Source of the DNA: Dermatophagoides farinae
Lineage: Eukaryota > Arthropoda > Arachnida > Sarcoptiformes > Pyroglyphidae
NCBI RefSeq assembly: GCF_024713945.1
Contig: NC_134684.1
Location: forward strand, 3,541,001 to 3,605,000
Direction of reading: 5' to 3'
DNA: 64,000 bases
Shown: in pieces, positions 1 to 64,000 of the stretch
How positions within the stretch are numbered: position 1 is the first letter of the stretch
How the letters are laid out: every line of letters begins with the position of its first letter
Notes under the pieces: generated by a model
The model's database searches: none
Told to the model about the DNA's origin: nothing
Seen by the model: only the letters and a program-made list of their open reading frames with translations
Position numbers and translations under genes: made by a program

Positions 1-1992
1 CATGATGATGATGATGATGATATCGGTAAAATGTGAGATTCTCGGCATGTTTGTGTAACAATGTAATGATAATGTAATTGTTTTCTGCTGTTTTTATCGT
101 GTTGAAATGATTCTCTAGAGAAGAGAGAAAGGGAGAGAATCTGTTCTGGATCAACTGAAATGAATACCAGGCCATTATATGCGAAGAGAAAGAAAAATGG
201 ATTTTTCCAAAAAAAAAAATTCCAGAGCAGCAATAAGAATGAGATCCATTTTAGTATTAAGCTCGATTCTGTAGTACATAGGTTAATAGTCGTTTTTTTT
301 TGCTGTTGTTTATTGTTATACAAAATGACAAATTATCGATTCTATAGAAAACAATCGATGTTTGTTAATCGATTAATCGTCATTCGAATCGAATCAAATG
401 AATTTCTAAATGAAACGAATCATCAGTCCATTATTATCCCAAGAAAAAAAAATTCTACGAATCCAATGAAATGAATTAACTAGTGAATGAATGGTTTCTT
501 TTCGTGGCAATAAATATTTCATGTTTGGGCCATTCTGTGTGTGTGTGTGTGTTTTGCAATGCATCTCTAATTGGTATGGCACACATTCAGAGAATTTTCC
601 CTAGAATAACAAACAAAATTCTGTACAAACGGATGTATTGTGTGGGTGGGTGTATGGCTAATTGAACAACTAGCCAGTATTTTACGAGAGAGAAAGAAAA
701 AAAAAACAAACCGAATCTCATCAAGTCCAATTATGAATGAATGTTTGTATTCTATATGTGTTCTTAAATAGTGAAAAAAAATGAGTGAATAATTTTTCGA
801 TTAACGCCTTATAAAGTATCTTAATATTTTCCTTTTTCCTTTTTTTTTTTGGTTTCTTTCATCACATTGTTTTTATCATCATCACCATCGTTTATTACCG
901 TAATCGAAAAGTTTTCTTTCATCCAAACACACACCAACATGATTTTCCAACATGAAGGTTTTCCTTTCCCCACTCTGTAACACGATCGATGATTTTGGAT
1001 CATCACGATTCTTTTTTTTCCCATCAGAATATTCTTCAATGATCAAATGAATTTAGTGAACAGAATATTTGTTGTAATAATAATAATCTATATATATTAT
1101 TAATATATGTAATGTAATTGAAAGAATTTGAACGAGAAAATAATGATGAAATGAACTCGGAAATTGTACTCAAAAAAAAAATGAAAGTGACAGTGTGTCT
1201 GTGTGTGTGTGTATTCTCATGTGAACAAATACAGTACAGAATTTTAAATCAAATCAAATCAGAAAAAAAGAAAAGAGAAAAAATCAATTGCCATGGAACA
1301 ATAAAAACGGTATAATCGTATCATTGGAGAAAAATCAAAAGCGGAAAAAAAATTGAAATTGAAATCGATCACAATTGTGAAGAACAAGAAAAATTCGGCA
1401 TTTTTTGTTTTGTTTGGCATTGAATAATGAATTCTGCGATGTGTGTGTGTGTGGGTGTGCGTCTCGCTACTAATGATGTGTGATTAATGAAAAATTGTGT
1501 AACGGATGATTGTCTATCATATACATTTATATGTGTGTGTGTATCGGTTGTATCGGGTGTTTGTTCATCGATTGTGTAATTATAATTTGTACATGGAAAT
1601 TTGTTTTTTCAACAACAAAAAAAAATTGCTCTAAAATTGCTTATGAGACCAAGAAAAAAAATGTTAGTTTATATCGTGGATAGAGTTGGTCAGTTAGTTA
1701 ATTAGTTAGTTGGAAGAGAACAGAAAAAAAAATTCAAGTAACGAATAATGATGATGATGATGATCGAGGTGATTGTGTGGATGGAATCGATGGCTTTATG
1801 ATCAAACAATAGAAAGAGGTCCAATGGTTATTATTTTGGTTATATTTATGGCTCTAAAGAGATCCAAAGATTGTGTGATGATGATGATGATGAAATTTTT
1901 TTTTTTCGTTTTGTTTGTTTGATTAAGATTTTCTTCTTGAATTCTCTATTACCAATATTTCAATAGTGATCATCAATCAATTAGTTAATCAA
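1..1992. other. Gene-free flank downstream of ovo
   Basis: No open frame here has coding character; the longest are read-throughs of A/T runs and (GT)n tracts. It holds short (GAT)n and (GT)n repeats, for example around 1441-1452, 1748-1763 and 1878-1892. It lies 3' of the minus-strand ovo stop codon and should contain the ovo 3' UTR. I could not identify a convincing polyadenylation signal. Confidence 0.6.
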
Positions 1993-6707
<4,715 letters not shown>

Positions 6708-9700
6708 TTTTATTTATTTTTTTTTGTTACAGAATTATAATGTCTCATTCGAATTATAACGGACAACAGAAAAAAAAACAAACGAACGGACACACTTGTT
6801 GTTGTCATACAAAAAAAAAATGAAATTCCAAACTATTGATTCTTGAAGTGAAACAAACGAAAAAATCAATCTTCAATTTGTGGTTGTTGTTGTTGTTGTT
6901 GATTACCTAATCTCGATGATAGCTGTCGAACAAATGGCAATCAATATTTTGTGTGTGTGTGTACGTGAATTGTGCAAAAATATAAATTGTGAAATTTGAA
7001 AATGAAGAAACAACAAAAAAAAAACCTGGCTAGTCGGTAGTCATCGACTGACTGAATCGTTTGCTTGGACACACACACAACATACACACACACATACCGA
7101 CCAACCAACCAGTAACAAACTAAATACCAATACAACAAACACATTGGCTGCTGGTAATAATGCAGACATACAACGACAACAACAACAACAACAACAAAAA
7201 ACGTGTTGCGCGCGCTAACAGTGAAAGTTTTTTTTTTTTTGCTTTGCTTTCTTCTTCATTTCACTGTATATATATATGATTCTCTTCATTCGCATGCAGG
7301 TTTCATCATCATCATCATCAACATATGTATGTAGAAGAGGAGGTGGTGGTCGCGGTTGGGTTGTAGATTGAAGCAAACAACAAAAAAAAACAGAAAAACA
7401 CTTGCTACGCCAGCTATGAATGATGATGATGTATTATAACGTGCGTGATTTGTTGAGTGAACAGAAAAATAAAACTGTTGTGGCTGGTTGGTGAATAATT
7501 TTTTTTTTTTTTTTTACTGGGTAGCTAGATAGGTAGGTAGGTAGGTAGGTAAGTAGTTTTACTGGTTTCTTTTACCATTGATTTTTTTTTATTACGATTT
7601 TTTTTTAGAGAAAGTTTTTTGCAGGTATATTGGATCGCGGTCTGTCGGTCGATATGATATATCTGTACTACACCAACGTTATAGACGATGATGATGATGA
7701 TGATGATGATGATGCTCATTCTGTTCATTCATGTCATCATGTATATTATTATACACGAACCGCATCCACTTGTTGAATTGAACTTATAACTAACACAGAT
7801 TATAATACCGTAAAACAAGAATGAGAAATGATAAAAAAAAACCAGTGTAGTTTTGTTCTGTATTATTTATTTGAACTGAAATGAGATAACATAAGAGCTT
7901 CCGGTGCGATTTTTTTTCTATTTCTCCACCACCACCACCAGCAGCACCACCACCATTTGATGTGTGTTTTTTTTTAGGAATTTCAATATTAAACAAAACA
8001 ACATATATAACAGGTTAAAGGTTAACTGGATTCTGATGAATAAAAAAACACATATGCACATGCACAAATATGAATGATGATGATGATGACTATTTGTTTA
8101 TTTGACTAAATTTTTGTTTCAGTGCTTAGAGTAGTAGTTGAGCATAATTGTGGTAGTAATATTATCGAGTTGATTCCATAAAAAAAATAACCAAACAATC
8201 TATAGTCAGAAATCAAAAAAACAACAACAAACCCATAACTAATCAACAAAGATTCGACATTGATAAATAACAACATTTTCTCTCTCTGTGTGTGTGTGTG
8301 TGTGTGTGTAGGTCACTAAACCTCATTATATATTAGATATATATATTTGTGGATGTCATAATTTTTTTTTTGTTTAGTTAGTTAGTTAGTAATAATAACC
8401 AAATTTTTGTTCATTATTCAATATCAGATGAAAATGAAATTTTTTTTTCTTTTTCTTTTCTGATTTCAGATGAAAACGAAAATTTCGGCCCCGTTTGTTA
8501 GCATCTATTCATCAATTTAATAAGAGATGAGGCAAAACATCCAAATCAATGAAAAAAGATGGAGAAGAAGAAGAAAAAAAAACCTGCTCGACAACAACCT
8601 GTGGTATTGGTGGTGGTGATCTTGCGTTGGCCGAAAAAAAAAATAAAATCTGAAAATTCCAACGATAATCATTACATCTATGGATGGTTATCTATCATTT
8701 TTGTTCGAATTTTTTTTTTGTAATATTCATCCGGCAAAGAATTTCGTCGTCGTTATTTTATATCTTGAAGCAGCCAAACAAATCAAATCATTATTTTCAT
8801 ATATAAAATTCAAGTGAAAAAAAAATCTTCTATTCACCATTATTATACCTTTCACTTTCACTTTGCTCTGCATCTTCTGTTTTGCTTTAAATTTACCTTT
8901 TTGGTTCGGTTCGATGGTTTGCTTTTCATTCGTTTTTCTATTTCGATTCAGGTAATTGCTTTCGATGAAGAGAGAGAGAGAGATGCTCTTTACATTGTGG
9001 TTGTTGTTGGTTATATCATCATCATCTTGACCTTGATTGCGGACTTTGTCTTCATCAATTTTTTTTTCTTTGCTTTTTTTCTTTTCTTTCTAATCATCTC
9101 ATCAATGTTTTTTTTTCTTGTTGCAGGGAATAATCAAAATAAACGCTCCCTGAAGGCAAAAATCAACCAACTAACCAACCAACCATGATTTTCGTGTGTG
9201 CGTGTGTGTGTGGACATCATCATTCTATTCAACAACGAAGACCATCAAGTTTTTTTCGATGATGATGATGATGGGCAATGATCTACGCTATTATCATCAT
9301 CGATGCACGAAGGAAAAAAAATGTTCATGAAAGTTCATTCACAATCCAATTGAACAATACTATGATGAATATTGTCATTTGAATATTCAATTTCGATCGA
9401 TTGATTGTCAAGGAAAAATTGCTATGATTGATACAAGAGAAAGGATTGAGAAACAAAAATTCAAATTCAAATGACCATCATCATTCATTTAAAGGTAATT
9501 TCCGATTTTTACGATTTCTTTCGATTTTTTTGTTTATTTATTTATTTTTTTTCGTTAAAATATTTTGACCACTTAATATGTTGACCGGAACATATTCGAT
9601 TGATTCGTGTATGTATTCATAAAGGTGAACAAAAAAAAGGAGTCCACCTTTGTTTGTTAGAAAAAAACGAATTTCGTTCCTGTTTCTTTTGCTTATTTCT

Positions 9701-12700
9701 TTTATGTAACCCAAACACACACACACACACGCATAAAAAAAGCGAGTTGAAGAAATCTAAACATAACGTTATATGACCATCTGGTCCCTTTCGATTTTCT
9801 TTGATTTGATTTCTGATAAAAAAAAAATGGTGATTGAAATTGACCCACATGCACCATACTGACCAAATGACCGACTGGTTGTTTGTGTGTGTGTGTCTGT
9901 TTGTCCGTCAAAGATTATTATTTCACCCAAAAGGAAACTTTCTTTCTTTCACTAGGTCTGGAGAAAAAAAAAATTTTTTTTTCCTTATCTTTAGGGTCCC
10001 ATTATACGATGAATGAACTAGGTGGGATAGAGAAAAATTTTTAAAAAAAAAATCAGGCCAGTTAAATTCAACAACAACAACAACGATAAAAAAACCGGTA
10101 CCTAGCGGTCTAGTTTATTTTTTTTACCTGACCTAGTCCAGCATTTTGCCGGTATCGATATCGGTGTGTAACTGACCATCATATCACATCATACTGGCCC
10201 AGTGAACTGCAACCCTTGTCTATGTTGTTAATGTGTGTGTGTGTTGTGTGTGTGCGGATAACCGGGTCATAACCAATGATGTCAGTCATGTTGTTCGGGT
10301 TTTTTTTTCATGCGCTTTCACCTTGTTGCGCCGGGTTTTTTTTTCTTCTTCATTTGTAATAAAGGCTTTCAAAAGCAGTACAGTTTGTGCGACCGGTACT
10401 ACTTCTTTTTGTTGTTGTCCGGTATGAACTAAAAAAAAAAAAAAAAAAATTTTCTTTTCATAATTGAATCGATGATGCAGATGTTTTTTTTCCATTCCTT
10501 ATAGATAATGCTGGTATAGATAATGAATGAATCAATTAATCAAATGATACCAGATTTCCAATGTTATTCTTGTATTTTTTTAAGATTTATTACATAATCG
10601 ATCCTCTTGAATTTTTTTTTTCTGTTTTTCATTTCATTTCATTTCACTCAATCACTGAATGAATGAATGAATTACAGGAGCTGAGATTTGTATTGGATAA
10701 TTTCTTGCAATTTGTGGCAGATGTGTAGCTGACAAAAAAAAAGTCGAATAGAATTCCATTGGAACAGAAGAGTAATTATCAACGAAAACAACAAACAATG
10801 AGGCACCAAAGAAAGAAAGAAAGAAAGAAGAAAAAAGAAATTTTAGATTCTCAGTGTGTGTGTCGTGTGTCGTTTTTATTTTGAAGACAAAAAAAAACAA
10901 CAACAACAACAAGAAATAGTTTGGTTAATTAATTTTTTGTTTCCAAAATGTTCACTGGCCAAAATGTTTGTATTATTTTCAGGTTTTTGTTTGTTTGTTT
11001 GTTTGTTCAAATAAATAAGCAAAGACTTCTGGTTTTGAACTTTCGTTATCATCATCATGTCTTTGTACCACCATCGTCATCATCATCATCAGGCTAATGA
11101 TTTGATCACGTAATCAAATGCCAATGTTGTGTGTGTGTGTGTTTGGAACATATTGTTTGATTTGATTGGATTCCATCCATCCATCCATACACAGCCAAAT
11201 ATATATCAAGATGATTGAAACATTTGTTTTTGATCAAGAATGTTTGATTTTTGGTGCCTCTTTCAACAACAGAAACAAAAAATGACAAGATTATGCACAA
11301 TGATGGACAATGAGCTAATCCTGAGAATATTTTTTTTTTTTTTATTGACCACGATGATGAGCCTTGAACCCTCGACGATAGCAAAAAAAAAACCGGGCGC
11401 ATTGCCAAAAATCAAATCAAATCAAATTGATCATCATTATTATTGGTTTTTTCTTTCAATTGAATCTTAAAATTGATCAATCAAAAAAAAAAAAAAAAAA
11501 TTGAATGTTTGAACCTATCGGATCCATTCATCTCATCTTATTCTCTCTATAGTTGAAATTTTATGGACATCTTGCATTGTTCTCGATTATATAATGATGA
11601 TGATGATGATGATGATGGATACCCATCGACTATAATAATAATATGATGATGATGATGGCAGGTAGAGAGAGAAAGAAAAAAATGAAAAATCCAACTAATA
11701 ATACAATGGCAATGAAATTTCACCTCTTGATGGCTGCGTCTGTATGTGTGTGTCTCTCTCTTTCTCTCTCTCCCAATCCGATTCTATCATTATCATTTCA
11801 ATTCTATTCAAGCTTTGGTTTATCATAATAATAATAATGCTAAACATCCACACATAGGTTCATTGTTCGTGTAACCTTGTGAAATTCACATTTTTTTTTC
11901 ATTTCATTATTTGATATGGAAACTACTACCCAGGTATATGAACAATCTGTACATTGTTCAAGTGCATGATAGACATATGAATGATTGAAAATTACATAAT
12001 TGTCAATGATGATGATGATGATGATGATGACAAAATGATTCGAATGTATATATATGGTATGTTTGTATGTGTACACTGTACAGGTGTATTTTTCATATTT
12101 TTTTTTAAATAAATCGAATGATATTGATTGTTTCATCATCATCATCATCTAGTGAAAGTTTTCAACCTGTTATTTTTTCTTTAATTTGGTTTGGTTTGGT
12201 TTCTACCTGTAGTATAGTATATAGTTATATTACGGAGCTTGTTAGCTATCTAGCTCATCGTTTGATTTTTTTTTCAAGAGAATTATTTTTGTTCAAACAT
12301 TTTGCCTAGCAACATTCGTATTTGTGATTCTTATCTAATCATTATACATTACAGGTTGATGGTGTATTCCATCGTTATCATCATCACCATGGGTAGGGAT
12401 GTTTTTTTTCTGGTTCAAAGTAGAAAAACAAGTTCACATCCCTAAAAAAAAAAAAAAATAAGAAAAAAAAGTATAACCGTGAACTGTAGCTGTAATATTT
12501 TCGTTTCTTGTATATATAGAATGATAGAATTCTATAAATGTTTTCAATCACGGGAGGGTGGCAAATCTTCAAAAAAAAAAAAAAAAAGAATGAGAAGAAC
12601 AATTCGTTTTATGTGAACGACGAAATGAGCGCCCACCAAAGAAAATGGAAAAGAAAAACGTGTTTTCTTCATCGTCGCAGGTTGATATATTTTGATAGGT

Positions 12701-15700
12701 TGTATTGCCTGAATCATCATCGTGATGATGGATGCTTTGAATCTTTCAATGGGGGCTGTCCAGCCACCGACAATTTTTTTTCTTTCTTCTCTCTCTCTCT
12801 TTTTCCAACTTTAACGCGTGCGAATTTTTTTTTCTCCTTTGCATTGAACAACAAGTGTGTGTGTGGTTCAAGTTTTTTTTTTCTTCATTCTTTACATTAT
12901 ACCCTGGCTGGTCGATCTTTGATTGTTGGGTTCAAGAACGAACGTTTTTCGTTTTTCATTTTAGCTGTTTATCGATGATGATGATGATAATAATGATGGT
13001 AATTCAAAGTCCAAAAGTCTAAGCATCCATCAAATCGATCGATGCTGTATTATGTTGTATAAGAAGCTGTTATATTCGTGCATTTCGATTTTTTTTCATC
13101 AAAAAAAAAAAAAAAAAATTTTTTTCCCGAAAACACACACACACACGATCATAAATTACGTAATGAAAATTATATACCTGTTTTTCTCCATATACATCTG
13201 AAGAAAGGAATTTTTTTTTTGTTTTGTTTACCACTGGCTATGAATGATTTGGACCGTAGGGTCAAGACCTTTTTCTTTTTCTTCTTCTTTTTTATTCATT
13301 TCAGCGAGAAGGTTCGATGTACGATGTTTTTTTTTTGCCAATGAACACACACACACACAACGCCTACATGAATAATAAAATTTTTCATTTGTTTTTTTTC
13401 TACCTTTGGTAAACTAGATTTCTAGGTTTTTTTTTTATTTTTGTCGCTAGGTTTCATGTCACATCATTGAATATATTGTAGAATTGTCGTTTGCAATCTG
13501 TTACAAATTCGCCTCTTTTGATTTGATTTTTATTTATCAAGAATTCGGTCGAATATCTTGATGATAATGATATTTGGTTCATGAATCCGATACGAAACAA
13601 ACAAAAAAAAAATGCTCATTCCGTAACAATTCAGGCGAAACATTTGAAAATTGAAATAAGAAAAGAAAAAAAAGTACCCTAGATTGCAGCATTTCAATCA
13701 TCCATCCATCTACCTGCTGCTCAAATTGTATGTGTAGATGCTGCTGTGTTCTTATTTTGTCACACACACACACACTTGTTTTTTTTAGAAGAAAGAGAAA
13801 AAAAATGGACAAGAAGATTTGACAATTGAAATCTTCATCGCATGACTAGCCATCTTCATCCAAAATGATGATTTCATTCTTTTTTATATATCGAGTAGTA
13901 GAAAAAAAAATTCTCTATTCATTCACATTCATTTTCAAATGATAATTGGTGTGTAATCTACACAAACACCAACATGAAAGTGACAGACATAGTGATATGA
14001 CCATATCTCAATGGTAATCATTATCGTCATTGTTGAATAATGGAAATCATCAAACTAATTCATAGTATAATGATTATTGCCATCTTTAATGATGATGATG
14101 GTGATGATCTTGATCTTGATCTGGTTGTTGTTGATTGTTATATATATATGAAGACACACACACACACATACACACACAGGATGCTGTCATGGTCAACAAG
14201 TGGTAAAGGTAAATGGATCATAATGTTGTTATTTTTGGTGTTTTTGTTTCAATACATGAATGATGAATGGCAAAAATAAAATAAAAAAAAAACTTGATGT
14301 GATCTAGATTTACCTGTATTTTACACTATCTTTCGCTCTCTCTGTGTTAGTGTGTGATTACTATTCTGTTTTTTTTGCAATAGTAAAATCACAACATATT
14401 CATAACAGGTGTTTGGATTTTTTTTATTCTTCTTCTTTTTTTCTCTGTTTCTCATTTTCAAACATTCAAATTCCACAAGATTCTTTTGTTTTTTGTTGTT
14501 GTTGTTGTTTTGTTTTGAAATTTTTTTTTCATTCCATTTTCTGTTTCATTGTAATGGTAATGGTTTATATTCGTAATCCATCCGTTGTAATTATTATTCC
14601 ATGATAAAGTCGGTATTTAGTTTTCGTTTTTTTTTTGATTTGAAAAAAAAACCAGCTGGTGGTAGCAGTAATGGCCATAATCCTAAATTCTAATTCTTTG
14701 ATTGTAGTGCTATTTTGTTGTTGTTGTCGCTGTTGTTGTTGTTGTTGTTGTTGTTGTTGTCAAATAACGCTTGTATCGTTGTTGTTGATGATGATGATAA
14801 CGAAAAATCAAATCCATACGAAAAAAAATGAACAAACAAACAAACGAAAGAAAGAAAAAATTCCTGTTCATTTCCATTAACCTGGTCAACCTGTTCTTCA
14901 ACTTTTTACTTTTACCTTTTTTCACGGTTAATTCTTTTCTTTACGAATAAAAGAAAAAGAAAATTTCGAAACAAAAAAAACGAAATGAAATGAAATGAAA
15001 ATCAACCAACCAACCAATTATAAAGCCCGGCTTGAATGGTTACCATATGAATAATAATGATGATTCGTTTTTTTCATTGTAATGATGATGATGATCTATG
15101 AGCCAAAATTTTGAAAAATTCACTAGAAAAAATAATGTCAAATATAGCTGGATTTCAATGGAAATGAAATGATTTCATAATATATAAATAAATGGAAACC
15201 AGTTTGCGAAACCAATGGTCCTCAAAATTCTCTCCGGTTTGATGATGATGAAGATGATGAGTCAAAGTACAAACATGTCAGCCATTTTTTTTTTGAAATT
15301 TACATGATAACCGGGAGTTTCGGGGTAAACAAAATGAATGCAATGTGTGTGTGTGTGTATGTGGAGGGGATGATGTTTAGCTGCTGTGTTATTTATATGC
15401 ATGAACCTCTGGAATCGTTGTTGAAGAAAGAAAAAAAAAGCAGATTGTTAGCTGATTGTTTGTTTGAATATAAACTGGTTTCAAATGAATAAAAAAATAA
15501 ATGGTGGTGGCCAATTTATTATTATTATTATTATTATTCCATCTATGGATGCAGGTATATAACCAGCCAACCATCAAGATCATCAGACGTCCGACGACAT
15601 TAAAAAAAAAAATCAAGTTCGTCGTATAACGACCATTTTCAAGGTCATTTATTGTTATTGATGGATTGGATGGATTCTCAGCTATCAAACATCATCATCA

Positions 15701-18700
15701 TTGGTGATGGCGGTGGTGGTGGTGGCGGCGGTGATGGAGAAAGTTGTTCAACCATCATCATTAATTCAACAAAAAGAAGGAGAAAACAAAAATTTGGAAT
15801 AAAATCAAATTCAAATCTGATCATCATTGTCCATTTTATAAATCGATTTATAAATGGAATCAATTCGATTGATCATCAATTGACTACTGTTTCTGTTGTT
15901 GTTGTTTGCAATGTCCATTTGTTGTTCTTCCAATTGCATTCAAATTGGATTTATATATTGCATATATACGATGTGTCAGGTGTATAATCTGTGTCTGTGT
16001 GTGTGTGCAAGTGTTGATTTTTTTTTTCATTGATAACAATGGACCCCCCCTTATGAAAATGAAATTAAAATGCACTTTTGCATCACTTAGGTAGTTGTTG
16101 TTGTTGTTGGATGATTATTGCTATAGCATTAATATAATATATACGTCTAACAATCAGTCTGGAATTTAAACATTACAGGTAAATTGCACATATGTTGCAA
16201 AGAAAAGGGTTGCCTAAGAAACGAGAGAAAAAGAAAACAAGTGTCTGAAGGATGAATGAATTTTTTCTCTCTCTATCTTTTTCAGTGCATATTTTAATGA
16301 CTAAAATGATGATGATGATGTTTTTCAATATATCAATACAACGTTTTGTCGTCGTTTTTTTTTATTGTGTCTGTATAATAAATTTTTCAATGTGATGATG
16401 ATGAGGATCATCATCATATATCATATTTATGAATAATATGAGATTTATAATGTATATATAATGGAATGATGTGTACGCACACGTTTAATGATATGGATGA
16501 TCAATCCTGATTGCTTGATTGTATTGTAATCCTTGCAATTTTGCATTATTCATTGTGATGATGATGATGATGACATCCAAAAAAAAAAACAGAAAAAAAC
16601 GAAAAATCCGTTGTTTTAATTTCCATCATACGATGTGGTATGATTCATTGTTTTTTGTAGTTGTTGTTGTTGTTGTTGTTGTTGCTCATTTTTTTTTCTT
16701 TTAAAATCATGAAATATTCATCTTTTTTAGTCATAAAAATATATGTGTAGATTTTAAATCAATTCCAGAATATATCAAGAAAAAAAAGAACCCCATTACA
16801 TGGTTAATACATCCAATAATATGTGGGCCACGTGTTTTGTTTTGTTTTTTTATTCTTTTTGTTACTTGTTGTCGATTCGGTTAATCTGATTTTCAAATCT
16901 AAATCTCAATTGGCTTTACATTTGTATATAATGATGATGATGATTGACACACGCTGACCACCACCACAATCGTCGTCGTCGTCATCGTCCATTCTTTTGC
17001 AAATAATGTAAAATGACCATTTTTTTTTTTGAATACATGTTTCGATATGGTCATATCTATTTTTAGTAGAGTAAAAAAAAAATCCGACTATTTTAGCCCT
17101 TTTTTTTCTGTGCGCACGTTTGTTCAGTGAACACATTCCATGACATTAGTGTCTCACTCTCTCACTCATTTTGTGTTATATAAATCACTAATGTTGTTGG
17201 GTCGTTTTTTTTCATGGTGGTAAACGATTACCTTCTTTCACCCCTACCCCCACCCCCTCAAAAAAAACACCACCACCACAACCATGAAAAAAAATACTTT
17301 CATTTTCAATGAAGTAAGAAAAAAAAAGTTTCAAAATTCTTATCATCAGTGTGTGTGTGTATAACGGATTTGTTAATAGCCAACATAGAGAAAGAGAGAG
17401 AGAGAGAAAGAGAGAGAAAGACAAGGTTAAATTATCATCATCATTTTTTTGGCCATTTAGACAAATATAGACCAATGGTGAAAAACAGCCACAACAACAA
17501 CAACAACAACAGTACCCATTATCGATCCAGAAACAAAAACAAAATGAAAAATAAATAGCAGACAAATAATCTTCTTTTTTTTTGGTGTGTGCAAGACAAA
17601 ACAAGACAAAAAAAATTTCCTTTTCCTTCAAGCATTAGAGTGTCTGTTTGTGTGTGTGTTGGAACGATGATAACAGTGATGAAAAAAAAAATGAATAGAC
17701 AAGCTAATCATCATCAATACTTTGAAACCTCTTACAAAATTTGTTACATTCATTGGAAAAAAAACAAAAAATGAAAATGAGAAAAACGGTATGGAATCAA
17801 GGAGAAAAAAAACATTAGAAAAATTCAATAAAAAAAACAACAACAACAACAACACACTGGACAGGAAGAAGTGACTGACTGAATGAGTGAAAGTGAGTGA
17901 AATAACGTTTCATTATCGGTTGTCCATTATCACATTATTATTATTATTATTGGTGGTGGTGGTGGTTATTATTATTCGTCCACACTATATCGATACGTCA
18001 TTAGCCATTTTTAACTTTTTGATTTGTCCACAGTTAGCTGGTTGTTGTTTTTTTTTTAACTTTTGGTTTGAATTTCAATTATATATATATATGGTGACGT
18101 GACAAGACAGGCAAAATCATTCGTTACATGTTTTGTTACAGAATATTTTTTTTTGTGTGTTTGTGTTAATCGATTTTTATATTTCGAAGGTCAAACATTT
18201 CTCTGTTTTTATTTTCGTTTTTTTTTCTTTCGTTACTAATTTCATATTCATTGATTGAATTTCAAAAATTTTGTTTTTTTTTTCAAAGAAGAAGAATAAC
18301 TGTCAGTGTCCATTTTTAGTAATCCATTTCTCATTGGTCATTTGATGGTGGCTAATTACCACTGCCACCATGATGATAATCACATACTGTGATGATGATG
18401 ACGATGATGATCATTTTGTGATTTGTGATAATTATTATTATTTGAAGAAAAAGTAAAAGTTTTCCATTATTTCAAGAAACAAATCGATTAAAGACAAAGT
18501 CTTAGTGTGTCCAAAAAATCGGTCCAAAAATAAAAAGAAAGGGTAGAGAGAATATTTGTAGAAAAAAAAATTACAGTTTTCAATTGACCAATATATGTGA
18601 TAAGAGAGACTATATGACTAGACGTTTGGATCGGTTACGATCGTTGTTGTCGTCGTCATCATCGGAACCCCATGGTCCAATTTCTATTTTTTTTTTCTTT

Positions 18701-20378
18701 TTTTTTGTTCATTGATATGATCATCATCGTTTTGTTTTGGTTATTTTCACTTTTTTTCAATGAAAATTAGGTTAGTGAAACCCTAATCACCACCAATAGT
18801 GTTAACGGCGATTATAGTTGGCGGTGGCGACGGCGGCGGCGGTGTTGAAGCTACAATCATCATCATCATCATCATCCTAAAGAAAAGCGGTAATCAGGAA
18901 ATTCGGACAAAAATTTATGAAAAAAAAATCAATGATTTCTCCGCCCGCAATATAAAGGGATTGGATTCAAATGAGACGATTGAAAATTGAAAGTCAAAAC
19001 TTCAATCCCACCGACGACGATGACGACGATCCCATTGACATCCGTTTCAATTCACTTTCTGGATCATGAATTGATGAATGAAAGAAAAGAAACACATCGG
19101 CTACAAGTAAACTGTTATAATTTCGAATGTTCATATTATACACCTTACTTTTATTTTATTACTTTGTGGCCTACTTTCACTTTATCTACTGACCCTTTTT
19201 TTCTTCTATAGATTTTCATCTATAGATTGAATCAATGCTGTATATCAATGTCGATTGTTTAGGTTAGTTAAAGAGCCAAACGTATGTACTATAGTAGCAG
19301 TAATAGTAGTTGTAGTAGGTGTGATGGATAATAGGGTGCTTTCGTTTTTTTTTCAATTTAAAATTTTTTGAATGAAATTTTTGTGCGTATTTCTTGGATT
19401 TTTTTCCATTTACCTGAATGAATGAGTTATTATTGGGTGTGGGTAGTTAGTTGGTTGGTTATCTTGAAGAAATTAAATGAAAAAAAAAGAAAATTGTGAC
19501 CCTAAAAAAAATCTATTGGGTCATTTTTTTTTTCGTCGACCTTTTTTTCGTCGTTATACAATCGGTTATATGATCGGAACTGTATGCGCTGTTTATTGAT
19601 GACATTGCTGTATAATTGATTCAGCTTGTCATTTTTTGTTTGTCCCTATTGGATGACCAACATTTTAGACGATTATAGGTCAATGGTAATTGTCAAAATT
19701 TTTGTTGAAATTGAAAGTTTTTTTTTCGCTCACCCCCACTACTCATCATCAGGGAAATAAAAAAAAAATCAGGATCGTCGTCATAAAACGTCGTTTTTAT
19801 AACACAAAAAAAAAATCTAAATAGCTACCACTTTTGCCGAATACGATTCGATTCGAACCAATATATTTATTACCCTGCATGTATGCTATTACGGTCACAG
19901 TGTTTGTGTGTGTGTGTGTTTGCGAATGACAACATCAACATTGACAATTGAACGTGAAAAATTAAACAAAAACAAAAAAAAATGTCAATTTCCTTGATCA
20001 TCCAAAATGCTACTGTTGTGAAAGATATCACTCAAAAAAAAAGCGAAAAAAAATCATTTAGGGTTATTCTTTTCTGGCATTCGATTATGTATACAAAGAC
20101 AAAATTGCATTATGGCCCCCCCATATAATACTTAAAGTGAAAGTAATTTTCTATATTCAAAAGAAAATCGATCCGATCCTAAATGACTTTTTTTTTTGTT
20201 TTGTTTTGTCATAGAAAAAGAAAAATTCAAAGAGTTAATTTACACTTTTTTCAAGTTGATTGTAGAATTTTAAAATAAAAAAAAATCAAATCAAACAAGC
20301 AAAAAAAAATTCAGATAACATATATTAATAGCAAATTCTATAATGAAATTTTTTTTTCTTTTTTTTCTGATGAACTCA
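6708..20378. other. 13.7 kb gene-free region upstream of ovo and downstream of Atg4
   Basis: No frame in this stretch has coding character on either strand: the candidate reads translate to phenylalanine/lysine runs, CVCVCV from (GT)n, or HHHH/DDDD from (CAT)n/(GAT)n. It consists of dense microsatellites, for example (TAGG)n at 7530-7550, (GAT)n at 7687-7713, (TG)n at 8287-8309, (GAT)n at 11595-11617 and 12005-12030, and poly-A/T runs. Its position 5' of ovo makes it a plausible enhancer domain by analogy with shavenbaby in flies; that is inference only. Confidence 0.6.
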
Positions 20379-22064
20379 TCATAATACAACAAAATCTTCG
20401 GATGATAATAATTTCTGTACATTTCCATGGCGATCAACAAGTCTATATTCCATTCGTAATATTCGATCCATTGTTGTTGTTGTTGTTGATGATAATGGTT
20501 CATTCATTTGATTGTCAAATCGATTATTTGGAATCCAATGAATATATTGGATAACCATTACTTTTATATGAATGATCAATAATTTGTTGTGAAAAATTTA
20601 TAAATTCATCATAATCTTGTTTGGTTTTCAAATAGAAACCAATCGTACAGCTAGGATCGATTGATGTTAATGAAATTCGTTTTGGTGATATACAATGATA
20701 GCTATCCAATGGAAAATTTGTTCTTGTACCAACATCAATACTTTTTTGACAATAATGTGGATCAATAGCAAGTAATTTGTCATCTTGAAAGCCAATAAAA
20801 TATAATGAATGTCGTGGTTTACCACCGATTACACCCAAACATGAAGATAGTGATAATATTTGTTTAAAATATGGTGAATAAAATTTATTAAATTCATCAC
20901 CACCTAAACGTACAGGTATCAATATGATTATGCTACGCCATTGATTATTTCCATCATCATCATCGATGATTGTATTTGAATTTGAACGTATATTGACTGT
21001 CCGACATAAGTCGATGACGTCTTGTAGATAAACTGATGATGAAACAATAATTATAAAATTAAAAAAAATAGAGTTAAAAGTTGAGAGTATGAGTATGTTA
21101 CATACATACCAGTGCAATCCTGTGCAATATAACAACAAATATCGCATAATAATCGATTATCTTTGGCGGCATCTTCCAACAGGTTTTTCATTATGATCGA
21201 TATGGATGCCGGACCGAACCAATCACCTGGATTCTTACCAAACAACTGTTGTCCTTGTCTAATGATTTCATGTATAGAAAATGGACTTGTCGATCGATCA
21301 GGAATATCGGCAAACCATTTGATTATCATTCGATGTATGAGATCATCTTGTCCTTCCCATCGCCAATTTCGGCCATGAAAATGTGTAAGAAAAGCTTGCG
21401 CCATTATCATCTGACCGGAACGGATCATACAACCCCAACCATTATCTGTGGTAATCGGTGTTTGCAGTAAAGGAGGAAAATCACGTCGATATGTTAGCCA
21501 GATTCGACTATAGAAATCTTTTTTGAATTTATCATATGCATAGAGATTTGAACTTTGTTCATCCGATTGGCTAATCGAATCGGACATTTTACCATAGTAA
21601 AGTTGACCAAGAACACATATTGGTGAATTGAAATTGAATTTATTCCGAAATCGATGATTAAATTCTGAAAATCAAAATTGTTAATGAGCATTATGTTTAA
21701 ATTTACCATTGCATGAAAACTTGCCATATTTTACCGTATTCCACATTGAATAGAACGTCGATCTTGCTGTAGAGTTTGAGGAACCTTGGATCTGATGATG
21801 ATTACTAATCGATTCACAAGATCGATGATGATTTGAAACATTTAATGATGTGGCTGATGTCGATGATGATGAAGCGGTCGAGGATCGTTTTTTGGTTGTT
21901 GGATTGTAACGATTTTGATGTGGTTGTGGATTATAATGATGATGATGATGATGATGTTGATGATTATGGTGACCAAATCCGTTATTAAGATTATTTTTAT
22001 CTTCATTTTTTGCTTGCAGATATTGTTGTAATGTTAAAGTGCTACATCTTGTTTCTGTTGTCAT
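20379..22064 (-). CDS. Atg4: Autophagy cysteine protease, ATG4C/D type (frame broken once near the C-terminus)
   Basis: Cytosolic C54-family protease that cleaves and delipidates Atg8/GABARAP proteins. Three exons on the minus strand: 21707-22064, 21110-21664, 20379-21032, joined in phase 1 by introns of 42 and 77 bases. Residues 1-110 are a His/Ser/Asn-rich extension. The catalytic cysteine (about residue 198) lies in TTDNGWGCMIRSGQM; the Asp/His pair (about 395 and 397) lies in AIDPHYCQ after IGGKPRHSLYFIGFQDD. LTYRRDFPPL, VRLGG and DPSCTIGFY point to the ATG4C/D branch, not ATG4A/B. The C-terminus LLSSEDFVVL matches the family's acidic-aromatic tail, but it lies in a different frame from the catalytic domain: after NGYPIYSLDS the frame meets TAA at 20524-20526, and one surplus A would restore it. 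No GT-AG intron repairs this. Head-to-head with SREK1. Confidence 0.93.
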
Positions 22065-22460
22065 TGTTAATAAATGAAAATAAAATTTTTGATGATAGAA
22101 ATCGACAATCAGGTCATCTGGTTGTTGCTATTATTATTAACAAATTTATGACTCTATCAAATGATTCATTTTTTTTTGTTGTTCCGGATTTCAATGAATA
22201 AACAAAAAGATCCAAATAATTTTTTTTTTATCACAAAACCAGGATTTTTTTTTTTGCTTTTTTTACGATGTAAATAAAAAAAATTCGTTCATCACTATCG
22301 ATTATTTAAGACGATATTGTCGAGTTTCGGTGTGGGAACTGTGTGTGTGTGTGTGTGTGTGAGCTTTGATTGTTTTGTTCGGCCGAATTTTTTTTCTCTG
22401 GTAAAAATTGTTTTAATTCAATTCTGATTCTATTCAGTAATTATAAAATCACAACATAAA
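22065..22460. promoter_or_regulatory. Divergent promoter spacer between Atg4 and SREK1
   Basis: 396 bases separate the Atg4 start codon (minus) from the first copy of the SREK1 start codon (plus). The right half contains the left end of the duplicated SREK1 block and a (GT)n tract at about 22340-22361. No TATA box or initiator could be assigned. That it drives both genes is inferred from geometry. Confidence 0.45.
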
Positions 22461-22602
22461 ATGGGCCCTGGATCAACAACATCGGTGATTCAGGTGACCA
22501 ATGTGGCGCCGGTTATCACTAATGAACAACTACGAACATTATTCACCAATGTTGGCCCGATACGAGAATTTGTTTGTTATCCAACAAGGTAAGGTTGAAC
22601 AT
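22323..22602 (+). repeat. Segmental duplication, copy 1 (SREK1 5' flank, exon 1, intron start)
   Basis: This block is nearly identical to 23003-23284, offset by 680 to 681 bases. It contains AGTTTCGGTGTGGGAACTG, a (GT)n tract, the 5' leader, the 128-base first coding exon and the first bases of intron 1. The coding exon is identical in both copies by eye. The leader has only a few substitutions and length changes in T runs. Confidence 0.92.
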
Positions 22603-22738
22603 TTCTCAATGCCGCTGATATGATTCGAATTGCCATATTAACATATTTTTGGGATTTGTAAACTCGGACATTGTGTTGAAAACATTTGATGATGATGATG
22701 ATGATATGTAGTGATCCATCACAGCGAAAGGGTTAAAA
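22461..22738 (+). pseudogene. Duplicate SREK1 exon 1 with truncated exon 2
   Basis: A complete copy of SREK1 exon 1 (22461-22588) with an intact GTAAGG donor is followed by a 123-base intron and an AG acceptor at 22710-22711. After it come only 15 bases of exon 2 homology (TGATCCATCACAGC and one more base), then unrelated sequence. Splicing within this copy gives about 50 residues ending in SDPSQRKG and a TAA. That is a fragment of the first RRM and would not fold as a domain. Alternatively its donor could splice to the intact exon 2 at 23341, making the normal protein from an upstream promoter. Confidence 0.75.
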
Positions 22739-22760
22739 AGGGGGAGAGGTCAAAAATCAA

Positions 22761-22940
22761 AGTAGTGTACTATTCGATTTGGTAGTGTACTATTCGATTT
22801 GGTAGTGTGCACTATTTTGGTAGTGTACTATCGATTTTGGTAGTGTACTATTCGATTTGGTAGTGTACTATCGATTTTGGTAGTGTACTATCGATTTTGG
22901 TAGTGTACTATTTGACTTGGTAGTGTACTAGCTGATTTGG
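22761..22940 (+). repeat. 20-base minisatellite, about 9 units
   Basis: Tandem units of GGTAGTGTACTATTCGATTT with variants (ATTCGATTT, ATCGATTTT, ATTTGACTT, AGCTGATTT). One unit (22801-22818) is 18 bases. The array lies between the two SREK1 exon-1 copies, just after the truncated exon 2, and decays into non-repeat DNA near 22940-22975, where TAGTAGTGTAC reappears once. Nothing similar is seen elsewhere in the window. Confidence 0.92.
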
Positions 22941-23002
22941 TAGTTTCGCCACTCCACTACGATTTAGTAGTGTACACACAAGGCTATTTTTTTTTGTGTG
23001 TC

Positions 23003-23284
23003 AGTTTCGGTGTGGGAACTGTGTGTGTGTGTGTGTGTGTGAGCTTTGATTGTTTTGTTTGGCCGAATTTTTTTTTCTCTGGTAAAAATTGTTTTCATTC
23101 AATTCTGATTCTATTGAGTAATTATAAAATCACAACATAAAATGGGCCCTGGATCAACAACATCGGTGATTCAGGTGACCAATGTGGCGCCGGTTATCAC
23201 TAATGAACAACTACGAACATTATTCACCAATGTTGGCCCGATACGAGAATTTGTTTGTTATCCAACAAGGTAAGGTTGAACATT
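23003..23284 (+). repeat. Segmental duplication, copy 2 (functional SREK1 start)
   Basis: The right-hand copy of the block at 22323-22602. It carries the exon 1 that leads into the intact SREK1 gene. Homology ends in intron 1 after GGTTGAACATTTC and resumes at the (GAT)n-ATATGTAG acceptor: the same acceptor and 15 bases of exon 2 are present in both copies, while the intron interiors differ in length (123 versus 71 bases) and sequence. Confidence 0.92.
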
Positions 23285-25462
23285 TCATTTGTTCGATTAA
23301 TTAATCTAATATTGATGATGATGATGATGATGATATGTAGTGATCCATCACAGCAGATATCACGTGTATGCTATGTACGATTTGCCGATCCAATGAATGT
23401 ATGTGTAGCACAACATCTAACCAATACCGTATTCATTGATCGTGCGATTATGGTCAAGCCGGTTCATGATAATCGTATACCGGATGAAACATTGGCATTG
23501 AAATTAGCCAATGAAGGCCATCTTCAGAATAGCAGTAATAATGGCGTCGTTTCACAGGTAGTTTTTTTAAAATTATATCATCATTTTATCCATATCAAAC
23601 TATATTTTGTCATGTGTTTAATTACTAGATTGAAACCGTAAATGGCGTACAATCGATTACAACAATCGATCCTCGTCTAAATGCATTAGGCTTACCACAA
23701 TATCCACCATTATCGCCAAGTTTAGATCCTGCAAAGATAGAAGAAATTCGTCGTACGATTGTAGTTTCAAATGTTAACAAACAGGTAATTTTTCACTGTT
23801 TCATTTAAATCATCAATTAATTTTATAATCCAAAAGACAACTCCGGAACAATTATTGGAATTTTTCAATCAATTTGGTGAAGTTAAATATCTTCGTATGA
23901 CCACCGATGAAAATGATGTTATTAAATCGGCAATGATTGAATATACGGATCAATCATCGGTGGCAAATGCTTTACAAAATACTGGAATATCATTCCAAGG
24001 ATCTCAATTGAATCTTACACATACAACAACCAGTATACTCAAACCACAATATAAAATCAATGGTATTGGAAATAAAGTTTTTCAAAAAAAACTAGTTTGA
24101 CTTTTTTTTTTGATTATAGTTGATCCAAGTAAATTTCCGGAAACACGAGATCTGATGCCGAAACCAAAACGTTCACGATCAAGATCTATTGGACGAAGTC
24201 GTTCAAGTCGATCACCTAGCCGAAGTCGAAAAAGTAGCCGAAGATCGCGAACACCACCGAGCCATCGTTCACGTGATCGTAAACGTTCATCAATTTCACG
24301 TTCAAGATCACCGGTTCGTCGATCAAGTCGTCGTTCTCGATCACGTGAACGACGTGAACGTTCACCATATTCCTCATCATCACGACGTAGATCTTCACGT
24401 GATCGTTCATATTCACGGGAGCGAATACGTGGTAGTCGAAGAGAACGATCTAAAGAACGAGATCGTGATCGTCGTCGTTCAAGTCGAGATCGAAGCATGG
24501 AACGACGTCGAAGTTATGATCGTGAACGAGATCGAAGTAACCGAGATCGTGAACGTGAACGTTCTGAACGAGATCGTAAAAGACATGAACGTAGCCGAGA
24601 AGAAAAAGATTATGGCCATGAACGTGTTCATGGTCGAGTTGAAAGAGAACGACCAAAAAAACGGAGCCGTAGCCGAGAATCGGAACGAAATCGAGTACCA
24701 GAACGACGAGATCGGCGAAAAGATGGCGTTAGCGCTATGTCTAGTGGTCTTATCGAACGTCATGAACGCCATAATCGTTCACGGTCACGATCTGGATCTC
24801 GTATCAAAATAATGAAATCACCATTGACCGGTAATTGCCATGAGGAAGATGAAACAGCAATGATGATGATGATTAACAAGCATGAACATGAGGATAAATT
24901 AATGAATCGTGTAGAAAGTGATGATAATATGGATTTAGTTGATGATAATGATGATGATGGTCATTCCGATAATAATTCTCGTTCATCTTCACTACACACA
25001 AATAATGATGGACAACAAAAGGAACAGAAACGAATGACATTATTGAAAACGCCAGAACATGAAAAAATTGATGCCGATAGCGATGAGAATTTAGGCCGTG
25101 CCGATATGGACATGGATGATGATGATGATGAAAATGATAATATCCATGATAATAATAATCATCATCATAATGATGGTGGCGATGACGGAAATGGTCCATC
25201 ACCGCTGCCATCGATTAGTAAAAATAGTAGTAGAGAAGAATTTGCCACAACGGATAAGCATCGCCATCGACACCATCATCATCATCATCGTCGTACATCA
25301 CCAGTACCACCACCACCACCAACCCTTTCATCATCATCTCGTCATCGATCGTCATCATCATCTCAACATCATGTTAGTAGCAGCAGTAATAGTAGTCGAC
25401 ATTATAAAAAAATCAGTACTATGGGACATCATCGTTATGATTCTGATGATGATAAATATTGA
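23142..25462 (+). CDS. SREK1: Splicing regulatory SR-related protein with two RRMs
   Basis: Nuclear splicing regulator of the SREK1 (SRrp86/SFRS12) family, which modulates SR-protein-dependent splice-site choice. Five exons: 23142-23269, 23341-23557, 23629-23784, 23837-24062, 24120-25462, all GT-AG and frame-consistent, 689 residues. RRM1 (residues about 7-85) contains SVIQVTNVAP and RVCYVRFADP; AQHLTNTVFIDRA is a family hallmark. RRM2 (about 158-235) contains TIVVSNVNKQTTPEQLLEFF and GEVKYLRMTTDE. Residues about 250-480 form a long RS/RE/RD domain. The tail changes to Asp/Asn-rich, His-rich and Ser-rich runs (DDDD, HHHH), unlike vertebrate SREK1. The exon 4 donor (GTATTG at 24063) was chosen because it alone gives phase 1 into exon 5. 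The first exon is duplicated upstream. Confidence 0.93.
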
Positions 25463-25697
25463 TCATATCGAGAGTATAGCATGAAATGGAAAGAATATTA
25501 TTTAATTCATTTTTCACATTTAAATTAATGAATTTTGAATTGTATTCAAAATGTTCCGATCATATAAACACAACAATATATATTGAAAACAATGTTTTTG
25601 AAATTTATTCCTCATTGTTTCATAAAAACAAACTAATGTCGAATGTCAATGAAGTTTTCATTTAGCTTTTTTTTCGCACCATCATCATCAAAGTTTG

Positions 25698-25703
25698 AAT
25701 AAA
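25698..25703 (+). terminator. Candidate SREK1 polyadenylation signal
   Basis: AATAAA about 236 bases after the SREK1 stop codon and the first canonical hexamer on this strand after the gene. Expected cleavage would be 10 to 30 bases further on. Other A-rich variants follow. Confidence 0.45.
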
Positions 25704-28700
25704 ATTTACATTAAATAACAAAAAATAAAATTGAAATCGATCGATTTAAATGAGTTTATTATAATATATTGAATGGGCGTTATTCAATATATATATTCAA
25801 AATCGATATTAGTCGTTCATCACTTTATTCACTATTTTTTTTTGATTATTCGAATTTTTTGTTTTTGTTTTATTGCCTTGCATACCAACATGATGATGAT
25901 GATGATGATGACTATGTTTAATGACAATGGTAATAAAAGATGGAGAAAACCATCAACCATAACAATGAAGAATCTGAACAAAACAATCTTGATTCTATGT
26001 GTGTGTGTTTGCTTTCAAGATTAAAGAATCCAATAAAAAAATGGCATTGATGATTTTGGACATTTAATGTTTGTCGAGTCAAAATGAACAACACTGAAAG
26101 AATCTTATCTTTTTCGAATTATAAAATTTTTTTTTTAAATTTGCTTTTTGTTTCGTGTTTTGCCATATATATGACTAAAATGATGATAATGATGACGACT
26201 ACCATTTTTTCATCATTTTATTATTATGGTTATGGTTGCCAATTCTCCATTTTTACAATTATTATTATTCACTGATATGGCTCGTTTTTTTTTCTCTTCG
26301 TCCATTTTTGTTTTATCTTTGTGTGTGTGTGTGCGTTTGGTGTTGGTGGAAAAACTTTATTCTACCCCTTTTTTTCCGTACAACCTTCACAATGAAGAAA
26401 AAGAAAATTCTATTTTTTTTGTGACAAGCGCGTCATCATTTCCGAATGTCGTTTATTTCAAAATGTCTCCATAATAGATTCATGAATCGTAAAATTCTGT
26501 TGTTGTTGTTGTTGTTGGTGCAATAAACATTTACCCACAACAACAACAACGTCTACTGTGGAACAATAGAATCAAAAAATTTTTTTTTGTTTTGTTTTGT
26601 TGTTGTTGTTGTTTGTAATCTCATATAAAGAAAACATCGTGATTCCAATGATGATGATTTTTTTTTCAACTTGACAAAAAACAAAACACATCATCATCGT
26701 CATCATTTAATCGGACCCCATACACACATATGTTGGTATGTTATTTCAAATATGAATAGTTTTTCTCTCTGTGTGTGTGTGATTTTGTGTGTTTGGACTG
26801 ATGGATGATGAATAAAACACAAAAAATTTTATTCAATTACACATTCAATCAATTATACGAAAGAACAAATATAAAAAAAAACAAAACAAAAGTTAGTAGT
26901 AAAAATGTGTGTGTGGGTGGGTGGATGGTCAACAACTTTTTTCTTTTGTCAAGTTTTTTTTTTCTCTCAAGTTTCGTTTAGTTGTACCAAAACAACAACA
27001 ACAATAATAATAATATATATCAACACATTGTATTTGTTGTTGTTGTTGTTGTTGTTTTTGTTCCGGGATAAGTATTGTGTTTTTTTTATATAAATAACAT
27101 AGAATACTGTATAAACAATAAACTTTTAATGTTTTCAAAAAAAAAATAATGGCTATGGATAAGGATTCTTAGGATTCAAATGTGTGTCGATCAAAACAAA
27201 AATGATGATGATGATTATTGTAACAACAACAACAATTACAATCACAATTTTGGTCATTCCATTTGGTTCATTTAAAGTAAATTGCCTTCGATTCATGTGT
27301 GTGTGTGTGTGTGTGTGTGTGAGAAACAGAGGATTGATTTGAATGACATGAATTTAATACGAAAATTTCGTCGTTGTCGTCGTTGTTTGCAATCAATCGA
27401 CAATCGACAAAATTGTTTTGTTTCATTTGTTCACATAATGAATAAATGGGCTGCCATTGACAACTTGTGATTGGTACATTGCATACATGCATCATTTGCC
27501 TGTCCTTGGCAACCATTTTTTTTTTTGTTTCTCTGTTTCAATTGATTTTATACACAGAATTTTTGTTTTTGTTTTACTGCTCTTTACCGGCTGATCAGAG
27601 AAAAAAAAATTGAAAAATCGAAAAATCTTTATTTCAAGGGAATTCAACAACCCATGTATGTTTGTGTGTGTGTGTGTGTGTGTTGGTCTGTGCTGCGGCT
27701 GAACTGTGATCCATTTTTTTCTGTTTGTTTGTTTGTTTGTTTCAATCTAAAAGTCACCACATCAATATCTATTGATATTGTGGATGTGGTTGAATATGGT
27801 GGTTATATTATATGGGGACAAAATTTTGGTCAAATTTTTTTTGTTTCATCTCGATTGCCAAGACAAAAAAAAAAATTTATTTGACAGTTTGTAAACTGAA
27901 ATCCATACTCGATAATGTGGTTGGTTTTTATGGTCCCGTCTCTCTCTCTATTCGGTATTCATTCATTCATTCACAGATTTATTTATTGATTGATTGCCAT
28001 TTCAAGCAAAAAGAAAAATGAATAAATGATTGTCGTATGACTGCTGCTGCTGCTGATTTAGAAGTTTTTTTTTGTTGTTGCTCTTTTTTTTGTGTGTGTA
28101 AAAAACCAGAAACAAAAAAAAACAAAATCTGGTCACTATAGAAAAGTGATTCTGGACCAGAATAATAGCGGAAGAATTTTCTTTTTTTTTTTTTTTTTTT
28201 GCAATTTCTTTTGTTACTTTACATTGACATTTCGATGATTTGGTTGTTGACTTGTAATGAATTTGGAATATGAACTTTTTTTTGGTTGCTGTGTTTGATC
28301 TAGTGATTTTTTTTTCTTCACCAGTCGACAATATGATCGATTCGAAATTTTGGATTTTCCATTGTTATCCTCATGTTGTATATCAGCTATATCATTACGA
28401 AAATGTAGTAGTTATTTTTTTTTTCTTCATCTTTCTCAAATTTCTCTAGGTCGAGATGGACACATTTTTTTTCTAAGGTTTCTCTCTCTCTCTCTCTTTG
28501 TCTCTTTATTTTTATTTTCCGAAATTGTATCTTCTACGATCCAGAAACAGAAAGATTTTTTCTGTTTGTGTATTTTTTTTCTTTGGGTGTAATTTTTTTT
28601 CTATTTGGCGCGCTATTTTAATAATAATAATAAAGCTCCTTCGATTTTGATGCTACGATTTTCTGTGATTTTTTTTCTCTGTCTCTCTCTGTGTGTGTGT

Positions 28701-31700
28701 GTGTGTGTGTGTGTTCACTCAGTTCATATCTTGTTGTATAAATTTTGCTGTTATCGTTTGGATTTTTTTTTTATTTTTGGATACATAGCTTATTTGTGAA
28801 TGGAATATATCTGTATATTTTGGTACTATATATATATGGGTCATGGGACAACGGAACTGGCATTTCAATTTTTCTTTTTCTCTTGTGTATATTTATATGC
28901 CAAGAGAAAAAAAAGAAACAGCCACCACCACCACCAACGACGACAACGACAACGACAACAACAAAAAAAAACTGAAAAAGTCAAACGGCCATGTCCGCCG
29001 CTATCGTCGTTATTCGGTCGAATTGATCTGAATTGGTCGTAGTCATTTTTTTTTCTTTGAAGAATGAATGAATGAATGAATATACCCCACCACTTTTTTT
29101 CTGACTTTCGAAACACACACACACCCTCCAGTAAGCCGAAATTCTGGTATCACAAATGTGCCGTTATCAAAAAAAAAAAAAAATTCTACCCTCACATCAT
29201 AGTGGCGGTGGCGTTTGATTCTTATTCCATGCGGTCGATTTTTTTTTTGTTAGGCGTCATGTGTGTGTGTGTGTGTGTGTGTGTGGCCCATATGTTATAA
29301 AGGCTTTGGAACGCACACACACACACAGAATTCTTGGTTTTTTGTTCCTTTTCGTTTCGTTTTCATTTTATTTTTCCTATGTATTGAAACGAACAAACAA
29401 TACATAACACACACATAGGACAAACACAGTGTTTTAGAGTTGGACGAAAAAAAAAACATATCCGACCCAGAAATATATAAGCTACCCATATAAACCCTTG
29501 AAATCTTTTTTTTTTTGCTGGTACAAAAAAAAATTTGCAAATAAACAAGAATAAATGAAAACAAAACAGAACAGAACAGAATTAAAGATAAAAAATTAGT
29601 GTTTCTGTATATGTTATGGTTTTTCTTTTTCATCAACTATCAATGGATTCTACATGCCAAATGCTGTGTTACACAATTCCAGATTCTTAGTATGTTGTTG
29701 TTGATGATGATGATGATGACGATGTTTGGTTCTATTTTTTTTGTTCCATTTTAATCCTTTTGTTTTTGTTCACATTTGAATACCCATGTTGATAAGGATG
29801 TAGATAAAAAAGCTCGAAACAAAGAAACAAAGACGAAAAAAATCAATGAAATAAATGTAGTTTTTATTCTTGATTTGTTTTCTAATAATTCATTGTTGTT
29901 GTTATGTGGCACACAGAAATGCACAAAAAAAGTTGTAGATTCTTTATTCTGTTTTTTTTGTTCTTTGTTGCATAATTCACCATTTACGACAAACGTTTAT
30001 TATTATTATTATTATACATGGTTGGAATTTGTATATTCTGGAAATTTTTTAATAAAAAAAAATATTCCTGACAGAATGATATGCTGGAAACATTCTTTTT
30101 GCCTTCTTTTTTTTTAATTCATTGTTGCACAATGTAATAAATTCTTTTTCAATTCTGTACCATAGACTATAGATATTCATACACACACACACACACACAC
30201 ACTCATGTTTGTGTTTGAGATTTGGTTTTTTTTATATATATTCTGTAATCTCATGCCATGCATCATTCGAAATATTATTTTTTTTTTTTTTTGGTGTGAA
30301 AGAGAAAAATCCGGTTCCAAAAAAAAAAATAAAAATAAAAATAGCAATAAAACACACACACACCAATAGTGCTCTAGGGATTTATTTATAATATTTCCCC
30401 GGAAGTAGATATTTTTTTTCTTTTCATTTTTCTCTTTTTTTTATTATATATCTGGTGAGCGCCATATGAAATGCCATTCGTTGTCATTGGTCGTCGTTGG
30501 TTTTTTTTATGATGATTTTCAATTTACAAAAAAAAAAAATCATCACATCACATAGAATTTTTATAAATTGAACAACAACAACAACAACGACAAAAAAAAT
30601 CCATTTTTTAACCAATCCAAACATGTATGACATGTATGGATTGTTGTTGTTTTTTTTTTTTTTTTGTTGGCATTGGCATTGGAACAATGTCGATGATGAT
30701 GATGATGATGATGAAAATTAAATTCTGTATGAATTCTTGATAGAGAAAGAGAGAAAAAATCTGAATTTTCTGTATTCGTTGCTGTTGTTGTTGTTGTTGC
30801 TGCTGTTTGTGGCAAACACATAATCATTGATTGAACATCATCTCTATATAAATAACGGCCATATTATAACCATACGCACACACACACACACACACACATC
30901 GTTTCGTTAGTCATTTTTTTTTTTTTTTTTCTGGTTCTGAACTTTTTCAAAATGCTTACTATGTATATTGATCGTTGTTCCTTTTCTCATCATCATCATC
31001 ATCATCGCCATCAATATATATTCTTATTTAATCTTGGTTTTGGAACAATTTCTTTCTTTTCGTTTTTTTTTTCTTGGTCCGATTTTGTTTTGTTCGAATA
31101 AAATCATGATGATGATGATGATATGGATTTGAGATTCTGTTGAATAATAATAATAATAAAAAATTCTTTACATTTCCATGTGCACATACACACACACACA
31201 CATACACACATTTATATATGAATGTGAGCATCATATCCAGAATATATACAGAATTCATGTGCGCTCGAGTCTCGTTTTTTATTTATTTTTATATTTTGTT
31301 TTTTTCTTTTGCTTTTGATTCGTATTACAAACAACTATTTTTAATATGAGACAATGGAGCTTGATGATGGCAGACGAATTTGATTCTACATCGTCGTTTC
31401 ACATTTTTTTTTCTTCTTATTATTCTAGGTCTTCATCATCATCAACATCAACATAAAGATGAGAAGTGATTCAGTGAAAGTTTTTTTTTTTTTTTTTACT
31501 TTCTACTACTGCTTGTTATTTTTTTTCTCTCTTCATCATCATCGTTGTCGTTGTTGTTGTTGTATTCTGAGTATGTCTTTGGAATTACCAGAATCATCGT
31601 GATACACACACACACACATACAAGACAAATAGGAAGAAGTAAAATGGCTATCCATTTTTTTTTTTTTTTTGCATAGTTCCAAAAACAAGCAAGCGTAAAG

Positions 31701-32597
31701 ACATCGAACATGTTACAACTAGTAATTTTTCTCTAGTATTTTGTTTGGTTTTTATTTTAGTTTTCACATTCTTTTTTTTCTCTCTTTCTCTCTCTTTTTT
31801 TTTGGAACAATATGATAAATGCTCCTGTTATTCTAGCTAAATGATGATGATAAAATTCTGGTAGTGGTATCGTCGTCTATAGTGGTCCAACATTTACGAT
31901 GATGATGATGATGATGCACATTCTATTTTCTTTTCATTTTTTTTATTGGGTTATAATTTCATATATTAAAAATAAAAAAAAAATTCAAACTAAAGAAACA
32001 CAAAAAAAAACAGAACCGAACAGAACAGAACAGAATTTTTTTTTTCTCTTCCTCTTTTTCAAACTGCTAGTGGTCAATTATTTTTTGCTGTTGGGTTCCA
32101 GAAATATAATGCTCAACCTATGAAACACAGACGATTATTGAGAAATATAAAAACATGCACAATACACACACATATATTGATTCTGTAAATGTTTAGCATG
32201 AAATAGTGGTGACTATAAAAGTGAATAATAAAAAAAACGACAAACCAAAGCAAAACTGAATCAGATCATCTTGTTAGATGCTGCTTCTGCTTCGAAAAAG
32301 AATTTTTTGCTTTCTTTAAACTTCAACATCAACATCAACAACAACGGGGAAAAAAAATCTCAAACCCATCGATGTTGTTGATGATGATGATGATCATGAT
32401 CATGATCATCATTTGAAATGATGAAACATTTACACCCACACACACACACACACACACACACATGCACACACTTATCAACAAACACACGGCAAAACAAAAT
32501 GAAAATGAAAAAAAAATTTCAATGATCCAAATTCGCGCCTGTGTTGTATTTTTGGCGGTGTGTGTGTAAGAGTGTGTCGTGTGTGTTGTTGTATAAC

Positions 32598-32640
32598 ACC
32601 AACCAACCAACCAACCAACCAACTAACTAACTAACTAACT
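32598..32640. repeat. (CCAA)n to (CTAA)n tetranucleotide repeat
   Basis: About six CCAA units run directly into about five CTAA units, so one array carries two unit variants in separate blocks. Confidence 0.85.
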
Positions 32641-33980
32641 TATTCACAACATAACAATGATTCTCATGATAATGGTCATCAAATAAAATAAAGTAAAAAA
32701 GTAAAAAAGATCCATTCAAATTAGTTTTGATTGAATTTGATTTTTCTTTCATTCATCACTTGATGATGATGATGATGATTTATCGATTTGATTCGATTAT
32801 TTGTGTATTTGTTTGATTCATATACGATGCTAAATTCTGGCCATTCTGATTATTCATTTTTTTTTCATATATATTTCTTCATTTGTCTTCCACATAATAA
32901 ATTCTTTCATGTGAATTTTTTTCATTTCGTTCTCTAATGATGTTGTTATGACAAAAAAAAAATTCGGTAAATTCTGCCTTATAAATACACGACGACGTAC
33001 GGATATCATCATTGTCTAGTGAAATCAATCATCATCATTTTCCAGTGTGTACATGTGTGTGTACGTTTGTTTGCTTGTCATCACAGTTATTCATAATTAA
33101 ATGTTTTTGTCGTTGATTGGTTTCTCTCTGTGTATGAGTGTGTGTTTGTGTTTGTATGTGTGTGTATATGCACATTCAATCCGACCACATTATCTACATA
33201 TTCAATCAATGTCAAATTGTTTATGAAAATTATTGCTCATCTTTAATAATGATAATAATAATGATGATGATGATGATGATTGATGTTGTTAACTTGAACA
33301 TGAAACCAGAAGAAACAAAAATTTCAATTTTTTTCAATCCATTTCTTTATTGTTCATTTTCATTTGCATCGTTTTCATCGTAAATATCATATATATTTAG
33401 CAACGAAAAAAAAACAAACCAAAAAAAAAGATTTGAAAAGTTCAACAAAATGATGATGGTGGATGTTTAATCCTTGCTATATATATATATTCAATTTGCT
33501 TGTTTTTGTTTTTCTGCATCTTATTTGTTGTCACCAATGTTTTGTTTTGTGGCGATTATTAGTGTGTTTTAATCAATCCATCAAATACAATCAACGAATA
33601 TATATTGTTTCGTTGTTAAGGTATGGGTCTTTTTTTTATATGCAAAATGCAAAATAACACTGAATGACTGTGATGGGCTTTTTTTTGTTCATCAAAAAAA
33701 AAAAGAAAATCTGTCTGTCTTTCTGTCTTTAAAACAAGATAATGCTATTATTATGATTGCATAACAAACAAAATTTCCATTGATGATGAATTTACAATTC
33801 AATTTCGTTGTTGTTGTTTTTTTTCTGTCTTTTCTTGGATTCTTGGTTAGTTTCACAACAACAACTAGATAGACTTAACATTTGAAAAAAAAATTAGACC
33901 AGTTAATAGGATGAAACCCACATTGTCATCGTTGTCATCATTTATCTGTGAAGAAAAAAAAAACAACGAACGAATGAAAT

Positions 33981-33992
33981 ACACACACACAC

Positions 33993-34033
<41 letters not shown>
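33981..34033. repeat. (AC)n-(AG)n compound repeat, purine tract
   Basis: An (AC)6 stretch passes into a pure (AG)n purine tract of about 36 bases. Polypurine mirror repeats of this length can form triplex (H-DNA) in vitro. No gene is nearby. Confidence 0.85.
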
Positions 34034-34035
<2 letters not shown>

Positions 34036-36982
34036 AAAAAAACCAAATTATAAAATTCAGCCAACCAGAATCGATTCGATGACAACTCAAAGGAATTCAT
34101 AGGAACAGTAAAATAGACAAGACAAGAAAGAAAAAAAAATTGAAAGCTCACTATTATCCTACAGTGCTGACGATCGGCTAATTGAATTGAATTGAAGTTT
34201 TTTGTTGTTGTTGTTGTTGTTGTCGTCGTTGTTTTTCATCTATTTTTTTCCTGTGTGTACAATTCCTGTGTTTGTGTGTGTGTTTGTATCAGACAACAGA
34301 ATCTTATTCGTTGAAATAGAATTGTAAATTATCATTATTATATCATTGTTGCACAATGCAAGTGGACGAACGAATGAATGAATGAAAGAGAGAAAAAATT
34401 TACTACCATTCTGAATCAATAATTCATTATGTATATATATATATGAAAAACATACCAAACACATTGTTGTTGTTGTTGTTGCTGTGGATTTTTCTTTTTC
34501 TTTTTTTTTATATTTTTTTCACACCCACATTCATATAATTTATTAATTATGTTTTCGATTAAACACACCCACGCGCACACATAATGCAATGCAATTACAA
34601 TTGAAAATCAGTCAACCGGTATTTTTTTTTCTTTTTCACCGATGATGATGATGATGATGATGATGGAAAGAACCGAATATTCTGTGTTCTTCACATTGGT
34701 TAATTTTTTTTTTGAAATAAATTTGATATATACTTACATCTGGTTATATGGTATTTAGTTTGATTATGATGGGTGGTGGTGGTGATGGTGGTATGGGGGA
34801 TTTTGCTTTTTCATGAATCGCTATTTGTTGTTTTCTGTTTAAGTTTTTTTTTCGTGTGTGTGTGTGTGTGTGTGTCATGTTTATACCATCAAGTTTTATA
34901 CTGTTTGTTTTCGATCCAACAACAAGACAAGACAAGACAACTTGAAGATGCCGGTTGAAATACACACATACACACACAAAAAAAACAAACAAACAAACAA
35001 GACAAGACAACCAGTTTGTTACCAAGCCAAGCGTACAAGATTCTGAATATTCAAATATTATAGTCCTATAGGGTGACAAAACATTGAATTCAATTGAATT
35101 GAATTGAATTAAAATGTACACTGTGTATGTATGGAATTTTTTTTTTGTTAAACAATCCAGAATTCAGAATGACAGGGCATAATAAAAGAATGGATAGATG
35201 GAAAGAATTTTTTTTTTCATTGTTGAAAAAAAACTGGACTCACGATTCATACAACAACAACAACAGCAACAACAATATTGACAATTTGTTGGTACCAAAT
35301 TTGTTGATAATAAACAACTTCATCAACTGGGTAGATAAAGTTGAATTTGGGCAAACATTTTTTTTCTTCATTTTTTTTTCATTCTTTGTAAAGAAATAAT
35401 AGAGTGATAAGCAAATACACAAACAATACGATGGGAAGTAGGAAAAAAAAGCAAATAATACACACACAGTCACAAATTGCATTTAGGCCAGAATATAACT
35501 AACAAGAGGCTAATCAAACACAAATATTCTTCATTTCAATTCATTCATTCATTCATTGATTGATTCAAACAAATGACAACAAGGAGAAAAAAAACCGGAT
35601 GGGCAACAAACAAGAAAAGTGGCTGCAAATTGGAACATCATGATTATGATGAACATCACAAATTGAATGGATTGTGAATGAATAAATGAATGGAAAACAT
35701 CAGAATTTTCATTTTATTTTTCAGGTAAATCATAATGATATTCTGCTACTGCTACTGCCACTGCTGCTACTGCTGCTGATGATCGATAGCAATGAATGAG
35801 TTAACCATTAACCATCATTGTCGTTTCCAACACGTCAGGTGATTTGATTTACATTAAATTCAAATTAAATAAAGTGAATTATGGAACCAAAAAAAAAAAA
35901 AAAATGAAGAAAAAAAAATGAAAACGAAACTAAAACTGAATTAAATCGAAATTATTTATGCAAATTGTCATCATCATCATCACCATCATGATGAGTGAAA
36001 TGTATTCTACACCCACATATTTATGTGTATGTGTGTAGAGAGAAAGAGAGAGAGAGAGAGCGAAAGTTGAAAAGTTTGGTTCCGGAAATGATTAAATTAT
36101 TTAAAAATTTCATTTCATTTTTTTTTTGATTCAATCATTTGAAATTTGGAACAAATGAAAAAAAAAAGAATTTTAGCGCCACACGTAGTAGTAGCGCCAT
36201 ATTTTTCCACTCATCAAAGTCTAGTATTAATAGGTCTATTTTGATCATCATCATCATCGTAATGATCCTTCAACCAAATTGTATTGGATCTAATATTTGT
36301 CATTTAATAACCAGAATGATGATGATGATGACGATGACGATGCTTGAGTTTGTCAGAATTTTTTTTTTGTTATTCTTTATTCTTGTTTCATCATTCATTT
36401 CTACATGGTATACAACAGCAACAACAAAGTTGTGTTCATCATAATTCACAAGTTTTTTTTTTGGGAATGATGATGATTTTGATGGATTACCGTCATGGAT
36501 TCATAATTTTTTTTTCATTATAATCATCAAGTTTATATTATATAGTAAGTTGGGTATTGGTTATATAGGTTTTGTTACTTTTTCAATTCAATGATGCATT
36601 TGATCGATGAATCTGATTTAACATAACGAATAATATTCAAGTTTGCGTGAATCATAAACTTGATTATCATCATCATCATCATCATCGATTTAATATTTAT
36701 CCGATTAATCACTCTATATGTGTGTGTGTGTGTTTTTTTCGCTCAAATGAAGATGCGTGTTAAGTGTTCAATGTTAACTATAACTACACTCTCATTTATA
36801 TTTCAATGATGGATGATGATGATGAAGGTGATGAAGGTGATTAGTTATATTAGTTATGCAAACCATTTTTTTTTTATTCATTCGTTCTTTTGTTTGTTTG
36901 TTTGCTCTGAGGGTTTATTTTGTCTTTTTTTTTCATCTTGATTTTACAAAAGAAAAATTTTCATTCATTCATTCTTGCGTGC

Positions 36983-37014
<32 letters not shown>

Positions 37015-37661
37015 AAATGGCGACAAATCACGAAATCGTTTCCATCTTATAAATTCGAAGAAAATGCAGTTTTTTTCTTGGATTTTTGTCGCCAATAATT
37101 GTCGCTGATGATGAGATTTTCAGTTGAAAAATGATTTATTTTTCACGTGATTTTCTCAAGAATTTTTGTTCCATTTGGGATTAAATTTTTCCTTTTTCTT
37201 CTTCGTCTTCTTCGTCTTCTTTGTCATCATTTGCGTGCATTGGAACAAAAACACAAATGGATGAAATCGAAAATAAAATAGACAATGACATTTTTGAATT
37301 ATTAATTTTTCAATCATCCAAGTTCAATTTACATTTATTATTAGAATGGTGAATAAATGTGGGTTTTTTTTTGCTCTTACCAAGAACTATGGTGATCATC
37401 ATTTTGTTCGCAAGGATTTTCTATGAGCTCATTTCATTGCTTTGCTGTGCCACACAAACAACAGGAAAAATTCCCATCGTGATTTCGATGCTGTAATCCT
37501 TTTTTTTTGTTCAATTTTGAGATTTTTTTTTCTTCTTCATTTTGACATTGTGTGTGAATGTGTTCGCTGGTTGAAGGAACGATTTGATTAGAACATTACC
37601 AAAATAGAATCGATAGTATCGAATATATAATTGAAATTGGTGAAAAGTTTTTTTTGTTTGC

Positions 37662-37681
37662 ATGGTTCATATATGAACCAT
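37662..37681. promoter_or_regulatory. Perfect 20-base palindrome with GGTTCA half-sites
   Basis: ATGGTTCATATATGAACCAT equals its own reverse complement over all 20 bases. It can be read as inverted GGTTCA half-sites separated by TATA. Such half-sites resemble those of nuclear hormone receptors, but the ecdysone receptor normally uses a 1-base spacer. It lies in the gene desert 2.3 kb upstream of the tetraspanin-like gene. The regulatory role is speculative. Confidence 0.35.
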
Positions 37682-39960
37682 ATTGATGGATTTGAAACTT
37701 TGAAACTTTCATTGATGATGATGATGATGATGAAACTTTATTATTATTCCTGGTTCCAAGTTGGTCATTATTTTATGATTTCTTTTTTTCGAGTTTTAAT
37801 CATCATCATCGTCATCATCAATGATTAAAAACTTGGCACTTTTTGACATCGATTCTTGCCATACATTGACTACATCAATCTTTTGTGTGTGTTGTTTTGC
37901 TGTCTCCAGACACAGAAATAAACAACAGCCATGCAAATATTAGCTGAAAATGTTTTTGGTGAACAAAAAAAAATGACAAAATTTGAATAACAAGTGAAAT
38001 TGAATTTTAACTGAAAAAACAAAAAAAAAACAAATCCAATCCAATGATATTAATACTGAGTTTATCAGGAAAATTGAATTTCGCTTCTCGTTTTCTTTTC
38101 TTTTTTTTGCACCGAAAATTTTATTTATCCCATACAAATTGTTTGAGAGAGAACAAAAAAAAATAAAATTTATCCAAACTTGAATTCAAACAAAAAAAGC
38201 AGCAAAAAGAAAGAAAAACAAACGCACAGATTTTTTATTCCCATTGAATTTCGATCGGCATAAAGAATTTCTATGGAATTTAAATTGAATCGAATTTTTT
38301 TTTGTTCGCAAACCAAAATGATGAGTTTTCAATCGTCTTGTGTGAGTGTGTGGTGAATGTTTTTTTTCAATTTTGTATTTGTAAGCAAATTTTTTTTCCG
38401 TTGTTTTGTTTTGTTTACAGAATAATAATGGTGATCGGAGTTTCGATTTTTTTTTATATATATATTTTATTCCTGATCGGCATTCTAAAACTAAAAAACC
38501 TAGAATATAAATTGATGACCCAATGAGAGTGTTATTGATTTATTTAGAAAAAAAAAGATCATCACCGGATCTATGAATCATCATTTATATTTATAGCTTA
38601 ATTAATTCAAATTTGATTCAAACATGAATTTTTCAGTCGCATACACACACATGTTCATTTAAATTATGGAGGTGAAGCCAACTTTTCACACTTCACGATT
38701 TTAATTTTTTTTTTTTTTTGGTTTGTTTGTCAAGAATTTCTCTTCTTTTTTTTGGAATAAAATTCTGTAAAGTTGTGAAAAATTCTGTCTATTCAAAAAT
38801 CATTACAATTACAATTTTTTTTCTGTGTTGTTCACTCTCAGCTTCATTTCACAACATTCTGTTGTCGGTTGTCGTTTGGTTGTTTGGTTGTCTGGCATTG
38901 CGCATCATGTTTCAAAGTTTTTTTTTTGCATTTCAAAACTAATTTGTGTTACATTAATATAATTCTTTGTATCCGTTCTTATTTTCTCATCCAATTTACA
39001 CATTTATTTTTTTTGAGTATGCGAAACATAGAATGAGAGAGAGAGAGAGAGAGAAAGAAACATTTGCTACGTCTAGCGTGAAACAAAACAAAACAAAAAA
39101 AAATTACTCAAATGGTGAACATTCAAATAACCAGATTCGATGAGATATGAGTATATGTGTGTGTGTGTGTGTGGGTAAAATTCAACAGAATCAAACGATG
39201 GAAAAAAAATTCGACTTATCACCATTATATGATTGTCGTTGTATAAAAAAACAAAAACAAAAAAAAATTCCACCATCCTCAACCACTTTTTTTTTGTCAT
39301 TTCATTTCATTTTTTTTTATTTCCATTTCCATGCTCTACTCTAATATAGCCCTAGCTTCAATGGTTTTTTTCCCCATCAAATTTCCGTTTCTGGCATTAG
39401 GGTTAAGCTGTTGTTGTTGTTGTTGTTGGCGTGTGGCGTGTTTGAAATTGTGAAACAAAAAAAAAAAAAAAAATTCACATTCCAACACACACGTACACCG
39501 TTAAATAATACACAGAAAAGTGTTTTGTATATATGTGTGTGTGTGTGTATGTTTTCCCTGGTTCTTTTTTTTCTGGATCAATGCTTTACATTAATGTGCA
39601 TATATGCGTGTGTGTGTGTGTAAATTATAATTAAATGTTTCTTTTTTTCTCTCTCTTTGATTCTCCATTTTTTTTTCATTTCAGGATCAAATTTAGATAC
39701 ATTCTTCAATTCTTCGATTTTTTTTTTGGTGGGGGTTCTTTTCGGCTTTTTTTCCATTCATTCGATGTTGTCATCATCATAGATACCATACATCTTTAGT
39801 TCTTAACAACGAATAATAATAAAAAAAATAGGTCATTCAAGAAAAAAAAATTTGAAACAGCAGCCAATTAGTAGAAAAAATCATCATTAATCAATACGAA
39901 GAAAATATATTGACCCCATCCCCCATCATATATTATCATTAAAAAATAAAATTACCCCAT

Positions 39961-40008
39961 ATGTATTACTTGCCACCAAATTATCATCAACAACAACAAC
40001 CACAACCA

Positions 40009-40039
<31 letters not shown>

Positions 40040-41857
40040 ATCCTCAGCAGCAATCGGCAAATTTTAGTAACCAACAACAATCACAACAACAACCAGAATT
40101 GCAACCTAGATCGGTTACAGCACCATTTGTTGAACGTCGGATTCAGCATCAGCAACAACAACGTGGTGATCGACTTCAACTTCAACTTCAACAGCAGCAA
40201 CAACAACAACAGCAGCAACAATATTCAAATTATTATCCACCTACACCGACAACACCGACACAAGCATTATTATCATCGAATAGATTTTTAATCGGTGGTT
40301 ATAATCCAAATATTATTGGCAGTGGTGGTGGCGGTGGCAGCAGTTTTCGAAGAGCTGCCGGTCTTATAGGAGCATCTGGTGTAGCTAGACGAAGTCGTCT
40401 AGGTCTAGGATTAGGATTAGGCAATCGTCGTTTTTATAGTGGACCCGGTGGTTTTGGTGTCGGTAGTGGTGGTGGTGGTGGTTACGGTAGTGTTCGTAAT
40501 TTTTCAAATTATCGATCTAGTAATCATTATCGAAGAAATCATTACAATCCATATAATCCATATTATTATAATTATAATTATACTAATCAAAATCAGAAAA
40601 AAGGTATGATTAAATGGAAAAAAAAATTATTTGATGAATTTGATGAAATATTTAATTTGATTTGTTCTTGTTGTATATAGATTTACTATTATATTTCAAT
40701 TTTATAATGGATCGTGGTAACGCATTCAGTTGTATGAAATATACATTGATATTATGCAATGTATTTGGTTTTATATTGGCCATATTCAATGCATTATTCG
40801 GTATTGGTTATCCACAAGAAAAATGGCCAGGAGGATATACTGGTGGTCAGATGGCCATATTTTCATTATTTGTGATGGCATTTACGACAATCGGTTATTG
40901 TGGTGCACAACACCATAAAGGATATCTATTGATTGTATATGGTAAAAATAAATTTTTTTGTTTTTTGTTTTATATCCAATCAAATTTATAAACTTTAGTA
41001 GTGGTGGTAGTGGTACATCGAAATCCAATTCTATTCATTAATTGTCCATGACGATGACCATTTGTTTGTTAATTTGTTTTTTATACTTTTCTATCATTAC
41101 ACCAATATATATGTACAATCGGTTGTCCATATATTGATGATCATTATTATCAAAAATCCATAATTTATACTATAATAATAATAATAATTTTTCATCGTTT
41201 TTTTTTTGTTCAAATTTTTATTTATTTGATTTAGGCATAATAATATTCTTCTTGTTAATTGGATTGGTGGCCATTTGTTTCATTTACAATGATTCATTAG
41301 CAGAATTAATGTACAATGGATATATGATTACCTTTGCCGTAGTGATCTTTTTTCTCATGTTATTTGCCTTTTTCATTTCATATAAAATAAGTGAACATGG
41401 TTCAAGTAAATATTTGTCAACAATTATACCGACCACTCAACAACAGCAAGCAGCAGCAGCAGCAGCAGCGGCGGCAGCAGCAGCTGCTGTTGCTACCGCC
41501 CAACAACAACAATCTCAACGTGGATTAAGAGATCAACAACAACAACAACAACAATCACAACAACCACCAACATCACAATCACAGCAACCACCACCACCAC
41601 CACCACCAGCAACTACGATAACATCCGGTAATTGTATGGCCAATACTGGTGATCAACGTACTAGACATCCATATACAACAACAACGACAGGTGGTGGTGG
41701 TGGTGTTGTTACCGGAAGTCAAACCGGCGCTGTCAGTGGTGGTGGTGGTGGTGGTGGTGTTGCTAGTACCGGCTCAACACAGCAACCAACCAATCAAAGC
41801 GCTACCAATCCATGTCCAGTGCCAGGATGTAATTATGGTAAAATAATTTCCAATTAA
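39961..41857 (+). CDS. Four-helix tetraspanin-like membrane protein with Q/G-rich N-terminus
   Basis: Three exons: 39961-40603, 40681-40941, 41235-41857, both introns GT-AG in phase 1, 508 residues. Residues 1-100 are Q-rich with PQ and SQQQ runs; about 115-185 are Gly/Arg-rich (GGGGG, RSRLGLGLGLGN), then Tyr/Asn-rich. Membrane helices follow at about 234-256 (CMKYTLILCNVFGFILAIF), 269-290, 302-325 (GYLLIVYGIIIFFLLIGL) and 338-362. The first, second and third resemble tetraspanin helices, including the YCGAQ...KGYLLIVYG junction. However, only about 12 residues separate helices 3 and 4, so the cysteine-rich large extracellular loop of true tetraspanins is absent. The C-terminus is Q, A, P and G-rich and ends GCNYGKIISN. 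Met224 (MDRGNAFSC) could be an internal start. I cannot name an orthologue; function unknown. Confidence 0.8.
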
Positions 41858-44800
41858 TGAAAAACAAAAAACAAAAAATAAGAAAATCAACTCGGCTACA
41901 ATTACTACTCAATTAATTCGTACAAATCGATCAATCAATCAATCAATCAATCAACCAACCAACCAACCAAATCGATTCGAAAATTCAAATATAGATACAA
42001 AGACAAACACGCACACACACGATACAATGAATGAACCAATTTCTTTTGCTCTCGCTCTCTTTTTCTACACAATTATTTCCATTTCGACAGTAAAAGAAAA
42101 TATGATTAATTAATCTTGTCCAGTGCTTCTGTTTTTTTTTTGTTTTTTTTTCATTCATTCATCTATTTTGTTTCGCTTTTTGTTTTTGTTTCATTCAGAA
42201 TGATGATGGATGAGTACACTACATATATATATATATAGTATTTATTCTTCTTCTTGTCTTTAAATCTCAAACAAAATCCCGATATATAATCATACAAGCA
42301 ACAAAAACAAAAAAATTTTTGTTCTTTTTTTTTCTTCACATTCAGATCTGTCGTTGTCGTTGTCGTAATCGTTCGAAACTATTTTAACTCAGAATGATGA
42401 TGATGATGATGATATTCGCAAGAAACAAATAATGAGAAAACAACAACAACAACAACAAAATCCTCACTTTAATCTCAATGCATCCGATCCAAAAAAAAAA
42501 CCAAACCGAAATAGAATCCTCATTTCTTTGTTATATTCCAATTTGGAACAGTTGTACTTAAACTGGCCCCATTGAATAATGGGATTTCAACATATTTATG
42601 ATGAATGAAAAAGTTATTTTTTTCTCCATTTGTTGGCTAAAATTCCCCAAAAGAATTGATCTGGAAAATCTTTCCATATTAAAAACCATTAGAGTTTTTT
42701 TTTGTTTTGTCATGTCATATGAAGATCATCATAAGAATTCAATGAACGAACAAGAAAACAAGCCTATTATTTCGAATATGGAATGATCAAAAAAAAAAAA
42801 AAAAAACAAACAATGAACAAAATTTCTTTTTAAATCATTATCATCAACATTCGAATGTGTAATATGATTGCTGTCTACCAACCAACGAAGGCATGTCAAT
42901 CAATTTTTTTTTCATTTGTTTAGTTTTTTCTCCGGTCATCATCATTATCATTATCATAGATCATGGCCAATTGATATCATGAACAAAATTTCATCATTTC
43001 TTTTTTCTCAAGAAAAAAGCTGTGATCATCATCATCATCATCATCATTATTAATCAATGAAATTTGAAAAAAATAACATACGATGGATTATCATCATTAT
43101 TAAAGATGATTATTATTATGAATTATACCAGCCAGAATGATTCGAAATGGTCCAATTCCAATGGTTTGGTTTAATGAATGTTTCTTTTCCTTCCTTCCTT
43201 TTTTTCACAATTTTCGTACAAATCGCCGTTATTGCAGCCGATTCCGGACCTTTACTAAATGACAATAATGATGATGATGATGATGATGGTGGTAGCAAAT
43301 TCTGTGAATTTAGCCATCATTTATCCAAAATGGGCGGATGAAGACCAGAATTGATGTGCTTACAAGAAAAAAAAATCGTGCCTGTACACTATGAACAAGA
43401 AAAAAGTGTTTGGATCTTATTGAAGAAAATAATAATCAAGACAGAGCACAAGAAAGAAAAAACAAAAACAAAAAATCCGCATCAACCGATTGATTGAATG
43501 AACAAGAATAATAATGATGATGATATGAACCATCAATATACCTCGAAATTTTTAATCAACCACCAGTGTTTTTTTTTAAATTTTTTTTTGAGCTGCTTTT
43601 TGATATATGATAAGCCAAATGATTCGAATTCTAATCATGATTCTCTGACCATCATCAGATCTGAACGAAATTTTTTTTTCATTTCATTTCATAGTTTCTT
43701 ATTTATAATTGGTTTTTTTTTCATTTGTCATTTTTATAATTCCATTTCATTTGAACGGCGAAGAAAATTGAAAAAAAAGACCGAAAATTGAGAACCAAAT
43801 TTCAATCACCGAATGGAAAAAACAACAACAACAACAACAACAAAACTCATTGGAATTGGAGAATTTTTCAACATTTTTTTTCTTAAAAAAAAGTCTTCCA
43901 TTTTTTTCCCCATTTTGCCCATCATCAGCCATCATCATTTTGATCACAAAAATCTCTTGTGTACATCTAATCGAAAAAAAATTGTCTGTGTGTGTGTGTT
44001 TGCTGTTTGTTGTCCTCTGGCCATTGAAATCACCATTATCATTGTGTTTTGTTTTGTTTTCGGCCCTAAATGATTGGTTTTTTTTCATTTTGTTTTCAAT
44101 GTGGGGAAAAAAAAGAACACCAAACATGTACATTATACCTGCCGAAAAATTTTCTTTTTTTTTAAATTTACAGCAATATTACAGCATTATAAAAAAAAAT
44201 TGTGTATCCGAAGAAACAAAAAAAAAAAAAAAAAAAAATAGAAAAGACAATCTTTTGTTTTGTTCAAATTGAAACTTTGAATAGTCGCCATCATCATCGT
44301 ATCGTATTATTAAACATAATCATTGAGATATAACCACTACATTACTTATTATGTAACAGAGACTTTATCTTTATATATCCAGTATATATTTATATACATA
44401 GAAATGTAATATTTATTTGTTTGTTATTTCAATCAACAATAATTGATCATCATCAATATATCACCATCATCATCATGATTCATTTTTTTTTCATTTTTTG
44501 TAAATTTGACAATTGATTCACGTTTATCAAAAGAAAACATTCGAATGTTTTTTGTTGTTGTTGTTGTCGTTGTTGTTGTTGTTGCTATTGTTGTATATAT
44601 ATAGATCATCATCAGCTGTTATTTTATAGTTGAATTTTTTGTTTTTATTCTGTTAACCATCATCATCATCATCATCGTTGCCATGAACACAGAATTTTTC
44701 TGTTATCAATTAATTAATTAATTAACTAATTAATCCATATTTATTTTGTGTAAATTATTTACAATGAAAAAAAAAGAAATCAAACAAAATAAATAATGAA

Positions 44801-45010
44801 TGAAATGAAATGAAATGAAAAAAAACGATCATTTTTTTCTGATTTTATTTCAGTTTTTTTTTGCAACGAAATGGCTGTAAACATACAATCATCTTCGATC
44901 GTCATTGAATTCATCATTGGATATATGGTATGAAATTTTCTAAAAAAAATTTTTTTTTTAAGACATAAATCTCTCTTTGTGTCTGTCTGTCTGTGTGTGT
45001 TTTTGTGTAT
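41858..45010. other. Intergenic region between the tetraspanin-like gene and HIBCH
   Basis: Mostly AT-rich repeats, for example (ATCA)n to (ACCA)n at about 41931-41970, (GAT)n at 42395-42412, (CAT)n at 43027-43047 and (TTAA)n at 44709-44732. One less repetitive island lies around 43147-43341 and is annotated separately. No other coding signal seen. Confidence 0.55.
43238..43341 (+). other. Candidate alternative last exon of the tetraspanin-like gene, or small secreted ORF
   Basis: An open frame at 43147-43341 encodes 64 residues: a hydrophobic stretch ending FVQIAVIAA, then DSGPLLNDNN, an aspartate run and GGSKFCEFSHHLSKMGG. Inside it ATTGCAG at 43231-43237 is a good acceptor. Joining TATG before GTAAAA at 41838 to 43238 keeps phase 1 exactly and would swap the last seven residues of the tetraspanin-like protein for a 34-residue tail. 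Alternatively the 64-residue frame could be an independent small protein with a signal-like start. Evidence is limited to frame and splice motifs. Confidence 0.3.
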
Positions 45011-46840
45011 TTAAAGCTCTAAATCTTTTATACCACCATCAATTGGGCCAAACATTGATTGAACTGTTTGGTTTGTCACTTCTGCCAACGTTTTCGGATC
45101 CCATTGAGGATTATTTGTTTTTTCAATAAGGCCTTTTTTGTGTTTGTAAAATTCAAAAAAAAAAAAAAAAAAAAAAAATTCTCTGATCACTTGAAATGAA
45201 TGTGACAAAAAAAAAATAGAACTTACGTGCACGAATACCAATATAGAAATCTTTATGTTGTAGAATATTCTGCGATAATCGATATTCCATTGTTAAACAA
45301 TCTGGTAAGCTCAACGATTTGCCACGTTTCAATTGTTCAAATGTCACCTTCAGACTTGTTGGTGATGCTTTGCTTAGATCTTCAAGCACTTCTTTTGCCC
45401 ATTCAGAACCATCTTTTTCAAGATTTTGTACAATTTGTTCCACTGAATCGGCATCGAATGCTGAATTGATACGACCAATATATGGTTTCAGCGAAAATTC
45501 CTGTTTATATTCATCTTTCCATTGTTCCTATCAAATCGGAAATGGATAAAGTGAATATTCAGTTTCCATTAACGAATTTGTATCTGTTCGTCGTACTGTC
45601 GTTATCTTAATGTATGGTGTATAAACGACATACTTGATATTTTGAAAGCAGATGACTGATTTTAGCAGCATTTGCATTCTCTATCCTATAAAGATCGTTT
45701 TCCAATGCCGATATATGAGAACTGGGTACAAAATGTGTGGCCAGGCCAGCTTTTTGTATATCAAGACCTTTTAGTCTACGACCAGTAAGGCCTAGATAAA
45801 CACCAAGTTTACCGGGTAGTTTGGGTAGAAAATATGATCCACCAACATCACAAAAAAAACCGATCTGTGTTTCAGGCATAGCTATAATCGTATTCTCTGT
45901 TGATACACGAAATGGTCCATGTACGGATACACCTACGCCCTGTTTTGATTGATTCAATCAAACAAATAGAAAAAAAAATTCATTGAAAATTATCGATTGA
46001 AAAACAATTATTAATAATCAATTGAATTATTCATCACAGAAATTACAAACTAATAATAAACACATACGCCTCCCATACATATTCCATTGATCAATGCTAT
46101 ATATGGTACACCAAGTACACTGATCTTGTGATTCAATATATATTCTTCACGAAAAAAATTACGGCTTAGCTCAGAATTTGGGCCACTTTCGGCAATTTCT
46201 ATTTACACAAAAATAAAATGAGAAAATGAACAGGAAAAAAAAACAATGATCAATAAATAATGATTACCAATGGAATCAAAATGAAATAACAATCAAGATT
46301 GTGTTCCATTTTCACATGAACACCATTAAAAATACAAAATAAAAATGGGCAATGAACACACAAAAATACTAACCACGAACATCACCGCCGGCACAGAATG
46401 CTTTCTCCATGTTACTTTTAATGATTATCATACGAATATTTGGATCGGCATCCCATTTAACCAATTGTGGATAGATTAATCGTACCATATTTAGACTAAG
46501 CGAATTTAATGCTTTTGGCCGATTCAATGTAATTAAAGCTTTGTCACCTTTTGTTTCGAATAAAACTTCGTCAGTTGTTGTTGTTGTCGACATTTTACGT
46601 TTCTGTTGTTGATTAATTGATGACGATAAACGATTGTAGTAACAATTATAACGGCCAATCAATTTTGAAGAAAAATTTCTGTGCAAAACAAAAACAAAAA
46701 CAAAATTCACACAAACATTAATTAGATTTCAATGAATTATTGATCAAATGATTAAATTCGAAAAAAAAATTTCTCAACTTATATCAATTTGCAATTAGAT
46801 TAAAATGTCCAAAATACCTGTTCAGAATAACTATGCCCAT
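45011..46840 (-). CDS. HIBCH: 3-hydroxyisobutyryl-CoA hydrolase, mitochondrial
   Basis: Hydrolyses 3-hydroxyisobutyryl-CoA to 3-hydroxyisobutyrate in mitochondrial valine catabolism. Six exons on the minus strand: 46818-46840, 46374-46678, 46068-46198, 45634-45939, 45227-45527, 45011-45132; all junctions keep frame, 395 residues (human about 386). The 23-base first exon was chosen because MGIVILNR joins [12 protein letters not shown] to give a basic, serine-rich presequence without acidic residues, typical of mitochondrial import. Crotonase-fold marks: [13 protein letters not shown], the oxyanion-hole segment [25 protein letters not shown], and [15 protein letters not shown] with the Glu/Asp used by acyl-CoA hydrolases. 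Most relatives have FPDVGG; here a cysteine replaces the proline. [15 protein letters not shown] and [10 protein letters not shown] are family-specific. A downstream ATG (MSTTTTTDE) could give a form without presequence. Confidence 0.96.
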
Positions 46841-47112
46841 TGTATGTATAAACTTTCAAGGTGAACGATTGAGATGATTATTGTTTTATAATGAATCTCG
46901 GATTCGTGAATTTTTTTTTTATTCGGACTCAAATCAGATTCTTTTGATGATTATTCTTGTTGATGATTATTCAATATTTTGTGCGTTTAATTACGAAACG
47001 AAAAAACAAAAAAAAAGAAATTCGGTTTGTTTTGGTTTGATCTGTATTTGTTTTCGTTTTTCCAACAACACATCCCCAAATGTGCATACATTTTATAATA
47101 TAATTCTTCTGG

Positions 47113-47113
<1 letters not shown>

Positions 47114-47148
<35 letters not shown>

Positions 47149-47179
47149 GCGGTATACAACACACACACACACACACACA
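47114..47179. repeat. (GT)n and (AC)n arms facing each other across an 8-base spacer
   Basis: About 36 bases of (TG)n with one CG interruption, then CGGTATAC, then about 23 bases of (CA)n. The two arms are complementary, so the tract could extrude as a hairpin or cruciform as well as adopt Z-DNA. It lies about 275 bases upstream of the HIBCH start codon. Confidence 0.8.
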
Positions 47180-47862
47180 TATACATTCATTCCATAATTT
47201 AAAAAAAAAAAACAGAGTGGCATGGTATAGTGCAGAAAAACTCCGATATTGGACTTTATACATGTGTCTGTGTCTGTGTGTGTGTGAATTCCAAAGACAA
47301 CACCGATCATCATCATTGATAATTTTATGTTCGAGCAGCATATGTAATTGTTGAAAGAAAAAAAAAAATAAATTGTGATCGTCAGCTGATAAAATTATAC
47401 ATCATATATTCATATGAAATAAATGTGAAATGGCGGCATTATATATTAAAATATTAATTATAGATTTTGTAATTATTAACATTGTGAATTTTTTTTTCAA
47501 TGATAAATGATGAAATTGTATATTTCGATCTTCGATACTTTGGCATCGATCAGTTCATGAAAATATCCTGTTGTAAATCTCTCTGTGTGTGTGTGCCTGT
47601 GTCTGTGTCTGTAATGTACCCTTGATATATCAATCATCACCATCATCATCACGACATTTAAAAAAATACACACACAGACACACACACACATTTTTTAAGA
47701 TTTCATTTCTTAGTTATTACTTGATTTTGTTGGATTTTTTTTTGTTGTTGTTGTTTGTTTGTCTCTCAATGAAATTCAATATATATATGAAATTGAGCTG
47801 GTTTTTTTTTGTTCAATTCAACCACTGCCAATCAGGCGGGTAAATTTTTTTTTTTTTTTGAT

Positions 47863-47868
47863 TTTATT
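47863..47868 (-). terminator. Candidate polyadenylation signal of the MAM gene
   Basis: TTTATT on the plus strand reads AATAAA on the minus strand, 126 bases beyond the MAM-gene stop codon. A/T-rich context makes chance occurrence possible. Confidence 0.4.
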
Positions 47869-47993
47869 TTTGAACTTTATAATAAAAAAAAAACTGAGAA
47901 AATCTACGAGATGAGAAAAAAAAGTAACACACGCTAAAAAAAACAGGAAATGAATTCTTTTTTTTTTTTTTTTTTTGGTTAGAATATTCTCTG

Positions 47994-50900
47994 TTATTCT
48001 CTTAGATCAACTTCATTTGTTTCCGGTGGTGGTGCAACAGCAGCTTCGATTGGACGAGCTTTGTGTGTGTGTGTTTGGAAAATGAAAAAACAAAAATGGT
48101 TATTTTTTGTTCCCAATCTTAATAAATATGGAACTTACTTCGACATGCACCATCATAATAGGTAATATCATCTAATGCAAATCCACCATCCATTGCTTCA
48201 CCTTCGAATTGTATACGATAAATGAATTCAGATGTAACGGATACTTGTGCATAAATCCATTCTGGTTTAATTGCATCCAATTTTCTGGTCGTTATACGCC
48301 ATACAAGTGTTTTGATTTCTAAACCTGGTTGTACATTGTTAGTACTGGGTTTAGGTTTTTCATTTTCTTCATCTTCGTTTAAGTGCATTGACTGCATCTT
48401 TTTGATCCATTGTAATAACATAAACACTTAATACAGTTGAATCACCTCTGTTTTTTTTTTTTTGATCATCATTATTTATTAGTCACAAGAATAAAAAAAA
48501 ATACCTTCCAAACGGTGTAAACCAAAACGATACACAACGTGGAATTTCTTCTCTTGGCTGAAATTCTGGCGAACGAAGAATCGGATATTGGACCTGATTT
48601 TGATTGAATACATCGAAATAAGCGTAACCAACTGGAAAAGAATTAATTATTGATGATGATAATTGATTATTTTTTTTTTCATAAATCAATAACATACTAG
48701 GCGCTCTAAACGTATGATCTTGTAGATTAGCCGGTCGATTTGTTGATGTTGCCAATTTCCAAGTGATAGAATCTTTTGAAACCGATAAACGATTAGGATT
48801 TTTATTCCTTTCTAATGCCGCTTTTCCTGGTATGGCTGTTGTTGTTGGTGCTTTACCCGATTGATTACGATAGCCACATAGGTCACGATCAAAAGCACAT
48901 TCACCATAAACAGCTGCTGCTTTTGGTGGAAAAACTATAATAACGATAATGATGATGATGATAATTTTTTTAAAAAAAAAGTCATTTATAACCCGGCAAA
49001 CATTTTCAGCAAACAAAACATTAATTGACTTACTACTACAATTGCCATTATAGAAACTAATATCATCTACAGCTATAGCACCAACTCTGCCATCACCCCA
49101 TATTCCTTCGATTATAATCTGATAATTCTGCAATGGTGGTTGTCTATCTTGACCGATCAATATCGGTACTTTAGCCTTTCTCCATCGCTGTAAAAATTGT
49201 GTTAAATAAGAATAAAGTTACTTTACTTTATTAAGCATACTTGTCCTTGGTGATTGTTTAGGCGCCAAATTAGACCCATTTCTTCGCCCATATCGGTCAT
49301 TGTTTTCACATAGATTCGTAATGAACCTAAACTTGGTCCGGCTGAATCGATTGTACGTTCAAACATGTAATAATAAAATGTCATGCATTTAGGTACGGTT
49401 GATTGTGGAATAAATTCTGGACTATGGAGCCATGCTCTTGTACCACCACGATGAGGTTGATCACCATTTAGATTGATAAAATATCCATCAGTCGTACGTT
49501 TAGTATGATCATAACGTGGTTCTGTTTGACCAAGACTAAATTGTCGTAACCAATCAAAATCATCGACTTTATTATATTGATTTGGATTACTCCATAAACA
49601 CATATTTTCATCGAATGTACAATCACCATTGCCTTTTGATGCTGTCTGTGGTAATACTGGACATTCATCTTCATTGAATGCAATATTATCTAATGCAATA
49701 ATGCCAAGATTATTTGATCCAATTTCACCTTCAAAAACAATCTATTCAAACAAAACCAGAAAAAAAACATTTATTCTAATGAAATTTACAAAATAAAAGC
49801 CTAATTACCTGATAAGACAATACTGGTGATGATATTGGTACTTGAGCAATGTGCCAGCTATTGCCCGATTCACCGGTCATTTCCCATAGAAGCTGATCGG
49901 GTATTGTTTGTTCTTCACTTGCACTAGTATAACGAATCAAAACTCTTAATGTACCAATACCATTACCATACATGTGTATGGCAAATTTAAGACACAATGG
50001 CATATTGTCATCTTTAATAATCAATTAATTTTAGTATATCAATTATCCATTTGATTTAAAAAATCAAAATAAACTTACTTGTTGGATTCATTATTGGACT
50101 TAGCAACGAAGCTCGGTCACCCGGTCTACGTGGATAATTCGAATCAATATAAACATAACCACCGGAAATTTCATTATTATCAAAACTGGAAAAATCTCTA
50201 GATGGACCAGTGAAAAGATTCTGTGAACCACGGCCAATATTCCAATCAAAATCATCATCTTCATCTTGATTTGTCCATGAACAAAGACTAGCTTCAAATG
50301 TACAATGGCCTTTACAGGATTCTTCTTCTTTTTTCATTTTTTTAGGATCTAATTGTTTAAATTCTGGATCATCGATGGCAATATAACCACGAAATAATCG
50401 ATCCGGATCATTTAGTTTTTTAGCATTGGCTCGAAAAATTATCTACGAGAAAAAAAAACAAAGATCATTGATCATCATTTAATTGAAATGATGATCAATC
50501 AAAATGTCTTACCTGATGAAGATCAGCATAAGTGTAAAGAACTTCGGATTTTCTCCATTCACCATCGGTTATATCGTTAAATTGCAATAAAGTTTTATTA
50601 TATTTTGTTTTCGAATCCGAAAGAATCACTTGAAGACTATCGGAACTAAGACCATCGATACTATAGAAGAATGTCATACATAAACCTATTGGCCCGGTTT
50701 CGCTTATGTTCAAACTTTCAAACAACCCATAATCAGGTACATGTATTGGTCTTTTCGATTCAGGTTTACTTAATTGAAACAATGGAAATTGACTAATCAA
50801 CGGACGGATAACTTCATCATTTTTTGATTTTTTCGATGAATAACTTAATAAACCACCACTAGCGCTAATAATTGAATGATTCGATTGTCGTTGATCATGA

Positions 50901-51277
50901 CCGATTGTGGATAGAAATTTATCATTATTCATTTGTTGTTGATAAGAAGTTTCGAAATAAGCATAACCACCGCTTGTATCAAGTAATGTGTGATCTTTTC
51001 CTGGACCACCAAGCCAAAATTGTTGTGATCCTTGAGCAATACGCCAACGAAACATTGGATGACTGTCATTCGGTACTATCCATTGACATGGATTGATAAA
51101 TGATCCGGTACCGAAATCACATGGTTGTCCTACCATTGAATCAGCTTCTAGTTCACCAACCGTTTCAGCATCTTCTTGCCTTTTTGGCCTTTCTAATGAT
51201 AATGAATATCGATGAAAACTTTCACTAAAAACTGGCCACAAACTTAACAATGACCATAGAATTAAACACAATTTCAT
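47994..51277 (-). CDS. Secreted protein with four MAM domains (one frame break in exon 8)
   Basis: Extracellular adhesion-type protein. Nine exons on the minus strand: 50513-51277, 50079-50442, 49809-50011, 49241-49741, 49034-49187, 48698-48934, 48505-48631, 48139-48447, 47994-48058; about 907 residues. A signal peptide (MKLCLILWSLLSLWPVFSES) is followed by four MAM domains, starting near residues 53 (CDFGTGSFINPCQW), 302 (CTFEASLCSW), 487 (CTFDENMCLW) and 677 (CAFDRDLCGY). Each closes with the hallmark acidic strand: YIAIDDPEF, IIALDNIAF, AIAVDDISFYNGNC and FALDDITYYDGAC. No transmembrane helix, LDLa or protease domain is present. In exon 8 the frame of GDSTVLSVYVITMDQK must shift by one base near a five-base A run (48399-48403) to reach LVWRITTRKL; the downstream phase also demands one base fewer. 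Substrate or partner unknown. Confidence 0.88.
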
Positions 51278-52339
51278 TGTCGATATATTGAATTTTAATT
51301 TTTGTTTTAAAATTTTAAATCAAATCATTGGTAAATAACAACGTCATCAACATCATTTTTAAAAGAGTAAAAAATTGGCACCAAATGCTAATGTTGGTAC
51401 TGTCCACTGGTTGACCATCATGAAATGAGCAAAATTCCAAATTTTCATTCTTTGTTTGTAATCAGATCCAATCAGCAAAAATAAAAAAATTGAGACTTGA
51501 AAAAGAAAAAGTGCCATAATTGTCATAGAAACACAAATAGTTCATGATGATAACGACGGGTACGGGAAATATCCTTTTTTGAATTCTGTATATACACACA
51601 TGAATGTGACTCGAATTAATTATTTAGAGATATAGAGACCTGTGTGTTCCTAATTACCATTATGGATCAAATTTTTTTCCCCAAAAAAAAAATTTCCATT
51701 TAGGTCATTCAAGAACCCAATGTTGTTGTTGTTGTTGTTGTTGTTGCTTGACATTATTATCTCTGAATGGTCAACCTCTATATAAATGTTCTGTTTTTTT
51801 TCGCTCCCAAAAAAACTAAACTTCTGTTATTCCAAATAATAAATCCAGCATACTGGCTTTAGCATAATAATTATTATTATTAAACACAGGGTTAGATTAA
51901 AGAATGAATGAAAGTGTAACATTTTCGAAACAAATCCAAAAATTGTGTAGCAAAAAAAACCCTCGAAACAGCAACAACAAAAAAAAAAAAAAAAATCGCC
52001 AACAACAATTAGAGCAGAAATAGAACACGTAATGAGAATATTACGCCCACACACACACACACACACACACAGCGCGAGAGAATCGCATGATTTCAGAATT
52101 TTTTTGCACAACAACAGGATTATCATGATCCAGGATGATTTTTTTTTGTTTCATTGTAAAATTTTTCATTTTGGAATAAAATAAAAGTTTTAATATAATT
52201 ATAACAGGCAGATGGCCATAACAAAACAGAAAAACAGAAACAAAAAAAAACATCAAAATACATTGGTGATATATATACACACTAATAATTGGTTTTCAAT
52301 CACAATCACAATGTTGTTGTGAATACTATTGCGTTATTA
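51278..52339. other. Intergenic region upstream of the MAM gene and downstream of ABCB8
   Basis: AT-rich with a (TTG)n tract at 51721-51746, an (AC)n tract at 52050-52070 and A/T runs. The right part should hold the ABCB8 3' UTR and the left part the MAM-gene promoter. No coding frame seen. Confidence 0.6.
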
Positions 52340-54724
52340 TTATTCGTCCAATAAATCATCAATAAAATCATCATCCATCATTCTCATTTTTCTATTCTTT
52401 TTTTTCTCTTTAGCACGATTTACTAATTGAAAATATTTGGCACCATTCCGTAAAAGTTGTTGATGTGTACCTTGTTCAACAATTCTACCGGATTCCAGCA
52501 CAACAATATGATCACAATGTTCAATAGTATTTAAACGATGAGCAATGACCAATACAGTACGATCTTTCATAATAACCTTTAATGCTTCTTTAACCAATAA
52601 TTCAGATTCCGAATCCAATGCACTTGTAGCTTCATCTAATATTAATATTTTTGGATTTTTTATTATTGCTCTTGCAATGGCAATACGTTGTCGTTGGCCA
52701 CCAGATAATGCTGTACCTTGTTGACCTACAATCGTATCATATCCATGTGGAAATTCAATTATGAAATCATGTGCATTAGCAATTTTAGCTGCAGCAATCA
52801 CTTCATCATCGGTAGCGTTTGGATTACCAAACATAATATTCTCTTTGATTGTTGTACAAAACAGGACTGGTTCCTGGCTAATGTAACCAATTAAATCTTT
52901 ACGTAGCCATTTTTTATCCAAATCTTTCATGTTAATTCCATCCAATGTGATTGATCCGGATTCAATATCATATAATGATTCGACCAACATTGCTATGGTT
53001 GATTTACCACCACCGGAAGTACCACATAATCCGGTAATTTTACCAGCTTCTAGTTTTAAATTTAATTTCTTTAAAGTAATATATTCTGGTCGTTTTGGAT
53101 ATTTGAATGTCACATCATTAAATTGAATATCACCAGTGATTTTTGGCATTGTTTGTCCACCAAGATATGGCGAAGGGATGGCTAGATAGGAGCAAATTTT
53201 CTGCAATGATGATGTGGTCTTAATATAATGTCCATAAAGCATAGACAATTGGAATAGAGAACGTTGAATGGTCTGAGTGGTGGCCAAAAATGCCATCAGA
53301 TTACCAGCGGTCATACGGCCACCAAGAAGATTATAGCCACCAAAAAGTAATGTAACCAAAACAATACCATTGATAGCTAGATTTGTTAAGCCTTGAAATA
53401 TCGAAAAACCAGAGGAAAATTTTTGATTCAAATGATCAAACTTGAGAAGTTCATCGAAAAATTTCCTATTCAATTCAAAAATTTGGTTAAAAAAATTTCA
53501 AAATATTCAGGCAACAACATACTTTTCAAGAATTTGTTCAATACTCAACATTTTAACTGTTCGAATATTGTTCATCGATTCGAATGCTATATTCGTAATA
53601 TTTGCAAGCTAATAATAAAATGAAATTCAATTTTGAATTGATTGAAAAGGAAAAAAAAATTACCTGATCATGTAATTGTCGTGAAAGTTTTCGTAATCGG
53701 GATCCAATTTGTGTACCAACCACAACCAATGTGGGTAAAACAACGACATTAATCAATATGGTCATTTCTGGTGATATTTGAAACAATGTATAAACACAAC
53801 CTAAAACTTGAGCCATATTTTTGATACTCAATGAAATCATTTGTTTGAATGAACTTTTAAATTCTAGAACATCGTTCGATAAAGCACTAAGAACATTGCC
53901 ACTATTATTCAGATCATAGAATTTTATCTCGAAACTTAGAAATTTGGAAAATAATTCAAATCTCATCCGATTAGCAGTTCGTTCGGCCATAACGAATAAA
54001 GAATACAGATAAAAACAGGAAAAAATCGATTGCGATAGATAATCAAAGATTAAATTTTTTGCCGGTTCTTTGATCAATTCAATAAATTGTTTGATAAAAT
54101 CATCAGATGATTCAATAAGTGTACCAGATTTTAATGATTCCTGTATGACATTCATCAGGTTTCCTAATTCAAGATTAATTTGAATATTATAATATGCAGA
54201 CATCAGGGCACACTATAGTAGTGAAAAAAACAATAGAACAAATCAGAGTCAATCAATCATTTTATTTTCAATACTGACCGGAATCGAAAAAAGGAACCAA
54301 AGAATATCTGGCTTAATGAATTCATATAATTTCGACCAGATCGATATTCGTTTATCATGGTCTTGATCATGATCATGATCTTTGGAATGATTTTCCGGTT
54401 CATCAATAACGATATTATCATGTTTAAAACTTTGACATATTGCTTTCCATTTAAAACTATCAATGGCTAAATAAATAAATCCAGTGGTAGTAATACCACC
54501 GCACATTAATGTTAATCCATGTTTATGTTTGATGATATGTTTGAATGGTGGTCGTTTTGTTCCAATTTTGGTCAATGATGAATACCAATGAATCAATGGT
54601 CTATTCAAAATGGAACGATTTCTATGCAGAAAAAAAAGAAAAATTAATTTTTTTTAAACTTGTTATCTTGTTATAATGAATATATTTACAATCTAAGTAT
54701 TTGGGCTGTAATCATTTCAATCAT
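52340..54724 (-). CDS. ABCB8: Mitochondrial half-size ABC transporter, ABCB8-like
   Basis: Half transporter (one membrane domain plus one ATPase) of the mitochondrial inner membrane; the ABCB8 protein is tied to mitochondrial iron handling and a K-ATP channel complex. Five exons on the minus strand: 54690-54724, 54279-54621, 53664-54212, 53523-53608, 52340-53465; 712 residues, all junctions in frame. An N-terminal basic segment (MIEMITAQILRLNRSILNRP) suits mitochondrial import. The membrane domain includes DVLEFKSSFKQMIS, GSRLRKLSRQLHDQ and SIFQGLTNLAINGIVL, all closest to ABCB8. ATPase motifs are intact: Walker A GTSGGGKST (about 486-494), Q-loop ISQEPVLF (Gln about 535), signature LSGGQRQR (about 591), Walker B ILILDEATSALD (Glu about 616), H-loop AHRL (about 647). 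ENIMFGNP and ANAHDFI also match ABCB8. A short DHDHDQDHD run near residue 90 is low complexity. Confidence 0.95.
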
Positions 54725-54894
54725 CAAATTAAATTATTGGATTATTGGATAAGAAAAAAAATCGAGATCAAAAAAAAAAAACATATGTACATGTTTATAA
54801 TTTGGATTTAGAGAGACACCTTGCGGATCGACACATCTGTCGTTTGTCAACATTTACATGGTTTCAAGTCATCGATTGGTCATTTCATCAATTT
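54725..54894. promoter_or_regulatory. Divergent spacer between ABCB8 and TRAPPC13
   Basis: Only 170 bases separate the two start codons, so both 5' UTRs and both promoters must fit here. It contains an A run at 54770-54780 and no obvious TATA box. A shared bidirectional promoter is inferred from geometry. Confidence 0.5.
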
Positions 54895-56311
54895 ATGAAG
54901 AATATGGAGATTAAACCCGAAAATCTATTATCGGTTCGAGGTTTGTTTTGTTTTTGTTTTTTTTTTTGGAGAGAAAAATTTTCTGTTGAAAAATTCAAAA
55001 TTTAATGATTAATCTATCAATTCAAACAGTTGCACGTGTCGTATCACGAAAAACAGATGTAAACAGCTTTATAACAGCAGATGAATATAATCATTATTTT
55101 AGCAATCCAACTATCGATAATCTAATTCTTCCTGATCAATATAAAAATGATTGGATCATTGTTCCTAATCCTTATAATACAATATATCTTGGTGAAATAT
55201 TCTCTTTGTTCATTAATTGTACGAATGATTCGATTCAAGAATTAATGACCAATGTTTCTGTTCGAATCGATATGCAAATCAATAATCGTGCTGTGGTTTT
55301 GAAAGAATTAAATATTGAAAAATTAGATGCTAAAGCTAATCTTGATGAAATACTTAGCTATGAAATTAAAGAACCACATATTCATGTGTAAGTATATGAT
55401 GCTCAAGTTATGCCATCATCATTAGGCTATAATTTGTATTTTTTTGCCGTTATAATAGATTAATTTGTACGTTGAGTTTCGATCTTCCTGACCATGAACG
55501 ACAATCGTGTAGAAAATTTTTTCAATTCCAGATTTCCAAACCAATCGATGTGAAGACAAAATTTTACTATACAGAATGTGATGAAATTTATTTGGAAGCA
55601 ATGTTTCAGAATTCAACAAATCTACCCATTCAATTGAAAAGTGTCCAATTTGATAGTGTTAATTTTGATGTAACATCATTGAATTTTAATCTTGAATGCA
55701 AAGATCAATGGATATTTGGTGAAATTAACCGCTTGAATCCCAATGAATTACGACAATATTTATTCGTATTGACACCAAAGAAAGATATACGTTTTAATCC
55801 ATCTATATTGAAATCGGTCAATACGATTGGTAAATTGGACATTATCTGGTATTCAGGTATCGGAGAAAAAGGTCATATTCAGACATCACAATTGGAACGA
55901 AACGCTACTGTGGAAAATATAAAAGTTTATATTGAAGACATTCCAACGCAAACTAAATTGAAAGAGATATTTCGGATAAAATTCAGAATCATCAATTTTA
56001 GGTAAGATTCATTATCATAATTACTACACATTTTATTTGAATTTGAATTTATTTTTGTTAAACAATTACACAGTTCAAAAACAGTAGAGCCATTGGTCAA
56101 TTATGTTAATGATGAAAATCAGAATATACTGTGGCTAGGTTTATCGAGCAAAAATTTAGGTGAATTAAAACAATCACAATCGATCGAAGTACAAATGAAT
56201 CTTTATCCAATCAAAATTGGATTATTCAGCATACCGATTATAAAGATAACTGATATGATTACACAGAAAATCATCGAATTCAAAGATCTGGCTTCAGTTA
56301 ATATCATTTGA
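54895..56311 (+). CDS. TRAPPC13: Trafficking protein particle complex subunit 13
   Basis: Subunit of the metazoan TRAPPIII tethering complex acting in ER-Golgi traffic and autophagy. Four exons: 54895-54940, 55030-55387, 55459-56001, 56074-56311; GT-AG introns of 89, 71 and 72 bases, all in frame, 394 residues (human about 417). The start MKNMEIKPENLLSVR aligns with the family's N-terminus; a second in-frame ATG lies three codons on. Diagnostic stretches: YLGEIFSLFINCTNDS, SCRKFFQFQISKPIDVKTKFY, IGKLDIIWYSGIGEKG followed by HIQTSQLER, and the C-terminal LGLSSKNLGEL. The first donor is GTTTGT, a less usual form. The protein is shorter at the C-terminus than vertebrate relatives. Head-to-head with ABCB8 and tail-to-tail with SGTA. 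Confidence 0.94.
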
Positions 56312-56349
56312 CCAATAGGCATCAGTTGTTAATTGTTTTGGAAAAAATG

Positions 56350-56376
56350 AATAAATTTTATACTTTAATGAATAAA
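56350..56376 (+). terminator. Candidate TRAPPC13 polyadenylation signals
   Basis: AATAAA occurs at 56350-56355 and 56371-56376, 39 and 60 bases after the TRAPPC13 stop. On the opposite strand ATTAAA (complement of 56364-56369) could serve SGTA, whose stop lies at 56414. The two 3' UTRs are therefore likely to overlap by tens of bases. Confidence 0.5.
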
Positions 56377-56413
56377 AAATTGACATTTACTCAATCAAAT
56401 ATTATTAGTGATT

Positions 56414-57575
56414 TTAATTTTCATTCTGTTTATCGGGATTAGCACCATCGTCTTCTTTTTTAGAGTCACCCATCGCGCTTCGAAGTTGTTCCATCAATTC
56501 AGGATTAGCTTGACGAATTTGATCGGCAAATTGCTGACCACTAATTAAAATGAATATGTAATCATTCATTTCTATGAAATATTTCCGCAACAAAACTTAC
56601 ACTTGCAAAAACGCTTCCATTGGATTAGATGAAGCCGTTCCACCAGATTGATCACCAATATTGGCTGGCTGTTCAGGATTATCCTGTGGCTGTTGACCCA
56701 TTGAACCCAACATTTGTGAAAACCTAGAGATAAAAATTTACTGGTTAAAATTATGAACTATAAAAGGGAAATTTTTCATACATATTCTGCATATTTGGAT
56801 TGGACATGATTTGAGAGGCAAAGTTCATCAATTGTGGATTGTTGAACAGATTACCGAACCCCATATTAGAGAATTGAGTCTGTTCTTCTTGAAGTTTTTC
56901 CTCAGCCAAACGAAGATTGTTCTTGTTACTTTCGCTTGGATCTAATTCAACAGCTTTTTTGTAACAATCTCTAGCACGTTGATGATCCTTTAGATTGACA
57001 TATGCCAAACCCATTCGACAATAAGCTTTACTATAATTTGGATCTCTTCGAATGGCCACTTTACAATCTTCTAATGCAGCCGTATGGTTATCCAATTTAC
57101 TTTGAGCCGCAGCACGATTACAATAATAGATTGGATTAGAATCATCCAAGTCGATTGCTTTGGTATAAGATTCCAATGCTTCTTGATATTTACCACTTTT
57201 CATTAATTCATTACCTTCATTCTTCAATTCATTTGCCTTTGTTTTATCTTCTTCAGATACAATCTTTTGTGAATCCTGTTTTTCACATTTCATATAATCG
57301 GAAAATATTTCCATGATTGGTTTTTTTGAATGCAATGTTCCATCAACAGGATTAATACTATAAGCCAGTCTCCAAACATTGAATGGCAACTTGATTGATG
57401 ATTAAATATTGAATTTATTAATTAGAATCGATACTACGTGAAGTAAAAAAAAATACATACCTTCAATGCTTTCTTTCGAATCAGCCGATAATTCATCATT
57501 GTTCAATTCCTCTGAAAGGAATTGCATGAATGATGCAACGAATCTAGTTTTCATATTGGAATTTGAATCGGACAT
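56414..57575 (-). CDS. SGTA: Small glutamine-rich TPR co-chaperone (frame broken once)
   Basis: Cytosolic co-chaperone that hands tail-anchored and mislocalised hydrophobic proteins to the BAG6/GET machinery and binds Hsp70/Hsp90 through its TPRs. Four exons on the minus strand: 57461-57575, 56782-57389, 56601-56723, 56414-56540; about 323 residues (human 313). The N-terminal dimerisation region contains FVASFMQFLSEEL and VAIQCLET, then AYSINPVDG. Three TPRs span about residues 80-185 (ANELKNEGNELMKSGKYQEA, YCNRAAAQSKLDNHTAALED, AYCRMGLAYVNLKDHQRARD). The C-terminus is rich in Asn, Met and Gln (NNPQLMNFASQIMSNPNMQN) as in SGTA. VAIQCLET and AYSINP, contiguous in the family, are in different frames here because of a surplus G at 57365-57366 (minus strand GG). 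Phase bookkeeping also needs one base fewer in this exon. Confidence 0.94.
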
Positions 57576-57761
57576 TTTTTTTCGTTGAAACTTTAAAACT
57601 TTATATATCAGTGGAATTATAAACGTTGGAAATTTTTGCTTATGATTTAAGACAAAAAATCATTGAATGATCAATCAAAAAAAAAATTCATGCCTGCCAT
57701 ATGATGCAAGAAAAGGACCATCCATCAATGATAGGACCATGAAAAGAAAACCAAAAATAAA
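57576..57761. promoter_or_regulatory. Divergent spacer between SGTA and SURF1
   Basis: 186 bases separate the two start codons. The sequence is AT-rich with no motif I can name. Probably a shared bidirectional promoter, by geometry. Confidence 0.45.
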
Positions 57762-58874
57762 TTGATGATGATCAACATCGAAAAAAAAATGAATGCACTG
57801 TCTTTAAATTTTCGATTATTTGGTGGAAAAACGATTTACATTCATATGATTTCCAATTTTCGATCTATTAAGCCGCCATTACATCATGTACAATGTTATC
57901 GTCATTTTAATGCAAAAAATAAACCACCACCCAACAACAACAAGTATAAGAAACAGAATTGGACCATTATGGATAATATGATCCAAGTGTGTTACAAATT
58001 TGAATAAAGTTTCAAATCTAATGGCTGGCCATTTTTTTTACATTTAGGCAGCTCGTAATGTCTGGATAGTGCCATTTTCATTGGCCATTTACAATGGAAT
58101 AAAACAATATAAAAATGATCGACAAAAATCTGATTCAACTTTGACCATCGAAGATCTGGATAAAATTCCACCAGTAGAACTACCTAATGAGTAAGTTTTC
58201 ACAAATATTATCATCATAATAACAGAATTTGTTCGCCCTACGAAAGGCCCGAAGAGATACAAAGACTAATGTGTCGAAAAGTCAAATTACGAGGATATTT
58301 TGAACATGATAAAGAATTTCTTCTATCACAAAGAACAAATTTGCAATTATCCGATAATACTAATATATCACCGTTTAATCGATCCGGTTATCATGTTTTG
58401 ACACCATTCGTTCTTGAAAATGGCCGCCGTGTTCTCGTCAATCGTGGTTGGATATCGGAATTTCGCAAAAAACCCGAATCAAGACAATCTGGACAGATAC
58501 AGGGAATTGTCGAATTCAATGCTTATGTAACATTTGATGAAAAAGTATGTGAAATTTTTGTTATTGCAAAAAAAATTCAATTGAATAATTCTATTCAACA
58601 GATGGATATGGTCACAATAATTCGAACAATGTTTTGCAAATACTTTTATTTGTATCGTTCGGAAACGTTGGATAATATTTTGAACATGGAAAAACTAGTC
58701 GAAAAACTTCAAATCGAACCGATGGCTATATTTGTGGCAGATCGAGAAAGTACACATAAAATGGGCCCGATTGGTGGCCAATTATCGTTCGAAAATGAAA
58801 TGGAGTTTTTTCAACAATATAGAAAAGTTTTTTCTTATTTAATGATAGCATTTGTTATGTATCTCATATTTTAA
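57762..58874 (+). CDS. SURF1: Cytochrome c oxidase assembly factor SURF1
   Basis: Inner mitochondrial membrane factor for an early step of cytochrome c oxidase assembly. Four exons: 57762-57986, 58048-58190, 58226-58544, 58602-58874; introns of 61, 35 and 57 bases, 319 residues (human 300). The first of several in-frame Met codons is used; the basic N-terminus suits mitochondrial import. Family signatures: VKLRGYFEHDKEFLL, GYHVLTPFVLENGRRVLVNRGWI, PESRQSGQIQGIVE, and near the end KMGPIGGQLSFENE with a C-terminal helix FSYLMIAFVMYLIF. Two regions are degenerate: the first membrane helix and its following Gly-x-Trp-Gln motif are not recognisable (WIVPFSLAIYNGIKQYKND instead), and the usual P-x-N-x-P and tryptophan block is reduced to KYFYLYRSE. 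The third intron is a multiple of three without stops. The 35-base second intron is unusually short. Confidence 0.88.
58645..58650 (-). terminator. Candidate COQ4 polyadenylation signal inside SURF1
   Basis: TTTATT on the plus strand reads AATAAA on the minus strand, about 240 bases past the COQ4 stop codon and within SURF1 exon 4. It is the first canonical hexamer I see in that direction; a non-canonical signal nearer the stop is possible. Confidence 0.35.
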
Positions 58875-58888
58875 GGCTATCAATTCAC

Positions 58889-59890
58889 TCATACATGTGA
58901 TCGTATTTTACCGATTTTCGGAGGTTTCGGAATATTTAACTCTTTTCTTAAGTCTTCAAAATCCTGTTCAAAACGTTCTTCGTAATAAATGCACATGAAT
59001 TTTTTAGCCTGATGGCCACATTGTAATGCCCATGGAAGTCCTTGGTTCAGGTATACTTGTCTAGCTTTGGCATTCAATTTCACGGCTCCAAATAAACCAC
59101 CAAACCAACATAATGGCAGACCAGTCTGAATAGCTTCTACCCATTTGACAAGAACTTCACCCAACATGTTGGTCGGCATTGAAAGAATGCAATGTACGAG
59201 ATCATGTACTTCACGATAACGTTGACAAACATATGCCAATTCGGGATCATCAACAAATCGAACCTGTTTTCGTGAATCTGGTGTAATTTTCTTTTTGGAT
59301 TTTCAATGAAAAAAAAAAAATTTTTAGCAACAGAATAGAAAAAATGTACACAAATCTTTACATTGATTCTCAAAAAGTCATAGTAATTATAACCAAAAGT
59401 ATTTGGAGGAAGTTGACCTAATGCTTCAAGATCAATAGTTGTCGAATGGATCCTCGGTTGATCACGAATGATTCGTTGTCCTTCTGGATGTTTTAACATT
59501 TCAGTATACATCTGTCGTAATGCATAATGGCCAGTTGTTTCACCAAATGTGGCAACTGCATCTATGGAGAATCAAAATACTATTTATCATCATCAGTATA
59601 CATCAACGTTTGTCATTAGAGTTACCATCACGGTATGGATCATTAAGAGCTGCTAACGCTGAACCAACTGACAATAAAGTTCTTTGAATTGGTGATAAAA
59701 GGATGTGGCCATCATACATGGGCAGTTGTTCGATATTATCATCATCGTTTTTATGAGAAAATTCCGATTCATCATATGTTTGTTGATGATTATCTTGATA
59801 TAATCTTTTACTACCACATATCATTTGTTTATTGATCGTATTCAGGAAACCAATCCTGGTCAATTGTCGGACAATATTCGGCCTTAACAT
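58889..59890 (-). CDS. COQ4: Ubiquinone biosynthesis protein COQ4
   Basis: Matrix-side inner-membrane protein of the coenzyme Q synthesis complex. Three exons on the minus strand: 59626-59890, 59362-59561, 58889-59290; introns of 64 and 71 bases, 288 residues (human 265). [17 protein letters not shown] is a basic mitochondrial presequence. The conserved zinc-ligand pattern HDxxH(11)E is intact in [17 protein letters not shown]. Also conserved: [40 protein letters not shown] and [18 protein letters not shown]. The start is the first ATG in frame; the upstream reading only continues through TTG. The exon 3 acceptor (CCAAAAAG) is A-rich. Its stop codon is 14 bases from the SURF1 stop on the other strand. 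Confidence 0.96.
58984..58989 (+). terminator. Candidate SURF1 polyadenylation signal inside COQ4
   Basis: AATAAA about 110 bases after the SURF1 stop, lying antisense within COQ4 exon 3. If used, SURF1 transcripts would be complementary to more than 100 bases of COQ4 coding sequence. Confidence 0.4.
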
Positions 59891-60082
59891 TTTGTTTGGA
59901 GAATGCAAATCATTTTTTTCAAAAAAAAAAAAAAAACAATTCAGACGCTTTAACGACCAATGTATCGATTGTAGACAATCGATTAAAATTGAATCATTCT
60001 TTTTTTATTTTGAAACGCAATTTTTATATGATAATTCACATCATCATGATTGTGGTCAAATTTATTAACTAAAGAATTTAAA
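59891..60082. promoter_or_regulatory. Divergent spacer between COQ4 and the sorting nexin gene
   Basis: 192 bases between start codons, with an A run at about 59921-59936 and ATTGTAGACAATCGATTA-like sequence nearby. A shared promoter is inferred from geometry only. Confidence 0.45.
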
Positions 60083-62413
60083 ATGTTGCTATTCGATTTA
60101 ATCATTCTATATCTATTGGCAACAATATTTTTCCTTCTAGTCTTGGCATTCTATTCATCAATTCAAAAATATTTCGAAATTTTGTACAATGAAAATTGTT
60201 TCGGTTTAGCGGCTATATTTGATTTTGCCCATAATGTTTACCAAAATTTCAATGATCATTTAAACCATTGGATCAAAAATCTGAGCTACAAATGTTTTAA
60301 AAATGTTCGCTTCAATTCATTTCGTTATTGGTCATATTGTCATTATTATTACGATTTGGATGGAAAAAATGTGAAAAACTATTCCGATGATGATCATCAG
60401 AATATAAAATTGGAGATCAATAAATTGACCGAAGCTATATGTGTACATTATATTGATTTCTGGTATGATTGTATTCAATCTTCATTACCTAGTGATGGTG
60501 AAAATTTTCGAAAATTATTCAAAAAATATCTAAATGAAACAATCTATAATTTTTATCGGCTAACACAGCAAAAATTTTGTAATGATTCAAGTTTTGCCAT
60601 TCAAATCGTTGATAAACTCAACGATTGTTTAAAGGAAAGACGTCATTATAGACATCATAAAGATTTTGATGATATTGAACAACGGATCTATTCACAGGTT
60701 TTAGATGATATTTTCATTCATATTTTACCGAAAGATGTAAATTCTTTGATAACCAAATGTGATGATGGACATAATTCTGTTCGCCTTTTTGTTTATAATA
60801 TTTTTATTTATACTTTATTATTACCTTCTATACAAAAAATTACCGATCCACTTTTTATACTCTACAATTATCTTTATCTATGTTCAACATGTTTTGGCAC
60901 CATGTCTTTAGAAGATTTTTTATTTCATCTTGAAAATAATTCCCGTCCATCTAATGTGGACACATTGGAAAATTCAGCACAAAATTTTCGACCAGACGAA
61001 TCAGTTGATCAGCTAAATAACGAGCAATCATCTAGTACGAATGATTGGAGCAAAGGATTTTTCAATGAAATCCGTATCAGTCAGGCAAAGATTTCAACAA
61101 CCAATCCTTTTATGAATAATAACATGAATCATTCGGACAAATCCAAAGTAAATCCTTACATTGATTATATTATTGTATACAATGTGTTGGTTATTGATGA
61201 TAAACATCCAAATTGTCAACCACATTGGCAATCATATCAAGTTTCACGTCGATTTAGTGAATTTTTATCGTTTCAATATCGGCTTGAAAAACATCCTGAT
61301 TATCGTAGATATATGGTACGATTGAAAAGAAAACCATCTAGTATTTATTTCCATCCAAATTCATTGTTCAGTCATCTAATACCGATAACATCTCGTAATA
61401 ATTTGAATGCAAACTCTACATTTGTTCAACAACGACGTGAACATTTATCGGATTTTCTAAATGAATTATCGCATATAAAAGTGATCAATGAATCGAAAGA
61501 ATTTTGCGAATTTCTTGGCTACAAATTCAAAACCTTAATCGAAACAAAACAACTTCTTGCAAAAGATTTATTGAACAAAGAAGAATCTAATGGAAAAAAG
61601 AAAGTATCGAAATTCTCATTACTCAATCTGAATCGAATGAAAGGATATTTTGAAATATTTTTACCGGTAAAAGCTAAATTCGGTCAAATAGCCACACAAA
61701 TTGAAAATCTATATGTTAATCATCAAACTTTGAATAAATTTTCCATCACTCCAATCGAATTTGATGATCCAATGACGAATGAAATGATTTTGAAGAATAA
61801 TCTTGAAATATGGTGCCAATCACAACAACGATTGGATCAAGATGATGACCAACATTTGAATAAAAAATATTGTAATCAGATTCGTGAAGAAATCAAACCC
61901 GAAGATTATTTGTCACTTTATCAACGGATAACGAGCACTATAACATTGCTAATATTCAGAAACGATAGATTCATTTCAATGCAATTTTTAGTGCACAAGA
62001 TTAGCTGTTTTCTTATGGTTTGGTATGCTAAACTACAGAATAATTTCCGATACAATGAATTTTTCCGTTCTTATATTCATTCATTACATCAATATATTAG
62101 TGGTGATTGTGTTCAGCCACCAAATCTAATGACATATGAACGTTTTGTTGAATTTTTCAACGATTCAACAAATGCAAAAGTAATACTGCAAAAATATATT
62201 GATTTAAACAAACAACAATATGTGGCCAATTATCAACGAAAAATTGAAAATGGTAGTGTTTATGGCAAATTGATCAATTTTGTCTTGAATACAACATTCA
62301 TTGTAATCGATTATCATGCTAATAACTTGATATCAACATTCAACAATCAAAAATATAATCGTTACATTGTCATGAATTTGGCTAAAGTTTTTCGTGATAA
62401 AATTGTTGTTTGA
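60083..62413 (+). CDS. PXA-PX sorting nexin, SNX19-like, single exon
   Basis: 776-residue membrane-anchored sorting nexin in one uninterrupted exon. The start is the first ATG in frame; earlier frame only has TTG. A membrane segment (LIILYLLATIFFLLVLAFYSS) begins at residue 5. A divergent PXA-type helical region follows (about 95-280; LTEAICVHYIDFWYDCIQSS). Then comes a PX phosphoinositide-binding domain (about 372-508) with YQVSRRFSEFLSFQYRLE, whose Arg-Arg-Phe-Ser-Glu matches the PI3P-binding motif, and FVQQRREHLSDFLNEL. The C-terminal 230 residues fit a Nexin_C region (LVHKISCFLMVWYAKLQNNF). No RGS domain is seen between PXA and PX, which favours SNX19 over SNX13/14/25. Predicted to act at endosome or ER-lipid-droplet membranes. 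Subfamily is uncertain. Confidence 0.82.
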   Translation: MLLFDLIILYLLATIFFLLVLAFYSSIQKYFEILYNENCFGLAAIFDFAHNVYQNFNDHLNHWIKNLSYKCFKNVRFNSFRYWSYCHYYYDLDGKNVKNYSDDDHQNIKLEINKLTEAICVHYIDFWYDCIQSSLPSDGENFRKLFKKYLNETIYNFYRLTQQKFCNDSSFAIQIVDKLNDCLKERRHYRHHKDFDDIEQRIYSQVLDDIFIHILPKDVNSLITKCDDGHNSVRLFVYNIFIYTLLLPSIQKITDPLFILYNYLYLCSTCFGTMSLEDFLFHLENNSRPSNVDTLENSAQNFRPDESVDQLNNEQSSSTNDWSKGFFNEIRISQAKISTTNPFMNNNMNHSDKSKVNPYIDYIIVYNVLVIDDKHPNCQPHWQSYQVSRRFSEFLSFQYRLEKHPDYRRYMVRLKRKPSSIYFHPNSLFSHLIPITSRNNLNANSTFVQQRREHLSDFLNELSHIKVINESKEFCEFLGYKFKTLIETKQLLAKDLLNKEESNGKKKVSKFSLLNLNRMKGYFEIFLPVKAKFGQIATQIENLYVNHQTLNKFSITPIEFDDPMTNEMILKNNLEIWCQSQQRLDQDDDQHLNKKYCNQIREEIKPEDYLSLYQRITSTITLLIFRNDRFISMQFLVHKISCFLMVWYAKLQNNFRYNEFFRSYIHSLHQYISGDCVQPPNLMTYERFVEFFNDSTNAKVILQKYIDLNKQQYVANYQRKIENGSVYGKLINFVLNTTFIVIDYHANNLISTFNNQKYNRYIVMNLAKVFRDKIVV

Positions 62414-62539
62414 ATTTGTAAGAAAAAAAATATACTATTTCGATCCAAACTGAGCCAACATTTGTATACATGTGTTAGATTCGATCAATCAATTGAATTT
62501 GATTCTTTATTTATGTTTTCTGTATATTTTTATCGATCG

Positions 62540-62545
62540 AATAAA
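62540..62545 (+). terminator. Candidate polyadenylation signal of the sorting nexin gene
   Basis: AATAAA 127 bases after the sorting-nexin stop and only 30 bases before the next start codon on the same strand. Cleavage 10 to 30 bases downstream would fall at or just before the ATG at 62575. Confidence 0.5.
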
Positions 62546-62574
62546 ATTATAATTCAAGTGATGAATTTTTAATT

Positions 62575-64000
62575 ATGGAACAATTATTAAATCTTTATAT
62601 TCAAGATGAATTATCTATCGATAGTATTGAACAATGGTTTCAGGGTCATTATGATATCAAAGGTGGAAACGATTTGGATGCACAGCTTTTCATTTCATAT
62701 TTCATTGAGCATCTTCATTCATCATTTAATTGGCTTTTAAAACAAATTAATAACAATGTCATCCTTGCCAATAATAACATTTCGATTACAAATGAAAATC
62801 TGAATATTGATGATGAAGATGCATTTCCTTCGTTGAATATCCAGTCACAACAAATGAAAAAACGTATAAAACCAACATCGATCGATGCAAATCAATCACT
62901 CATCAAAGGTAATGGGAATTTATTCAAATGTTCAACAGCCAAAAATAAACCCATATCATCGAAAAATAGTGATTATTTGAAAGAAGAACGAGAAATGTTG
63001 AAACAATTCAAGATGAATATGTCAATTAATAATTTTCAAAAAAATGACAATGAAGAACAGGCAAGAAAAAATGAATTCGAAAATGTTACTGCTGTTGTTA
63101 TTGAGCCAAAATTTGATAAAATTGTTAAAACAAATCGAGAAAAAATTCAAAAAATTGAACAATTGTATAGCTTGATATTGATCAATAATTATTGGCCATA
63201 TCTATTTGAAGAGATTAAATTCATTGTCGAAGTTGTCAGTAAAAAATCTGTGATTGAATCATCGAACGTGATTGCTGATTGTGATAATACTCAAGTCATT
63301 TATTTTGATTTCAACAAACTATTCAATTCTTATCATAATTGTTATTACTTTGGTTGGCTTTCATTCGACCAAATTGTCATCAAGAAATCTTTTTTTACAT
63401 GTTTTAATGTGAATGTCATTCATCATCTCATAGATAATCCGTTTCTATTCACATTTACAGAATCATCATCATATATACGCACAGTATTGAATAATTTTTT
63501 ATCACAGAAGCTACATTCAGCTTCTATATCAACAAATTTTACGGCTGAAGATGATAATCCATTTGTTTCGTTTCAATTGGAAACTGATGGCAAACAAAAT
63601 TTTCCAGATGGATATTCATTCTCAACGTTTCGACGACAACGAGATGAATTTTATCGCCTTTACAAACAATTTAATGAAAATTCTTGGTCAACGTTCATGT
63701 CTGGTAATAAAACAAATCGTTCATTGTTTATTGCTGGTATTCAAAATATATTTACCATGTGCAAAGATGTTGGCAACAGTTATCATTTGGCCCGGTTATT
63801 TGTTGATCAATTAGTGAAATCATGCAGTAATCAACTGTATGGAAATGCTGATTCGACAAAAATTCTAAACGAATCGTTTGAACAACATCGTGGTATCAAA
63901 ATCAACCAGGACCGGTTGAATAAACTACAGAATCGTATCGTAGAACGGAAGCATCAAGCTGAGAATTTGTTTGAGCCAGAAAACTTGTACAGCGACAATT
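62575..64000 (+). CDS. CDAN1: Codanin-1-like protein, 5' part (runs off the window)
   Basis: An open frame of 475 codons starts at MEQLLNLYIQDELSID and remains open at the window edge, so the gene is partial at its 3' end. The N-terminus has an acidic short motif DDEDAFPSLNIQ, then a basic, Ser/Asn-rich linker. The later part has KEEREMLKQFK and, most tellingly, NPFVSFQLETDGKQNFPDGY followed by SFSTFRRQRDEFYRLYKQF, which resembles the core of codanin-1. In animals codanin-1 binds the histone chaperone Asf1 in the cytosol and limits histone supply; it is linked to erythroid nuclear defects in humans. No intron is needed in this stretch. Identification rests on remembered similarity over one conserved block and is less certain than for the neighbours. 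Confidence 0.65.
   Translation, partial: MEQLLNLYIQDELSIDSIEQWFQGHYDIKGGNDLDAQLFISYFIEHLHSSFNWLLKQINNNVILANNNISITNENLNIDDEDAFPSLNIQSQQMKKRIKPTSIDANQSLIKGNGNLFKCSTAKNKPISSKNSDYLKEEREMLKQFKMNMSINNFQKNDNEEQARKNEFENVTAVVIEPKFDKIVKTNREKIQKIEQLYSLILINNYWPYLFEEIKFIVEVVSKKSVIESSNVIADCDNTQVIYFDFNKLFNSYHNCYYFGWLSFDQIVIKKSFFTCFNVNVIHHLIDNPFLFTFTESSSYIRTVLNNFLSQKLHSASISTNFTAEDDNPFVSFQLETDGKQNFPDGYSFSTFRRQRDEFYRLYKQFNENSWSTFMSGNKTNRSLFIAGIQNIFTMCKDVGNSYHLARLFVDQLVKSCSNQLYGNADSTKILNESFEQHRGIKINQDRLNKLQNRIVERKHQAENLFEPENLYSDN

Follow-up and report, generated by a model that had tools for sequence, protein, structure and literature searches.

Two genes lie head to head at the locus, which is part of a 64-kb stretch of the Dermatophagoides farinae genome (C8:3541001-3605000; hereafter the window). 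A protein piece encoded in this genome scores higher against the solved structure of Der f 2 (241.4 bits) than against Der p 2 (at most 222.3 bits); another group-2-like piece had no match at 1e-5. On the minus strand, a neighbor with a likely ATG at 22064 carries a Peptidase_C54 domain in a downstream exon (E = 5.8e-49). On the plus strand, the exon model predicts a SREK1-like protein of 689 amino acids, including exon 1, with two stretches that match RRM_1 and an RS-rich tail encoded by exon 5, which is the domain layout of SREK1 (SFRS12). SREK1, which we take to be the appropriate name, agrees with these two RRMs and the RS-rich tail; a search with the N-terminal part of the protein found no match among solved structures at E values up to 1e-6. 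A scan of the window with Rfam models at gathering scores gave no hits.

The start of the SREK1-like gene is present twice. The first-pass annotation had described two near-identical blocks here, and our alignments bear this out: the left (22323-22605) and right (23003-23286) blocks both hold the leader, the ATG, the 128-nt exon 1, and its donor, at a start-to-start distance of 680 to 681 bp. A 280-bp query recovered the second copy at an E value of 8.8e-137, which excludes chance likeness. In the genome search (62,435,336 bases, 22 contigs), the block was listed at two places together with one 37-bp match, and a third copy was not among the matches listed. Exon 1 is identical in the two copies, as had been claimed (0 differences in 128 bases), and the first 17 nt of intron 1 are also alike (0/17), so that the blocks reach 22605 and 23286. 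The leaders differ by three substitutions (left/right: C/T at 22380/23060, A/C at 22415/23096, and C/G at 22435/23116) and one extra T on the right, over 138 and 139 bases. The left copy does retain the 3′ end of intron 1 with its acceptor; the stretch of exon 2 attached to it is 14 bases long instead of the 15 first reported, and its last C is common to the adjoining transposon sequence. No substitutions were found over the 38 bases of the intron 1 end and exon 2 start, where the left copy has one 3-base unit fewer. Overall, the copies differ by 3 substitutions in 321 aligned bases (~0.9%), all within the 138-base leader, and this comparison supports a recent partial duplication of the leader and exon 1.

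Table 1. Parts of the duplicated gene start and its surroundings, from left to right (positions in the window)
Feature	Position	Strand	Remark
Likely start codon of the ATG4-type (Peptidase_C54) neighbor	22062..22064	-	Head to head with the SREK1-like gene; read from sequence
Native intergenic region feeding the left copy	22065-22322		Read from sequence
TC, native left flank of the presumed insertion site	22320..22321	+	Left half of the target-site duplication
Extra G after the left TC	22322	+	May be an excision footprint
Left leader, copy a	22323..22460	+	Presumed 5′ UTR; compare 23003-23141
Exon 1a, coding, 128 nt	22461..22588	+	Identical to exon 1b
Donor and first 17 nt of intron 1, copy a	22589..22605	+	Final TC common to the transposon piece
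Transposon piece A, 84 bp	22604..22687	+	Replaces the intron interior
3′ end of intron 1 with acceptor, copy a	22688..22711	+	TT at 22686-22687 common at the seam
Exon 2, first 14 nt	22712..22725	+	Cut-off copy
Transposon piece C, right terminal region	22726..23000	+	3′ terminus ...TTTTTTTTTGTGTG
20-bp subterminal repeat array (minisatellite)	22762-22944	+	Inside piece C
TC, directly 5′ of the right copy	23001..23002	+	Right half of the target-site duplication
Right leader, copy b	23003..23141	+	Compare left leader
Exon 1b, coding	23142..23269	+	Contiguous with the remaining gene
Intron 1	23270..23340	+	Presumably original interior
Exons 2 to 5 of the SREK1-like gene	23341..25462	+	As modeled from sequence

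Transposon sequence in the left intron and the spacer

The interiors of the two introns are unlike, as the first-pass annotation stated, but the left one is not a diverged intron: the genome search identified it as transposon sequence. The left intron interior and the spacer are two collinear pieces (A and C) of one dispersed DNA-transposon family of ~2 kb, with at least 13 other copies in the genome (repeat counts from this search are lower bounds). Positions 22601-22687 (98 to 99% identity) and 22725 to 23000-23002 (85 to 94%) both match at 12 shared places, where their order and orientation are preserved. Over its 84 positions, piece A shows no mismatch to 5 of these 12 copies and a single mismatch to 7. 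In the 12 copies, a stretch of 188 to 200 bases lies between A and C; this element sequence is absent at the SREK1 locus, like everything to the left of A.

Four copies measured end to end are 2009, 2027, 2217, and 2221 bp long. The element starts with CACAGAGAAAAAAGCA and finishes with GGCTA, a T run, and CTCTGTG or GTGTG, and repeats of the GTAGTGTAC type lie close to both ends. The right-end pattern was found at 13 places in the genome, including the SREK1 locus, while the exact 16-base left end occurs at 12 places, the SREK1 locus not among them. With up to three mismatches allowed, the left end is matched eight times in the window, always outside 22000-23600; a blastn comparison of the four full copies with 22000-23600 likewise matched only A, C, and the repeat array within C and did not find the left terminus. 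A more diverged relative of the family is present on C5.

The flanking dinucleotides are equal at 11 of the 13 dispersed copies, with ends set by eye, which agrees with a 2-bp target-site duplication (2 to 3 bp in CACTA elements). They are unequal at C5, and copy C2d, whose left end lies inside a CA repeat and was not fitted by the pattern, was left out of the scoring; the flanks at the SREK1 locus are TC and TC. Window composition gives an expectation of 0.087 equal flanks per pair, a value that understates chance agreement because the ends were set beforehand by eye and several flanks are CA/TG repeats. Frames longer than 94 amino acids are absent from the four full copies, so coding potential is poor, and five frames of the full copy C2a gave no family match above the cut-off. 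Judged by these sequence features, the family is apparently a nonautonomous DNA transposon with short terminal inverted repeats and subterminal tandem repeats.

Several family members (C2c, C2d, C3a, C3b, C8, and C4b) lie in or beside CA/TG microsatellites, and these insertions suggest a target preference. A GT run is likewise found in the SREK1 leader. Close to the 3′ end of the copy at C10:11900-14271, no more than ~60 bases away, lies a TTAGG telomere-like tract. On C7, a copy (638790-641011) ends 56 bases upstream of the ATG of a 489-amino-acid frame, which is RCC1/BTB-like by eye and open to the end of the fetched flank; the family may thus have landed in the 5′ region of another gene as well.

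Subterminal repeats are a trait of CACTA (En/Spm) elements. The 2-bp direct repeats at the ends are also shared with this group, for example with SmTRC1, for which they are reported in 7 of 14 copies (PMC1636069). In contrast, the ends of the mite family read CACAGAG, and a transposase frame was not found in its four full copies. Matches to Transposase_21, which is of the CACTA type, occur at three places in the genome, in frames of 926, 700, and 926 amino acids on C1, C9, and C5 (the third at C5:1079329-1079736). The copies on C1 (849-5713 of the fetched stretch) and C9 are ~99% alike, with ends CCCTGGTAGTGCG...CGCACTACCAGGG, and possibly represent a recently active DNA transposon. As the mobilizer of the family, these two elements were rejected: their termini are different, and none of eight terminal or subterminal family motifs occurs in either stretch. 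A transposase with ends that match those of the family was therefore not found in the comparison with the C1 and C9 elements.

Mosaic structure and origin of the block

From left to right, the block consists of native upstream sequence that ends in ATTGTC; one G; the leader, exon 1a, and 17 nt of intron; piece A; 22688-22725; piece C; TC; and then the leader, exon 1b, and the remaining gene. Adjoining segments share TC, TT, and C at the three internal seams, short overlaps such as template-switching repair leaves; overlaps of 1 to 2 bp are frequent by chance, however, and may be fortuitous at such a length. The right copy begins at the 3′ terminus of the transposon plus TC, an apparent 2-bp target-site duplication. 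The left copy begins, after the native TC and one G, with the same first base that follows TC on the right. The left copy looks like an empty (or excision-vacated) insertion site; random capture would be unlikely to start at this base. Read as a whole, the block looks like one promoter in two fused versions, the first free of the transposon and the second carrying it; in biological terms, two alleles, one without and one with the transposon, seem to have been joined. The copy difference of 3/321 is on the scale of the 0.52% heterozygosity reported for the D. farinae assembly (PMC11074847), in keeping with this reading.

The mosaic duplication is probably the product of a break at a transposon in the SREK1-like gene start, which was mended by synthesis that moved between templates. 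A family member would have inserted at the gene start, between TC (22320-22321) and AGTTTCGG, and a break would have followed at the insertion, most likely through excision. Repair synthesis would then have switched between a transposon-free version of the locus, with the homolog or the sister as a likely template, and transposon sequence, in an order of switches that we infer from the arrangement of the parts. The expected product is empty-site upstream sequence with the leader and exon 1, the 84-bp transposon patch, the last part of intron 1 followed by 14 nt of exon 2, the transposon's right end, and the original gene. We favor excision as the trigger because the left end of the element is missing and the left copy looks like an empty site. 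The single G is weak evidence for it, and the failure to find a transposase with matching ends among the C1 and C9 Transposase_21 elements speaks against it. The same product is reachable by other orders of events, and a study of Pack-TIRs found that breaks inside the element account better than excision for its single-copy cases (PMC8277862).

Two origins had been put forward in the first pass, duplication with gene conversion and a haplotype join. The recent duplication holds, but conversion is not needed: three substitutions all fall in the leader with a probability of (138/321)^3, or ~0.08, so that an exon 1 free of changes is compatible with chance at 3/321, and the difference between the introns is transposon DNA. 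That an assembler wrongly joined two haplotypes in tandem is very unlikely. The copy difference of ~0.9% (3/321) is near the heterozygosity of 0.52% reported for the D. farinae assembly GCA_024713945.1 (PMC11074847), and one copy looks transposon-free and the other transposon-bearing. However, assemblers join at long overlaps, and the copies join here over 1 bp between exon 2 and the transposon; patch A in the left intron adds two further seams; a third copy was not among the listed genome matches; and the mean subread length of 7442 bp in the same source exceeds the length of the block.

End-joining could also have linked two broken chromatids unequally, one lacking the transposon and cut in exon 2, the other bearing the transposon and cut within it, with patch A as a separate small event. 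The order of an empty and then an occupied allele fits such end-joining, as does the overlap of only 1 bp between exon 2 and the transposon, but piece A belongs to the same family as C, is collinear with it, and lies 38 bp before it, which would be a coincidence under two independent events; we regard this course as unlikely. Tandem duplications are common in general, and the near identity of A to other copies indicates that the family may have moved recently, so the duplication might have come first and a transposon might later have inserted between the copies and decayed. Against this order, the terminus of the transposon plus TC directly precedes the right copy, the left terminus is not recognizable at the locus, and the left intron also holds transposon DNA; we regard it as very unlikely.

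Template-switching repair at a transposon has counterparts among known systems. Gap filling with a nearby donor and short microhomology has been described for animal transposons in a study of Pack-TIRs (Tan et al. 2021, PMC8277862). The mite locus resembles Pack-TIRs in having a TIR transposon beside a duplicate of nearby host sequence, a parental copy within 5 kb (680 to 681 bp start to start here, as looked for in single-copy cases), and seam microhomology of 1 to 2 bp (median of 2 bp there). It is unlike them in that the duplicate joins native upstream sequence directly, the host piece does not lie between both transposon ends, and the duplicate includes a leader, the first exon, and parts of an intron. 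Membership among Pack-TIRs was rejected on the termini, the right one being present and the left one missing in the exact search, with up to three mismatches, and in blastn with four full copies.

The repair-mediated duplications of vertebrates, attributed to synthesis-dependent strand annealing (Pace et al. 2009, PMC2671141), are likewise short, closely linked duplicates that interrupt a transposon, with microhomology or filler at the seams and sometimes with copied exons and splice sites. The mite block has both microhomology (TC, TT, and C) and transposon filler, with the donor within 5 kb. Unlike those cases, it alternates host and transposon segments and copies the leader and first coding exon; pairs within 50 bp of each other were left out of the vertebrate study.

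Possible use of the two gene starts

Exon 1a could splice past the intervening DNA to exon 2, and exon 1b could start a transcript of its own; in translation, the protein starts identically whether exon 1a or exon 1b is joined to exon 2, and both routes would yield one and the same protein. In effect, the duplication is probably either redundant or a mild disturbance, since early stops would follow from the use of two candidate decoy acceptors, at 22711 and 23004. From the acceptor at 22711, exon 1a would read into the transposon and stop after ...PTSDPSQRKG. The sequence TTTTTTTTTGTGTGTCAG, which ends at 23004, resembles a 3′ splice site, and a join of exon 1a to exon 1b there gives an 87-amino-acid frame with a TAA (23138-23140) one base before the exon 1b ATG. 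Eleven of the 15 positions of TTTTTTTTTGTGTGTCAG are pyrimidines, compared with 6, 9, 9, and 13 for the four modeled acceptors of the gene itself; the window holds 1.2 sites with this pyrimidine content or more per kb of strand. The hexamer TCAGTT at 23001-23006 fits what we take to be the arthropod initiator motif and might act as one, and the extra G breaks its left counterpart; the two strands of the window together hold 28 copies of TCAGTT.

A maintained regulatory arrangement, with two promoters or a poison exon made through the transposon-derived acceptor at 23004, would be compatible with the other readings of the locus, and we think it quite unlikely. In its favor, the native upstream region, exon 1a, and the exon 1a donor are all present, and TTTTTTTTTGTGTGTCAG (11/15 pyrimidines) lies 5′ of exon 1b with an 87-amino-acid frame from the join of exons 1a and 1b; on the other hand, sites as pyrimidine rich appear 1.2 times per kb of strand, and the unchanged exon 1 is within chance. 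There is only a slender prospect that the poly-T tail of the transposon, the TC of the target site, and the AG of the gene together form a new 3′ splice site, which would make exon 1b internal in transcripts from the native promoter and create an upstream frame or a poison exon. If true, the gene start would be a transposon-made switch, through which a splicing factor could possibly regulate itself.

Duplications through repair at transposons are already known, and the mite case is unusual in that the leader and first coding exon were copied and in that the site seems to be kept in both its empty and its occupied form. In a search of titles and abstract starts of open-access literature on filler DNA, excision, CACTA, SREK1, and the D. 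farinae genome, this duplication locus was not mentioned. With break repair and template switching as its probable origin, the locus would be a legible record of the way in which a promoter-located cut-and-paste transposon can duplicate the leader and first coding exon of a gene that is itself unmoved, since the seemingly empty and occupied sites and the apparent switch points have all survived. The locus also shows that an apparent pattern of identical exons with divergent introns can result from transposon patching instead of gene conversion.
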